The notes under the pieces are model-generated. The model was given only the letters and a program-made list of their open reading frames with translations, had not been told where the DNA came from and made no database searches. 57,946 bases of DNA. It comes from Candidatus Polarisedimenticolia bacterium (GTDB lineage: Bacteria; Acidobacteriota; Polarisedimenticolia; Gp22-AA2; AA152). The stretch spans positions 1-57,946 of the forward strand of contig DASTZC010000130.1 in the NCBI GenBank assembly GCA_035764505.1. Reading direction: 5' to 3'. Each line of letters starts with the position of its first letter. Positions within the stretch are counted from its first letter, which is position 1. The position numbers were made by a program, and so were the translations under genes. Positions 1 to 57,946 of the stretch are shown in pieces.

Positions 1-77
1 TCGGTTTCGGCAAGATCTCTTCTTCAGAGCAGGCGATGCTCGAACGCATGGATCAAGCCTTCAACAAGCCCTCTTGA
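1..77 (+). CDS. C-terminal fragment of an unidentified protein
   Basis: An open frame enters from the left edge (full codons from base 3) and stops with TGA at 75-77. About 24 residues are visible, polar and helix-prone, ending in NKPS. Nothing in them identifies a family. Codon use fits the neighbourhood. It could be an artefact of a short open frame, but no other frame through the first 77 bases gives a better reading. Confidence 0.4.
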   Translation, partial: GFGKISSSEQAMLERMDQAFNKPS

Positions 78-116
78 GGCCTGCCTCCCGGCCCCAAGCC
101 TGATCAAGTGCCGGCC

Positions 117-229
117 GTTGACGCGCGGCCGCCTTTTGCCGACGCGTCAAACGGTGCCCCTGTTCGGGCTCAGGCCCAACGTAGTGTTGACGCGCGGCCG
201 CTCTTTGCCGTCGCGTCCAACGGTGCCCC
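117..229. repeat. Two-copy imperfect direct repeat with internal inverted repeat
   Basis: A unit of about 44 bases at 117-160 recurs at 186-229 with only a few substitutions; the flank just beyond each copy is also similar, so the period is about 69 bases. In the first copy ttgacgcg (118-125) and cgcgtcaa (143-150) form a perfect 8-base inverted repeat; the second copy's right arm is imperfect. Both carry gcggccgc. The pair lies in the non-coding stretch 78-355 between the first fragment and the ABC gene. It could be a decayed terminator pair or a dispersed intergenic repeat; I see no gene in this stretch. Confidence 0.6.
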
Positions 230-355
230 CGCCCGGGCCCAGGCTGTCGGGACCTTTCGGACATGAATAAGCGCCGTCCGGCCGGAACCTATTGCCGGCC
301 CTGCTCGTATTATGGAAGCATCACCCGGACAAGCGAATCATCACCTGGAGGAAGC

Positions 356-1246
356 ATGACCCCCGATCTCGTCATCGACGGCGTCACCAAGACCTATCCG
401 GGCGGCGTCCAGGCGCTGAAGGGCGTCTCGCTGCGCATTCCCGCCGGGATGTTCGGGCTGCTGGGCCCGAACGGGGCCGGGAAGTCGACTCTGATGCGCA
501 CCATCGCCACCTTGCAGGAGCCCGACGGCGGCTCGATCTCCTTCGGGGAGATCGACGTGCTGCGGCAAAAGGACGCGGTGCGCCGGATCCTCGGCTACCT
601 GCCGCAGGAGTTCGGGGTCTACCCGCGCGTTTCGGCCCTGGAGCTTCTGGATCATTTCGCCGTCCTCAAGGGGATCATCGATCGCAAGGCACGGGCCGAG
701 GTGGTCGAATCGGTCATGCACCGGACCAACCTGTGGGATGTGCGCAAGCGGCGGCTGGGGACCTTCTCCGGCGGGATGAAGCAGCGCTTCGGGATCGCCC
801 AGGCGATGCTGGGCAATCCGCGCCTGATGATCGTCGACGAGCCGACCGCCGGACTGGATCCGGCGGAGCGGCTGCGCTTCCACAACATGCTCAGCGAGAT
901 CGGTGAGAACGTGGTGGTCATCCTCTCGACTCACATCGTCGAGGACGTCAGCGATCTGTGCAGCCGTATGGCGATCATCGCCTCGGGGCGGGTTCTGGTC
1001 AGCGGCGAGCCGGGTTCTGCCATCGAGTCGCTGCGGGGGCGCGTCTGGAAGAAGATCGTGCCGCGCGAGCAGCTGGCGGAACACGAGCGCGACCTGGCGG
1101 TGATCTCGACCCACTTGGTGGGAGGACGCACCGCCATCCACGTCCTGTCGCAGGACCGCCCGGACGCGACCTTCGAGCCGGTCATCGTCGACCTGGAAGA
1201 CGTCTACTTCTCCACGCTGCGCGACGCCGGCACGCGGGCGGCCTGA
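356..1246 (+). CDS. ABC transporter ATP-binding protein
   Basis: A 296-residue ATPase that would power the membrane partner encoded 4 bases downstream. Visible motifs are Walker A GPNGAGKST, the signature SGGMKQR, Walker B LMIVDEPTAGLDP and the H-loop STHI. The order and length are those of an ABC-2 type (export/DrrA-like) subunit. The frame is open further upstream, but ATG 356 has a strong GGAGGAA site six bases ahead and begins at the conserved start of the domain, so the longer version is rejected. The substrate cannot be told from sequence; the fused peptidase next door suggests an exported peptide or envelope role. Confidence 0.93.
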   Translation: MTPDLVIDGVTKTYPGGVQALKGVSLRIPAGMFGLLGPNGAGKSTLMRTIATLQEPDGGSISFGEIDVLRQKDAVRRILGYLPQEFGVYPRVSALELLDHFAVLKGIIDRKARAEVVESVMHRTNLWDVRKRRLGTFSGGMKQRFGIAQAMLGNPRLMIVDEPTAGLDPAERLRFHNMLSEIGENVVVILSTHIVEDVSDLCSRMAIIASGRVLVSGEPGSAIESLRGRVWKKIVPREQLAEHERDLAVISTHLVGGRTAIHVLSQDRPDATFEPVIVDLEDVYFSTLRDAGTRAA

Positions 1247-1250
1247 CGCC

Positions 1251-4200
1251 ATGCTCGCCCGCATCTTCGCCTTCGAGGTCCGCTACCAGCTCCGGCAGCC
1301 GCTGTTCTGGATCTCCGCGATTCTCTTCTTCCTGATGACCTTCGGCGCCGTCACGACCGACGTCATCTCGATCGGCGGATCGATCGGCAGCGTCAACCGC
1401 AACGCCCCCTTCGTCCTGATGCAGATCCTGCTGGTCATGACGGTCATCGGCACCTTCCTGACGACCGCCTTTGCCGCCGGCAGCGTCCACCGCGATTTCG
1501 AGACACAGGCCGACGCGCTCTTCTTCTCTCTTCCGCTGCGCAAGGCCGAATACCTTTTCGGCCGCCTCTCGGGGGCCCTGTTCGTCTCCTGGCTGGTCTA
1601 CGTCGCCGTCCTGCTCGGCGTCTTCATCGGCGGGTTGATGCCGTGGCTGGAGCCGGAGCGCATCGGCCCGATCAACCTGGCTCCCTATCTCTTCTCGATG
1701 CTCGCCTTCGTCCTGCCCAACGTGATCATCACCGGCGCGATCTTCTTCGCGCTGGCGACGCTGAGCCGGAGCATGCTGGTCACCTACGCCGGCGTGGTGG
1801 TCTTCTTCGTCGGCTACGCCATCTCGGGAATCTTCCTGGGCGATCTGGAGAACCGCACCCTCGCCGCCCTGGTCGATCCGTACGGCTTCGGGGCCTTCGA
1901 GCTGGTGACGCGCTACTGGACGGTGATCGAGAAGAACACCGGGGCGATGCCGCTGCGCGGCATCCTGCTGGAGAACCGCCTCCTGTGGCTCTCCGTCGCC
2001 GCGGTGTTCCTGGTCGTCACCTGGGCGCGCTTCCGGTTCACCACCGTCGCCGGCCGCGGGGCGCGGCGCAAGGCCCGGAAGGCGAGCCAGGCAGCCGAGG
2101 CGATATCTCCGGCGCGCGGCGCCGCCGTCCGCGTGCCTGCGCCGGCCCAGCGCTTCGATCGGGCGGCGGCCTGGAAGCAGTACGCCCGCCAGACGCGCAT
2201 CGAGCTGGTCGGGGCCCTGAAAGGGGCGCCCTTCCTGGTGATGCTGTTCGCCGGCCTGCTGAACGTCTTCGGCTCGGTCTATTCCCTCGACGATCTCTAC
2301 GGCACCAAGATCTATCCCGTCACCAACCTGATGATCCGGGCCGTCATGGGTGCCTTCGGGCTGTTCCTCTTCCTCGTCCTGACCTTCTACAGCGGCGAGC
2401 TGGTGTGGCGGGAGCGCACCTTGCGGATGTCGGAGACTCTCGACGCTCTGCCAGTTCCGACCTGGGTCGGCTGGGCCTCGAGGTTCACGGCGCTGATCGG
2501 GATCGTCGTCGCCATGCTGGCCGCCGCGATGGTGTTCTGCATCGGATTCCAGGCCTTCAACGGCTACACCAACTTCGAGGTGGCTCTTTATCTCAAGGGT
2601 CTCTTCCTGGTGGTCCTGCCGCGGATGCTGTTCTACGCGGCGCTCTGCCTGTTCGTCCAGGTTCTCGTGGACAACAAGTTCGTGGGATGGCTGGTGTCGA
2701 GCCTGTTCTACATCGCTGGCTTCATCCTGCCGGCGCTGCGATACGAGCATTTCCTGTACCGCTTCGGCAATGCTCCCGACTCGCCCTATTCCGACATGAA
2801 CGGCTATGGCCACTTCGTCCAGCCGCTCGCCTGGTTCTATCTGTATTGGGGATTGGTCTGCACGGTGCTGGTGACGGTGGCGCACCTGCTGTGGGTGCGC
2901 GGATCGGAGTCATCGTTCCGCCTGCGCCTGCGGGAGGGGCGCAACCGCCTGGGCCCGCCGGCGCTCGCGACGCTGGCCGCGGCGGTGCTAGGCATCCTGG
3001 GGAGCGGCGGCGTGATCTACTACAACACCGTCGTCCTGAACCATTACCGGCCGACCAAGACGATGTTCGATCGGCAGGCCGACTACGAGAAGAAGTACCG
3101 CAAGTACCTCAAAGAGCCGCAGCCGCGCGTCACGGAGGTCGAAGCCGCCGTCGACATCCGGCCGGAGGACCGCTCGGTCTCCGTCCGCGGCAATTACGTG
3201 CTCACGAACAAGACCGATGCGCCGATCGATCGGCTGCACATGACCATGAATCCCGACCTGGTCCTGCACGCGCTCAAGCCGGCCGGGGCCGTCCTGTCGC
3301 AGGAGGACAAGGATCTCGGCTACCGCATCTATCGGCTGGATCCGCCGCTGGCCCCGGGAGCGACGATGCGGGTCGACTATGACTTCGCCATCGAGAACCG
3401 CGGCTTCGTCAACAACGGGGCCCGCAACCAGTTCGTCGCCAACGGCACCTTCTTCGACAGCGGCGAGTTCTTCCCGCACGTCGGCTATAACAAGACCCTC
3501 GAGCTGGACGATCCGACCGAGCGACGGCGCCGCGATCTGCCGCCGGTGACCCGCTTCCCCAAGATCGACGACGCCGCGGCGCGCCGCGACAACTACATCT
3601 CCGCCGAAGCCGACTGGGTGAAGTTCGGCACCACCGTGAGCACCAGCCCCGATCAGATCGCCCTGGCCCCGGGATACCTGAAGCGGGAGTGGACGGAGAA
3701 CGGCCGCCGCTACTTCCGCTACGAGATGGATTCCCCGATCTTCGACTTCTTCGCCTACCTGTCGGCGCGCTACGCCGTGAAGAAGGACCACTGGAACGAC
3801 GTCGCCATCGAGATCTACTACCACCCCGGACATCCCTACAACGTCGACCGGATGATCGAGGCGACCAAGAAATCGCTGGATTACTTCACCGCCAACTTCG
3901 GCCCCTATCAGCACAAGCAGGTGCGCATCGTGGAGTTCCCGCGCTATGCCACCTTCGCGCAGTCCTTCCCCAACACCATTCCCTTCTCGGAAAGCATCGG
4001 CTTCATCGCGCGGCTGGACGACAAGCCCGATGCCATCGACTACGTCTCCTACGTCACGGCCCACGAGGTGGCGCATCAGTGGTGGGCCCACCAGGTGATG
4101 GGCGGCAACGTCCAGGGGGCGACGCTGATGTCCGAGACGATGTCGCAGTACTCCGCCCTGATGGTGATGGAGAAAATGTACGGCCCGGAGAAGATGCGCC

Positions 4201-4874
4201 GCTTCCTGAAGTATGAGCTGGACCGCTACCTGCAGGGACGCGGCAGCGAGCGGATCGAGGAGCTGCCTTCCTACCTGGTGGAGAACCAGCCCTACATCCA
4301 TTACCGCAAGGGAAGCTTGGTGATGTACGCGCTGAAGGACTACGTGGGCGAGCAGGCGCTGAACCAGGCGCTGGCGCGCTACGTCAAGGCGACCGCCTTC
4401 CAGGAGCCTCCTTACACCTACTCGGTCGAGTTTCTGGATTACATCCAGAGCGCCGTTCCGCTGGAGCGGCGGTCGATCGTCGACGACCTGTTCCGTCAGA
4501 TCACCCTGTACGCCAACAAGGCGGAGAGCGCCACCTGGTCGAAGCGCCCCGACGGCAAGTACGCGGTGCGCATCGAAGTGGAAACGGCCAAGTTCCGCTC
4601 CGACGGCAAGGGGAAGGAGACGGCCGTGCCGATCGATGACTGGGTCGACTTCGGCGTGTTCGGCGCGCGCGATCCGAAGGGGCCTTCCGAAGGCAAGCTC
4701 CTGGCGCTGGAGAAGCGCCACGTCGACGGCTCGGCGACGAGCTTCGAGATGGTGGTCGACGAGGAGCCGGTGAAGGCCGGGATCGATCCCTTCAACAAGC
4801 TGATCGACCGCGACCCCGACGACAACATCGTCTCGGTGAGCGCGTCGACACCGCAGGCGCGCGCCTCGCGCTGA
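1251..4874 (+). CDS. ABC-2 permease fused to M1-family aminopeptidase
   Basis: A 1207-residue polytopic protein. Roughly residues 1-590 hold two ABC-2 permease-like blocks of hydrophobic helices split by a basic linker near 265-300. The rest is an M1 (gluzincin) peptidase domain with the zinc motif HEVAHQWW (H938, E939, H942) and the third ligand glutamate in SETMSQ about 20 residues later. It starts 4 bases after the ATPase stop, so the two genes form one transporter. The fusion architecture is known in Acidobacteriota and Bacteroidota. The peptidase probably faces the periplasm and acts on transported or envelope peptides; this is inference. Confidence 0.93.
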   Translation: MLARIFAFEVRYQLRQPLFWISAILFFLMTFGAVTTDVISIGGSIGSVNRNAPFVLMQILLVMTVIGTFLTTAFAAGSVHRDFETQADALFFSLPLRKAEYLFGRLSGALFVSWLVYVAVLLGVFIGGLMPWLEPERIGPINLAPYLFSMLAFVLPNVIITGAIFFALATLSRSMLVTYAGVVVFFVGYAISGIFLGDLENRTLAALVDPYGFGAFELVTRYWTVIEKNTGAMPLRGILLENRLLWLSVAAVFLVVTWARFRFTTVAGRGARRKARKASQAAEAISPARGAAVRVPAPAQRFDRAAAWKQYARQTRIELVGALKGAPFLVMLFAGLLNVFGSVYSLDDLYGTKIYPVTNLMIRAVMGAFGLFLFLVLTFYSGELVWRERTLRMSETLDALPVPTWVGWASRFTALIGIVVAMLAAAMVFCIGFQAFNGYTNFEVALYLKGLFLVVLPRMLFYAALCLFVQVLVDNKFVGWLVSSLFYIAGFILPALRYEHFLYRFGNAPDSPYSDMNGYGHFVQPLAWFYLYWGLVCTVLVTVAHLLWVRGSESSFRLRLREGRNRLGPPALATLAAAVLGILGSGGVIYYNTVVLNHYRPTKTMFDRQADYEKKYRKYLKEPQPRVTEVEAAVDIRPEDRSVSVRGNYVLTNKTDAPIDRLHMTMNPDLVLHALKPAGAVLSQEDKDLGYRIYRLDPPLAPGATMRVDYDFAIENRGFVNNGARNQFVANGTFFDSGEFFPHVGYNKTLELDDPTERRRRDLPPVTRFPKIDDAAARRDNYISAEADWVKFGTTVSTSPDQIALAPGYLKREWTENGRRYFRYEMDSPIFDFFAYLSARYAVKKDHWNDVAIEIYYHPGHPYNVDRMIEATKKSLDYFTANFGPYQHKQVRIVEFPRYATFAQSFPNTIPFSESIGFIARLDDKPDAIDYVSYVTAHEVAHQWWAHQVMGGNVQGATLMSETMSQYSALMVMEKMYGPEKMRRFLKYELDRYLQGRGSERIEELPSYLVENQPYIHYRKGSLVMYALKDYVGEQALNQALARYVKATAFQEPPYTYSVEFLDYIQSAVPLERRSIVDDLFRQITLYANKAESATWSKRPDGKYAVRIEVETAKFRSDGKGKETAVPIDDWVDFGVFGARDPKGPSEGKLLALEKRHVDGSATSFEMVVDEEPVKAGIDPFNKLIDRDPDDNIVSVSASTPQARASR

Positions 4875-4883
4875 GAGTGGGGC

Positions 4884-5581
<698 letters not shown>

Positions 5582-5585
<4 letters not shown>

Positions 5586-8329
5586 GCTCTTCTTTCTCCA
5601 CCTTCGGCGCGCGCCTCGGGGACCTCTCCAGGAGCCCTCTGGCTTCCTTCCGTTGAAAGCGGCAAGGTGAAGCGGAACTCGGCCCCCCCTTCGGGAAGGT
5701 TGCGTGCCTGGATGATCCCGCCGTGCGCCTCCACGATGGCGCGGCAGATCGACAGCCCCAGACCGACGCCCGGCTGGGCCGATTCCATGTTCGCCCGGGT
5801 GAACTTGTCGAAGATCGTGTCCAGCATCTCCGGAGGGATTCCGGGGCCTTCGTCGGCCACGAACACCTCGAGATGGTCCTCCGCGTTCCGTGCCCCGAGA
5901 CGGATTCGGCTTCCCGGGGGGGTGTACTTGGCGGCATTCTCCAGCAGGTTCGCGAGGACCCGCTCGATCAGGACGGCGTCGAGGCGCGCCATCGGCAGGT
6001 CGGGTGGAACCTTCAGCTCAATGCGGCGGCCCCGCAGCGCCTCGCCCCGGCCGCGCAGCGCCGCGTCGGCCAGCTCGTCGAGCCGCTGCCACTGCCGGTT
6101 GAGGCGCACCTCACCCGACTCGAGGCGCGCCATCTCCAGCAGGTTGGTCATCAAGGTGCTCATGCGTGCCGCCTCCTCCCGGATGGCATCGACCATCTCC
6201 CGCTGTTGCTGCGACAGCGTCGGCGTGGTCATCGGCAGCGACTCGGCCAGCCCGAGCACCGAGGTCATCGGCGTGCGCAGGTCGTGTGACAGGGCGCTCA
6301 GCAGCGAGCTGCGCAGCCGCTCCGATTCGATCTGCAGCAGCGCCCCCTGGGCCATCTCGGCATAGTGCACGCGCTCCAGCGCGATGCCGATCAAGGCGGC
6401 GAAGGTCTCCAGGAGCCGGCGCTGCTCGGGCACCAGCAGCAGGCGCGGATTCGAGGGCTGCAAGGCCAGCACGCCGCGCACGTGGCCGGGAGCCTTCAGC
6501 GGGACGTACTGCACCGGGATTCCCGGCAGGGTGTCGGTGCCGAAGCCCGCCGGCTGATTGCGATCGAAGACCCACTGGGCCGTCCCAAGGTCCACGACGG
6601 GATTCGGCGTGGCGCTGGATTCCGGCCCGGGAGGCTGGATGCGACCCTCCGCGTCGGGCAGCATGATCGCGGCGACCGCCCGGAAGGTCTCCTCGCTGTA
6701 GCGATCGCAGATCCCGGCGATCTGGCCGGGAGAGATGGCGCCCGACAGCTCACGCCCGAGCTCGTAGAGGACCCGCGCCCGCCGTTCGCGGTGGATGGCG
6801 ACGCGCGCCTGGTAGCGCAGATCGGAAGTGAGGTGGCCGATGACCAGGGCGACCGCCAGCATCACCGCGAAGGTGAGCAGGTACTGCACGTCGTGCACGC
6901 CCATGGTGAAGGTGGGTGGCACGAAGAAGAAGTCGAACAGGGCGACGTTGAGGAAGGCCGCCAAGATTGCCGGTCGCCTGCCGTACCAGACCGCCACCAG
7001 GACGACGCTCAGAAGGAAGAGCATCACGATGTTGGCGGGATCGAACCAGACTCTGAGGGCGAAGGCGACGGCCGTCGTCGCCAGGCAGGTCAAAGCGGCA
7101 TGGCCGTAGCGCCGTAGTGGGATCTTGCGGCGGTCGCGAAGCCCCTCCTCCGTCTCAGGCTCGGCGGGCGCCGGCCGGGCTCCGCCCGGCGGCTCCTCCA
7201 GCCCCACGAGGACCACGTCGAGGTCGGGAGCGCGGCGCCCGATCCTCTCGGAGAGGGTCGGCGCCCAGAAGCGCCAGCGCGGGCTGCGATCGCGGCCCAC
7301 CAGGATGCGGGTGATGTTGTTGCTGCGGGCGTACTCGATCAAGGCCTCCGCCGGCTCCGGAGCGGTGAGCGTCTCGGTCTCCGCGCCCATCTCCTGCGCC
7401 AGCCTGGCCATCCTGAGGACGCGGTTGCGCCTGGTCTCGGGGAGGCGCTGCAGCGCCGGAGTCTCGACGTAGACGGCGTACCATTCAGCTTCCAGCCGCC
7501 CCGCCAACCGCGCCGCCTCGCGGATCAGCTTCTCCATGCCCGGCCCGGTACCCACGCAGACCAGCAGCCGCTCCTTCGCGGGCCACACCTGCCGGATCGA
7601 CCGGTCCAGACGGTAGGCCCGCATCTGTTCGTCGACTCGATCGGCGGTCTGGCGCAGCGCCAGCTCGCGCAGCGCGATCAGGTTCCCCTTGCGGAAGAAG
7701 TTGCGCGCCGCAACCTGCGCCTGCTCGGGCAGGTAGACCTTCCCGTCGCGCAGCCGCGTCAGCAGCTCGTCGGGAGTCAGGTCGATCAGTGCCACCTCGT
7801 CGGCATTCTCGAAGACCTTGTCGGGGATGGTCTCGCGCACCCGGACGCCGGTGACCTGGCCGACCACGTCGTTGAGGCTCTCCAGGTGCTGGACGTTCAG
7901 CGTCGAATAGACGTCGATGCCGGCGTCGAGCAGCTCCTCCACGTCCTGCCAGCGCTTCGGATGGCGCGAGCCCGGCAGGTTGTCGTGGGCCAGCTCGTCG
8001 ACCAGGAGGACGGCGGGGTGCCGCCTGAGCGCGGCGTCCAGATCGAACTCCCGCAGCTGCTTCCCCTGGTAATCGACGCGGCGAGACGGTAGAACCTCCA
8101 ATCCCGCCAACAACGCTTCGGTCTCGTTCCTGCCGTGGGTCTCGACAATCCCTGCCACCACTTCCTTGCCTTCACGCCGCAGCGCCTGGCCCGCGGAGAG
8201 CATGGCGTAGGTCTTGCCGACTCCGGCGTTGGCGCCGAAGAAGACCTTGAGGCGGCCGCGCTGGGCCCGGCTCTCCTCCCTCTTGAGCTGCTCCAGGAGG
8301 CGATCGGGGTCGGGTCGGCGCTCGCTCAA
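5582..8329 (-). CDS. kdpD: KdpD sensor histidine kinase
   Basis: A 915-residue membrane kinase with the complete KdpD layout: an N-terminal KdpD domain with the Walker-like GANAGVGKT near residue 32, a universal-stress-protein-like domain (about 250-370), four membrane helices of DUF4118 (about 405-510), a GAF-like region, the HisKA box SALSHDLRTPM, and an HATPase domain with N and G boxes (ENAAKYTPPG, DEGPGIPPE). It starts with TTG, preceded by GGGGAGC. It overlaps kdpE by 4 bases and is divergent from the structural kdp genes. Confidence 0.96.
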
Positions 8330-8560
8330 CAGCTGCTCCCCTTGCGACTGATTCCGCCGCTCATCCTGGAGCAGCGGGAAGAACTCGGAAGTGCCGGCCG
8401 TTCAGGTGCGGCCGCACCAAAGCCGCCAGCTGTAACGGCCGACCATATATACAGCGCCTGCCGCGGTTTCATGAGCATCTTTACGGCTTCTTGAGACGCC
8501 CCGTCCTTCATTTTGCGCTTTTTTTATGGCGCGCGCCGTAATGTCGAGCGAGCCGGCGAG
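8330..8560. promoter_or_regulatory. Divergent kdpDE / kdpFACB control region
   Basis: This 231-base gap separates kdpD from the small kdp peptides and must hold promoters for both directions. Visible items: a perfect 14-base palindrome ggtgcggccgcacc at 8405-8418, an AT-rich catatatac at 8443-8451, and an 11-base imperfect direct repeat at 8476-8496 (catctttacgg then cttcttgagac). KdpE-type regulators bind direct repeats spaced one helical turn apart, so the last element is a candidate KdpE box. That assignment is inference; no footprint or alignment supports it here. Confidence 0.4.
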
Positions 8561-8656
8561 ATGGAGGAAAAGGTGCTGATCCTGGGAATGGTTCTGCTCG
8601 GGCTGGCGGTGTTCGGGGCGATGTTCGCCTTCCTCGAATTCTGCGAGCGCGTGTAG
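8561..8656 (+). CDS. Small membrane peptide at the head of the kdp operon
   Basis: 31 residues: one hydrophobic helix (about residues 5-24) ending in FLEFCERV. Peptides of this size with a terminal CER(L/V) motif lie directly before kdpF in several non-enterobacterial kdp operons, to my knowledge without a characterised function. It starts 10 bases ahead of the kdpF ATG region. ATG 8561 is preceded by gagcgagccggcga, a weak ribosome site. It may stabilise KdpA/KdpB as KdpF does, or help assembly; this is inference. Confidence 0.7.
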   Translation: MEEKVLILGMVLLGLAVFGAMFAFLEFCERV

Positions 8657-8666
8657 GAGGCCGGCC

Positions 8667-8741
8667 ATGTGGCTGCTGTTGCTGAGCGTCGCTGCAGGAG
8701 CGTACTTGTTCTACGCCATGCTCCGGCCCGAGCGCTTCTGA
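8667..8741 (+). CDS. kdpF: KdpF small subunit of K+-transporting ATPase
   Basis: 24 residues: a single membrane helix followed by the KdpF-type ending YAMLRPERF. KdpF lies in the membrane and stabilises the KdpFABC complex. A GGAGG sits at 8656-8660 just ahead of ATG 8667. The kdpA start follows 16 bases after the stop. The length is typical for KdpF (24-30 residues). Confidence 0.88.
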   Translation: MWLLLLSVAAGAYLFYAMLRPERF

Positions 8742-8757
8742 GGATCCGAGGACCTCG

Positions 8758-10467
8758 ATGGCAATCGACAACGCCGCCGTTCTCTTCATCATCGCACTGA
8801 CGATCGCGACCAGCGTGCCGCTGGGCCGTTACATGGCGCGCGTCTTCCAGGGAGAGCGCACCTTTCTCGATCCTCTCTTTGTTCCGCTGGAGCGGATGGT
8901 GCTGCGGCTGTGCGGCGTCGATCCCGCCGAAGGGCAGGACTGGAAAGGCTACGGGCGATCCCTTCTGTTGTCGAACGTGGTGATGTGGCTGGCCACCTTC
9001 GCGGTGGTCAGCCTGCAAAAGGTCCTGCCACTCAATCCCGACCGCATCGGCAACATGGAGCCGACGCTCGCCTTCAACACGATCTCGAGCTTCGTCACCA
9101 ACACCAACCTGCAGCATTACAGCGGCGAGACGGGTCTGTCGACTCTGAGTCAGATGATCGCCGTCATCTTCCTGCAGTTCGTCACCGCGGCCACCGGAAT
9201 CGCGGCGTGCGTCGCGATCATCCGCGGCCTCGGGGGGAACCGACTGACGAATCTGGGGAATTTCTACGTCGACCTGATCCGGGCGACGCTGCGCCTCCTG
9301 CTCCCCCTGGCGCTGGCCGTGGGGATCTTCCTGATCTGGCAGGGCGTCCCGGCGACCTTCGCAGGTGCGGCCAAGGCGACCACGCTGGAGGGCGGGGAGC
9401 AGTCGATCGCCCGCGGCATGGTGGCGCCGGAAGTGGCGATCAAGCAGCTCGGCACCAACGGCGGTGGCTATTTCGGCCCCAATTCCGCCCATCCCTACGA
9501 GAATCCGACGGCGCTGTGCAACCTGGTCGAGACCTGGTCGATCGCCGTCATCCCGATGGCCATGGTGTGGACCCTGGGAGCGATGCTGCGCCGCCGGCGT
9601 CTGGCCGTGATGATCTTCGCGACCATGCTGGCGGTCTATCTGCCGATGGTGGCCTTCGGCGTGCAGCAGGAAGCCGCGGGCAACCCTGCGATCGCGACGC
9701 TGGGGGTCGATCAATCGACCGGATCGATGGAAGGCAAGGAGACGCGCTTCGGTGCCGGGCTCTCCGCCCTGTGGGGGGTGACGACCACGGTGACCTCCAA
9801 CGGCTCCGTGAACGCCATGCACGATTCTTTCACGCCTCTGGGAGGCCTCATGCCGATGGCCGGAATGTGGCTCAACAACATCTTCGGAGGGGTGGGCGTC
9901 GGCTTCATCAACATGCTGATCTTCATCATCGTGGCGGTTTTCGTGGCCGGAATGATGATCGGGCGCACGCCGGAGCTCCTGGGAAAGAAGGTCGAGGCCA
10001 AGGAGGTGAAGCTGGCCAGCCTGGCGATGCTGTGGCACCCGCTGTCGATTCTCGTGGGCACGGCCATCGCCTGCCATGTCTGGGCGGCCACCGCCGACCC
10101 CGGGACAAGCCTCGGCTGGCTGAAGAACCCGGGCCCCCATGGATTCTCCGAGATGCTCTACGAGTTCACCTCGGCCACCGCCAATAACGGTTCCGGCTTC
10201 GAGGGGCTGGGGGACAACACTCCGTTCTGGAACATCTCGACCGGACTGGTGATGCTGCTTGCCCGCTACATCCCGATCCTGGCGCCGCTGGCGCTGGCCG
10301 GCATGCTGGGCGCCAAACCAGCGGCCCCGGAGACCAGCGGAACGCTGCGCGCGGACAGCGCGACGTTCGGGTTCACTTTGTGGGCCGTGATCGTGATCCT
10401 CGGGTTGCTGATGTTCATGCCGGTGGCGGTGCTGGGCCCGATCGCCGAGCACCTGGCGCTGCGCTGA
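8758..10467 (+). CDS. kdpA: KdpA potassium-binding subunit
   Basis: A 569-residue polytopic protein of the superfamily of K+ transporters. It is the channel-like subunit that selects and carries K+ in the KdpFABC pump. Conserved segments visible include FVTNTNLQHYSGE, the loop NGGGYFGPNSAHP, and TSATANNGSGFEG, which belong to the selectivity-filter regions. Length matches the family (about 560). Within the operon the next gene is kdpC rather than kdpB. Confidence 0.97.
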   Translation: MAIDNAAVLFIIALTIATSVPLGRYMARVFQGERTFLDPLFVPLERMVLRLCGVDPAEGQDWKGYGRSLLLSNVVMWLATFAVVSLQKVLPLNPDRIGNMEPTLAFNTISSFVTNTNLQHYSGETGLSTLSQMIAVIFLQFVTAATGIAACVAIIRGLGGNRLTNLGNFYVDLIRATLRLLLPLALAVGIFLIWQGVPATFAGAAKATTLEGGEQSIARGMVAPEVAIKQLGTNGGGYFGPNSAHPYENPTALCNLVETWSIAVIPMAMVWTLGAMLRRRRLAVMIFATMLAVYLPMVAFGVQQEAAGNPAIATLGVDQSTGSMEGKETRFGAGLSALWGVTTTVTSNGSVNAMHDSFTPLGGLMPMAGMWLNNIFGGVGVGFINMLIFIIVAVFVAGMMIGRTPELLGKKVEAKEVKLASLAMLWHPLSILVGTAIACHVWAATADPGTSLGWLKNPGPHGFSEMLYEFTSATANNGSGFEGLGDNTPFWNISTGLVMLLARYIPILAPLALAGMLGAKPAAPETSGTLRADSATFGFTLWAVIVILGLLMFMPVAVLGPIAEHLALR

Positions 10468-10479
10468 CGGGAGCGCGTC

Positions 10480-11070
10480 ATGTGGACCGAGTTGAAACGA
10501 GCCGTCCGATTCACCCTGGTGACGATGGTCCTCCTCGGGATCGGCTATCCCCTGGTCGTCTGGAGCATCGGGCGGACGCTGTTCCCTGCCCAGGCCGAGG
10601 GGAGCCTCATCCTTCGGGACGACGGAACGGTGGTGGGCTCCCGCCTGCTCGCGCAGCGGTTCACCCGCGACGACTACTTTTACCCCAGGCCATCGGCGGT
10701 CGACTACAACGCCGCCTCGACCGGCGGCAGCAACCTGGGTCCGTCCAACCCGGAACATCTGAAAAGCGTGCGGGAACGCCTGGGAGCCGTGACCACGCGC
10801 GAAGGGGTGACGCCCGGCCAGGTGCCGTCGGAGCTGGTGACGGCAAGCGGCGGCGGATTGGATCCCCACATCCCTCCTCAGGCCGCCGAGTTGCAGGCGC
10901 GGCGCATCGCCGAGGCGCGGGGAGTCCCCGTCGAGCGAGTCCGAGAGCTGATCCATTCCCACACCCAGGCGCCGGCCCTGGGCTTCCTGGGCCGGCCGGT
11001 GGTCAACGTCCTGGAATTGAATCTCGCGCTAGACTCGGCGTTCGGAATCGCGCCGGCCGGGCGGCGCTGA
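10480..11070 (+). CDS. kdpC: KdpC assembly/affinity subunit
   Basis: A 196-residue protein with one N-terminal membrane helix (about 8-30) and an extracytoplasmic domain containing the typical [19 protein letters not shown] and [10 protein letters not shown] segments. KdpC assists ATP binding and complex assembly. It lies 12 bases after kdpA and 16 bases before kdpB, so the operon order is A-C-B instead of the usual A-B-C. Confidence 0.97.
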
Positions 11071-11089
11071 ACAGGGAGGACCGCGGGTG

Positions 11090-13126
<2,037 letters not shown>

Positions 13127-13171
13127 AGAGCCGCCCGCTTCACAGCCGTCCCCGCGCTCGCGATCGCCGCG

Positions 13172-14497
13172 TCAGTCCCGGCGCAGCGCCGCATGGATCT
13201 GGCGCGCCGCGCGCAGTCCGGTCGTGATCGCTCCCTCGACGGTCCCGGAGCCTTCGGGATCGGTCGCCTCGCCGGCGAAGAAGAGGGTCGATTCCACCGA
13301 ACGGGCGAGAGAGCCCACGGAATCGTCGCACCCCGCCAGAGTGTAGGCATAGGCGCCGCGCGAAAAGGGATCATTGTTCCAATCGTGTGTCCAGACGGCG
13401 CGTACCTTGGAAGCGATCCGTCGCCGCGACACTCCAAGGCCGACCGCGAGGTCCTGCAGCGCCGCGCCTTCGATCTCACCCGGCTTCCGCCGCGCCAGCC
13501 CGGCCGATGGAGGACCCCCGCACCAGGCCACCATCAGGGGCCAGCGCAGCGGAAAGGGAGTCCACCAGACCTTGAAAGGGCCGCTCTTCAGGTGCAGGAA
13601 GCTCAGGCGCTCCAGCTGGCCATTGCTTCCGAGCCGCGGGCTCATGCGCCACGGATAGTCCTCGAACCAGAAGACCAGCCGGGTGACCGGTCCCATGGCC
13701 ATCGCGTTAAGCGCCTTGCGAATCCGCGGCGGATCGGGGCGCAGCCGGATGCTGCCGCGGTCTCCGGGACGCGCCTGCAGCACCCCGAGCGGTACGGTGA
13801 CAGCGACCGCGCGGGCCCGCAGGCGCGTGCTCCCGTCCTTGGGAAGCCGCACGGTCAGCTCGGCTCGGCCCCGCTCCCATTCGATGTCGGTGACCGCGGC
13901 GCGCAGCCGGATGCGCGATCCGAGCTGGCGCGCAAGCCACCAGGCCAGGGCGTCATAGCCCTGGACGATGCGGGCGCTGTGCGAAGCCGCCTCGCTGGGG
14001 CTTTCCTCGCCTTGCGGGGCCACAGCGCGGGCGCTGATGCGCTGCGGGTCGGCGGCGAAGAAGCCTTCGACGAACTCTTCGGCGGCGGTCCGCCCCTGGG
14101 CCTCGCTTCGTCCTCCCGGCTGCCTTTTCAGAAAGGTCGCGAAGGATCCGTTGCGATCGCGCGGGCCGATCCGCTTGAGGACCCGGTCGATTTTCGGGAA
14201 GTAGGTGACGCGGCGGACGCTGCCGCGGTGGAATTGCCAATGCTCCCTTCCCACGTCGCAGGCCGCCAGATGGGCCTGCTTCAGGAGGCGCTGGGTCTCA
14301 GGAGCCTTGCCGTGGACGAACTCGGCGCCCAGCTCGATGGGGACGGGGATTCTTTCATCGCTGCAGGTATAGATCCGGCCGCCGATGCGGTCGCGCGCCT
14401 CCAGCACCTCGACGCGGTGGCCGTGGTGCGCCAGCTCTCCCGCCGCCGCCAGCCCGGCCACGCCGGCGCCCACCACCGCCACATCGACCCGCCTCAT
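13172..14497 (-). CDS. Flavin-dependent amine oxidase family protein
   Basis: 441 residues. The N-terminal dinucleotide fold VAVVGAGVAGLAAAGELA with the acidic strand end VEVLEARDRIGGR, and the C-terminal FAD-contacting FFAGEATDPEGSGTVEGA, place it in the monoamine/polyamine oxidase family. The substrate is not evident. The start ATG 14497 follows GGGAGACGGAG. It is expressed alone, convergent with kdpB and separated from the upstream small gene by a terminator. Confidence 0.9.
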   Translation of the reverse strand: MRRVDVAVVGAGVAGLAAAGELAHHGHRVEVLEARDRIGGRIYTCSDERIPVPIELGAEFVHGKAPETQRLLKQAHLAACDVGREHWQFHRGSVRRVTYFPKIDRVLKRIGPRDRNGSFATFLKRQPGGRSEAQGRTAAEEFVEGFFAADPQRISARAVAPQGEESPSEAASHSARIVQGYDALAWWLARQLGSRIRLRAAVTDIEWERGRAELTVRLPKDGSTRLRARAVAVTVPLGVLQARPGDRGSIRLRPDPPRIRKALNAMAMGPVTRLVFWFEDYPWRMSPRLGSNGQLERLSFLHLKSGPFKVWWTPFPLRWPLMVAWCGGPPSAGLARRKPGEIEGAALQDLAVGLGVSRRRIASKVRAVWTHDWNNDPFSRGAYAYTLAGCDDSVGSLARSVESTLFFAGEATDPEGSGTVEGAITTGLRAARQIHAALRRD

Positions 14498-14514
14498 CTC
14501 CGTCTCCCGGATCG

Positions 14515-14566
14515 AAAAAGGCGCCCGTCGCGGCCGGGAGGGGTATTCCGTGCCGCGACGGACGCC
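14515..14566 (-). terminator. Rho-independent terminator (minus strand)
   Basis: Arms at 14520-14534 and 14552-14566 pair over 15 bases with one mismatch, loop 17 bases. Read on the minus strand the stem is followed by cttttt. It ends the transcript of the small membrane gene at 14595-14825. Confidence 0.75.
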
Positions 14567-14594
14567 TCAAATCAACGTGCCTGCCGGAGACGCC

Positions 14595-14825
14595 TCACAC
14601 TTTGCGTGAAAGGGGCGCCACCAGCACGAGCACGCCGACTCCTATGCTTACCCACCCTGCCCAGGGCGGGATGTGCACGGTCTCCCTGTCCTTGACGGAC
14701 AGCTCCAGTTTGCCAATCTTGGCGTCGTGCGTATCTTTGGTATAGCTGAAGCGCCCATAGGCCAGCGCCGCGACACCAACGATAATCAACACAATCCCGA
14801 TGATTCGGATCGCGTTCATGTTCAT
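14595..14825 (-). CDS. Small two-helix membrane protein
   Basis: 76 residues: a membrane helix at about 6-24 (IIGIVLIIVGVAALAYG), a short charged stretch with KDTHDAKIGKLELSVKD, and a second helix at 55-71. It looks like the small DUF3185-like or unnamed inner-membrane proteins seen beside stress genes, but I cannot name it with certainty. ATG 14825 is preceded by GGGAG seven bases away. The frame is open upstream but without a signal for an earlier start. Confidence 0.72.
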   Translation of the reverse strand: MNMNAIRIIGIVLIIVGVAALAYGRFSYTKDTHDAKIGKLELSVKDRETVHIPPWAGWVSIGVGVLVLVAPLSRKV

Positions 14826-14920
14826 GTCGAACTCCCGCGCGCGCGGAGGGCGCGCTTCAACAAGACGATCGGGAAGCTGCCGGCCTCGCGGCCGGCGCTC
14901 CTCGACCAATGTCCGGCCCG

Positions 14921-15070
14921 TCAGACAGCGGTACGACCTCTGAGGATCCGGATCAGGAATACCACGATCGCCAGTACCAGGAGAAGGTGTATGAACCCGC
15001 CCATGGTATAGGACGAGACCAATCCGAGTATCCAAAGTACCAACAGGATTACCGCGATCGTCTCGAGCAT
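14921..15070 (-). CDS. lmo0937-family small membrane protein
   Basis: 49 residues, too short for most gene callers. The sequence MLETIAVILLVLWILGLV, then SYTMGGFIHLLLVLAIVV and a basic tail, matches the lmo0937 family of two-helix membrane peptides, frequent in stress regulons. The ribosome site GGAGG lies five bases before ATG 15070. A likely minus-strand -10 (tattat) occurs at about 15116-15121. Function in the family is not established to my knowledge. Confidence 0.85.
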   Translation of the reverse strand: MLETIAVILLVLWILGLVSSYTMGGFIHLLLVLAIVVFLIRILRGRTAV

Positions 15071-15243
15071 GTTGACCTCCTAAGCTTTTAAGGTTGCCCC
15101 AGTCCGCAGAGAGCATAATAGTCGGCACTGCCGTGGTAGGCGAACGAAATCCGCACTTTTTCAGTATGTAAGTAACTGATGGTATGCGCGTAAGTGCCGT
15201 AGGGTGATTACCCGGGATTGCGGCCCGCCCCGTCCTCCGGCGA

Positions 15244-16833
15244 TTATTCCTCGTGGCCACCGGCTTCGCGCCGCCTGCCGTTGGTCTGCGCCAGATCACT
15301 GTTGGCCGGCCCGTTGATCACCTTGCCGAGACAGTCGAAGCGCGACCCATGACAGGGACAGTCCCAGGTCTTGGTTGCGCGGTTCCAGTGGACGATGCAG
15401 CCCAGATGCGGGCAGACGGCGGAGCGCTCGTGCACCATGCCCGTCTCGTCGCGGTACACCGCGACCTTGCCAAACCCACGCCGCATCACCGCCCCGACGC
15501 CGCGCGGGATCGCCTCCGGCGAGCTCACTTCGCCTCCCGTCACCCAGTCGGCGTATTGCGCGGCCATATTGATCGTCTCCCGCCCGAAGCGGCCCAGCGA
15601 CGCGAGCCTCTTGCGCGAAGGATCGTAGACCGGCTCCCACGAGTTCTTCCGGCCCAGGATCAGATCGGTGATGAGGATTCCGGCGATCGTGCCGTGCGTG
15701 ATCCCCATGCCGCAATCCCCGGTGGCGATGAACACGTTGTCCTGATCGAGCGGGTTCCGGCCGATGAAGGCCAGGCCGTCGACCGCCTCCATGACCTGAC
15801 CGCCCCAGCGGAAATCGACCGACTCGATGAAGGGGAAACGCGCGCGCGCCCAGGTCTCGAGACGCGCCTGGCGCTGGGGCGCGTCGTCTGCCTGGCCGGA
15901 TTTGTGGTCCTCGCCGCCTACGATGAGCAGGTCGTGGCGCCCGTCGGGCCATCCGCCCGGCTGCAGGCGCACATAGTGATAGGGATCGTGGGTGTCCCAG
16001 TACAACGCCCGGGTCATCGACCCCGCCGGCACCCGCGCGCCGATGACGTAGGTCATGTAGGGCGCCTGCTTGGTGTGGACGGCAAACAGATCGTTGATCG
16101 GGGTGTTGGTCGCCACCACCACCGCGTCGGCCAGAATGCTCTTGCTCCCGGCCTTGATGCGCGCAGCCCCTCCCCCGCGGATCTCTTTGGCGTGGGTGCG
16201 GCCGAAGATCCGGCCTCCGCCGCGCTGCACGGCAGCCGCCAGGGCCGCCATGTACTTCAGCGGGTGGAACTGGGCCTGGTTCGGATAGCGCAGGCAGGGT
16301 CCCGTGTCGAAGGGGGAATGCGGCGCGCGCGCCAGCTTCTCCACATCGGCGAGCCCGGCGCGCCGCACCGCCTCGAGCTCGCGTTCGAGGTGCTCCTCGC
16401 GGTCGTCCGGCCCGAGAAAGAGAAAACCGTCGAGCCGCTCGAAGTCGCAGTCGATCGCCTCCTTGCGCACGATGTGCTCGATGCGGTGGATGGCGGAAAG
16501 ATGGCTCTCCGCCACCAGCCTCGCCGCCTGCTGGCCATGGATCCTCTCGATCTCCAGGTAGCCGGCGTCGATGGCGCACGACAGGTGGGCGGTGGTGAAC
16601 TGGGTCATGCCGCTGGCGAGACCGCCGTCGTCGATGACCACGACCGACTTGCCCGCCTGAGTGAGGAGGTAGGCGATCGTCAGGCCGCTGATCCCGGCCC
16701 CCACGATCCCCACGTCGACGCGGGGGTTCTCCGCCAGCGGCGGGAAGGCGGGAAGCTTCACATCCTCCATCCAGGGGGACCGGTTGTCGTAGGACTCGCT
16801 CTTCGGAAGGCTTCTCACGGATTGACGCTTCAT
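15244..16833 (-). CDS. FAD-dependent oxidoreductase with C-terminal Rieske domain
   Basis: 529 residues. An N-terminal DAO-type FAD domain ([19 protein letters not shown] near residue 40) is joined to a C-terminal Rieske [2Fe-2S] domain with CPHLGC and CPCHGS, the two Cys/His ligand pairs separated by about 17 residues. Fusions of this type are known; the electron donor and substrate are not defined. The last 20 residues after the Rieske motif are a charged tail. The start overlaps the DUF6328 gene stop by 4 bases, indicating co-translation. Confidence 0.92.
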
Positions 16834-17375
16834 GGATTCACTCTCCGTTCACGGCGAAGCGTCCCGCCGGGGCGCGACGCAGCCGGGTTTTCATCGAGGT
16901 CGGCCGCGCGCCACAGGAAGGACAGGCGTGGCAGCACGAACCACAGGGATAGGAAGACCGCGAAGAGGCCCGCGGTCAGGTACGGGATCTTTCCCGGACC
17001 GCCGATGATCCTCCCCACGAGATAGAAGTCGATGCAGATGCTGACGGCGAGCGGCAGCATGCTGGCCAGGAGCAGCCGCGTCGAGAGACGGATGAAGCTC
17101 TGGGTCACCCTGCGCGGCCCGGTCTGCCGGTGGTAGGCGGCCGGCGTCATGATGAGGGCGATGGCGATCGCCGCCAGGGAGAGCGCCAGCAGGTGAAGGT
17201 GCTGCTCACCCGAGGTCAGCTTGGCGGCGAAGGTAGCGCTGAACACGGCGATGAGCTGGAACCCGAACAGGGCCTGGATCCCGGGCACGACCGTGCGCGC
17301 TTCCTCGAGCAGCTGCTGGGCCGCCATGGAGAGGGAAAGCTCTTCCTGTTCATCCGCCCTCTGAGGCCGCAGCAT
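16830..17375 (-). CDS. DUF6328 membrane protein
   Basis: 181 residues with four membrane helices (about 35-52, 60-80, 98-118, 128-150) and a conserved N-terminal segment [20 protein letters not shown] typical of DUF6328. Such proteins often sit with stress or sodium/proton-related genes; no activity is known. ATG 17375 has GGAG five bases upstream. It is the first gene of a two-gene operon with the FAD/Rieske oxidoreductase. Confidence 0.88.
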
Positions 17376-17584
17376 GGTCGCTCCACCAATTCACTCGACT
17401 GCCTCCGGGAAGGCATTCCTGCTTTCCAGAATACGCGCCAAAACCGCGGCGACAAGACGTGTGCGCGGTCCGGCGCGGCGCGGCATGCGTGCGTACTTTC
17501 CGCTATGGTGTTCGCCCCGATGGCGGGCTAGGCTGGATCGAGCCGATACGCGGCTCGAACGGACAATCCGAAAGGAGGAAAACC

Positions 17585-17770
17585 GTGAACGAACTGACTT
17601 TCAAGGGCGAATGGAACGAGGTCAAAGGTAAGCTGAAACAGAAGTATGGCGAGCTGACCGACGACGACCTCTCATATCAGGAAGGGCGCGAGGACGAGCT
17701 CCTCGGCCGCCTTCAGAAGAAGCTCGGCAAGGGCAAGGACGAGATCCAGCGCATCATCAGCTCGATCTGA
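17585..17770 (+). CDS. CsbD-family stress protein
   Basis: 61 residues, with the CsbD pattern FKGEWNEVKGKLKQKYGELTDDDL and a closing GKGKDEIQ. CsbD-like proteins are small, hydrophilic and induced by general stress in many bacteria; the mechanism is unknown. The start is GTG 17585, preceded by AAGGAGG at good spacing; a longer frame (from 17459) lacks a ribosome site. A strong terminator follows directly, so it is monocistronic. Confidence 0.93.
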   Translation: MNELTFKGEWNEVKGKLKQKYGELTDDDLSYQEGREDELLGRLQKKLGKGKDEIQRIISSI

Positions 17771-17783
17771 GGCCTCCGCTGCG

Positions 17784-17819
17784 TGGGGAACGGCACCTCA
17801 ACGCCGTTCCCCATTTTTT
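17784..17819 (+). terminator. Rho-independent terminator after csbD-like gene
   Basis: tggggaacggc (17784-17794) pairs perfectly with gccgttcccca (17803-17813) around an 8-base loop, followed by a run of six T. It separates the CsbD gene from the convergent HAD gene. Confidence 0.92.
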
Positions 17820-17871
17820 GTTCCCCTTATCCCCCCTTAACCACTCCTCGCAATCCGTCACGCCCTTCCCT

Positions 17872-18645
17872 CTATCCGGCCCGGCGCGTCTCGGGCCGGG
17901 CCAAGGCAGCCAGTATCGATTTCATGTAGTGGTCATAGAGGTCTTCGGGGTCCCGGTGGATCTCGATGCACCCTGCCTCCAGCAGCTCCTCTCTGGCGAA
18001 CCCCCCGCTCAACAGCCCAATCGTGCGCAGGCCGAGCTTGCCTGCCGCCTGGCTGTCGTAAGGCGAGTCTCCTATCACGACGACCTGCTCCGCCGGGGGT
18101 GCCCCGAGCGCCTCCAGCGCGACGGCGAACAGGTCGGGATGCGGCTTCGACTTCTCCACCTCTTCCGAGGTGGTTTCGTGGTCGACCAGGTCCTGGATCC
18201 CGGCCAGCCGCTTGTAGTGCTCGAGGTCCTCTCGATCGGCCGAGGAGGCCAGCGCAATGAAAACGCCGTCCTCCCGCAGGCGCGTGAGCAGCTCGCGCAC
18301 CTTGGGAAAAGGGCGCACCTTGTGGATGTACTTGTCATGGAAAAGATGTCCGTGATGGCGATCCACCTCTTCCCCGATGCGCGCGATCTCGGTCTCGGAG
18401 AAGAAGACAGGCAGGAGCTGGTCGGAGCCCTTGCCGATCTGCTTGCTGATCTCGGAGACCGGGACCTGCTTGCCGAACGCCGCGAAGGTCTCATGCCAGC
18501 ACGCGGCATGCAGCTGGACCGAATCGACCAGCGTCCCATCCACGTCGAAGAACGCGGCGCTGGAGCCTTCGGACATCTGACGCAGCGATTCCTTCGGCAG
18601 GCTCGTCGGCTCGTCGATGAAACTACACTTGCCAAGATTCGACAT
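17872..18645 (-). CDS. HAD-superfamily hydrolase (phosphoglycolate phosphatase / beta-PGM type)
   Basis: 257 residues. The core starts at about residue 30 with the nucleophile motif FFDVDGTLVDS, followed by a helical cap, the threonine/serine motif ALASSADRED, and the metal site VVIGDSPYDSQAA. This is HAD subfamily I with a C1 helical cap, as in phosphoglycolate phosphatase or beta-phosphoglucomutase. The substrate cannot be assigned. ATG 18645 has GGAG five bases upstream; ATG at codon 24 lacks one. Confidence 0.87.
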   Translation of the reverse strand: MSNLGKCSFIDEPTSLPKESLRQMSEGSSAAFFDVDGTLVDSVQLHAACWHETFAAFGKQVPVSEISKQIGKGSDQLLPVFFSETEIARIGEEVDRHHGHLFHDKYIHKVRPFPKVRELLTRLREDGVFIALASSADREDLEHYKRLAGIQDLVDHETTSEEVEKSKPHPDLFAVALEALGAPPAEQVVVIGDSPYDSQAAGKLGLRTIGLLSGGFAREELLEAGCIEIHRDPEDLYDHYMKSILAALARPETRRAG

Positions 18646-18734
18646 CGTCTCTCCGTTCTTCGGGGGATCGCCGCGCCCGGACGGGCGGGCGTTCCTGTCA
18701 TGCCGTTCGCTGGGAAGAATGATTCCGAAGGGGG

Positions 18735-18769
18735 AAACCCGGCGGACAGGACGGAGCCTGTCCGCCGGG
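18735..18769 (-). terminator. Strong hairpin, probable terminator of the 18777-19349 gene
   Basis: cccggcggacagg (18738-18750) and cctgtccgccggg (18757-18769) pair perfectly over 13 bases with a 6-base loop. On the minus strand it follows the stop at 18777 and is trailed by tttccccctt, a weak U-rich tail. Confidence 0.7.
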
Positions 18770-18776
18770 ATGGAAC

Positions 18777-19349
18777 CTATCGGGCGCTCACTCTGCGGAC
18801 GGTGGAGGGAGTCTCCAGGAGCAGCTCGTCGAAAAGGGAGCGGTAGTGAACCAGCGCCTGGCGCAGCTCCTCGGTCCCGGCCCGTCCCTGGTGGTTCGAC
18901 AGCGCGATATCACGCGCGGCGCGGTAGTGGGCCACCACGTTCGGATGGTCCACCGAGATGTCCGCCGCTCGCTGCTCGAAATCGCCGATCGGGTAGCCGC
19001 GGGCCTGCATGACTTCCTTGACCAGCCCGTTCGCTTCGCTGACGGCCATGGAAGGGTCGTCCACGAAGCGCGCCTGCACCCGCTTCCAGGCTTCGGTGAA
19101 GCGCTGGTGCAGCTCCGGCGACAGGGGCCGAATATGGAGTCTCTCCACCCGCTTCTGCCGGGCCGCGAGCTCCCGCTCGGCCGGACGGGGTCCGCCGAAG
19201 GTATCAACAGCCCGATCGTACTCGGGGCCGAACTGGTCCCTGAGATCCTGGCTGCGACGCTTCCGGGTCGTGTTCCAAATCAAGGCGGCCGCCACGAGAG
19301 CTCCGACGACCACTACAATCGCCATGATCAACATCGTCGTATTGTCCAT
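18777..19349 (-). CDS. Membrane-anchored protein of unknown function
   Basis: 190 residues. One N-terminal membrane helix (about 6-26) then RKRRSQDLRDQFGPEYDRAV and a soluble domain with conserved-looking pieces LHIRPLSPELHQRFTEAW, FEQRAADISVDHPNVV and VHYRSLFDELL. Proteins like this recur in soil bacteria beside CsbD and other small stress genes, but I know no function. ATG 19349 is set by GGAGG five bases ahead; the longer open frame reaching 19664 is rejected because its extra part has no coding character. Confidence 0.8.
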   Translation of the reverse strand: MDNTTMLIMAIVVVVGALVAAALIWNTTRKRRSQDLRDQFGPEYDRAVDTFGGPRPAERELAARQKRVERLHIRPLSPELHQRFTEAWKRVQARFVDDPSMAVSEANGLVKEVMQARGYPIGDFEQRAADISVDHPNVVAHYRAARDIALSNHQGRAGTEELRQALVHYRSLFDELLLETPSTVRRVSAR

Positions 19350-19602
19350 CACAACCTCCGTATCGAGACCAGCCCCGGCCAACCCTTCCTCAGAAGCGGC
19401 AGCGCGGTGCCGGACGGGGCTTCGTGTATTCGTGACATTCTCGGCCCGCGATGCGCCCGATTCAAGGCTCTCTGCAGAAAAGGTTTGGAGTAAGTGATGC
19501 CGTCTGAAATGCATCCGGAGATGACGGTACGGTGAATGCTCGCGGCGGGGCACCGACGAATTTGCCCGGAGCCGCGGTCCGCGGCCTGGGGTCGTGGCGA
19601 AG

Positions 19603-20691
19603 TTACCGGGATCGACGGGCGGAGGATCTTCCTTGGGGACTCTCCGGCTCGGAGTTCGAGCCAAACAGCGACAGCTGCCTGGGAGCGGCAGGGATGGGCG
19701 TCTCCAGTTCTGCGCGGTCGTCGTCCCGGTGGCTCAGACCGAGTCGGCGGCATTGGGCGTCGAAGAGCTGCTCGATCGCTGTCCAGCGGGCGCCCCTGCC
19801 CGACATACGCTCGCCGAACTCGGCGACATTCATCCGGCCGCCGCGCATCTCACGGATGGCACCGAAGACTTTCTTGAAACGGTCCGGAAAAGCTTCGCGC
19901 ATGCGCTCCTCGAACACCGGCAGGACCTCGCCCGGCAGGCGCAGGAGCACCATGAAGGCATCGCGCGCCCCCGCGTCGCGGGCCCTCTGCAGGATTTCGG
20001 GAATGGCGGAGTCGGTCAGCCCGGGTATCACCGGCGCGATGCCCACGCCGACCGGGACGCCTGCGGCGGCGAGCCGGCGGATCGTCTCGAAGCGCGTGGT
20101 AGGCGAGCTGGCCAGCGGCTCGATCTTCCTCGCATCCTCCTCGCTGGCGAACGGGATGGAGACGGTGACGTGCGCGCCGCCCCGCCGGCTCATGGAGGCC
20201 AATTGTTCGGCATCGCGGCGGACCAGGGCGCTCTTGGTGATGATGGCGACCGGGTGGCCGTGCTCGTGGCAGATCTCCAGGCAGCTGCGGGTCAGCTCGT
20301 AGGAAGCTTCGAGAGGCTGGTAGCAGTCGGTGACTCCCGAGAAGGCAATGGTCTTGCGTCCCTGCGCCCAGCGCCGGTGGCCCAGCTCGCGGCGCAGCAG
20401 CTCGGCGGCGTTGCTCTTGACGACGATGCGCGAGTCGAAGTCGGTCCCGGCGCCGAATCCCAGGAACTGGTGCGTCGGGCGGGCATAGCAGTAGGCGCAG
20501 GCGTGCTGGCATCCCCGGTACGGATTGACGCTCCACTCGAAGCCGACATCCGGGCTGTCGTTGTGGGCGATGATGCTCTTCGCCTCCTCCTCGTAGACCT
20601 CGAGGGCGACCAGCGGCGGCGCGTCGAGCCACTCGACGTAATCGCTGCGCCACGGATTGGGCGGGTTGCTCACCCGGCGCGGAAAAGACAT
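19603..20691 (-). CDS. PA0069-family radical SAM protein
   Basis: 362 residues. The cluster motif is CQHACAYC (CxxxCxxC) in NPYRGCQHACAYCYARP, followed by SGVTDCYQPLE and a partial TIM barrel. This matches the PA0069/COG1533 group related to spore photoproduct lyase. Its reaction is not established. ATG 20691 follows GAGG. A minus-strand -10 (TATACT) lies at 20735-20740. The closing LSLFGSNSEPE sequence is a typical end. Confidence 0.9.
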   Translation of the reverse strand: MSFPRRVSNPPNPWRSDYVEWLDAPPLVALEVYEEEAKSIIAHNDSPDVGFEWSVNPYRGCQHACAYCYARPTHQFLGFGAGTDFDSRIVVKSNAAELLRRELGHRRWAQGRKTIAFSGVTDCYQPLEASYELTRSCLEICHEHGHPVAIITKSALVRRDAEQLASMSRRGGAHVTVSIPFASEEDARKIEPLASSPTTRFETIRRLAAAGVPVGVGIAPVIPGLTDSAIPEILQRARDAGARDAFMVLLRLPGEVLPVFEERMREAFPDRFKKVFGAIREMRGGRMNVAEFGERMSGRGARWTAIEQLFDAQCRRLGLSHRDDDRAELETPIPAAPRQLSLFGSNSEPESPQGRSSARRSR

Positions 20692-20824
20692 CTGTCCTCA
20701 GCTCCTTCTCATTGCGGCAGACGCGAGAGCTTCCAGTATAGCCCCGAAGCCGCGGTCGGCCGGTCCGCGCGAGACCGGCCACCCCCGACAGGTGCAGGCC
20801 ACCGACGATCGGGCACCCATCCGC

Positions 20825-22348
20825 TCAGGGGAGGTTCCAGTCGACCGTTCCGAAGCGATCGTGTCCGAGGCGCGTGTAGAACAGTCCGAGCGTCGCGTGC
20901 GTCTGCGTCCGGTCGCCCAGGTCGGGATAGGATGCGTCGCGGTGGTTCCACAGGTATTTGAGCGAGATCGCCTGCTTGTGGGCCAGGCGCACGGTGAAGG
21001 AGGCGTCGGCCCGCGCGATGTTGTCGTGGCCGCCGGTGTCGGCGGCGGCGACGCGGCTCACGAAGTAATCGCGCCCCGTCAGGTCGAGCGACGCACGCTC
21101 GCCGAAATTGGCGCGCAGCGCCAGCAGCGCCTGGGGCGTCACGCCGTAGTGGTAGTCGTTCTCGTCGGCGCCGTTGATCGTGCCGACTGCGCCGTAACCC
21201 GCTCCCAGCAGCGCGGTGAACTGCAGCGCCGTGGCGTCGGAGAGCGACCACTGCGCGGTGGTCCCCAGGGCGAGGGCCGTGGTGGAGACGCGGAAGCTCT
21301 GAGGCGCGATGTAATCGTACGTCCCGTACAGGCCCCACACCCCCCGCAGACTGCCTCCCTCGCCGTAATCGTCCCCGAAGATGAGCCCACGCGTCAGCAG
21401 GCTCTCGAATCCGACGGCGCTCGACAGGGTCACCTGGAAGCTGAAGTAGTCGAACGGCTTCTCATGCTCGAAGCCCGGCTTTCCCGGCAGCCCGTAGTCC
21501 ATGGAGAAATCGAGCAGACCCTCGTAGCGATCGACTTCGCTCGAGGTCCCAGGGTCGTTCTGCGTGGCGCCGCTCGCCCCCACCTGGAGACGGCTGAAGT
21601 AGACCGGGTCGCCGTCGTCGTAGATCGCGTCGAACCGGCTGCCGTAAGCCAGCCGGTTGAATCCGGTGGCGGGTGAGATCCCCGCCGCGCCGAGCTCGCG
21701 CCAGAAGCCCGGGCCCCCCGCAGGTCCGTTTTTCAGGACCATGCTGGCCATGCGGAAAAGCGGCTCGCCGAGGAAATTCCCGCCGATGCCGCTGGCGATC
21801 TGATCGTTGCGCGACGGCGGGGTCGTCTCGCCGGCAATCTCCCACAGCCAGCTCCCCGCGAAGGTATAGGCGGACGCCTGCCAGAAATTGAGGCCCGCCG
21901 AGCGCGCGAAGTTCTGATAGACGGCCCCCTGATAGGGGTGCCAGAGCTGGTTGATGGCGAAGGGATCGTCGTCCACGACCCAGGGCCCACCGGCGTTGTC
22001 CTTGATCGTGTCCCACGACGAATCGTAGTCGCTGCCGTCGAAGTGCCGGTTGTAGAGGTTGAGGAGGAGCTCGAAGGCGACGATGTCGGCCGCCGGAATC
22101 CAGAAGCTCTTGCGTAGGGGCGGGACCGGCGCCGGAGGTGAGGCTTCCGGCGGGGTCGCGGGCTCGGAAGGTTTTTCCTGGACGGTGCCGGATTGCGGCT
22201 CGGACAGCGCGACCGGCGGCTCCTGCGAAACGCTCTCCCCGGCCGCAGCTGCCCCGGAGATAACCGTCACACAACCCAGAATCGCGATCGCGAGAATGGC
22301 CCGACGCGATGCGTGGAAGCGCCGCCATGGCGCGCTTCGGTAAGCCAT
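20825..22348 (-). CDS. DUF3943 secreted/outer-membrane-associated protein
   Basis: 507 residues. Signal peptide at about 14-37 (ending GAAAAG), a proline/glutamate-rich linker to about residue 80, then the DUF3943 domain (WIPAADIVAFELLLNLYNRH, GSWLWEIAGE, NFLGEPLFRMA), and a C-terminal part with alternating strand pattern (FSFQVTLSSA, SLRGVWGLYGTYDY, HATLGLFYTRLG) suggesting an outer-membrane barrel. ATG 22348 is favoured by GGAGG five bases upstream over a GTG two codons earlier. Function unknown. Confidence 0.83.
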   Translation of the reverse strand: MAYRSAPWRRFHASRRAILAIAILGCVTVISGAAAAGESVSQEPPVALSEPQSGTVQEKPSEPATPPEASPPAPVPPLRKSFWIPAADIVAFELLLNLYNRHFDGSDYDSSWDTIKDNAGGPWVVDDDPFAINQLWHPYQGAVYQNFARSAGLNFWQASAYTFAGSWLWEIAGETTPPSRNDQIASGIGGNFLGEPLFRMASMVLKNGPAGGPGFWRELGAAGISPATGFNRLAYGSRFDAIYDDGDPVYFSRLQVGASGATQNDPGTSSEVDRYEGLLDFSMDYGLPGKPGFEHEKPFDYFSFQVTLSSAVGFESLLTRGLIFGDDYGEGGSLRGVWGLYGTYDYIAPQSFRVSTTALALGTTAQWSLSDATALQFTALLGAGYGAVGTINGADENDYHYGVTPQALLALRANFGERASLDLTGRDYFVSRVAAADTGGHDNIARADASFTVRLAHKQAISLKYLWNHRDASYPDLGDRTQTHATLGLFYTRLGHDRFGTVDWNLP

Positions 22349-22433
22349 CGCCACCTCCGACCGGGCAGGCGATGTTAGGCCACGAGCGTCGCCGCGGCAA
22401 AGCGAATCGGCAGAAAATCGGCGGCGGCATCCC

Positions 22434-22462
22434 TTGGAAGCGGTCCGGGGGTGCGCTAGGCT
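22434..22462 (+). promoter_or_regulatory. Probable sigma-70 promoter of the small membrane gene at 22546
   Basis: -35 TTGGAA (22434-22439), 17-base spacer, -10 TAGGCT (22457-22462). The same gctaggctgg string occurs at 17527-17536, upstream of the CsbD gene, hinting at a shared promoter class. Confidence 0.4.
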
Positions 22463-22545
22463 GGTCGGGCCGAAGGCTCGCCGAGCTTCATTGACCGGCC
22501 CCCCCGCCGGGTCTCGGCCTGCGCCGGCGCAAGGAGGTTCCAGCC

Positions 22546-22719
22546 ATGTCTATGGTCATCTACCTGGTCGGATTCTTGATCTTCATCGCGGGAGTCGCCT
22601 GGGCTTTGTCGGTCGCCGGAGTCTCGCACCTCTATATCACCATCGCCTGCGTGATTCTCCTTGGCCTTGGCATCGTGATGGGCGTGACACGGACCCGCTC
22701 CAAGGACAGCTCGTCCTGA
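22546..22719 (+). CDS. Small two-helix membrane protein
   Basis: 57 residues: helices at about 4-24 (IYLVGFLIFIAGVAWALSV) and 29-46 (LYITIACVILLGLGIV), then a basic, serine-rich tail TRTRSKDSSS. ATG 22546 has AAGGAGG eight bases ahead. It stands alone between divergent DUF3943 and convergent exonuclease III genes. Function is unknown; the style is that of stress-linked small membrane proteins such as the one at 14921-15070. Confidence 0.78.
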   Translation: MSMVIYLVGFLIFIAGVAWALSVAGVSHLYITIACVILLGLGIVMGVTRTRSKDSSS

Positions 22720-22776
22720 GGGGCTCCGGGACGCCTCCTATTAATAAGGTAGGGTGTTTCCAGGAGGCGGGAGACG

Positions 22777-23538
22777 CTAACCCGTTGCAGCCTCGGAAAA
22801 TGTGGCAATGACTGGGGCGTGATCGCTGGTCCCCACCTCGCGGTACGAGGGACAGGACACAGCCCGTCCCGCGACGTCCTGCGAGGCGAGGATGTAATCG
22901 AGCCGCCATCCGATGTTCCTCTGGCGCAGGCTTCGCCAGGGCGCCCACCAGGTGAACAGGCGGTCATTTTGCGGATCGAGCGTGCGGCCCAGATCGGAAA
23001 GGCCGCGTGAGAGGATCCGATCCATCAGGGCGCGCTCCTCCGGACGCTGGCCGATGACATTGGGACGCCGCTCGCGTGGATGCACGTCGATTTCGGCATG
23101 CGCCACGTTCAAATCGCCGCACAGCACCAGGGAGGCCGCATTCGCCGCGAACGATGCGGCGTATGCCTCCATCGCCTCGAGGAATCGCAGCTTTGCCGCG
23201 TAATCCTTGCCGCCGTTGGGCACGTAGATCGAAGCGATCGTCAGCCCTCCCACGCGCGCCGTCACGATGCGGCTTTCATGATCGAACGGAGGGTGCGAGA
23301 ACTCCGGACGCTCCGGGGAGAGCTCCTTGCTGACATGCAGCCCGACGCCCGAGTAGGCCTTGTTCCCGTGCCAGTAGCACCAGTAGCCCGCCAGATCGCA
23401 TAAAGATCCGGGAATCTGCTCGACCGTCGCCTTCAGCTCCTGCAGGCAGATCACGTCCGGCCGCTCGCGCTGCGCCCACTCCGCCACCTCGCTCTGGCGG
23501 GCCCGGATGCCGTTGACGTTCCAGGTAGCGATCTTCAT
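22777..23538 (-). CDS. xthA: Exodeoxyribonuclease III
   Basis: 253 residues of the ExoIII/AP endonuclease family, acting in base excision repair at abasic sites and 3' blocks. Motifs: ATWNVNGIR at the start, LQELK (catalytic Glu), the SIYVPNGG strand, GDLNVAH (Asp/Asn), and the terminal SDHAPV (catalytic Asp-His). ATG 23538 begins exactly at the conserved MKIATWNVN; the upstream extension is rejected. A minus-strand -10 TATACT is at 23565-23570. Confidence 0.95.
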   Translation of the reverse strand: MKIATWNVNGIRARQSEVAEWAQRERPDVICLQELKATVEQIPGSLCDLAGYWCYWHGNKAYSGVGLHVSKELSPERPEFSHPPFDHESRIVTARVGGLTIASIYVPNGGKDYAAKLRFLEAMEAYAASFAANAASLVLCGDLNVAHAEIDVHPRERRPNVIGQRPEERALMDRILSRGLSDLGRTLDPQNDRLFTWWAPWRSLRQRNIGWRLDYILASQDVAGRAVSCPSYREVGTSDHAPVIATFSEAATG

Positions 23539-23976
23539 CGATCTTCCTGCCGGAAAAGAAGCACAGTATAGGAGCCCACCGGGCAGCGCGTCGAACGGCC
23601 TGGGGGCGCTCGCCATCATCGAGTCTCTCTCCGAAATTCACGGTAGCGCTGCCGATACCCCAGTGTCGATTATCGGAAATCTCATTAACACCGAGGCCGT
23701 CCAGGCGCCCGGATTGCTCGGCGCGTCGAAGTGCCGCTTACCCAGAGCGGTACGCAAGTGCGAGACGCAGCGCCGCAAGCCAGGATGGATCGAGCAACGT
23801 GTTTCGGATACGCGGCACTAGGGTCTTTAAGCTATTGAACCGCCATGCTGCAGGGCTGAGAATGCTTGTGGGTAGGCACTTCGGGAGAGGACTCTTCGGA
23901 GGGGAAACGCGACAGGATCCCCGCCGGTGACGGCGCTGCGTTGGGGGAAAAGAGCACCGGGAGTCCGTGGCCATCC
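23539..23976. other. 438-base non-coding gap
   Basis: This gap separates the divergent xthA and AsmA-like genes. It contains the xthA -10 hexamer (minus strand, 23565-23570). The rest shows no convincing gene, no strong hairpin and no repeat. The open frame that extends the plus-strand gene leftward to 23866 has no coding character. Confidence 0.5.
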
Positions 23977-25635
23977 ATGAGACACTTCGACCTTCGCAGT
24001 CCCTGGAATCGGTTCCGGCGCTCCCGAGCCGGTAAGATCACTCTCATCACGCTCGGCGTCCTCTTCACGCTTGCCTTGATCGCCGACTTCGCCCTCGATG
24101 AGCCGATCCGCAAGGTCGTGCAGCGGCGGGCCAACGCCGAGCTGCAAGGCTACACGGCCACCGTTCCCAAGCTTGATTTCAGCCTCGTCGGGCTTTCTCT
24201 GACCCTGCGCGATGTCCGCGTCGTCCAGGATGAGCACCCCGATCCTCCGGTGATCGCTATCCCGCGCCTCCGCATGAGCGTGCAGTGGCTCGAGCTGCTG
24301 CGGCTCCGGATGGTCGCCGACTGCACCTTCGAGAATCCTTCGATTTATGCAAACCTCGCCCAGCTCCAGGAAGAGGACAAGGACCAGGTACGGCTCGACC
24401 AGAAGGGCTGGCAGGACGCCCTGCAGGCGATCTATCCGCTGAAGATCAACAAGATGGTGATGCACGGAGGATCCCTGGTCTATCAGGAAACCGCCTCCGA
24501 GAAGCCCCTCAAGGCGACCAAGATCGAGATGACGGCTTCGAACATCCGCAACATCCGCTCGAAAGACCGCGTCTACCCCTCGGCCGTCCACCTCACGGGG
24601 AACGTGTTCGACGTGGGCCGCGCCGAGATCAAGGGACACGCCGACTTCCTGGCCAAGCCGCACCCCGGGGTGAAGGCCGACCTCATCCTGGAGCGCCTCG
24701 ACCTGGGGTATTTCGCGCCCGTCCTCGACCAATACGCACTGCGGGTCCGCCGGGGGCTCATGAGCGGCAGCGGGCGGATCGAAAACGGTCAGAACGTCGA
24801 GATCGTCGATCTCGACCAGGTCGTGATCGCCGACGCCTGGGTCGACTACCTGTACGGCGGCGAGCCCCACGAGAAGGCCCGGGCGGTGGCGCGCGAAGTG
24901 CGGGACAGGGCCAAGCAGGCCCTCAACGCCCCCGAGAAGCTCTTCCGGATACGCCGCCTGCGCCTGCAGGACGGGACCATCGGCTTCGTCAACCAGACGA
25001 CCCAGCCACCCTATCGCCTCTTCGTGACCGGCGCCGACTTCGAGCTGGAGAACCTGAGCAGCCGGTCCGAGGACGGCATCGCCAAGGCGACCCTTACCGG
25101 CGCGCTGATGGGCACCGGCAAGGTACAGGCCGCGGCCAGCTTCTTCCCGGAAGGGAAGGATCCGAATTTCGGCATGAAGCTGGAAATCGCCGAAACCCAG
25201 CTGAAGAACATCAATCCGATGCTGAAGGCGCACGGCAACTTCGACGTGGCCGGCGGGGTGTTTTCGCTCTACATGGACCTGCGGGTGAAGGATCGCCAGG
25301 TGCGTGGCTACGTGAAGCCGCTGTTCCGCGACATCAACGTGTACGACCCCAGCCAGGACAAGCACGAGAGCCCGATGCACAAGGCCTACGAGAAGATGGT
25401 CGGCGTCGTGGCCAAGATCCTGCAGAACAAGCGCGACGAGGTGGCCACCGTCGCCAAGCTCTCGGGACCCGTGGAGAACCCGAAATCGAGCGCGCTCGAG
25501 ATCCTCGGGGGCCTGCTCAAGAACGCCTTCGTCGAGTCGATCATGCCGGGATTCGAGAACGAGGTCTCCAAAGTGAACCCCGCCTACTACCGGCACTGGA
25601 AGAAGCAGCGGGACGCCAAGCGGTCTGAGTCTTGA
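23977..25635 (+). CDS. AsmA/DUF748-like envelope protein
   Basis: 552 residues. A membrane anchor near residues 20-38 (ITLITLGVLFTLALIADF) precedes a long beta-rich periplasmic region. Segments such as LDFSLVGLSLTLRDVRV, IPRLRMSVQWLELLRLRMV and VDYLYGG resemble DUF748/AsmA-like proteins, which form elongated grooves between membranes and act in lipid or envelope homeostasis. ATG 23977 is chosen because the membrane anchor follows; no clear ribosome site is visible. It is 22 bases before the ligase gene. Confidence 0.75.
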   Translation: MRHFDLRSPWNRFRRSRAGKITLITLGVLFTLALIADFALDEPIRKVVQRRANAELQGYTATVPKLDFSLVGLSLTLRDVRVVQDEHPDPPVIAIPRLRMSVQWLELLRLRMVADCTFENPSIYANLAQLQEEDKDQVRLDQKGWQDALQAIYPLKINKMVMHGGSLVYQETASEKPLKATKIEMTASNIRNIRSKDRVYPSAVHLTGNVFDVGRAEIKGHADFLAKPHPGVKADLILERLDLGYFAPVLDQYALRVRRGLMSGSGRIENGQNVEIVDLDQVVIADAWVDYLYGGEPHEKARAVAREVRDRAKQALNAPEKLFRIRRLRLQDGTIGFVNQTTQPPYRLFVTGADFELENLSSRSEDGIAKATLTGALMGTGKVQAAASFFPEGKDPNFGMKLEIAETQLKNINPMLKAHGNFDVAGGVFSLYMDLRVKDRQVRGYVKPLFRDINVYDPSQDKHESPMHKAYEKMVGVVAKILQNKRDEVATVAKLSGPVENPKSSALEILGGLLKNAFVESIMPGFENEVSKVNPAYYRHWKKQRDAKRSES

Positions 25636-25657
25636 GGCTCCCTGGGGCCGGACGCTG

Positions 25658-27190
25658 ATGTCGGCTCCTCTGTCCGCCCTGGTGCAGACCTGGAAGGATC
25701 TGCGCGCCGCGCCGCGGCGCGGCGACAAGCGTGAACGCCTCGGACTGCTGTTCTCGACCCTCGACACCCCCGACCTGGTCCTGGCGGCCCATTATTTGAG
25801 CGGCGATCTGGCGCGGGAGGCCCCCGGCGTGGGAGGTGCTCTGGTGACGGAGGCGCTGCAAGGCTCGTCGCCGGCCTCCACCTCGTCATTGACGGTCGCC
25901 GATCTCGATCAAGCCATCGCCTCTCTCGGAGGTGCCGCGGGGCCGGGGTCGATCCGCGCCCGGGTCGAGCTGCTCGGCAGGCTGCTCGCCGCGGCGACGC
26001 CGGACGAGCGGGAATTCATCGCCGCCTTGATCGTAGGGGAGTTGCGTCAGGGGGCGCTGCGGTCGCTGGTGCTCGACGCCCTCGCCCCGATCCTGGGAGT
26101 CGACGGTGGCGCTCTGCGGCGGGCCGTCATGCTCGCGGGCGGCCTACGGGAAGCCATCGAAGCGGCTCGTCAGGGCGGCGCGCCTGAGCTGGACCGCTTT
26201 CGCGTCACGCCTCTCGTCCCCGTCGAGCCGATGCTGGCGGCTGCGGCCTCCTCCCCCGAGGAGGCGCTCACCCAGATGGGCGGGCGCGCGGCCGCCGAGT
26301 GGAAGCTCGACGGAATACGCGTCCAGCTGCATCGCGCCGGCGACGCGGTGCGCGTCTTCACCCGCTCGCTGCGAGATGTGACCGCCTCCTCGCCCGAGCT
26401 GGTCGAAATCGCGCAGCGGATGCCGGCGGAATCCTTCATCCTGGACGGCGAGGCGGTGGCTTTCGGCGAGGGGGGAAAGCCCGCCGAGTTCCAGGACCTG
26501 ATGAGCCGCTTCCAGGCCGAAGAGGATCAGGCCCTGCAGCTGGAGCCCTTCTTCTTCGATCTCCTGTACCTGGGAAGCGATTCCTGGGTGGATCGCCCCA
26601 ATCGCGAGCGCCGCGCCGCCCTCGAGAAGCTGCTGCCCGAAAACCGCGTCGTGCCGCGGCGCATCGTGCAGAGCGTTGCGGAAATCGAGTCTGTCCTCTC
26701 CGAAGCGCGCGCCGCGGGACACGAGGGGCTGGTGCTCAAGGCGCTCGAGGCTCCTTACGCATCGGGGCGGCGCGGCTCCAACTGGCGCAAGCTCAAGCCG
26801 GCGCACAGCGTCGACCTGGTGATCCTGGCCGCCGTATGGGGCCATGGCCGGCGTCAGGGCCTGCTCTCCAACCTGCACCTGGGGGCGCGTGACGCGGGAC
26901 TCGCGGGGCGCTACTGGATGATGGGGAAGACCTTCAAAGGGCTCACCGACGCGATGCTGCGCGAGCTGACTGCCGGGCTGCCGCCCCTGGCACTGGAAGC
27001 GAACGGCTTCCTGGTCCGCGTGCGCCCCGAGAAGGTGGTGGAGATCGCCTTCGACGGCGTGCAGCGCAGCCCGCGCTACGATTCGGGCCTGGCGCTGCGC
27101 TTTGCGCGGGTGAAGCGCTTCCGTCCCGACAAACGGGCCGACGAGGCCACGACTCTCGACGAGATCCGTCGCCTCGCCGAGGGGCGATGA
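25658..27190 (+). CDS. ATP-dependent DNA ligase
   Basis: 510 residues with the three-part layout of ATP ligases: an N-terminal DNA-binding region (1-190), the nucleotidyltransferase core with motif I EWKLDGIR (lysine K216, adenylated), motif III LDGEAVAF, motif IV EGLVLKALEAPY and motif V WRKLKP, and a C-terminal OB fold ending near VQRSPRYDSGLALRFAR. It is distinct from the ligase in ligD further right and lacks polymerase/phosphoesterase parts. The stop overlaps an ATG of the next frame, but the real start of the next gene is probably 27238. Confidence 0.94.
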   Translation: MSAPLSALVQTWKDLRAAPRRGDKRERLGLLFSTLDTPDLVLAAHYLSGDLAREAPGVGGALVTEALQGSSPASTSSLTVADLDQAIASLGGAAGPGSIRARVELLGRLLAAATPDEREFIAALIVGELRQGALRSLVLDALAPILGVDGGALRRAVMLAGGLREAIEAARQGGAPELDRFRVTPLVPVEPMLAAAASSPEEALTQMGGRAAAEWKLDGIRVQLHRAGDAVRVFTRSLRDVTASSPELVEIAQRMPAESFILDGEAVAFGEGGKPAEFQDLMSRFQAEEDQALQLEPFFFDLLYLGSDSWVDRPNRERRAALEKLLPENRVVPRRIVQSVAEIESVLSEARAAGHEGLVLKALEAPYASGRRGSNWRKLKPAHSVDLVILAAVWGHGRRQGLLSNLHLGARDAGLAGRYWMMGKTFKGLTDAMLRELTAGLPPLALEANGFLVRVRPEKVVEIAFDGVQRSPRYDSGLALRFARVKRFRPDKRADEATTLDEIRRLAEGR

Positions 27191-27225
27191 AGGGCCGAGG
27201 GGTGGGCTGGCACCGGATCCGCGGT

Positions 27226-27231
27226 TACAAT
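27226..27231 (+). promoter_or_regulatory. -10 box for a likely leaderless transcript
   Basis: TACAAT (five of six consensus) lies 6 bases before ATG 27238, so the predicted transcription start falls on or next to the start codon. A weak -35-like tgggct is 17 bases upstream (27203-27208). No ribosome site is present. Confidence 0.45.
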
Positions 27232-27237
27232 CCCACG

Positions 27238-29019
27238 ATGCGTCCCGCGAGAGGTCCTGGATCGATTCTCATCTTCCCTGGTGCAATGCTCTGTGCCTTC
27301 CTCGGCGCCGCGCTGGGCTGCGGCTCCGGCTCCGGCGTCGCGAATCGTTTGCAGGAACGCCTGAAAGACCTGGTGGACACGGGACGCCCCGACGTGTCTG
27401 CCGACGAAATCGAAGCGGCGCTGGCGCATCAGCTGCGCGCGGCGCCGGTCCCTGCCAAGGGAGCCAACCGCCCTTCCAGCCCCGCCTTTCCGACGCGCCA
27501 GACGCTGCGCGAGTTCTATGCGCAGCGCGGGCAGAAGCTGGCCTGGTGCGGCGAATCGGGCCGCGTCCTCGCCGCCGCCGACACTTTGTTGGATGCCTTG
27601 TCGAGATCCGGGGACCACGGCCTGAATCCGGAGGACTATGAGCTGAGCCGTCTGGAGCGCATGCGCGGCGGGATGAAGGAAGCGCGCGCGAAGGCTGCCG
27701 TTTCCGAGTGGGCCGATTTCGATCTGCTCCTGACCACCGCCTTCTTCCGCTACGGTTCCGACCTGTCCACCGGCCGCGTGCACCCCGACGAGATTCGCAG
27801 CGAATGGCACGCCGAGCCTCCCGAGCTCGACCTGCCCAAGGCCCTGGAGACCGCCCTGCAGAACGGCGATCTCGCCAAGCTCCTGGAGAAGCTGCCGCCC
27901 CCGCACCCCGGCTACGCGCGCCTGCAGCTTGGATTGAAGCAGCTGCGCGACGCCAAGGAGGCGGGTGGCTGGCCGGCGATCCCGGCGGGCCCGAAGCTGC
28001 AGAAGGGAGCGCGCGGGCCGCGCGTGGCGCTGCTCCGTCAGCGCCTGGAAGGGGGCGCGGCGAAGCCGGCATCCCCCGGCGGCGCCGACGCCGTCTTCGA
28101 CGCCGCTTTGGAGGAGAAGGTGCGACAGTTCCAGACGGCCCACGGCCTCGAGCCCGACGGCCGCGTCTCAGAGGCGACCCTGGCGGAGCTGAACGTGCCG
28201 GTGGAGCGCCGCATCCGCCAGGTCGAGCTGAACCTGGAGCGCTGGCGCTGGATGCCGCGCCGCCTCGGCGACCCGCACCTCGAGGTGAACATTCCGGGCT
28301 TCGATCTGCAGCTGCTGCGGGGGGATCGAACCGAGCTGCGCAGCCGCATCGTCGTCGGGCAGGCCTTCACGCCCACCCCCGTCTTCAGCGATCGGATCGT
28401 CGCGGTCATCGCCAATCCTCCCTGGAACGTGCCGGACGCCCTGGCCGTGCGCGAGTACCTGCCGGAGCTGCGTGAGAATCCCGCCGTCTTCCAGAGCCAC
28501 GGCATCAAGATCTACGACGGTGAGGGAGAAGATGCGCACGAGGTCGATCCGGCGAGCGTCCACTGGGGCCGGGTCGATGACGACGAGTTCCATTACCACC
28601 TGCGCCAGGATCCGGGGCCCGACAACGCGCTGGGCCGGATGAAATTCCAGCTGACGAACGATTTCCAGATCTACCTGCACGATACGCCGGCGCGCACCCT
28701 GTTCGCGCAGCAGGACCGGGACCTCAGCCACGGCTGCATCCGGGTCGAAAAGGCCCGCGAGCTGGCCGACACGGTTCTCGGCGAAGCCACTGAAAAGCTC
28801 ACCGAAGCCCTGCAGAACGAAAACGAGAAATCCATTCCGGTCCGTCCCCCGGTTCCTGTCCACATCCTCTACCTGACGGCCTGGGCCGATGCCGATGGGG
28901 GGCTGCGCTTCGCGCCCGACATCTACGATTTCGACGCGGCCCAGATGACGGCCCTCGACCGGGCCTCCCGTCAGGCCAGCCTCCTGTCCCGGCCAGGCGG
29001 ACAAAAAACCTCGCAATAA
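27238..29019 (+). CDS. L,D-transpeptidase (YcbB/LdtD type), probable lipoprotein
   Basis: 593 residues. A signal sequence ends in LGAALGC, a possible weak lipobox with Cys28. Next come a scaffold region, a peptidoglycan-binding helix triad near 265-330 (LQKGARGPRVALLRQRLEG, VRQFQTAHGLEPDGRVSE), and a YkuD catalytic domain with DLSHGCIRVE (catalytic Cys and His). This is the LdtD/YcbB architecture that makes 3-3 cross-links in the wall. ATG 27187 overlaps the ligase stop, but it would place 17 polar residues ahead of the signal; ATG 27238, preceded by a -10 box, is preferred. Confidence 0.88.
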   Translation: MRPARGPGSILIFPGAMLCAFLGAALGCGSGSGVANRLQERLKDLVDTGRPDVSADEIEAALAHQLRAAPVPAKGANRPSSPAFPTRQTLREFYAQRGQKLAWCGESGRVLAAADTLLDALSRSGDHGLNPEDYELSRLERMRGGMKEARAKAAVSEWADFDLLLTTAFFRYGSDLSTGRVHPDEIRSEWHAEPPELDLPKALETALQNGDLAKLLEKLPPPHPGYARLQLGLKQLRDAKEAGGWPAIPAGPKLQKGARGPRVALLRQRLEGGAAKPASPGGADAVFDAALEEKVRQFQTAHGLEPDGRVSEATLAELNVPVERRIRQVELNLERWRWMPRRLGDPHLEVNIPGFDLQLLRGDRTELRSRIVVGQAFTPTPVFSDRIVAVIANPPWNVPDALAVREYLPELRENPAVFQSHGIKIYDGEGEDAHEVDPASVHWGRVDDDEFHYHLRQDPGPDNALGRMKFQLTNDFQIYLHDTPARTLFAQQDRDLSHGCIRVEKARELADTVLGEATEKLTEALQNENEKSIPVRPPVPVHILYLTAWADADGGLRFAPDIYDFDAAQMTALDRASRQASLLSRPGGQKTSQ

Positions 29020-29022
29020 CCT

Positions 29023-29041
29023 CAAAAACCTCGAGTTTTTG
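29023..29041 (+). terminator. Short A/T-rich hairpin after the L,D-transpeptidase
   Basis: caaaaac (29023-29029) and gtttttg (29035-29041) pair perfectly over 7 bases with a 5-base loop; the descending arm supplies the T run. A weak terminator, 3 bases after the stop codon. Confidence 0.45.
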
Positions 29042-29054
29042 GGGAGTCTATACC

Positions 29055-29083
29055 TTGAATTCCGTAGATCCGGGCCCTAGAAT
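29055..29083 (+). promoter_or_regulatory. Sigma-70-like promoter of the second L,D-transpeptidase gene
   Basis: -35 TTGAAT (29055-29060), 17-base spacer, -10 TAGAAT (29078-29083). The predicted start lies about 6-9 bases before ATG 29096/29099, giving an extremely short leader without a ribosome site. Confidence 0.6.
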
Positions 29084-29095
29084 CTAGGTACTCCC

Positions 29096-29836
29096 ATGAT
29101 GAACCTACGGCCTTTCATCCTGGTAATCGGACTGACGGTGGGGGGCTCTGTGTGCCTGGGAGCGGATACCACCGGCCCGGCGCCGTCCCTCCCCGCATCG
29201 GCCCAGACACTGCCGGCGTCCGCTGCCACCCTGTCCGACCCGGACCCCGTCATGGAGCTCGAATCGGCCCTGAGGCGCGCCGCACCGACGGTCCGGCCCG
29301 AAGCGCTGCACGCCGCCCTGTCCGCCTGGGAAGCCCTGAACAGCCGCGGCCAGGTCGCCCGCTCGCTCCTCACCGTGATCGACTACAGCCTCCCTTCCAC
29401 CGCCAAGCGGCTCTGGGTCTTCGACCTCGCGACTCACGAGCTGCTCTTCAACGAGCTGGTGGCGCACGGCCGGGGCTCCGGGGAGAACATGGCGCAATTC
29501 TTCTCCAACGAGGAAGGGAGCCTGATGACCTCGCTCGGGGCTTTCGTGACCGGCACGACCTACAACGGGAAGAACGGCTACTCCCTGAAGCTTCACGGCA
29601 TTGACGCGGGACTCAACGATCAGGCGGAGTCGCGCACTATCGTGATGCACGGCGCGCCTTACGTATCCGAGACCTTCGCGCACACGGTAGGCCGTCTCGG
29701 CCGAAGTCACGGCTGTCCCGCGGTGCGCACCGAGATCGCCCACGATCTGATCGACCGGATCAAAGAGCAAACCCTGCTCTACGCCTGGCACCCTTCGATG
29801 CAGACGGTTGCCGTGGCAACGAACCAGGCTCCCTGA
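29096..29836 (+). CDS. Murein L,D-transpeptidase catalytic domain protein (YkuD_2 type)
   Basis: 246 residues. Signal peptide to about residue 23 (SVCLGA), a helical segment, then the YkuD_2-type catalytic region: KRLWVFDL, LVAHGRGSGE, IVMHGAPYV and RSHGCPAV with the catalytic Cys/His. It belongs to a different L,D-transpeptidase subfamily from the gene just upstream. Two adjacent ATGs (29096, 29099) are possible. It has its own promoter, so it is not simply the operon partner of the preceding gene. Confidence 0.9.
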   Translation: MMNLRPFILVIGLTVGGSVCLGADTTGPAPSLPASAQTLPASAATLSDPDPVMELESALRRAAPTVRPEALHAALSAWEALNSRGQVARSLLTVIDYSLPSTAKRLWVFDLATHELLFNELVAHGRGSGENMAQFFSNEEGSLMTSLGAFVTGTTYNGKNGYSLKLHGIDAGLNDQAESRTIVMHGAPYVSETFAHTVGRLGRSHGCPAVRTEIAHDLIDRIKEQTLLYAWHPSMQTVAVATNQAP

Positions 29837-29953
29837 CCGGCTTCCTCGGCGCTCGCTCTTTTCAGAAGTCCTCTCCTTCACCTTCCCGACCTCGCATCGC
29901 GCGCCTTTTTTTCCCCACAGCTCTACGTGGTTTCATTGAATCAGCTCCCGAGG

Positions 29954-30028
29954 AATCACCCTCATTGAGGCCGGGTGATTGCCGGGTTTGTCTTGGGGTA
30001 TTCCCCCGATAACCGGCTGGCGCGCCGG
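29954..30028 (+). promoter_or_regulatory. Structured leader with three successive hairpins
   Basis: Three hairpins follow one another: aatcaccc/gggtgatt (29954-29961 with 29973-29980, loop 11), gggg/cccc (29995-29998 with 30003-30006), and ccggc/gccgg (30013-30017 with 30024-30028). They lie 36 bases before the start of the YVTN gene, in the 227-base gap after the second L,D-transpeptidase, which also has a T-run at about 29908-29914. The set may be a cis-regulatory leader or a terminator remnant. No cobalamin-riboswitch B12 box is present. Confidence 0.35.
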
Positions 30029-30063
30029 ATAAGAAGATAGGGTCCGACTCGCGGAGAGCTCGA

Positions 30064-31089
30064 ATGCGTCCGTCGGGATCCTTCCTTTCTCGGAGCGCCG
30101 TCGCCGGCGCGCTGCCCCTCGCTGTTGTCCTTTCCATCCTGGGCTGCGCCGCCCAATCGCAGGATCTCCCCCGTCCTGACCGCGCTTATGTCAGCAACGA
30201 ATGGGGCGGCACCATCAGCGCCATCGACACGCGGGCCGATCGGGTCATCGCAACCTTCATCGTCGGTGGGCGCCTTCGCGGCATGCAGGTCAGCGCCGAC
30301 GGGCGGCGCGTCTATGTCGCGGTCACTTATCCGTCCATTCACGAAGACAAGGGGGACGACGCCGTCGTGGCGCTGGACGCCAAGACCGGGAAAGTGCTGC
30401 GTCGCTATGCCGTCGGCTCCGACCCGGAGCGCTTCGCCATCACTCGGGACGAGTCCTTGCTCTACACGGCGAACGAGGACGCCGGGACGGTGTCAATCAC
30501 CGACATGCCCTCGGGGCGGATCCTGGAGACGGTTCCGGTCGGAGATGAGCCCGAAGGAGTAGGTCTCTCACCTGACGGCAGGGCGGTCTTCGTCACCTCG
30601 GAGGCGAGCGACAAGGTAACGGTCCTCGACGCGCGAACCGGACGTCTGCTCGGCTCCGCCGCGACCGGGAAGCGCCCCCGGGCGGTCGATTTCTCTCCCG
30701 ACGCCTCTCGAGCGTACGTGAGCGCCGAGGAAGGAGGCACCGTCTCGATCCTCGATACCCGGACGATGTCGGTCCTCGGCGTGGTGCGCATCGACGGCGA
30801 GGGGGTCAAGCCGATGGGGCTGGCGGTGTCGCCGGATGGGCACGCGGTCTACGTCTCAACCGGCCGCGGCAATTCCGTTGCGGTGCTCGACCCGGCCCAA
30901 AACGCCCCGATCGCCACGATCGCCGCCGGACGCCGCCCCTGGGGAATCGCCCTGACGCCCGACGGCACGAAGCTGTACACGGCCAACGGCCTGTCGAACG
31001 ACGTGTCGGTCATCGACACACGAGATCGGCGCCTCATCAAGACAATCCCCGTGGGGGAGCGGCCGTGGGACGTCGTCATTCCGCGCTGA
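30064..31089 (+). CDS. YVTN-repeat beta-propeller lipoprotein (YncE-like)
   Basis: 341 residues. A lipobox LSILGC sits near residue 29, followed by repeats of the YVTN type (AYVSNEWGGTISAIDTRADRVIATF, VYVSTGRGNSVAVLD, LYTANGLSNDVSVIDT), enough for a seven-bladed propeller. The type resembles E. coli YncE and the PQQ-catabolism-associated propellers. It overlaps the TonB receptor gene by 25 bases, which places the two in one operon and suggests a shared import task. ATG 30064 is preceded by gcggagagctcg, a fair ribosome site. Confidence 0.88.
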   Translation: MRPSGSFLSRSAVAGALPLAVVLSILGCAAQSQDLPRPDRAYVSNEWGGTISAIDTRADRVIATFIVGGRLRGMQVSADGRRVYVAVTYPSIHEDKGDDAVVALDAKTGKVLRRYAVGSDPERFAITRDESLLYTANEDAGTVSITDMPSGRILETVPVGDEPEGVGLSPDGRAVFVTSEASDKVTVLDARTGRLLGSAATGKRPRAVDFSPDASRAYVSAEEGGTVSILDTRTMSVLGVVRIDGEGVKPMGLAVSPDGHAVYVSTGRGNSVAVLDPAQNAPIATIAAGRRPWGIALTPDGTKLYTANGLSNDVSVIDTRDRRLIKTIPVGERPWDVVIPR

Positions 31090-33395
31090 GCCCCGCCCGG
31101 ACGCTGCGCCTGACCCGGCGCGTTGCCGCCTTCGTCGCTCTCATCGTTCTCACCGGTTCCCCGGTACACACCGCCGAAACGTCTCCCGCCACGGATTCTT
31201 CCCACACGTTGCAGCTGCGGGGGATCGTTGTCGACGCCGCCGGTTCACCGGCACCGGGAGCTCGCGTGACCCTCGAAGGCGACGGCAAGCTGCGCTCCAC
31301 CCGGAGCAACGAGGAGGGCCGGTTCATCTTCACTTCCCTGCCCCCGGGAATCTATGCCCTCGCAGCCGTCTCCCGTGGCGCGTCGGCCCCCGAGCAGCTC
31401 GTGAGCCTCGTCGAAGAGGATCTGGAACTGTCGCTCATGTTGCTGCCCCCCCGCCCCGTTGAGCAGGTCACCGTCACGGCCGAGCGCATCGATGAGCCGC
31501 AATCCCGGACGGCCGCGAGCCAGGCCGTGCTGGACCGCGAGGCCCTGGCGGTCACGGCGGCGACGCGCCTGGACGACGCCTTACGCCAGGTGGCCGGCTA
31601 CACCCTGTTCCGCCGGACCAGCAGCCGGGTCGCCAACCCGACGACGCAAGGCGCCACGCTGCGCGCCGTGGGAGGCAGTGGGGCCGGACGGGCTCTCGTC
31701 CTGGACGACGGGCTGCCCCTCAACGATCCCTTCGGCGGCTGGGTGGCCTGGGGCCGCGTTCCGCGCCTGGCGGTGGATCGCATCGAAGTCCTGCGCGGGA
31801 GCTCGTCGCTGTACGGCAGCTCCGCCCTGGCGGGAGTCGTGCAGATGATGCGCCGCTCCGACGAGGACCCCGGGATTGAGGCGGAAGCCGCGCTGGGAAG
31901 CCAGTCGACCACCGATGCGGCGCTGCATGCCTCGGGCGCGCACGGCGAGTGGAGCGGCTCCTTCGCCGCCGAGAGCTTCCGCACCGACGGCTACATCCTG
32001 ACCGCTCCCGAAGAGCGGGGCGACGTCGATATTCCAGCCAGCTCGGACCAGCGAATCCTGGAGCTGACCGGCGGCCGCAGGGTCGGGGGCGCGGGGCGGC
32101 TGTTCGCCCGCCTTTCGACCTTCGACGAGGATCGCGGCAACGGTACGCCGCTGCAGCGCAACGCCACGAATCTCGACGAGGCCGCCGTGGGGTGGGACGG
32201 GGAGCTGGGAGGCGGGGACCTCCGCGCGCGGGTCTACGCGCTGCGCGAGAGCTACGAGCAGACCTTCTCCAGCGTCGATGCGGCGCGCGATTCCGAGACG
32301 CCCACACGCCTGCAGAATGTTCCCTCCAATGCTTTTGGGCTTACCTCGCAGTGGAGCCGGGCGCTCGCCGAGAGGGAGGAGATCCTCGCCGGGCTGGAAG
32401 CATCGCGGGTCCGGGGAACGAGCCGCGAGACGCTGCAGGCGACGGGCGAGGTTACCGAGGCAGGGGGCCGCCAGGACAGCCTGGCGATTTTCGCCGACAG
32501 CCACACACGCATCGGAGAGCGCACGCGGCTCATCGCCGGTGTCCGCGTCGATCGCTGGACCAACCAGGGCGAGCAGCGCGATCCCGCGGGCATCGAGACC
32601 GAGGAGCCCGACAGGCGCGCCGGCTCCTGGGGACCGCGACTCTCCTGCCTGTTCGCCGCCACCCCTTCCGTGGACCTGACCGCTTCCCTCTGGAGCTCGT
32701 TCCGGGCGCCGACCCTCAACGAGCTGTACCGCCCCTTCCAAGCCGGCGCCGTGACGACGCTGGCGAATGCCGATCTGGGGCCCGAGACGCTGCGCGGGTG
32801 GGAGGCCGGCGCCGGCTTCGGCTCTCCCGCCGCCCGGACCCACACCGAGGCGCGAATCTTCTGGACCGAGGTGGACGACGCCATCCTGAACGTCACGCTG
32901 CCTTCCGATCCGACCGGCAATACCCGGCAGCGCATGAACGTCGCCCGCACCCGCAGCCGCGGGTTGGAGCTCGATTTCCAGGCGCGTCCGGCAGCCGGCT
33001 GGGTGGCGGGCGCGGGATTGCTGCTCGCCGACGCGACCGTCGTGGACGCGGGCGAGGCCGATGCGGCGCTCCTGGGCGCCCGCGTGCCGCAGGTGCCGCG
33101 CTCCCAGGCGACGATGCAGCTGCGCTACGAGAGTCCGCGCGGGTGGCGTCTCGGGGCACAGGCGCGCTACAGCGGAGAGGCTTTCGAGGACGATCGCAAC
33201 ACGCTCGAGCTGGGCAGCCTGCACGTGCTCGACCTGTTCGCCTCGGTCCCCCTTGCGCGGCGTCTCGAGGCTTTCGTCTCTGCGGAGAACGTGCTCGACG
33301 ATCGGTACGAGACCGGAAAGACCCCGGTCACGACGCTGGGGCTGCCGCGTGTCGTGCATGCCGGAATCCGCGTGACCTGGAGCCCCGGCCCATGA
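31065..33395 (+). CDS. TonB-dependent outer-membrane receptor
   Basis: 776 residues. Signal peptide to about residue 37, a carboxypeptidase-regulatory-like domain (LRGIVVDAAGSPAPGARVTLEG, about 50-120), a plug with the RGSSSLYGSSALAGVVQM signature, and a barrel ending in a strand. GTG 31065 starts inside the propeller gene and has GGGGGAG in front. The ligand is not evident. By position beside a YncE-like propeller it resembles PqqU/YncD, the PQQ receptor of E. coli; siderophore or vitamin uptake remains possible. Confidence 0.92.
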   Translation: MGRRHSALSPARTLRLTRRVAAFVALIVLTGSPVHTAETSPATDSSHTLQLRGIVVDAAGSPAPGARVTLEGDGKLRSTRSNEEGRFIFTSLPPGIYALAAVSRGASAPEQLVSLVEEDLELSLMLLPPRPVEQVTVTAERIDEPQSRTAASQAVLDREALAVTAATRLDDALRQVAGYTLFRRTSSRVANPTTQGATLRAVGGSGAGRALVLDDGLPLNDPFGGWVAWGRVPRLAVDRIEVLRGSSSLYGSSALAGVVQMMRRSDEDPGIEAEAALGSQSTTDAALHASGAHGEWSGSFAAESFRTDGYILTAPEERGDVDIPASSDQRILELTGGRRVGGAGRLFARLSTFDEDRGNGTPLQRNATNLDEAAVGWDGELGGGDLRARVYALRESYEQTFSSVDAARDSETPTRLQNVPSNAFGLTSQWSRALAEREEILAGLEASRVRGTSRETLQATGEVTEAGGRQDSLAIFADSHTRIGERTRLIAGVRVDRWTNQGEQRDPAGIETEEPDRRAGSWGPRLSCLFAATPSVDLTASLWSSFRAPTLNELYRPFQAGAVTTLANADLGPETLRGWEAGAGFGSPAARTHTEARIFWTEVDDAILNVTLPSDPTGNTRQRMNVARTRSRGLELDFQARPAAGWVAGAGLLLADATVVDAGEADAALLGARVPQVPRSQATMQLRYESPRGWRLGAQARYSGEAFEDDRNTLELGSLHVLDLFASVPLARRLEAFVSAENVLDDRYETGKTPVTTLGLPRVVHAGIRVTWSPGP

Positions 33396-33426
33396 CGCCC
33401 TGCCGGAAGCCGCTGTCGAAAAGGCG

Positions 33427-36282
33427 CTACCTCCAGTCGCCGGCCGCGACGAACGCTCCCCAATAAAAAGGATCGGTGCTCAATCCAGCCCGGCGCCTTT
33501 CGGCCATGAGCGAGAGGCTTGCCTGGTGGACCGCCTCGGGCCAGGAGGCGCCATTCAGGCGCGCTTCGTAGAGATCTTTCATCCAATCCCGCGTCGCCTG
33601 ATCCTCCATCGACCAGAGGCTCATGACGAGCGTCCCGGCGCCGGCCAGCTCGAAGGCGCGCCGCAGCCCCTGCACCCCCTCCCCTGCCTGGATGGGTCCG
33701 ACTCCCGTGTCGCAGGCCGACAGCACCACCCACTCGGCCGCCGACAGATCCTGCGAGGTGATCTCGTCGGCCATCAGGAGGCCGTCCTCGGCCTCCCCGG
33801 GATCGCAGCGCCTGGCGTTGGCGCCCGCGAAGGCCAGCCCCGAGTCCTCAAGAGGATTGGCCCCGCTCTCACCCGTCAGGAAAGCGTGGGTCGCCAGGTG
33901 AATCACCCGTTGTCCTGCGGCGAGCCTCTTGAAAGCCTCCTCCGTTGCCTCGCGGCCCACCAGGAGGTTGTCCTCGTGAGCTTTATGGTCGGCTCGAAAG
34001 CGGCTTGCCAGGAGGTCGGCGACCTGCTTCGCCTCGTCCTTGCTCGCGGGCAAAGGACTGAAGTGTGTCCCGCCCCCGCGGAGAACCGGGAAGTGGACCT
34101 TCGCCTGATCGCATGCCGAACTGGGAACGGCGTCGCCGAAATCGGGAGCGCCCATGACGAGGAAACTCCCCCCGGGCGGGCGGCTCCTGACAGGCCGGGA
34201 GAGGTCCCGCTCGGCGGAGAGGTAGTGCACGCTCGGCCCCGACTCGAGGAGCCGCCCGCCGTGTCCATCGGGCAGCGCCGCAAGATTGACCAGGTGGATA
34301 CTGCCGTCGGGAACGAGGAATACGCTGCGCGCCTCGCGCACGGGGCCGGGCAGCCGGTCCCACAGGAGCTGGCGCAGCCGGTTTCCCATCTCGCGGTCCC
34401 TGTCCTGCGTTTCTGCCATCGCTGCCGGCGGGGGAGGCGAGGAGACGATTCGCCTCCATCGCTCGACCAGGGAGTCGACCGTCCCTGCCTCTCCGATCCG
34501 TACGAACGAAGGCTTCGCCTGGCCGGCCACCGTTACGAAGGCGCCGTACGAGCTGCGGGGCGATCTCCGGCCGCCGGTGGCCGCGGGACGACCGTACAGG
34601 ACATAGGACACGAGCGCACTGTCCCTGGGCATTGAGGCGACCACCTCGGACAGACCGAATCTTCGCGCCGCGATGCGCTGCCTGAACTCGGCGCTCTTCT
34701 CGCCGACGGCCCTTTCCATGCGCTCTTCATCCTGCCTCGCCTCTTCGACCTTCTTGTGGTGTGCCGCGGGGTCGGCCGGCTCCCCAGCGGTGGCGGCAAG
34801 CTTCGCCAGGCGATTGCGCGCGGCGTCAAGATCAGCGAACAGGGCCTCGATCCCCGGCACACCGGTCACCAGGAGGTTGCGGCGCCGCCCAACCATTTCG
34901 TCCAGGACCAGGGCGCGCGAGCGCACCAGGGCATCCCACACCCTTTCCACGGCGTCGACCGGACGGTCGGAGGAAGACATCGCGAGAACCGAGAGCGCCA
35001 CGTCCATGCCCGATTCGCGGACGCGGTCGTAGCGCAGGGCCTCCCGCTCGGAGAGGCCGCGGGCCGTCTCCTGAAACTGCCGCCGGGCGAACGACTCGCC
35101 TCGAAGGGCGTAGTCGAGCGCCGCCGCGGAGCGCCCCGTCTTGTAATACAGCCGGGCATAGCCCACCATTCCTGGAGCGAGGTGCCACCCCTCCGGCCCG
35201 AAAGCCGTTGATTGGATCGACAGCGCCTCCTCGAAGATCGCCGCCGCCCGCTGCGTTTCACCCCGATCGGTCAGGACGTCCGCAAAAAAGAGCATGCCGG
35301 GGACCGCCTCTGCACTGCCGATTGCGTGCTCCTTGCGTCCGATCGCGGCCGCTCTCTCGAGCAGACGGTAGGCCCCTTCCCGATCGCCGCTTTCCAGCTT
35401 CAGCCGTCCGAGGTTGCCGAGGATCCAGGCGACGTTCTTGTCTTCCGGCCCCCCGTTCGTCTCATAGATGCGTAAGGCCCGGCGGTAGAGCTCCTCCGCG
35501 CCGCGCGGATCTCCGGTCTCGTTCAGCACGATTCCGAGGCGGGTCAGTACGCCGCCGGTATCCGTGCTCGCCGGGTCGTTTACCTGATTGGCAAGGATCC
35601 ACTCGTAGTGCGAGCGCGCTGCTTCGTAATCGCCCAGAAGCTCGACGAGCGCCCCGAGATTGAAGTGCGCGACTCCAACGTCGTGATGCTTCGGACCCAG
35701 GTTCTTCTCGAGTATCGTCAGGGCTCTTTCGAACAACGGCCGCGCCGCGCCGTACTCCCCCAGCTCGCTATCGACCGCGGCGAGATTGCTCAGCCTTCGC
35801 CCCAGACTGGGATCCATGGGCTCGAGCACCTTCTCAGCGATTGCGACGGCACGCTCGTAGTAGGGCTTGGCAGCGCGGAAGTCATTGCCGCCTGGACCCA
35901 GGCAATTGGCATAGTTGCTGAGACTCCATACGTAGCCCATGTCGTCGACGCGCTGGTGCTTTTCTCGGATTGCCATGGCCCGACGGCAGAGGCTCAAGGC
36001 ATCGGGATCACCGCACTGGTTGACCCCCCACGATGCGCGCCGCAGGAGGTCGATGGCGTCGGCGGCGTCGAGGCTGTCCCCCTGGCCCGATGCATCCAGG
36101 CGGCGCAGGACGTCCCGCGCCATGCGGGCGGCCCCCTGAAAATCCTCTTGTCTCTTGACCTTCTCTTCGATGAGGGAAAGAGTGGGTTTCACGGAAGGGG
36201 GCTGGGCGCGACACGCTCCGATCAGCAGCGTCAGAACGCCCAGAATTGTCTTGGCGGCGCAGCGCTGCCTCGTGGTGTCCAT
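33427..36282 (-). CDS. CHAT-domain protease-like lipoprotein with TPR repeats
   Basis: 951 residues. Lipoprotein signal with lipobox LIGAC (Cys24), about eight to ten tetratricopeptide repeats (roughly 80-430, for example YYERAVAIAEKVLE), a coiled linker, and a C-terminal CHAT (caspase-like) domain from about 560 to the end. The catalytic dyad is visible: His799 in VIHLATHAF and Cys857 in VVLSACDTG. TPR-CHAT proteins are proteases or scaffold proteins; this one would be anchored in the membrane. Its start lies 3 bases after the anti-sigma stop, so the operon is sigma / anti-sigma / CHAT. Confidence 0.92.
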   Translation of the reverse strand: MDTTRQRCAAKTILGVLTLLIGACRAQPPSVKPTLSLIEEKVKRQEDFQGAARMARDVLRRLDASGQGDSLDAADAIDLLRRASWGVNQCGDPDALSLCRRAMAIREKHQRVDDMGYVWSLSNYANCLGPGGNDFRAAKPYYERAVAIAEKVLEPMDPSLGRRLSNLAAVDSELGEYGAARPLFERALTILEKNLGPKHHDVGVAHFNLGALVELLGDYEAARSHYEWILANQVNDPASTDTGGVLTRLGIVLNETGDPRGAEELYRRALRIYETNGGPEDKNVAWILGNLGRLKLESGDREGAYRLLERAAAIGRKEHAIGSAEAVPGMLFFADVLTDRGETQRAAAIFEEALSIQSTAFGPEGWHLAPGMVGYARLYYKTGRSAAALDYALRGESFARRQFQETARGLSEREALRYDRVRESGMDVALSVLAMSSSDRPVDAVERVWDALVRSRALVLDEMVGRRRNLLVTGVPGIEALFADLDAARNRLAKLAATAGEPADPAAHHKKVEEARQDEERMERAVGEKSAEFRQRIAARRFGLSEVVASMPRDSALVSYVLYGRPAATGGRRSPRSSYGAFVTVAGQAKPSFVRIGEAGTVDSLVERWRRIVSSPPPPAAMAETQDRDREMGNRLRQLLWDRLPGPVREARSVFLVPDGSIHLVNLAALPDGHGGRLLESGPSVHYLSAERDLSRPVRSRPPGGSFLVMGAPDFGDAVPSSACDQAKVHFPVLRGGGTHFSPLPASKDEAKQVADLLASRFRADHKAHEDNLLVGREATEEAFKRLAAGQRVIHLATHAFLTGESGANPLEDSGLAFAGANARRCDPGEAEDGLLMADEITSQDLSAAEWVVLSACDTGVGPIQAGEGVQGLRRAFELAGAGTLVMSLWSMEDQATRDWMKDLYEARLNGASWPEAVHQASLSLMAERRRAGLSTDPFYWGAFVAAGDWR

Positions 36283-36285
36283 GCA

Positions 36286-37128
36286 CTATTCCTCGCGGGT
36301 TACCTCGAAGGGAATGGATGCGATCTTCTCGGCCGACGGATCGTCCCGCTGTACCGTCAATTCGTACCGGCCCGAGGGGAGGCTCGATGCCGGCATGAAG
36401 AGCGGCATCACGCCCCAGGCGTCGAACGCCCGCTCAATTTCCGGCCGCGGATAAACTTGGTCGAACTTGACGGCTCCATCTCCGCTGCGCAGCAGGAGAC
36501 GGAACCGATCCGAAGGGCTACCTCCGCGCGGGATGACCCGCGGCAGGTGCAGGATCGTGCCGGGCTGGCCCTTCTTGAGAATGAAACGCGGGATCGTCTC
36601 GCCTCGCTGCGGCGGCGGCAGGACATGCAGATCCACCGGGCCGCTCCAGGAAGTCGGGCCGGCGGGTACAACATCGGTTCCGGAGGGCCGGGATACTCCG
36701 GCTTTGACCATGACGCCGATGAGGATCCCCGCCCCCAGGATGGCGGCCGCCGCGGCGCCGAGCTGCCAGGCAGAAGCAGTTGTCCGGCTCCCAGGCCGTC
36801 GGTCGCGAAGCACGACGTCGCCGCGGGTCTTGGTCGACACTTCCAGGCTGCAGGAAGCGCAGGTGCGCAGATGCTTCTCGATCTGCCCGCTCTCCGCGAG
36901 AGTTGAGGCTCCCTCGAAATAGGCCCGCAGCTCCTTTTCGCTCGGATGAGCATCCAACAGCGCCAGGCCCCCTTCTTGAAGGGTCCCCACGATCCCGGCG
37001 ATGCCCGAGGCCAGCTCGGCGCACTCTCCACAGGCGCTCAGATGGGCCCGCAGCCCGTCGAGGGTGGACCCCTGCAGCTTCGAGGCAGCGAACGCGGGAA
37101 TCAGCTCCTGCGCCTCCTCGTGAGTCAT
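36286..37128 (-). CDS. Double zinc-finger anti-sigma factor-like membrane protein
   Basis: 280 residues. Two HxxxCxxC zinc motifs in the cytosolic part (H29-C33-C36 and H86-C90-C93), as in ZAS anti-sigma factors, but present twice. A membrane helix follows at about 122-141, then a beta-rich extracytoplasmic domain ending in SLPSGRYELTVQRDD. It lies between the ECF sigma gene (46-base gap) and the CHAT gene (3-base gap). It probably holds the sigma factor at the membrane and releases it on an envelope signal. Confidence 0.87.
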   Translation of the reverse strand: MTHEEAQELIPAFAASKLQGSTLDGLRAHLSACGECAELASGIAGIVGTLQEGGLALLDAHPSEKELRAYFEGASTLAESGQIEKHLRTCASCSLEVSTKTRGDVVLRDRRPGSRTTASAWQLGAAAAAILGAGILIGVMVKAGVSRPSGTDVVPAGPTSWSGPVDLHVLPPPQRGETIPRFILKKGQPGTILHLPRVIPRGGSPSDRFRLLLRSGDGAVKFDQVYPRPEIERAFDAWGVMPLFMPASSLPSGRYELTVQRDDPSAEKIASIPFEVTREE

Positions 37129-37174
37129 CGGCGCTTCCCCCTGACCTTATTCTTGTGCCGAGCCGGCATTCTGT

Positions 37175-37732
37175 TCACGCTTTCTTGACCAGTTGGCGTC
37201 TGGCGACGCGCGTTCCCGCGGCGGCCCAGTAAGCGCTCTCCAGGCAGCGGAACAGACGCGACTTGATCGTTCCGACGGGCACTTCCAGCCCGCCGGCAAT
37301 CTCCTCGTAGCTCTGCTGTTCCAGAAAATAAGAAGCGATGAGCTCCCGGCACTCCTCCGACGCCAGGTCCAGCACGCGGCGCACCAGCTGCTGCGTCATC
37401 ACCAGGCCTTCGGAGTCGGCACCAGGATTCAATTCATCCCCCTGCACTGCGCGTCCCCTCTCTCCGCGGATCTCCCGCAGCCTCTGCAGCGCGACATGGT
37501 GCGCAATCCCTTTCACGTAGACCCGCAGGTCGCGCAAAGCGTCGAAGCGGCCCTCTCGCAGGCTCTCGATCAGGCAGGCCATCGCCTCCTGGTGGAGATC
37601 CCTCCACTCCTGATTCAGCCGCCAGAAGCGGGGCAGCGTCAGGACGTGCGCAATCCACCGGCTCACGACGTCCAGCGCTTCGACGTCACCAAGCAGGAGA
37701 CGAGCTTCGAGGCTCTTGTCGAGATAGGCCAT
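37175..37732 (-). CDS. ECF-type RNA polymerase sigma factor
   Basis: 185 residues. Region 2-like helix LREGRFDALRDLRVYVKGIAHHVALQRLREIRGER and region 4 helix-turn-helix YFLEQQSYEEIAGGLEVPVG TIKSRLFRC are visible, with no region 1 or 3, as for ECF sigma factors. ATG 37732 is the start that fits; the frame is open upstream without a better codon. It heads the operon with the anti-sigma and CHAT genes, and a 7-base inverted repeat sits just upstream. Its target promoters cannot be read from here. Confidence 0.85.
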   Translation of the reverse strand: MAYLDKSLEARLLLGDVEALDVVSRWIAHVLTLPRFWRLNQEWRDLHQEAMACLIESLREGRFDALRDLRVYVKGIAHHVALQRLREIRGERGRAVQGDELNPGADSEGLVMTQQLVRRVLDLASEECRELIASYFLEQQSYEEIAGGLEVPVGTIKSRLFRCLESAYWAAAGTRVARRQLVKKA

Positions 37733-37746
37733 GAGCTTTCCAAGGG

Positions 37747-37766
37747 TTCGGGTTATCGTACCCGAA
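37747..37766. promoter_or_regulatory. Perfect inverted repeat before the sigma-factor gene
   Basis: ttcgggt (37747-37753) and acccgaa (37760-37766) are perfect arms with a 6-base spacer. It lies 14 bases upstream of the sigma gene start, inside its likely untranslated leader, between the sigma and DUF1428 genes. It could be an operator or a leader hairpin. Confidence 0.5.
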
Positions 37767-37806
37767 GCCTCCCTCCGCCCGCCAACCTCACGTGCCGGGT
37801 CCCCGG

Positions 37807-37835
37807 TGGCCAGCCCGCTTCGCACCGCATACAAT
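37807..37835 (+). promoter_or_regulatory. Probable promoter of the DUF1428 gene
   Basis: -35 TGGCCA (37807-37812), 17-base spacer, -10 TACAAT (37830-37835); the start codon is 35 bases further on. Confidence 0.4.
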
Positions 37836-37870
37836 GCCCCCGTCGAATCCAACCAAGATGGAGGACTCCC

Positions 37871-38233
37871 ATGGCTCGATACGTCGATGGGTATGTGGTC
37901 CCGGTTCCGAAGAAGAAGCTGGCGGCTTACCGCCGCATGGCGCAGAAGGCTGGCAAGGTGTGGCGCGACCACGGCGCGCTGGAATACCTCGAAGGAGTCG
38001 CGGACGACGTGAAGCGTGGCAAGTGGACCTCCTTCCCGCGCAGCGTGAAGCTCAAGCCCAGCGAGACGGTGGTGTTCGCCTACATCGTCTACAAGTCGCG
38101 CGCCGCCCGCGACCGCATCAATGCGAAAGTCATGAAGGACCCCCGCCTGAACGACATGATGGACCCCAAGGCGATGCCCTTCGACTCCAAGCGGATGTTC
38201 TGGGGCGGGTTCAAATCGATCGTCTCGATGTGA
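37871..38233 (+). CDS. DUF1428 family protein
   Basis: 120 residues. The start MARYVDGYVVPVPKKKLAAYRRMAQ and the end RMFWGGFKSIV are the DUF1428 pattern, a ferredoxin-like dimeric alpha+beta barrel family; catalytic role unknown. GGAGG lies seven bases before ATG 37871. It is transcribed alone and stopped by a strong hairpin before the convergent phosphoesterase gene. Confidence 0.92.
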   Translation: MARYVDGYVVPVPKKKLAAYRRMAQKAGKVWRDHGALEYLEGVADDVKRGKWTSFPRSVKLKPSETVVFAYIVYKSRAARDRINAKVMKDPRLNDMMDPKAMPFDSKRMFWGGFKSIVSM

Positions 38234-38251
38234 GCCGCTGACGCCGGGACG

Positions 38252-38276
38252 GCCCGGCGGCGCCGCGCCGCCGGGC
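38252..38276. terminator. GC hairpin between convergent genes
   Basis: cccggcggcg (38253-38262) pairs with cgccgccggg (38266-38275) with a 3-base loop, extended by one pair. There is no T run on either side. It probably stops transcription from DUF1428 and the phosphoesterase in both directions. Confidence 0.55.
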
Positions 38277-38291
38277 GGTCGGCTCAAGACA

Positions 38292-39527
38292 TCAGTTGCA
38301 CAGGTGCAGCGGCGGGGAATCGGGTTTCGGAAGCTCCGGCACCGTCGTATCGTAGTGCTCGCCATCCAGCGCGTCGAGCAGGTTGCCCACGTCGCTCGAG
38401 GCGTCCCGCGCCGTCAAAGGGGTGAGTCCCCAGCGCCATTCGATCAGCTTCAGAATCGAGGTGTGGTCGAAGACCGCGGAGACCACCCGCGGGTTGCTCG
38501 GATCCCCTTTGGTGAACGGCGAGGCGATGATCGTGGGGACGCGCAGCCCCAGAAGGGCCTTGCCGTTCACCACGTCCTGATCCACGTCGTTGGGCGCCGC
38601 GGCGCGCGGCGGCTTCACGTGGTCGAAGAAGCCTCCCCACTCGTCATAGGTGACGATGAAGATGGTGTTCGGCCAGTCGGGACCCTCGGCAAGGGCGTGG
38701 AACGTGCGGGACAAAAAGGCGTCCCCCTCCCGGATGTCCCCCTTCGGATGGTCACTCCCGCCAATCCCCAGCTCATAGCCCAGGAACCGCGGGTCCACGA
38801 AAGAGACCTGAGGCAGCTTGCCGGCCGCGGCGTCGGTCAGGAACCGCTCGTAGGGACGGCTGATGGAGGCGTACTTGTCCCCCCAGAAGATCAGGAAGGA
38901 GAAGTCGGTGTAGTAGTAGCCCGCCGACACACCCTTCTCGGCCAGCCGATCCCAGATGGTGGGCAGCGTGCTCCGCTCCGGGGTGTTCTCCAACCGGTCG
39001 GTCTGGGCGGCGTGAAGAAAGATTCGGTTCGGATAGGTCGGGCCCAGGATCGAGGAAAAGAACCGATCGAGCGTGGTGAAGTTGCGCGCCAGGGCCGAGA
39101 GGAAGGGCTTGTCGTTCTCGAGGTAATAGCCGATCGCGTAATCGTCATTCTCATCCGTCTTCAGAAAGCCGTTCATGGCCCCTTCGGCGACGTTCTCCCG
39201 CCCGCCCGCGTAGCTGTGGTCCGGATCGGGGTGCCCGCAACCCTGGAAGTCCTCAAGATGGTGAGTCGGTTGGAGATTGCCGCCATCGTCGGGGTAGGAG
39301 AGCCCCTCCTGCATCCCATCGGCGGTCGGGTGCCATCCCAGCAGGTGGTCAAAGCTGCGGTTCTCCATCATGACCACGACAATCTTCTTGATGCGCGACT
39401 TGGGGGAGCGCTTGGACGCGGCCTGCGCTTCGCCTACCGCCAAGAGCCCGCCGGCAAGGAATAACAATAGAACGGCAACGGTAAGCCGAGCCGCTCTCGC
39501 GACGGTCGGCGAGTCTTTGATTACCAT
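38292..39527 (-). CDS. Phospholipase C / acid phosphatase-type phosphoesterase, secreted
   Basis: 411 residues. Signal peptide to about residue 38 (LLLFLAGGLLAVGEAQA), then the phosphoesterase family motifs ENRSFDHLLG, GPTYPNRIF and TYDEWGGFFDHVKPP that include the metal-binding and nucleophile residues. The family (phospholipase C/acid phosphatase) cleaves phospholipid head groups or phosphate esters outside the membrane. ATG 39527 is chosen because the signal peptide begins there; the frame is open to 39617 but without a start signal. It stands alone, convergent with DUF1428. Confidence 0.9.
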   Translation of the reverse strand: MVIKDSPTVARAARLTVAVLLLFLAGGLLAVGEAQAASKRSPKSRIKKIVVVMMENRSFDHLLGWHPTADGMQEGLSYPDDGGNLQPTHHLEDFQGCGHPDPDHSYAGGRENVAEGAMNGFLKTDENDDYAIGYYLENDKPFLSALARNFTTLDRFFSSILGPTYPNRIFLHAAQTDRLENTPERSTLPTIWDRLAEKGVSAGYYYTDFSFLIFWGDKYASISRPYERFLTDAAAGKLPQVSFVDPRFLGYELGIGGSDHPKGDIREGDAFLSRTFHALAEGPDWPNTIFIVTYDEWGGFFDHVKPPRAAAPNDVDQDVVNGKALLGLRVPTIIASPFTKGDPSNPRVVSAVFDHTSILKLIEWRWGLTPLTARDASSDVGNLLDALDGEHYDTTVPELPKPDSPPLHLCN

Positions 39528-39905
39528 TGGAACCCCATGGGCAAAGAGGTGTATCAGCGCGCTGGCGCGCGGGCCCCGGGACGCTTCGAAACGAACCATT
39601 CCGAGATTACACTGCACCCGGACCGCGGCCCAGGGGGCGGCATGGAAAAGCTCTGGAAAAAGAATTGGAAATCGACGCGGATCAACTCACACCGCCCAGG
39701 GAACGTTTGGCAGATCGATCAGGCCACGGTGCCGTGCCCGGGCAGGTCCGACACCAGAACGACCCGTTTCCTCTTCTCTTGCGCTGGATGAAGGAGAGCC
39801 TTGCCGGGAACGGCCGGTAGTTTCCCGGTCCGCCGGGCCGATCGTCGGAATCACTCATGAAAGTTTCGGATGGGAAGATGAACTCATGTCGTCGTGCCAG
39901 CGGCC
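39528..39905. other. 378-base non-coding gap
   Basis: Between the phosphoesterase and the double-propeller gene. A hairpin ccgggaa/ttcccgg (39804-39810 with 39822-39828, loop 11) lies downstream of the propeller gene's stop, without a T run. A small minus-strand open frame (39682-39858) has no ribosome site and no family resemblance. Nothing else is recognisable. Confidence 0.5.
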
Positions 39906-42900
39906 TCAGGGACAATCGGGGACGATTTCGGGGTCGCGGGCGCCGACCTGAGAGGCGCCGGGGCCGTCATAGGTCCCGTTCCCCGAGCAGGCGTTGACGC
40001 CCCGGATGAGGAACCAGTAGCCGTCGCCGATGAGTCCGAAGCTCACCGAGGTGGAGGCGTAATCGTTCAGGACACAGCCGGAGGTGGAGATGCTGAAGTC
40101 GCCGCCGGTGGCGTGCAGCGTCGCAACGGAGCCAACGACCATGTCGTACGAGGTGGCGTTCGGGATCGGCGTCCAGGAGAGCCCGAATCCAACGGACGGA
40201 TCCCAGCTCGCGCCCATCGACAATCCGCCGCCCGGAACCGGAACATTATCGTCCACGATATCGTCGCAGTCGTTGTCGACCCCGTCGCAGACCTCGGGCG
40301 ACGAGGGACCGGGGATGCAGGCGAAGCCCAGCACTCCTCCGGAACAAGTCGACTGGCCGACGGCCTGGCAAGGGCCGAGCCCGCAAATCGTCTGCAGGCG
40401 GTAGCGGCCGCCGCTGGCAAGAGCGGCACCATTTTCTCCTCCCCACACGATCATGTCGCTTCCCGTCCAGACCGCCGAAGCGCTGCCGCGCGCCGCCGGC
40501 GCCGCGATGCCGCTCAGATCGAACCAGGCGTTGGCTGACAGGTCGTAGATCTTGCCATCGGCGAGTCGGCCGGAGGCGCCCACGCCTCCCCATACGATCA
40601 TCTGGCTCCCGGTCCAGACGGCCGTGTGTCCCGAGCGCGCGGCAGGCGCGCCGATGGTCGGAAGCGCGCTCCAGGTATTGGCGGTCGGATCGTAGCGCGC
40701 TCCAGTGGCCAGCAGCCCTGAGGATCCTGTTCCCCCCCAGATGATCATCTGCGTGCCGGTCCAGACGGCGGTGTGGCCCGAGCGGGCCGAGGGCGCTCCG
40801 GTGGTCGAAGTCGCGGACCAGCTGCCGGTCGCGGGGTTGTAGCGCGATCCGGTCGCCAGAGGCAAGGGCGAGACCGGCGTGCCCCCCAAACCTCCCCAGA
40901 CGACCATGCGGTTTCCGGTCCAGACCGCCGTGTGGCCGGTGCGCGCCGTCGGAGCCCCCGTCAGGCCGGTGGCTGACCAGAAGGGCGACGAAGGCTCATA
41001 GACGCCGCCGTCGCGCAGGAAACTTTCATCGTTCCTGCCGCCCCAGACGATCATTGTGTTCCCCGTCCAGACTGCCGTATGGCCGCTGCGCGGCTGGGGC
41101 GCCGAGAAGTCGTCCACCATGTTCCACGCTTCCGACGCGGGATGAAACTCGTCGCCGTCCGCGAAATACTGGAACCCGTCTTCACCGCCCCAGATCATCA
41201 TCGAGTCGCCGGTCCATACCACCGTATGTCCCTGCCGCGGCTCCAGTCCAAGCGGATCGTAGAAGACCTCCCACGAATTGGTCGCGGGAGAATAACGCTG
41301 TCCGAAATCCAGCAGGTTGCCATTCTGGCTGCCGCTCCAGACGAGCAGCTCCGATCCGCTCCAGACGGCGCCAAGCCCCGATACGGCCTCCGGCGAAGCG
41401 GGTGTGGCGGTCCAACTGTCCGGGACCGGGAGGTAATCCTCATCGACCGGACCATCGCAGTCGCCGTCGCGCGCGTCGCAGGTGATGTCGAGAGACTCCT
41501 CCTGCGGACCCGGCGCGCACTGGTCCTGGAGCTGCCCGCTGACACAGACGATGGGGCCGGTCCGGGCGCAGACCCCGACTCCACAGGAATGGACGGGCGC
41601 GACGTAATCGTCATCCGCAACCAGATCGCAGTCTTCGTCGACGTTGTTGCAGTCGCCGTCGTAGGCGCCGGGATGGATGGCAGGATTGGCGTCGTTGCAG
41701 TCCCCCTGCGCATAGAGCCCGGTGGGACGCGTCCCGTCGCAGGTCGTCGTCGGGGTCCCGCTCAAATTGCCGTGTCCATCCCCGTCTCCGTCCAGGCTCC
41801 AGCTTCGGCAGGCGCAGTAGACGCCCCCCGTGTCGAGGATCCCTCCCCCGCCGGTCTGTCCCCCCCAGACAATCATCCGGGTGCCCGCCCAGACCGCTTG
41901 GTGATCCGTGCGGGCGAATGGCGCGCCGCTGGTGGCCGTGCCGACCCAGGCGTCGATATCGGGGCGATACCGCGCTCCCGTGTTGTTGGTCGCGTTCGGG
42001 ACTCCCGGCCAGCCGCTCCACACGATCATCTCGTCGCCGGTCCAGACCGCGGTGTGGTTGGTGCGCGTTGGCTGCCCCGCCGTCGAGACCAGCGTCCAGC
42101 TGCCGCTGGCCGGAAACCAGCGGGCCCCGTTGCCGTAGGCGATTCCGTGGTTGTTGTCACCGCCCCACACGATCATCGAGCTGCCGTCCCAGACGGCCGT
42201 GTGGCTGCGACGCGCCTCGATCGGCAGGTACAACAGCGCCCATGAATCCGTTGCCGGGTTGTAGATACCGCCGTCGTAGAACGGCAGGGCCGGACCCGGT
42301 GCGTCGCGGCCCCCTGTGACGATCATCTCCGTGCCAGTCCATACCGAGGAATGCAGCCAGCGGCCGGCGAGAGGCGCCGGGTTCATGGCGGACCAGGTGT
42401 CGGCGGACGGGTCGTATCGCCCTCCCGTCGCCACCGGGATCCCTATCGCCCCGACGCCTCCCCAGACGAGCATCCGGGAGCCGGTCCAGACGGCCGTGTG
42501 ACCGCCGCGACCGGTTGCCTGGTTGAGGGTGCTGATCGGGCTCCAGGTGCCGCTCGCCGGGTTGTAGCGGCTTCCCGTCGTCCCGGCAGGAGTTTCGGTT
42601 CCTCCCCATATGATCATGTGGGTGCCGGTCCAGACGGCGGTGTGATCGGAACGGGGGTTGGGTGCTCCCACCGTCGTGGTCGGGGACCAGGAGGCGGTCG
42701 CAGGGTCGTATCGACCGCCGGTGTTGACGCCGCCGAAATTGTCGCCACCCCAGGCGATCATCTCGGCTCCGGTCCAGATCATGGTGAAATAGCGCCGCGG
42801 CGAAGGCGGCGTCCCACCCGTGGCCACCCACGAATCATTGGTGCAGGAGGGTGAAGGAGCCGAATCGGGCACGACGTAAGGTCCGGCGTCGACCTGCAGT

Positions 42901-43844
42901 GCATCCGACATGCCGGGCTGTGCCTCAGTCCACCAGGTGTCGAAGGGCACTTTCGGCCAGGAGGCGACTCCGAACCGGACGAGCCCTGGAAGCTTCTCCA
43001 GCAGGATGACGACAGAGAGGCCGTCCTCGTTCTCCTCGAGGCGGCCGGCACGGCCGGGGGGCAGCGCGGCCAGGATCGCGTCGATCCCGCAATCGCTCCG
43101 GGATGCATCAGGGCTCACGCTTTCCGGCGGCAATCGGACGGCGAGCCGACGAACCGCCTCGTTCCAGTCGGGCGGGTCGAGAACCCGGGTACCCGAACCG
43201 AGACCCCGTGTCGATGCGGCGGGGGACAATTCCAGAATGAGAGTTCTCTCCTCGTATCGATCGGCGAGACGGCGAAGCGTTTGAGAATCGGGATGGCTGG
43301 TGAGCACCGAACGGGCACGCCGGCGTGTCTCTCCGTGGAACCGCTCGTCATCCGAGTAGGCGGCGCGCAGGAACCGGTCGGCCAGGAGCGGCCGCGCCAG
43401 GACCTCGGCGGCCAGCAACGGGTCGTTGTCGAGCGCCGCGAGCATCTCGGCCAGCGTCTGCGAGTCTTCGCTCTGCCGGACCATGCGGTCGAGCTCAGCC
43501 TGGAGCTGTCTGGAAGTAATGGGACGATTGAAGAGGAATTCGAGGGCAGTTGATTTGCGCAGGGCGTCGCGGACGGTTTCCCTCAATACCCGATCATCCA
43601 GCACCGCTTCGAGCGGGGGCTTGGGACCCTGGTTGCCCACGGGCCAGATTCGGTGGCGCCAGAGGACTTCTTCGATTCGGCGGCGCGCTGCGACGCGCTG
43701 ATCGAAGCTCAAGGAAGATTGGCGGGATGGATTCCCCTGGATGCGCCCGGGGACACCCAGGGCGAGAAAGAGTCCGGCAGCGCACGCGAGCCTGACGGCC
43801 GGGCGGACGCCGGAGGTCCGCGGCCGAAACGTCGATCTTCCCAT
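39906..43844 (-). CDS. Large secreted protein with two seven-bladed kelch-like propellers and MopE-type metal motifs
   Basis: 1312 residues. Signal peptide (about 18-37), an N-terminal helical domain (about 40-310) shared with the gene at 57113, then seven repeats of the type HTAVWTGxxMIVWGG, an aspartate/cysteine-rich metal-binding segment (DGDGDGHG, GDCNNVDEDCD) as in MopE-like proteins, a second set of seven such repeats, a further EVCDGVDNDCDD motif, and a beta domain at the C terminus with WFLIRGVNACSG. The repeats are kelch-like blades. The role is unknown; a calcium-stabilised surface or secreted protein is likely. A minus-strand promoter precedes it. Confidence 0.88.
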   Translation of the reverse strand: MGRSTFRPRTSGVRPAVRLACAAGLFLALGVPGRIQGNPSRQSSLSFDQRVAARRRIEEVLWRHRIWPVGNQGPKPPLEAVLDDRVLRETVRDALRKSTALEFLFNRPITSRQLQAELDRMVRQSEDSQTLAEMLAALDNDPLLAAEVLARPLLADRFLRAAYSDDERFHGETRRRARSVLTSHPDSQTLRRLADRYEERTLILELSPAASTRGLGSGTRVLDPPDWNEAVRRLAVRLPPESVSPDASRSDCGIDAILAALPPGRAGRLEENEDGLSVVILLEKLPGLVRFGVASWPKVPFDTWWTEAQPGMSDALQVDAGPYVVPDSAPSPSCTNDSWVATGGTPPSPRRYFTMIWTGAEMIAWGGDNFGGVNTGGRYDPATASWSPTTTVGAPNPRSDHTAVWTGTHMIIWGGTETPAGTTGSRYNPASGTWSPISTLNQATGRGGHTAVWTGSRMLVWGGVGAIGIPVATGGRYDPSADTWSAMNPAPLAGRWLHSSVWTGTEMIVTGGRDAPGPALPFYDGGIYNPATDSWALLYLPIEARRSHTAVWDGSSMIVWGGDNNHGIAYGNGARWFPASGSWTLVSTAGQPTRTNHTAVWTGDEMIVWSGWPGVPNATNNTGARYRPDIDAWVGTATSGAPFARTDHQAVWAGTRMIVWGGQTGGGGILDTGGVYCACRSWSLDGDGDGHGNLSGTPTTTCDGTRPTGLYAQGDCNDANPAIHPGAYDGDCNNVDEDCDLVADDDYVAPVHSCGVGVCARTGPIVCVSGQLQDQCAPGPQEESLDITCDARDGDCDGPVDEDYLPVPDSWTATPASPEAVSGLGAVWSGSELLVWSGSQNGNLLDFGQRYSPATNSWEVFYDPLGLEPRQGHTVVWTGDSMMIWGGEDGFQYFADGDEFHPASEAWNMVDDFSAPQPRSGHTAVWTGNTMIVWGGRNDESFLRDGGVYEPSSPFWSATGLTGAPTARTGHTAVWTGNRMVVWGGLGGTPVSPLPLATGSRYNPATGSWSATSTTGAPSARSGHTAVWTGTQMIIWGGTGSSGLLATGARYDPTANTWSALPTIGAPAARSGHTAVWTGSQMIVWGGVGASGRLADGKIYDLSANAWFDLSGIAAPAARGSASAVWTGSDMIVWGGENGAALASGGRYRLQTICGLGPCQAVGQSTCSGGVLGFACIPGPSSPEVCDGVDNDCDDIVDDNVPVPGGGLSMGASWDPSVGFGLSWTPIPNATSYDMVVGSVATLHATGGDFSISTSGCVLNDYASTSVSFGLIGDGYWFLIRGVNACSGNGTYDGPGASQVGARDPEIVPDCP

Positions 43845-43906
43845 GCCTCCCCCGACCTTGGAGACAGGCGACCGTTAGCTGTGATTGCGGAAGAAAACTT
43901 GGGGGT

Positions 43907-43937
43907 ACTATACGCCGATTCGGCCCGCCTAACGCAA
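43907..43937 (-). promoter_or_regulatory. Probable promoter of the double-propeller gene
   Basis: On the minus strand -35 TTGCGT (43937-43932), 19-base spacer, -10 TATAGT (43912-43907, five of six). The start codon is about 56 bases downstream of the predicted transcription start. Confidence 0.4.
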
Positions 43938-43970
43938 ATTCTTTGTCGTGGAGATTTCGCCTGGGCGTAC

Positions 43971-45161
43971 TCAGGACCCTAGGCGGCCTTTGAGATCCTC
44001 CGGCTGGAACGGCCCCGGCTCGGCGATCAGCTGGCGGGCTTTGTCGACCTGTTCCCACACGTTCCACAGGAGCACGCCTCGGACGCGGCCGTCCTGCAGG
44101 TAGTAGACCACCCCTTCGCGATACGGATCCTTCCAGTCAGCCACCAGCTCGGCGCGTGCGTCGAGCTCGCCGACCGCCTCGTATCCCAGATCGAAGAGAT
44201 CCGAATAGAAGAACGAGAGATGGTCGAAGGACAGCGCTTCGCCTGCCATGGCCCGGCCCGCCATGCGTCCCATGGTGTTCGCATTGTCCTCATGCTCCAC
44301 CCGCACCCAGCGCTCCAAAATCGGGTTGCGCACCGTGGCGACGTCCCCCGCCGCGAAGATGTCGGGATGGCCGGCACGCAGCGATGCATCGACACGGATG
44401 CCGTTCTGCGTCTCGAGCCCCGCACCGTGGGCCAGCTCCACGTTGGGGCTGATGCCGATCCCGGCCACCACGCCGTCGGTCTCGACCTGCCGCTCGTTTC
44501 CCTCGGGGGTGCGCACCCGGAGCAGCGCCGACGCGCCGCGGTTCTCCATGCCGACGACGGAGCTGCCAGGGAGCACCTCGACCCCCTTGTCGCGATAGTA
44601 GCCGTTGAGGAACTCCGCAAGCGCCGGAGGAAAGATGCGCCCGCCGATCCCTTGGTCAGGAAAGATGAGGGTCACCTCGCGGCCGTTCATGGCCAGCGCC
44701 GCCGCGATCTCGGAGCCGATGAAACCTCCGCCGATGACGGCGAAGCGCCGCTTATGTGCGGCCATCGTGCGGAGGCGCCGGTAATCGTCCAGCGTTCGGA
44801 AGTAGACGACCTGCTCGCCGCCGAAATCGAGCCGGCGCGGTGTGGCCCCGGTGGCCAGCAGAAGCTTGTCGTAGGCGTGCTCCTGCCCCTGATCGTCCGT
44901 GACGCGATGGTTCCGAGGATCCAGCCGGCGGACGGTCCTGCCGCGGTGCCACCTCACCCCGGACGCGTCGCTCTTGCGCCAGATGGCCTCCTCCTGCTTG
45001 TCCTTCCAGAGCCCCTTGGAGAGCGGCGGTCGATCGTAGGGCGGATGAGGCTCCGAGCCGATCACCGCGATCGGGCCGTCGCGATCCACCTCGCGAATGC
45101 CGCCCACGGCCGCGTCGCCGGTCATCCCTCCGCCGACGATCAGGTAGGCGGACCGGTTCAT
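43971..45161 (-). CDS. FAD/NAD(P)-binding oxidoreductase (AIF/ferredoxin-reductase-like)
   Basis: 396 residues. Two dinucleotide folds: YLIVGGGMTGDAAVGGI at the start, and FAVIGGGFIGSEIAAAL near residue 140; the FAD site DIFAAGDVATVRNP near 275; LLLATGATPRR linker. This is the rubredoxin/ferredoxin reductase and AIF type. The start ATGA overlaps the Dps stop by 4 bases, so the pair is co-translated. It may reduce a small iron or redox partner for Dps, as Fpr does for bacterioferritin; inference only. Confidence 0.92.
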   Translation of the reverse strand: MNRSAYLIVGGGMTGDAAVGGIREVDRDGPIAVIGSEPHPPYDRPPLSKGLWKDKQEEAIWRKSDASGVRWHRGRTVRRLDPRNHRVTDDQGQEHAYDKLLLATGATPRRLDFGGEQVVYFRTLDDYRRLRTMAAHKRRFAVIGGGFIGSEIAAALAMNGREVTLIFPDQGIGGRIFPPALAEFLNGYYRDKGVEVLPGSSVVGMENRGASALLRVRTPEGNERQVETDGVVAGIGISPNVELAHGAGLETQNGIRVDASLRAGHPDIFAAGDVATVRNPILERWVRVEHEDNANTMGRMAGRAMAGEALSFDHLSFFYSDLFDLGYEAVGELDARAELVADWKDPYREGVVYYLQDGRVRGVLLWNVWEQVDKARQLIAEPGPFQPEDLKGRLGS

Positions 45162-45850
45162 CGGCTTCCCTCGCGCCCCCGTGGCTCATCGGCGCCTTCC
45201 GCCCCGGCCTTGACCATCGGGAGATCGACGACATGCTCCGACAGGAACCAGACCTGCTTCTCGTTGTCGCGGATGACGTTCGAGATCAGCAGATCGTTCG
45301 TCCCGTCGTCCCCTCTGTCGTCCGCCCGGCGGGCCATGGCGCGCGCCTCCTGGAGGATGATCTCGTGCGCGTGCAGCAGCCGGGAGACCTGCACCGGCAG
45401 CTCCTCGCGCCCTTTCGGGGGCCGCGGGATCAGGGTGGTCTCCGCCACGTCGGCCGCCATGGCCAGGGTCACGCCGCCGAGCATCTGGATGCGCTCCGCG
45501 ATCATGTCGACCAGCAGCGACTGCTCCTCGTAGTGCTGATCGAACAGCAGATGGACCTGGTTGAAGGTGGGACCGGCGGCCTGCCAGTGGTGCTTCTTGT
45601 ACAGATCGCGCAGCGTCATCGTATCGGCAAGGACCTGGTTGAGGTTCTCCACGCTCTCGCGGGCGACATTCTCAGACAGGGCGATCGGCCTGTGGGTCAT
45701 CTGGCCGAAGGCCTGGAACTCGCGCGCCTTCTGATGATCGATCGGCCGCGCCCGGTCGATCTTGGTGACCGCGCTGTGGCGCTTTCCCAGATCTTCCTCG
45801 CGGACCCGTCCCTTGCTCCCGATGATGCTGCCTTTTCTGTCGGCGCGCAT
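45158..45850 (-). CDS. dps: Dps-family DNA-protection/ferritin-like protein
   Basis: 230 residues. A charged N-terminal extension (1-60) precedes the ferritin-like four-helix bundle with the Dps signature HHWQAAGPTFNQVHLLFDQHYEEQ, which provides the ferroxidase His/Asp/Glu ligands shared between subunits. Dps stores iron and protects DNA from peroxide. A tail after residue 205 is glycine/charged. GGAGG eight bases before ATG 45850 sets the start. It forms a two-gene operon with the FAD oxidoreductase. Confidence 0.93.
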   Translation of the reverse strand: MRADRKGSIIGSKGRVREEDLGKRHSAVTKIDRARPIDHQKAREFQAFGQMTHRPIALSENVARESVENLNQVLADTMTLRDLYKKHHWQAAGPTFNQVHLLFDQHYEEQSLLVDMIAERIQMLGGVTLAMAADVAETTLIPRPPKGREELPVQVSRLLHAHEIILQEARAMARRADDRGDDGTNDLLISNVIRDNEKQVWFLSEHVVDLPMVKAGAEGADEPRGREGSR

Positions 45851-46048
45851 TGAAGGAATCCTCCGTCGATGGTGGTGTACGTTCTGATTGGTCCGGCGGC
45901 GTCCGCCGGCTGCGCTTTTGGGCGCCTTGGGCTTTCTCGGGATGCTACATCGGCGAAGGGTCGGAGGCGAGAAAGGGGTGCTTAGAGTTTCGCCGCGGGG
46001 CCGGCGTGCGGGAGTTCCGGAACGATGCGGGAAGGCCGGAGGGGAACT

Positions 46049-46831
46049 CTACCGGTGGCGGCCGCGCAGCGACTGCCAGCCGCCGTCGGCGGTCCAGCCG
46101 CCGTCCACCGTCAAGGTGCAGCCGTTGACGAAGCCGCTCTCCCCGTCGTCCGCCAGGAAGGCGATCGCCCGGGCGACATCGTCGGGAGCCGCGAACCGGC
46201 CCATCGGCACCCTGCCGATGATGTCGGCGTCGTTGTACTGTCCGCCCACCTGATCGGCGGCGTCCATCTCGGTCTTCACCCAGCCGGGACAGACCGCATT
46301 CACGCGCACCCCGCGATCTCCCCATTCCGCCGCCAGGGTCCGCGTCAGCCCGATCAGGCCATGCTTCGACGCGTTGTAAGCTGCCCGATCGGCGATGCCG
46401 AGCAAGCCGGCCACCGAGGCGACGTTGACGATGCAGCCCTTCCCAGCGGCGAGCATCTTCGAGCCGAAGGCCCTCGCCAGCAGGAAAGGCGCGACCAGGT
46501 TCACCTCCAGCACGCGGCGGTAGTCCATTGCCGAGGTGGCTTCGGCCGCAGCGATCAGGCTGATCCCGGCATTGTTGACCAGCACGTCGGCCCTTCCCCA
46601 GGTGTCGAGGACGGCCCGCGCGAACTTCTCGGCCAACGCTTCGTCGGTCACGTCCCCGACGTGGGCCATTGCCTCGCCGCCCCCGGCGCGGATCGCGCCG
46701 AGCGTCTCCTCGGGCATGCGCAGGTCGTTGAGGGCCACGCGATAGCCGCGGCTGGCCAACAGCTCGGCCGTCTTCCGACCGATCCCCTGGGCCGCGCCGC
46801 TGATCGCGGCGGTCCGCTTGTCCTCGCTCAT
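46049..46831 (-). CDS. SDR-family oxidoreductase
   Basis: 260 residues with the classical short-chain dehydrogenase signatures: cofactor loop AAISGAAQGIGRKTAELL (glycine-rich), NNAG, active-site Ser in VNVASVAG and YNASK, and the conserved VCPGWVKTEM. The likely reaction is NAD(P)H-dependent oxidation or reduction of a carbonyl/alcohol, substrate unknown. ATG 46831 has GGAGG four bases ahead; the 46900 start in the same frame is rejected. It is transcribed alone. Confidence 0.93.
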   Translation of the reverse strand: MSEDKRTAAISGAAQGIGRKTAELLASRGYRVALNDLRMPEETLGAIRAGGGEAMAHVGDVTDEALAEKFARAVLDTWGRADVLVNNAGISLIAAAEATSAMDYRRVLEVNLVAPFLLARAFGSKMLAAGKGCIVNVASVAGLLGIADRAAYNASKHGLIGLTRTLAAEWGDRGVRVNAVCPGWVKTEMDAADQVGGQYNDADIIGRVPMGRFAAPDDVARAIAFLADDGESGFVNGCTLTVDGGWTADGGWQSLRGRHR

Positions 46832-46913
46832 TTCTCCTCCCGACTGGATCCGCCGGAACCGGGGCCTAGCATATAGGATGCCGGCCGTCGGCGCCTGCAT
46901 TCAGCAGTGCTCT

Positions 46914-48326
46914 TTATGGATGAAATTGCGCCCGGTTGGCAGGCGAGGCGCCCGCCGCGCCCAGGGTGTCGACGTGATCGTCCATCCAGGCGGCGCGCGC
47001 CTTGAGGAAGTCTTTCAGCTCCCGGATTTCTCCGGCGTAATCGGCGCTCGGCTTCGGGTCGCGGTTGAAGGGCGGCTGCGTCGAGCCCAGGAAGGGCCAG
47101 ACCGCGAAATTCCTCTCCGCCGCGTCCTTCAGCCGGGAGAGGTCGGCATCGATGATGCCGGTGATGGAAGCATCGCTCAGGGTGTCCTGGCGCAGCGTCT
47201 TCCAGCGCTGCGACAGGCGCTTCCGGAAGGCCTCTTCCTGGACCAGCCGCCTCCACCAGAAGGGGACGGTGAACCCCGAGATCTTCTCCGTGAAGTACCA
47301 GCCATCGGGGCGGTTCCCGCCCATCGAGTCGATGTTCCCCGAAGAGCGGTCGAAATCCCACACCGGCCCCATCTCCAGCTTGCCGCCCCGCTCCTTGTGC
47401 ATGTAGGTGCTGATCCGGAAGGCGTCGACATTCTTCATGAGCTCGTTCAGGAGGAAGTAATCGATGAAGGAGTCGACGTCGATGCTGTGGGGGTAGCCTT
47501 TTTCAGGGTCGGAGCCGCCTTCTTCCAGGGCCGACTCGAACTCGTCGAAATAGTCGCGCACGTAGCGCTTCTGTGCCGGGCTGGGCTTCTCCGGATCCAC
47601 GAAGAGGATCTTCGTTCCGTGCGCGGTGATGACATGGGGACCCTCTCCCTTGTCGATCTTCAGGATGTAGCCGCCGCTCGGGTCGCGGTCGCTCGCCGCC
47701 GCGACGTTCACCCGCTCGGGGCCGCGCGCGATCCTCTCCATCAGCACGTAGACCCCGCGATAGTGGTCCGCGGGATTCTCGGTCCCGCGCTCGCGGATGA
47801 AGGCCTCTACCAGCCGCGCACGCACGGCGTAGCGCCCCATCTTGTTGCTCAGCTGATAGGCGAGGAGGTTGCGCAGGAGGCTGCGGTCGAAGCAGGGACC
47901 CTGCAGGATCCATTCCGCGGCGGCCGGCATCCCCAGGAGCGGAACCTCGCGCGACGAGCCGTTGGGGCCGATGCGGGTCTCGAATGCGTATTGCTTCTTG
48001 GGACAGTCCTGGCTGCTCTGGCCGCGGATTTCGATGCCGATGTGGCCCGTGTAGGTGGGGGGGCTCGTCTTCAGATCGTTGCGCTCGTGCCCCGTCTCGC
48101 CGATCACCTTCATGCGCGCGTCGATGCGCGACTTGTCATGGATGGCACGGCCTTCGGTGTCGATGACGATGAGAGGCAGGGTGGAGCTGGTGAACTCGAT
48201 CCGGCCGGAGGGCGGGACGCCGGCCTCGCTCTTTTCGCGATGGCCGGCGCCTGCCGTTTGCGGTAAGGAAATCAGCGCAGCCAGACACCCCGCGGCCATG
48301 AAGGCCGCCAAAGTTGCCCGGCGCAT
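46914..48326 (-). CDS. CotH-kinase-family secreted protein
   Basis: 470 residues. Signal peptide to about residue 27, then the CotH domain: IEIRGQSSQDCPKKQYAFE, the phosphate-binding-like HYRGVYVLMERIA and the catalytic aspartate region GPVWDFDRSSGNID. CotH-type proteins in spore formers are protein kinases; the extracytoplasmic bacterial homologues have unknown substrates. ATG 48326 is placed by the GGGAGA site; a GTG ten codons earlier lacks one. The stop at 46914 is 82 bases before the SDR gene start; co-transcription is possible. Confidence 0.88.
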   Translation of the reverse strand: MRRATLAAFMAAGCLAALISLPQTAGAGHREKSEAGVPPSGRIEFTSSTLPLIVIDTEGRAIHDKSRIDARMKVIGETGHERNDLKTSPPTYTGHIGIEIRGQSSQDCPKKQYAFETRIGPNGSSREVPLLGMPAAAEWILQGPCFDRSLLRNLLAYQLSNKMGRYAVRARLVEAFIRERGTENPADHYRGVYVLMERIARGPERVNVAAASDRDPSGGYILKIDKGEGPHVITAHGTKILFVDPEKPSPAQKRYVRDYFDEFESALEEGGSDPEKGYPHSIDVDSFIDYFLLNELMKNVDAFRISTYMHKERGGKLEMGPVWDFDRSSGNIDSMGGNRPDGWYFTEKISGFTVPFWWRRLVQEEAFRKRLSQRWKTLRQDTLSDASITGIIDADLSRLKDAAERNFAVWPFLGSTQPPFNRDPKPSADYAGEIRELKDFLKARAAWMDDHVDTLGAAGASPANRAQFHP

Positions 48327-48374
48327 GCTCTCCCGGGGCCTGCCGGAACGCTGCACCGTTTGCTTGTCCCAAAA

Positions 48375-48953
48375 TCAGCGATGATGGTGCGCCGATTCCT
48401 CTCCCCCTTCTTCCGCCTCGAACCCGGTCACCGCGAACCACTTGTCCTCGGATCCGGCGATCACGAAGATGATGGGGGCGATGCATGGGTTCGGCAGATC
48501 GAGCTTCTGCTGGATGAAGGAGTCTCCCTGAAGGCTGGCCGGAAAGGGATCGGTCGTGACGTTGGCGACCACGATGGTTTCCTGTGGGCTCTCGGTCAGG
48601 CAGCTCACCACCGCCCGGAAGGTCGGCTCGTCGTTCTTGCCGATGAAATCCGGAGGCGACAGCGGATCGTCTGCGAAAACCAGGCCCCTGACCGCGATCT
48701 TGAGCCGGCCGCTGGTGTCGAGCCTGCCCCGGATGAAATGCGCGATTTCCCACGGCGCCTCGTCACCGACGACGCCGCGGATCGCGTTGGCCGAACCGAG
48801 CAGCGGCCCTTCCACACCGTACATCGTGTCGAAGGCGAGGATCGCCGGAAGCCGGTGATTGTCGTTGTCGCCCTGGCTATTGTCGTCGCCGCCCCAGGCC
48901 ACCAGGCCGAGCGCCGGGAGCAACAGAAGCGCGAGAAGTACTGCCTTCTTCAT
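48375..48953 (-). CDS. Secreted protein of unknown function
   Basis: 192 residues. Signal peptide to about residue 20 (MKKAVLLALLLLPALGLVAWG), a low-complexity DDNSQGDNDNH segment, then conserved-looking pieces FDTMYGVEGPLLGSANAIRG, RGLVFADDPLSPPD, VVSCLTESP and PNPCIAPIIFVI, with two cysteines that may form a disulfide. The tail is Glu/His rich (EEGGEESAHHHR). I recognise no named family. ATG 48953 has GGGAGG six bases upstream; the upstream extension to 49064 is unsupported. Confidence 0.8.
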   Translation of the reverse strand: MKKAVLLALLLLPALGLVAWGGDDNSQGDNDNHRLPAILAFDTMYGVEGPLLGSANAIRGVVGDEAPWEIAHFIRGRLDTSGRLKIAVRGLVFADDPLSPPDFIGKNDEPTFRAVVSCLTESPQETIVVANVTTDPFPASLQGDSFIQQKLDLPNPCIAPIIFVIAGSEDKWFAVTGFEAEEGGEESAHHHR

Positions 48954-49086
48954 CGAACACCTCCCGAAAATGTTGGGTTCTTCCTGGAGCACCCTAGCAC
49001 CGGAGAGATGCGGCGACCACCGCCGTGCGTGCCTTTTTGTGGCTCCCAGTGTGACTTTCGGCACCTTGTGTGCTTAGCTTTCCGGG

Positions 49087-50337
49087 ATGACTTGCCGGCT
49101 CGCGGCCCTCATGTGCCTCGTCGCGGCCCTGTTTCTCGGCGGCTGCTCGACACTCCATCCCGAACAGCGCAGCACCTACGCGCTGAGTGCCCCCATGGCA
49201 GTCGAAGACGCGGCGTTCCTGCGATCCCTGGACAACTTCGGCGGCACCATGGTGCAGGGAAACGACGCGCAGCTCCTGGAGAACGGCGACGGCGTCTTCC
49301 CGGCCATGCTGCGGGACATCGCCGAGGCGCGCTCCACCGTCAATCTGGAGACTTACATCTACATGGACGATGAGGCCGGCAGGCTGTTCGCCGATGCGCT
49401 GATGGCGGCGAGCCGGCGCGGGGTGCAGGTCCGGCTGATGCCCGACGCCCAGGGAAGCAAGCTGGGCAAGCTGCGCGACGAGCTGCTCGCGGCAGGTGTC
49501 ATCTGCAAGGACTACCGGCCGGCGCGGAGCCACGCTTATTACGGGCGCCGCACCCACCGCAAGCTGCTGGTGGTCGACGGGAGGATCGGCTATGCGGGCG
49601 GCTTCTGCATCGACCGGCGCTGGATGGGAAAAGCCCGGAACAAGGCGGAATGGCACGACAGCACCGCCCGCATCACCGGCCCGGTAGTTTCCCAGATGCA
49701 GGCGATCTTCGGGGAAGACTGGACCTACACCACCGGTGAGATCCTGGCCGGGGAGCGCTTCTATCCGAAGCTCGAGCCAGCCGGCGCCATGACGGCCCAC
49801 GCCATGAAGGCTTCCAAAGGCGATGCCTCGTCGCTCCCGAAGATGCTCTACTTCATGGCGATCGAGTCCTCCCGCAAGAGCATCCACATCCAGAACTCCT
49901 ATTTCCTTCCCGACGACCAGATCCGCGCTGCGCTCATCGCGGCGGCACGGCGCGGCGTCGAGGTCAAGGTGATGGTCCCCGGGCCCAACACCGACGTTCC
50001 CCCGGTCCGGATGGCCTCGCGGCACGATTACGGCGAGCTGCTGCAGGGGGGAGTTCGCATCTTCGAGTATCAGCCGACGATGATCCATTCCAAGACCCTG
50101 GTCGTGGACAGCCTCTTCTCGACCATCGGATCGATCAACCTGGATGCCCGCTCCATGTCCAAGAACGCAGAAGATGGCGTTTCGCTCTACGACCGCCGCT
50201 TCGCCGCCTCGGTCGAGGCGATGTTCCAGCGCGACCTGAAGGTCTGCCACGAGATCACCTTCGACGCCTGGAAGCATCGCGGCTTCACCGCGCGCTTCTT
50301 CGAGACCTTCTCCAGCTGGTTCGAGCCGCTGTACTGA
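49087..50337 (+). CDS. Phospholipase D-family lipoprotein (cardiolipin synthase-like)
   Basis: 416 residues. Lipoprotein signal with FLGGC (Cys20) and two HKD motifs: HRKLLVVDGRIGYAGG (about 158-173) and HSKTLVVDSLFSTIGS (about 338-353), the duplicated catalytic sites of phospholipase D and cardiolipin synthases. The enzyme would exchange or hydrolyse phospholipid head groups; the lipoprotein anchor suggests a periplasm-facing location. No ribosome site is evident before ATG 49087; a ttagct hexamer 7 bases upstream raises the option of a leaderless transcript. A weak promoter lies downstream for the next gene only. Confidence 0.9.
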   Translation: MTCRLAALMCLVAALFLGGCSTLHPEQRSTYALSAPMAVEDAAFLRSLDNFGGTMVQGNDAQLLENGDGVFPAMLRDIAEARSTVNLETYIYMDDEAGRLFADALMAASRRGVQVRLMPDAQGSKLGKLRDELLAAGVICKDYRPARSHAYYGRRTHRKLLVVDGRIGYAGGFCIDRRWMGKARNKAEWHDSTARITGPVVSQMQAIFGEDWTYTTGEILAGERFYPKLEPAGAMTAHAMKASKGDASSLPKMLYFMAIESSRKSIHIQNSYFLPDDQIRAALIAAARRGVEVKVMVPGPNTDVPPVRMASRHDYGELLQGGVRIFEYQPTMIHSKTLVVDSLFSTIGSINLDARSMSKNAEDGVSLYDRRFAASVEAMFQRDLKVCHEITFDAWKHRGFTARFFETFSSWFEPLY

Positions 50338-50534
50338 GCCGCGCCTGACGTCCGATACGCTTCCCCTACGTAATTCATGGTAAAGGCAGAGACCCAAGAA
50401 GTCGGCCGAATGACCGGGTTCGTGGTTTTCGACTCGTCCGGTCGGTTCCCATTGGCTAGACTTGCTGCAGAGCCTTATGTGCTGCGTGTCATCGTCTCAC
50501 AGCAGGCCGTTGGGACGTATCAAAGGAGAGTGCC

Positions 50535-51104
50535 ATGGCTGAGATTCAATGGCTGAAAGATGTGGAGGAAGGGCTGCAGGAAGCGAAGCGCTCGGGAAAG
50601 CCTGTGCTGCTCGACTTCAGCGCCGCCCCGATGTGAGGAGGGTGCGCTCGGCTGGAAGCCGAGGTCTACCCCGATTCCCGCGTCGTCGATGCAGTTTCCA
50701 CGCAGTTCGTGCCCATCAAAGTGCACATCAAAGAGCAGAAGCCTGTCTTCGACCGCTTCAACGCACACTGGACTCCTACCCAGCTGGTCCTCGATTCCGA
50801 CGGCGTGGAGCGCCACCGGATCGAGGGGTTCCTGCCGGCCGAGGACTTCCTCGCGCAGCTCAACCTGGGTGTGGGAAAGCTGCAGTTCCAGAAGGAGGAG
50901 TACGCCAAGGCGGAAGAGACGCTGCATACCGTGGCGGAGAGCTTCCCCAAAGCGGGAGCCGGGCCGGAGGCCTGCTACTGGGAGGGGGTGGCCGCCTACA
51001 AGAAGAGCAACGACGCCAAGTATCTGGCGATGGCGGCCAAGGCCCTGAAGCGCCGGTATCCCCGCAGCGAGTGGGCACGCAAGGCGACGGTCTGGAGTCA
51101 TTGA
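50535..51104 (+). CDS. Thioredoxin-fold protein with in-frame TGA: probable selenoprotein
   Basis: 189 residues if TGA at 50634-50636 is read as selenocysteine (residue 34). The frame is continuous from ATG 50535 to TGA 51102-51104. The motif reads AAPM-U-G-G-C, a U-x-x-C version of the thioredoxin CxxC, followed by a helix, the cis-proline loop HWTPTQLVLDSDG and a TPR-like C-terminal part. Without recoding the first ORF would be 33 residues and the fold would be broken. A hairpin just after the TGA fits a bacterial SECIS. AAAGGAGA precedes the start. No Sec machinery is in the window. Confidence 0.82.
50637..50672 (+). promoter_or_regulatory. Candidate bacterial SECIS element
   Basis: Directly after the recoded TGA: a lower stem GGGT/ACCC (50640-50643 with 50668-50671), an internal loop, an upper stem CTCGGC/GCCGAG (50647-50652 with 50658-50663) and a 5-base loop TGGAA. 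The apical loop begins 16 bases after the TGA and has G at its second position, as bacterial SECIS elements require. The SelB-recognised element must also encode the protein, which it does. Confidence 0.65.
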
Positions 51105-51123
51105 AACTAGAGCAATAAATACG

Positions 51124-51160
51124 AAGGCCGCCCTCGGAATCCCCCCCGAGGCCGGCCTTT
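51124..51160. terminator. Bidirectional terminator between convergent genes
   Basis: aaggccg.cctcgg pairs with ccgagg.cggcctt around an 8-base C-rich loop, followed by ttgtgtt on the plus strand and by a T-rich stretch on the minus strand. It serves the selenoprotein gene and the small basic gene at 51181-51378. Confidence 0.8.
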
Positions 51161-51180
51161 GTGTTGCTTGACGAACCGAG

Positions 51181-51378
51181 CTATGCGGCGCGGACCTTTC
51201 TCTGCAGCTTGCGATAGGCAGCCACCAGCTTTGCGTGCTTGCGCTTCGCGGCCGTCGCCTGCCGGCGCACCTTCTTCATCCGGGTCTGCATCTTCCTGAT
51301 CGACTTCGTCGTTCCGGTCGTGCGCGTCCCAGTCGTCGTGCGGGTCGTTCGCTTCGTCCTGCCGGTCTTCGTGGTCAT
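51181..51378 (-). CDS. Small, highly basic protein
   Basis: 65 residues with no acidic residues. Residues 2-30 are a low-complexity run of Thr, Arg and Lys; the rest (IRKMQTRMKKVRRQATAAKRK, then KLVAAYRKLQRKVRAA) is an amphipathic basic helix. The composition resembles histone-H1-like or nucleoid-binding tails, so DNA or RNA binding is plausible but unproven. ATG 51378 has GGAGG five bases ahead. It could also be a translation-related or coat-like peptide; no family assigned. Confidence 0.72.
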   Translation of the reverse strand: MTTKTGRTKRTTRTTTGTRTTGTTKSIRKMQTRMKKVRRQATAAKRKHAKLVAAYRKLQRKVRAA

Positions 51379-51706
51379 TTGCACCTCCGGCCCTCAACTT
51401 AGTGCCGCAAGTCACCCAAGTCCAGTATCGCCCGCAGAAAGACGGCGCTCCCGCCCTCGAGACCGTGCCGAGTCACGATTGGACACTGCACGCAGGGGTG
51501 AAACCTTCCGTCTCCCACCATTTGTGGAGGATCGCAAGGCGGGGCAAGCTTCCTATATTGTCGCTGCTGGCGCTTCCCGGGCCGGGGCAAAACTCGATAC
51601 GCGCCACCATCCATGTCACCTACCGCCTGAGCCTCCGGGCAGCGGCGTGGCTTTCCTGCAGGATTCGGGTCGCGAGCGAAGATTGCTTACGGTACCGGGC
51701 CGGCCC
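51379..51706. other. 328-base non-coding gap
   Basis: Between the basic peptide and the MerR/TPR gene. Only short open frames without ribosome sites occur; no tRNA-like fold, repeat or strong hairpin was recognised. Confidence 0.5.
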
Positions 51707-52528
51707 TTACGGGCGGTTCGTCGCGGTGAGCTTGCGGTATTCGGCCATGTGACGGATGGCGTCTTTGGGCTTTCCGAGCCCTTCGCACAGCAGGGCCAGG
51801 TTGTAGTGACAGTCGGCAAACCCGGGGTCGGTGCGCAGCGCCGCTTCGTACGATTCCAGCGCCTCGCGCTTGCGGCCCAGGTCATCCAGCAGGACCCCCA
51901 GGTTGTACAGGAGCACCGGGTCGCTCCCGCCGGCGCGCAGCGCCGCGCGGTAGACGCTCTCGGCCTGCTCGAGCCGCCCCATCTCATGGAGCAGGCACCC
52001 GAGGTTGATGCGTGCCTCGACGTGGCCCGGGTCGGCCGCTATCGCCTGCTCGTAAGCCTCGCGGGCGCGCTCCCGATCCTGGGACTCGAGGGCGGCGCCG
52101 TGCTCGTACCAGTCCTCGGCGCCGGCGGCGGCCGGGACGTCGGGCCGCTCCAGAATGCTCAGCGAGCCGTCGGCGGGATTGCCTTCGAAGGCCAGCAGGT
52201 ATTGTCCCGACTCGGCCTGCCAGCTGCGCGAGCCCTCCTTCACCACGACGCTGTCGGATAGGGCCGCGATGCTGAGGCCCGAGAGCGGCATCGATTCGGG
52301 AAGGTGGCGGCGGAGCTCCCGGACCGAGCGGGTGATCCGCTTGCGCGGCACCTTGGCCGCCGCGAGAGCCTGCGCGGTCCGCAGCACGATCAGGTCCTGG
52401 AAGGAGAATCTCCAGGCGTTGCGCGGTCCGCGCGCCGGGGAGACGAACCCCGCCTCGACCAGCGCCCGGATGGCGCTGCGCGGCATGTGGACCAGCTTCT
52501 CGACTTCGCGGACGCTGTAGCCGTTCAC
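51707..52528 (-). CDS. MerR-like regulator with C-terminal TPR repeats
   Basis: 273 residues. N-terminal MerR-type winged helix-turn-helix (YSVREVEKLVHMPRSAIRALVEAG, then FSFQDLIVLRTAQALAAAKVP, 1-75), a middle domain (to about 135) and three to four TPR units (EHGAALESQDRERAREAYEQAI, INLGCLLHEMGRLEQAESVYRAAL, YNLGVLLDDLGRKREALESYEAAL). The start is GTG. It sits 9 bases after ku and is co-directional with ligD and ku, so it may control or respond to end joining. Target promoters are unknown. Confidence 0.87.
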   Translation of the reverse strand: MNGYSVREVEKLVHMPRSAIRALVEAGFVSPARGPRNAWRFSFQDLIVLRTAQALAAAKVPRKRITRSVRELRRHLPESMPLSGLSIAALSDSVVVKEGSRSWQAESGQYLLAFEGNPADGSLSILERPDVPAAAGAEDWYEHGAALESQDRERAREAYEQAIAADPGHVEARINLGCLLHEMGRLEQAESVYRAALRAGGSDPVLLYNLGVLLDDLGRKREALESYEAALRTDPGFADCHYNLALLCEGLGKPKDAIRHMAEYRKLTATNRP

Positions 52529-52537
52529 GGCGTCGCC

Positions 52538-53416
52538 CTATTTTTTGGCGCTCTTTTTCGTGGCAGCTCCCGCCGCCTCCCGGGCGCGTCTCGGGGGCTT
52601 GCGCCCTTCGGCTGCCTCGGCCGGCTCCTGCGCCTTGGTGGGGGCCTTGCGCTCCAGGCTGGCGCGCAGCGCTTCCATCAGATCGATGACCTGGCCGCCG
52701 CCCTCGGGGACCTCGGCCATGGTGATCTCCTGCCCCTCCACTTTCTGCTGCACCGCCGTCTCGATGCGGGAGCGCACCTCGTCGACGTAGGGGGCGGGAT
52801 CGAACTTGTCGGAGGCCTGCTGCTCGATCAGCAGCTTGGCGAGCTTGAGCTCCGCGTCCTTGACGTCGGTCTTCGGGATCTCGATCTCCCGGATGGATCG
52901 CACCTCACCGGCGTAGAGGAGCTGCTGCATGACCAATCCGTCCTCGACCGGGCGGATCATGATGATGTACTGCTTGCCGCGCGCCGCCCAGCGCCCGATG
53001 GCGCAGCGGTTCGACTCGCGCAGCGCCTGGGTGAGCAGCGCGTAGGGCTTGGCGCCTCCTTTGTCGGGGGCGAGGTAGTAGGCCTTGTCGAAGTAGACCG
53101 GATCGATCGATTCGATCGGCACGAACTCGGTGATGTCGGCGCTGTGCGTCCCCGCCTCCTCCATCGCCTTGAGCTCCTCCGGCGTGAACATGACGTACTG
53201 GTCCTTGGCGAACTCGTACCCCTTGACCATCTCGTCCCGCGAGACCGGCACCTCCTCCTTGGCGCAGAAGTACTGCTGCTTGAGCCGCGACCCACACCCC
53301 TTGTGCAGCAGGTTGAAGGAGATCGCGTGGCTGGACTCGGTGGCGGAGTAGAGCTTCACCGGGATCGACACGAGCCCGAAGGATACGGTTAAGGACGCGA
53401 TTGACCGTGGTGCCAT
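52538..53416 (-). CDS. ku: Ku DNA-end-binding protein
   Basis: 292 residues: the bacterial Ku core (ASLTVSFGLVSIPVKLYSAT through the bridge region to about 250) and a lysine/alanine-rich tail, typical of non-homologous end-joining Ku. It binds broken DNA ends and recruits LigD. GGAGG sits ahead of ATG 53416. The gene is 16 bases after ligD; ligD, ku and the MerR/TPR gene form an operon. Confidence 0.96.
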   Translation of the reverse strand: MAPRSIASLTVSFGLVSIPVKLYSATESSHAISFNLLHKGCGSRLKQQYFCAKEEVPVSRDEMVKGYEFAKDQYVMFTPEELKAMEEAGTHSADITEFVPIESIDPVYFDKAYYLAPDKGGAKPYALLTQALRESNRCAIGRWAARGKQYIIMIRPVEDGLVMQQLLYAGEVRSIREIEIPKTDVKDAELKLAKLLIEQQASDKFDPAPYVDEVRSRIETAVQQKVEGQEITMAEVPEGGGQVIDLMEALRASLERKAPTKAQEPAEAAEGRKPPRRAREAAGAATKKSAKK

Positions 53417-53432
53417 GCTTCCCTCCGGTTGT

Positions 53433-56186
53433 TCAGGTGGCGCGGTTGAGCAGGCGCTCGAGATCCTGTTTGCGGTTCAGGACGTCGCTCCATCGGTCCC
53501 CGTTGGCGGCGAGGCGCTCGGCGACGTTGGTGATCCGGAAATCGAGAGGGTGCGCGATAGCCAGCTCCTCCCAGGTCAGCGGCATGGAGACGGGAGCTCC
53601 GGGTGCGCCGCGCGGCGAGTAGGCCACGTTCAGCGTCTTGCCGCGGGCGTTCATATTATAGTCGAAGAAAATCTTGCCGGTCCGCCGGGGCACGCTCCAT
53701 TCCATCGTGATGTCCTTCGGATGCCGCCGCATCAGGTGCCGACCGACGATCTCGCACAGCTCGCGGGCCTTGTCGAAGCCGATGGAGCGGCGAATCGGCA
53801 CGAAGACGTGCAGCCCGGTCTTGCCCGAGGTCTTCACCACCGGCTCCAGCGACATTCCCTGCAGCAGCTCGCGCAGGTGGAAGGCGACCTCCTTCCCCTT
53901 CTCGAAGGCGACGTTATTCAGCTCCGGCTCGTCTCCCGGCGCCTCTTTGCCCGAATAGATGTAGGGGTCGAGATCGAAGACCAGGTAATCGGGGCAATCC
54001 AGGATCGATCCCTCCAGCGCCTCGAGCGACGAGGCATAATCGGTCCCCTGCACGACGGCGTCTTCTCCCAGGCAGGCGCGCGAGTGCCAGACGTGGTACT
54101 CCAGGGTCCCCGACTGCGCCAGCCAGAGCAGCGTCGGGAAGTTGTTGCACAGCAGGTAGGCGTGCTGCTCCTCTTTGTGGGACGAGAAGACGGTGATCGT
54201 CTCGACGAAGGGGGGCCGTTCCTGCTCCCAGTGCTTCTGGAAGAAGCGCTGACCATGGATCCCCTCGGGCATGCGGATCATGGTGAGGGGACGGTCCTTG
54301 AGGTGCGGCAGGATGCAAGGCGACACCCGAGCCAGGTAGCGCAGCAGGTCGCGCTTGGTCAGAGCGGGCTGGTGCAGCGCCTCGTTGGCCGGCCAGTAGA
54401 CCCGGTCCAGGTTGGTGAGCCGGATGCGATGCGGCCCCACCGCCAGGGGAAAGTCCTTGCGGGAGGCATCGAGCTGCGCCACCACCTCCCCGATTTCATC
54501 CGAAGGCGCGGCCGATGCGGCGGGTGGCACCGTCGCGCGCGCCGGCCGGGCCTTGCGCAGGTCGCGCGCCGACAGATCGTCGCGCAGCCTCAGGAAGACC
54601 GGGGCGCGCAGGTGGCCGTCTTCGGTCCAGCTGTGGAACTTCACCTCGGCCACCAGCTCGGGCTTCACCCAGATTGTCGGATTGGTCAGCTCCGGCTCTT
54701 CGGCAAACGGGCAGTCGTCCTGGCGCAGCGGCTCGAGCCTCTCTTTCATCTGCGCCAGCGAGCGCTCGTCGAAGCCCGAGCCCACATGCGAGGCGAATCG
54801 CAGCTTCCCTTTTTCCCAGGTCCCGACCAGGATCGCCCCCAGGCTCTCGCGCGAGCCCTTCCCCCGGGTGTAGCCGCCGATGACGAAATCGACGCTCTGG
54901 GTCGGCTTGACCTTGAGCCACTGGTCGGAGCGCTTGCCGGGCTGGTAGCGGCTGGAGATGCGCTTGCCGACTACTCCCTCGAAGCCGGCGGCTTGCGCCG
55001 CCTCGCTCAGCGCCACGCCGTCCTCCGAGGCATGCACCAGCTGCACGCGCGGCGTGGGGAGCAGGCATTGCGACAGGTAGCGCCGCCGCTCGTGGTAGGG
55101 GCGCGAGGTCAGTCCGATGCCGGCGAAATGCAGCAGGTCGAAACAGAAATAGACCACCGGCACGCTCTGCTCGGCCGCCGCCAGGTCGCGCGGCGATTTC
55201 ACCTGGACCCGGTTCTGCAGCGCGTTGAAGGAAGGCCTGCCGTCAGCGTCGAAGGCCACGATTTCGCCGTCCAGGATCATCCCGGACACTGCCTGAGAGC
55301 CCAGCTCTTCCACCAGGCCCGGGAAGCAGGGGACCAGCTCCAGGCCGCGCCGGGAGCGCAGGCTGACTTTCTTACCGTCGATGAAGGCGAGCACGCGGTA
55401 GCCGTCCAGCTTCGGCTCCCACATCCAGTCGGGCCGATTGAAGGCCGCTTCGCCGATTTCGGCGTGCATCGGCTCGAGCTTCGCCGGCATCGGCTCGACC
55501 TCTCCCGTGGGAACGAGGCGCTCCGCCGGCATGCGCCGCGCCGGCACGACCTTCATCGCCTCCACCGGCGCGCCGCACAGGACCGAGCGGTTCTGTGCGG
55601 TGACGTCCCGCGTGGTGACGAAGCGGTCCTTGTGCTTGATCAGCAGCCAGCTCTTCGCCTCCTTGGTGCGCACCAAGGCGAACGATCCCTTCACCTTCTC
55701 GCCGCGCAGCAGAAAGCTGAGCTTCCCCTGGTCGATCCCTTCGCGCACCTGCTTCTCCGCCTCCGGCCGGTCGTGGAACCAGGTCTTCTGCCCCTCGTCG
55801 GGAGAATATAGGCCGCAATCCCAGACAATCACCTCTCCGGACCCGTATTGACCCGGGGGAATGACCCCTTCGAAGGAAGCGTAGTCATAAGGGTGATCTT
55901 CGACGTGGACGGCGAGGCGTTTTTCGGTAGGATCCAGCGACGGTCCCTTGGGGACGGCCCATGATTTCAGGACCCCGTCGCACTCGAGGCGCAGATCGTA
56001 GTGCAGCGCCCGGGCTGAATGCTGCTGGATCACGAACATGAGCGGGCCGCTTCCCTTTCCGGTGAGGGCCGGTCCCGGCTCGGGGGTGGCCGTGAAGACC
56101 CGCTTGGCGGAGTACTCCCCCAGCGGAGTACCGGTCGGCGCGGGGGCAGGCTTTTTGCTCTTGTCCTTGGGCGGTCGATCGGCCAG
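53433..56186 (-). CDS. ligD: LigD: multifunctional NHEJ DNA ligase (phosphoesterase-ligase-polymerase)
   Basis: 917 residues if it starts at the non-ATG codon CTG 56186. Domains in order: 3'-phosphoesterase (motif FVIQQHSARALHYDLRLE), ATP ligase with motif I EPKLDGYR, and polymerase with FDLDP and HLMRRHPKD. The conserved family start (LGEYSAKRVFTATPEP) lies upstream of the first ATG (56039), so the ATG alone would cut off 49 conserved residues. No ATG, GTG or TTG exists in frame there; AAGGAGG precedes CTG 56186. It repairs ends with Ku, adding nucleotides and sealing. Confidence 0.93.
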   Translation of the reverse strand: MADRPPKDKSKKPAPAPTGTPLGEYSAKRVFTATPEPGPALTGKGSGPLMFVIQQHSARALHYDLRLECDGVLKSWAVPKGPSLDPTEKRLAVHVEDHPYDYASFEGVIPPGQYGSGEVIVWDCGLYSPDEGQKTWFHDRPEAEKQVREGIDQGKLSFLLRGEKVKGSFALVRTKEAKSWLLIKHKDRFVTTRDVTAQNRSVLCGAPVEAMKVVPARRMPAERLVPTGEVEPMPAKLEPMHAEIGEAAFNRPDWMWEPKLDGYRVLAFIDGKKVSLRSRRGLELVPCFPGLVEELGSQAVSGMILDGEIVAFDADGRPSFNALQNRVQVKSPRDLAAAEQSVPVVYFCFDLLHFAGIGLTSRPYHERRRYLSQCLLPTPRVQLVHASEDGVALSEAAQAAGFEGVVGKRISSRYQPGKRSDQWLKVKPTQSVDFVIGGYTRGKGSRESLGAILVGTWEKGKLRFASHVGSGFDERSLAQMKERLEPLRQDDCPFAEEPELTNPTIWVKPELVAEVKFHSWTEDGHLRAPVFLRLRDDLSARDLRKARPARATVPPAASAAPSDEIGEVVAQLDASRKDFPLAVGPHRIRLTNLDRVYWPANEALHQPALTKRDLLRYLARVSPCILPHLKDRPLTMIRMPEGIHGQRFFQKHWEQERPPFVETITVFSSHKEEQHAYLLCNNFPTLLWLAQSGTLEYHVWHSRACLGEDAVVQGTDYASSLEALEGSILDCPDYLVFDLDPYIYSGKEAPGDEPELNNVAFEKGKEVAFHLRELLQGMSLEPVVKTSGKTGLHVFVPIRRSIGFDKARELCEIVGRHLMRRHPKDITMEWSVPRRTGKIFFDYNMNARGKTLNVAYSPRGAPGAPVSMPLTWEELAIAHPLDFRITNVAERLAANGDRWSDVLNRKQDLERLLNRAT

Positions 56187-56257
56187 GATGCCTCCTTGAC
56201 CTGGCGGTGTTGCACCTCTTGAGCGATGAGCGAGGGTGCCGAGCGGAGCCGGAAAAC

Positions 56258-56971
56258 GTGCAAATGCTAGCAGGAACCAGCGGCTATTCCTACAAGGAGT
56301 GGGTCGGCCACTTCTATCCCGAAAAGCTGCCGGCAGACCAGATGCTGCGCTATTACGCCGGCCGCTTCCCGACGGTCGAGATCAACAACACCTTCTACCG
56401 CATGCCGCCCGAATCGCTGCTCGAGCGCTGGGCCGGCGAGGTGCCCGACAGTTTCGCCTTCACACTGAAGGCGCCGCGGCGCATCACCCACATGAAGCAG
56501 CTGAACCTGGCCGGTCCTTCCGTCGGGGAGTTCACGAAGCGGGCGGAGATCCTGGGAGACAAGCTCGGGGTGCTGCTGTTCCAGCTGCCTCCTTATATGA
56601 AGAAGGACGTGGCGCGGCTGCGCGACCTGCTCGGCGCGCTCCCCCGCGGGCGGCGGGCAGCGCTCGAGTTCCGCCACGATTCCTGGCAGGACGACGAGGT
56701 CTACAAGACGCTGGAGGAGCACGGCGCCGCCCTGTGCGTCGCCGACACCGACGAGGGGGACACTCCTTTCGTCCGCACGTCGGAGTTCGCCTACCTGCGG
56801 CTACGCCGCACTCACTACGACGAAAAGGGCCTGCGCGGCTGGGTCGAGCGCCTCGGCGCGGAGAAGCTGGAGCGCGCCTACGTTTACTTCAAGCACGAGG
56901 ACGAGGGGCTCGCCACCCGGTTCGCGGACCACCTCACGCAGCTTTGGCGGGCCGAGAGCCAAGCGAGGTAG
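56258..56971 (+). CDS. DUF72 family protein
   Basis: 237 residues: the DUF72 pattern GTSGYSYKEWVGHFYPEKLP, NNTFYRMP, FAFTLKAPRRITH, LLFQLPP and the final YVYFKHEDEG. The family adopts a TIM-barrel-like fold and its function is unknown. The frame opens earlier (56207), but the DUF72 sequence begins near 56264; GTG 56258 has GGAG about nine bases ahead and is preferred. It is divergent from ligD with only about 71 bases between starts. Confidence 0.88.
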   Translation: MQMLAGTSGYSYKEWVGHFYPEKLPADQMLRYYAGRFPTVEINNTFYRMPPESLLERWAGEVPDSFAFTLKAPRRITHMKQLNLAGPSVGEFTKRAEILGDKLGVLLFQLPPYMKKDVARLRDLLGALPRGRRAALEFRHDSWQDDEVYKTLEEHGAALCVADTDEGDTPFVRTSEFAYLRLRRTHYDEKGLRGWVERLGAEKLERAYVYFKHEDEGLATRFADHLTQLWRAESQAR

Positions 56972-57112
56972 CACCGCACGTCCCCCTCGCAGGCAATCCT
57001 GGGCGAATCCCCTTGACGGTTCATAGCGAGGGTGCCAGACTGACCCATCCAGAGACGATGACGGCTGTGATGCTCGATGGCGTTGCTCTCGATCGGGCGA
57101 AGGAGGTGAACC

Positions 57113-57946
57113 TTGGGAAACTCCCTCAGGTTTCCCACCTGCCTTCTGCTGCCGCTGATTGCCGGTGCGCTGCCCGCGACAGCCCGTGATTTGACCTTCG
57201 AGGAGCGCGTCGATGCCCAGCAGGCCATCGAGCGTGTCTATTACTCCCATCAGCTGGAAGCCAGGCTTCCTTTCGACCAAGCCGTCCCTCCCGAGGCGCT
57301 GAAAGCCAAGGTCCGTGACACCCTGTGGAAGTCGGCGATCCTGCAGGAACAGTGGCACGCGCCCGTCACCGCCCCGATGCTGCAGGCGGAGATGCAGAGA
57401 TTGGCGCGCAGCACCCGCTTGCCGGACCGCCTTCGGGAAGTCTTTGCGGCGCTTCATGACGATCCCTTCCTGATTCAGGAGTGCCTGGCTAGGCCCCTCC
57501 TGGTGGATCGTCTGGCCCGTAGCTTCTTCTCAAGCGACGAGCGCATTCATCGCCCCTCACGCCTGAAGATGGAAGCGCTGCGCGAAGCGCTCGTTTCCGG
57601 CCGTCTGCCAGTCTCTCAAAAGGATGAGCGCCGCACCTTGGTCGAGATGGTTCGAGTCGAATCCGGAGATCCGCCGTCCGAATCTTCCCGTGACCCTGAT
57701 GCGAAGGACGGTGCGTCGACACCTCTCCGGTCCCTGCGACTCCCGGAAGATGAATATCGGCGATGGCGCTCCCGCACCCCGCTGCGGATCGGTGTGGCAG
57801 GGCCCATCGAGGAGGAGCGGGATGCCTTCGTCGTCCGTGTCCTCCTGGAGGAGGACGACCATCACGCGCGGCTGGCCGAATACCGCACCGCCAAAGTTTC
57901 GTGGGATTCCTGGCGGGAAATGGCTCGGACAAGCTTGGATGAGTAC
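57113..57946 (+). CDS. Secreted protein (truncated at the window edge) sharing an N-terminal domain with the double-propeller protein
   Basis: 278 codons are visible and remain open to the last base. The start is TTG with a near-perfect AAGGAGGTGA five bases ahead, then a signal peptide (LLLPLIAGALPATA). The following region (FEERVDAQQAIERVYYSHQ, VRDTLWKSAILQEQW, LHDDPFLIQECLARPLLVDRL, DERIHRPSRLK) matches the N-terminal domain of the protein at 39906-43844 piece by piece. The rest is cut by the edge. No other gene caller would mark it, because it has no ATG start and no stop. Confidence 0.82.
   Translation, partial: MGNSLRFPTCLLLPLIAGALPATARDLTFEERVDAQQAIERVYYSHQLEARLPFDQAVPPEALKAKVRDTLWKSAILQEQWHAPVTAPMLQAEMQRLARSTRLPDRLREVFAALHDDPFLIQECLARPLLVDRLARSFFSSDERIHRPSRLKMEALREALVSGRLPVSQKDERRTLVEMVRVESGDPPSESSRDPDAKDGASTPLRSLRLPEDEYRRWRSRTPLRIGVAGPIEEERDAFVVRVLLEEDDHHARLAEYRTAKVSWDSWREMARTSLDEY

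Follow-up and report, generated by a model that had tools for sequence, protein, structure and literature searches.

Comparison with known thioredoxin-fold selenoproteins

The nearest listed relative of the gene presented here is the 'Thiol:disulfide interchange protein' family of selenoproteins, which carries the PF13098 domain and a UxxC motif (e.g., WP_011366075.1) and is known from Geobacter and Syntrophus (PMC13188914, PMC1794560). The locus lies in a stretch of 57,946 nucleotides from Candidatus Polarisedimenticolia bacterium (the whole stretch is called the window), and its predicted product shares with that family the Thioredoxin_2 domain and a UxxC site with selenocysteine (Sec) at the first position. 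In a comparison made by description only, the present family differs in its TPR-like tail and in its AAPUGGCARLEAE or PGULGC motifs.

The best NCBIfam match was TsoB, a rhodanese/DsbD fusion-like selenoprotein (NF045694). Residues 4-109 of the window protein fit the C-terminal DsbD-like domain of TsoB, but the score is 52.2 bits against a cut-off of 805 and both the rhodanese and the membrane part are absent; TsoB is listed with a UxxxxU motif in the review of 119 families (PMC13188914). The VPGUxxT selenoproteins of types 1 and 2 (NF041382 and NF041383) are alike in their thioredoxin-like fold with Sec in the active-site loop; however, they are larger proteins with UxxT, whereas the window protein has UxxC in the motif APMUGGC. 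Only residues 3-64 match these two models, at 34.1 bits (cut-off 350) and 46.9 bits (cut-off 275), respectively. The Selenocysteine thioredoxin family (PF00085, UxxC) has the thioredoxin fold and the UxxC site in common with the window protein, which carries an extra tail; PF00085 scores only 24.5 bits and the thioredoxin equivalog TIGR01068 23.1 bits, below its cut-off of 96.8. The Trx7/PDZ selenoprotein (NF041199), with CxxU and a PDZ domain, gives 30.1 bits against 300, and the window protein has UxxC and no PDZ match. By profile, the closest PDB relatives of the read-through protein are DsbD C-terminal domains and thioredoxins (4ip1, 2fwe and others), of the same fold and with the CxxC site aligned, although the DsbD domain has Cys, is periplasmic and belongs to a membrane protein, whereas the window protein has Sec and no evident signal peptide.

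The window protein scores below the cut-off of every NCBIfam model, and the best hits of the other members are again these few distant models; no family combining Thioredoxin_2 and TPR is listed in the 119-family table (PMC13188914). These proteins look like a new family of thioredoxin-fold UxxC selenoproteins, although they may be a divergent branch of the WP_011366075.1 family.

The gene and its predicted product

The features of the locus are collected in Table 1. From 50535 to 51101, the frame contains exactly one internal TGA and is otherwise open; its translation is MAEIQWLKDVEEGLQEAKRSGKPVLLDFSAAPM-U-GGCARLEAEVYPD...WTPT...VWSH, and the true stop comes next. The TGA stands in the context SAAPM-TGA-GGCARLEAE, where it takes the place of the first Cys in a CxxC-type site (AAPM-U-GGC). 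The preliminary description had placed a single TGA at codon 34, where the first Cys of a CxxC site belongs, with a 131-residue fragment left by the standard code from 50709, and the coordinates and the size were confirmed, the start at 50709 being GTG.

Table 1. Features of the predicted selenoprotein gene and its surroundings, with positions in the window.
Feature	Position	Strand	Remarks
PLD-domain protein	49087-50337		Upstream of the selenoprotein gene
Shine-Dalgarno-like AAAGGAGAG	50522..50530	+	Upstream of ATG 50535; read from sequence
Predicted selenoprotein gene	50535..51104	+	189 residues, Sec = residue 34; based on the open read-through frame and 24 genomes sharing the TGA codon
Thioredoxin-fold domain (Pfam Thioredoxin_2)	50583..50861	+	Residues 17-109; cis-Pro-type WTPT at residues 79-82
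Predicted Sec codon, TGA	50634..50636	+	Codon 34; U of the UxxC active site (UGGC)
Putative resolving Cys, C37	50643-50645	+	Three residues past TGA codon 34
Putative bSECIS hairpin CTCGGCT-GGA-AGCCGAG	50647..50663	+	7 bp; G-first apical loop GGA 17 nt past the TGA
131-aa standard-code fragment	50709..51104	+	GTG start; artefact of the TGA being taken as a stop
C-terminal helical, TPR-like tail	50877..51080	+	About residues 115-182; weak YbgF/BamD-type repeat matches
Real stop of the selenoprotein gene	51102-51104		TGA
Small basic ORF, 102 aa	51107-51415	-	Without a Pfam match; may be a DNA-binding protein resembling histone H1
MerR/TPR protein		other strand	Downstream of the selenoprotein gene

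The reading that best explains the whole of the data, with a probability of about 95%, is that the UGA at codon 34 encodes Sec and that the product is a predicted thioredoxin-fold reductase. The ribosome would decode the codon with Sec brought by SelB and tRNA-Sec, SelB being recruited by a bSECIS hairpin directly downstream of the UGA in the mRNA. Selenoproteins are systematically mis-annotated since UGA is taken as a stop, and ordinary gene-calling would split this gene in two, leaving the window gene as a headless 131-aa fragment. In relatives, conservation at the protein level extends, in the same frame, to the codons upstream of this fragment, and several homologues have GGAGG or GAGGAG sites ahead of the aligned ATG, similar to AAAGGAGAG.

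The read-through protein matches Thioredoxin_2 (PF13098) with an E-value of 8.4e-14 and 52.2 bits, above the Pfam gathering cut-off of 27. This match spans the TGA codon, as do those of other thioredoxin models. The tail has a PDB profile match to YbgF (2xev). The AlphaFold single-sequence model of the protein was too poor for use (pLDDT 54).

In UxxC proteins, Sec is the attacking nucleophile and Cys the resolving residue. Judging from the fold and this chemistry, the protein is most likely a thiol-disulfide reductase in which Sec34 would attack a disulfide or a comparable oxidised substrate, leaving a mixed intermediate to be resolved by Cys37. There is no evident signal peptide at the N terminus MAEIQWLKDVEEGLQEAK, which suggests the cytosol. 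The product would thus be small and probably cytosolic; its active site would be U-G-G-C, and its short helical tail probably binds a partner or substrate.

Conservation of the TGA codon across the phylum

A search of 149 relatives gave eleven best matches, all of them full-length and with one TGA each. In the alignment of 14 full-length TGA members, the TGA falls exactly at codon 34, and a profile built from these 14 was used to search 396 genomes of the phylum. The full-length protein was found in 25 of them, with TGA at the aligned codon in 24 and TGC in one. The TGA is thus kept at codon 34 in independently assembled relatives, out to other families of the phylum, and it aligns with the first Cys of CxxC both in Thioredoxin_2 relatives and in the Cys member. 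A comparison with Cys homologues at this position had been proposed beforehand, and their Cys does fall on the TGA codon. The recurrence of the TGA in 24 genomes rules out, for practical purposes, a sequencing error at 50634-50636, and another alternative raised at the outset, homologues with a conserved stop and no coding beyond it, did not appear either: conservation of the protein extends to the C terminus, and Cys occupies the site in one lineage. A match on a Burkholderia multivorans plasmid was discarded as a Cys protein of another architecture.

The only Cys version among the 25 (L072, G325:C74:27116-27685) is one continuous ORF. It comes from a genome of 2.4 Mb, 99% complete, which is the sole family-bearing genome without a selA match. 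Apparently, the Sec trait was lost in this lineage and Sec was replaced by Cys. In the thioredoxin-domain tree, the Sec proteins and L072 form one clade (support 98/94) with L072 nested inside, and the Cys relatives outside this clade mostly have N-terminal hydrophobic leaders. This topology suggests that Sec is ancestral and Cys derived within the family, although L072 has a long branch and its exact placement is unsure.

These data also bear on the possibility that the TGA is a genuine stop, either in a pseudogene or at the end of a 33-residue leader peptide followed by a separate protein from GTG 50709. The standard code does yield a 131-aa ORF from that GTG, but the TGA is at one codon in 24 genomes with protein conserved on both sides of it, and the fragment would lack the conserved residues 35-58. 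Moreover, both halves are required for the thioredoxin domain, and the Cys version runs through the site as a single ORF. In every part pN/pS is below 1, with 0.42 before the TGA, 0.67 in codons 44-58 and 0.55 after them, and third positions are the most variable in each of these parts. By this comparison coding continues across the codon, and a genuine stop is considered very improbable.

Selenocysteine machinery

The preliminary description had proposed a search for selA, selB, selC and selD elsewhere in the genome, and all four were found in the source assembly (4.46 Mb, 288 contigs). The tRNA-Sec (selC) scored 73.8 bits and was identified by ARAGORN as tRNA-SeC with anticodon TCA, while SelA, SelB and SelD scored 444, 336 and 366 bits, respectively. 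Other tRNA-Sec matches in this genome (34-45 bits) were below the cut-off, and those checked with ARAGORN were ordinary tRNAs.

Furthermore, selD (L018, G000:C274:16176-17102, minus strand) has a single in-frame TGA of its own at the UxxK motif (SSSGG-U-AAK), the motif listed for Sec-containing SelD (PMC13188914). SelD is likely a selenoprotein itself, and UGA would therefore apparently be already used for Sec elsewhere in the source genome. Under the model used, the simple hairpin downstream of this selD codon is a weak one (-4.1 kcal/mol).

The TGA codon goes together with the machinery when genomes are compared: selA is present in all 24 TGA-bearing genomes, the source genome included, and a tRNA-Sec match of at least 61 bits was obtained in 20 of them, with 55 bits in another (G008). 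In the remaining three (G064, G202 and G256), the best tRNA-Sec match does not exceed the level usual for Ser-tRNA cross-matches; all three have selA and are draft assemblies, and the missing strong match may reflect incomplete assembly.

A constrained hairpin downstream of the TGA

The published bSECIS model asks for a stem of 4-16 bp, a loop of 3-9 nt with G in its first two positions, a distance of 16-37 nt from the UGA and an energy of at most -7.5 kcal/mol (PMC13188914). The window hairpin lies within all of these limits. Under the same rules, a hairpin at least as stable follows 60 of the 1228 TGAs of this GC-rich window, so its presence alone is weak evidence and it is its conservation that speaks for a SECIS. 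Rfam gave nothing in the window at the gathering threshold, which is not informative, since bSECIS elements hardly resemble one another.

The TGA-bearing members were divided into group 1 (16 members, including that of the window) and group 2 (eight members, whose motif is PGULGC or a similar one). In group 1, every member except L067 has CTCGGC-TGGAA-GCCGAG, or a sequence close to it, after the TGA. Synonymous conservation is strongest in codons 37-44, which rank first among the 181 windows of the gene, and R39, E41, A42 and E43 use one codon in every residue-sharing pair, compared with about 0.52 expected or gene-wide. The stem pairs of this group show no covariation, because they hardly vary. 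The exception, L067 (G292:C2:890683-891240), has a re-drawn stem, CGGCTC-GAACAA-GAGTCG, in a similar place.

In group 2 the stem is another one, GGATGC-N6-GTATCC, located 17 nt past the TGA, with 48 of 48 cells paired. Its changes are one two-sided compensatory replacement (A-U to G-C) and two one-sided ones, and pairing falls to 23-63% when the partner is shifted by 1 to 3 columns. The covariation score was reached in 55 of 500 shuffles; with such small numbers, this stem is supportive of a SECIS and not decisive. Downstream of the site, the Cys member lacks a comparable hairpin (-5.9 kcal/mol).

The UGA could be read by another route, that is, programmed read-through, a suppressor tRNA or reassignment to Trp or Gly. 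The inserted residue is not deducible from the sequence alone, which leaves some room for such a reading. Nevertheless, the source genome has the full set of sel genes, Cys occupies the position in relatives as well as in the single lineage that lacks selA, the SECIS-like hairpin is synonymously constrained, and the gene's own terminator is TGA, so UGA has not been reassigned throughout. Very little weight is given to this possibility. Together, the sel genes, the 24 TGA genomes and the constrained hairpin support the original proposal of a Sec protein cut short by standard gene calling.

Least probable of the alternatives is a true gene on the other strand (50520-51101, 193 aa), since this antisense ORF, open in the window and in roughly half of its relatives in group 1, has stops in 8 of the 16 group 1 members, the plus frame matches Thioredoxin_2 at 8e-14, and divergence before the TGA is highest at the third position of that frame (0.51 vs 0.31 and 0.26). 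Mirror ORFs are common in high-GC coding DNA, and an automatic caller might prefer this one to the true gene.

Implications of a nearly constant predicted selenocysteine

Cys-containing homologues have been reported for nearly all selenoprotein families. In contrast to this usual situation, the full-length family described here has Sec in 24 of 25 genomes, which makes it a good place for asking what selenium does beyond sulfur. The chances are about even that this is an uncatalogued, ancestrally Sec-containing family in which Sec is close to obligatory, Cys appears only where the machinery has been lost, and the SECIS has been remodelled into two or more unrelated stems. If so, Cys would be a poor substitute in the reaction, as is suggested by the appearance of Cys forms only upon loss of the Sec machinery. 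The switch to Cys in the lone genome without selA (G325) amounts to a clean experiment of nature, and the recognition of bacterial SECIS elements by SelB finds a test set in the two distinct hairpins.

Genomic neighbourhood

In the surroundings of 20 relatives (7-13 kb), no neighbour recurs beyond close kin and no conserved operon was found. The selenoprotein gene thus seems to stand by itself, and these comparisons do not support the 'stress-rich locus' in which the preliminary description had placed it. Elsewhere in the window, two strong perfect or near-perfect inverted repeats were met during the scan of its TGAs for hairpins, at 38231-38294 (GCCCGGCGGCGC...) and at 18720-18790 (CCCGGCGGACAGG...).
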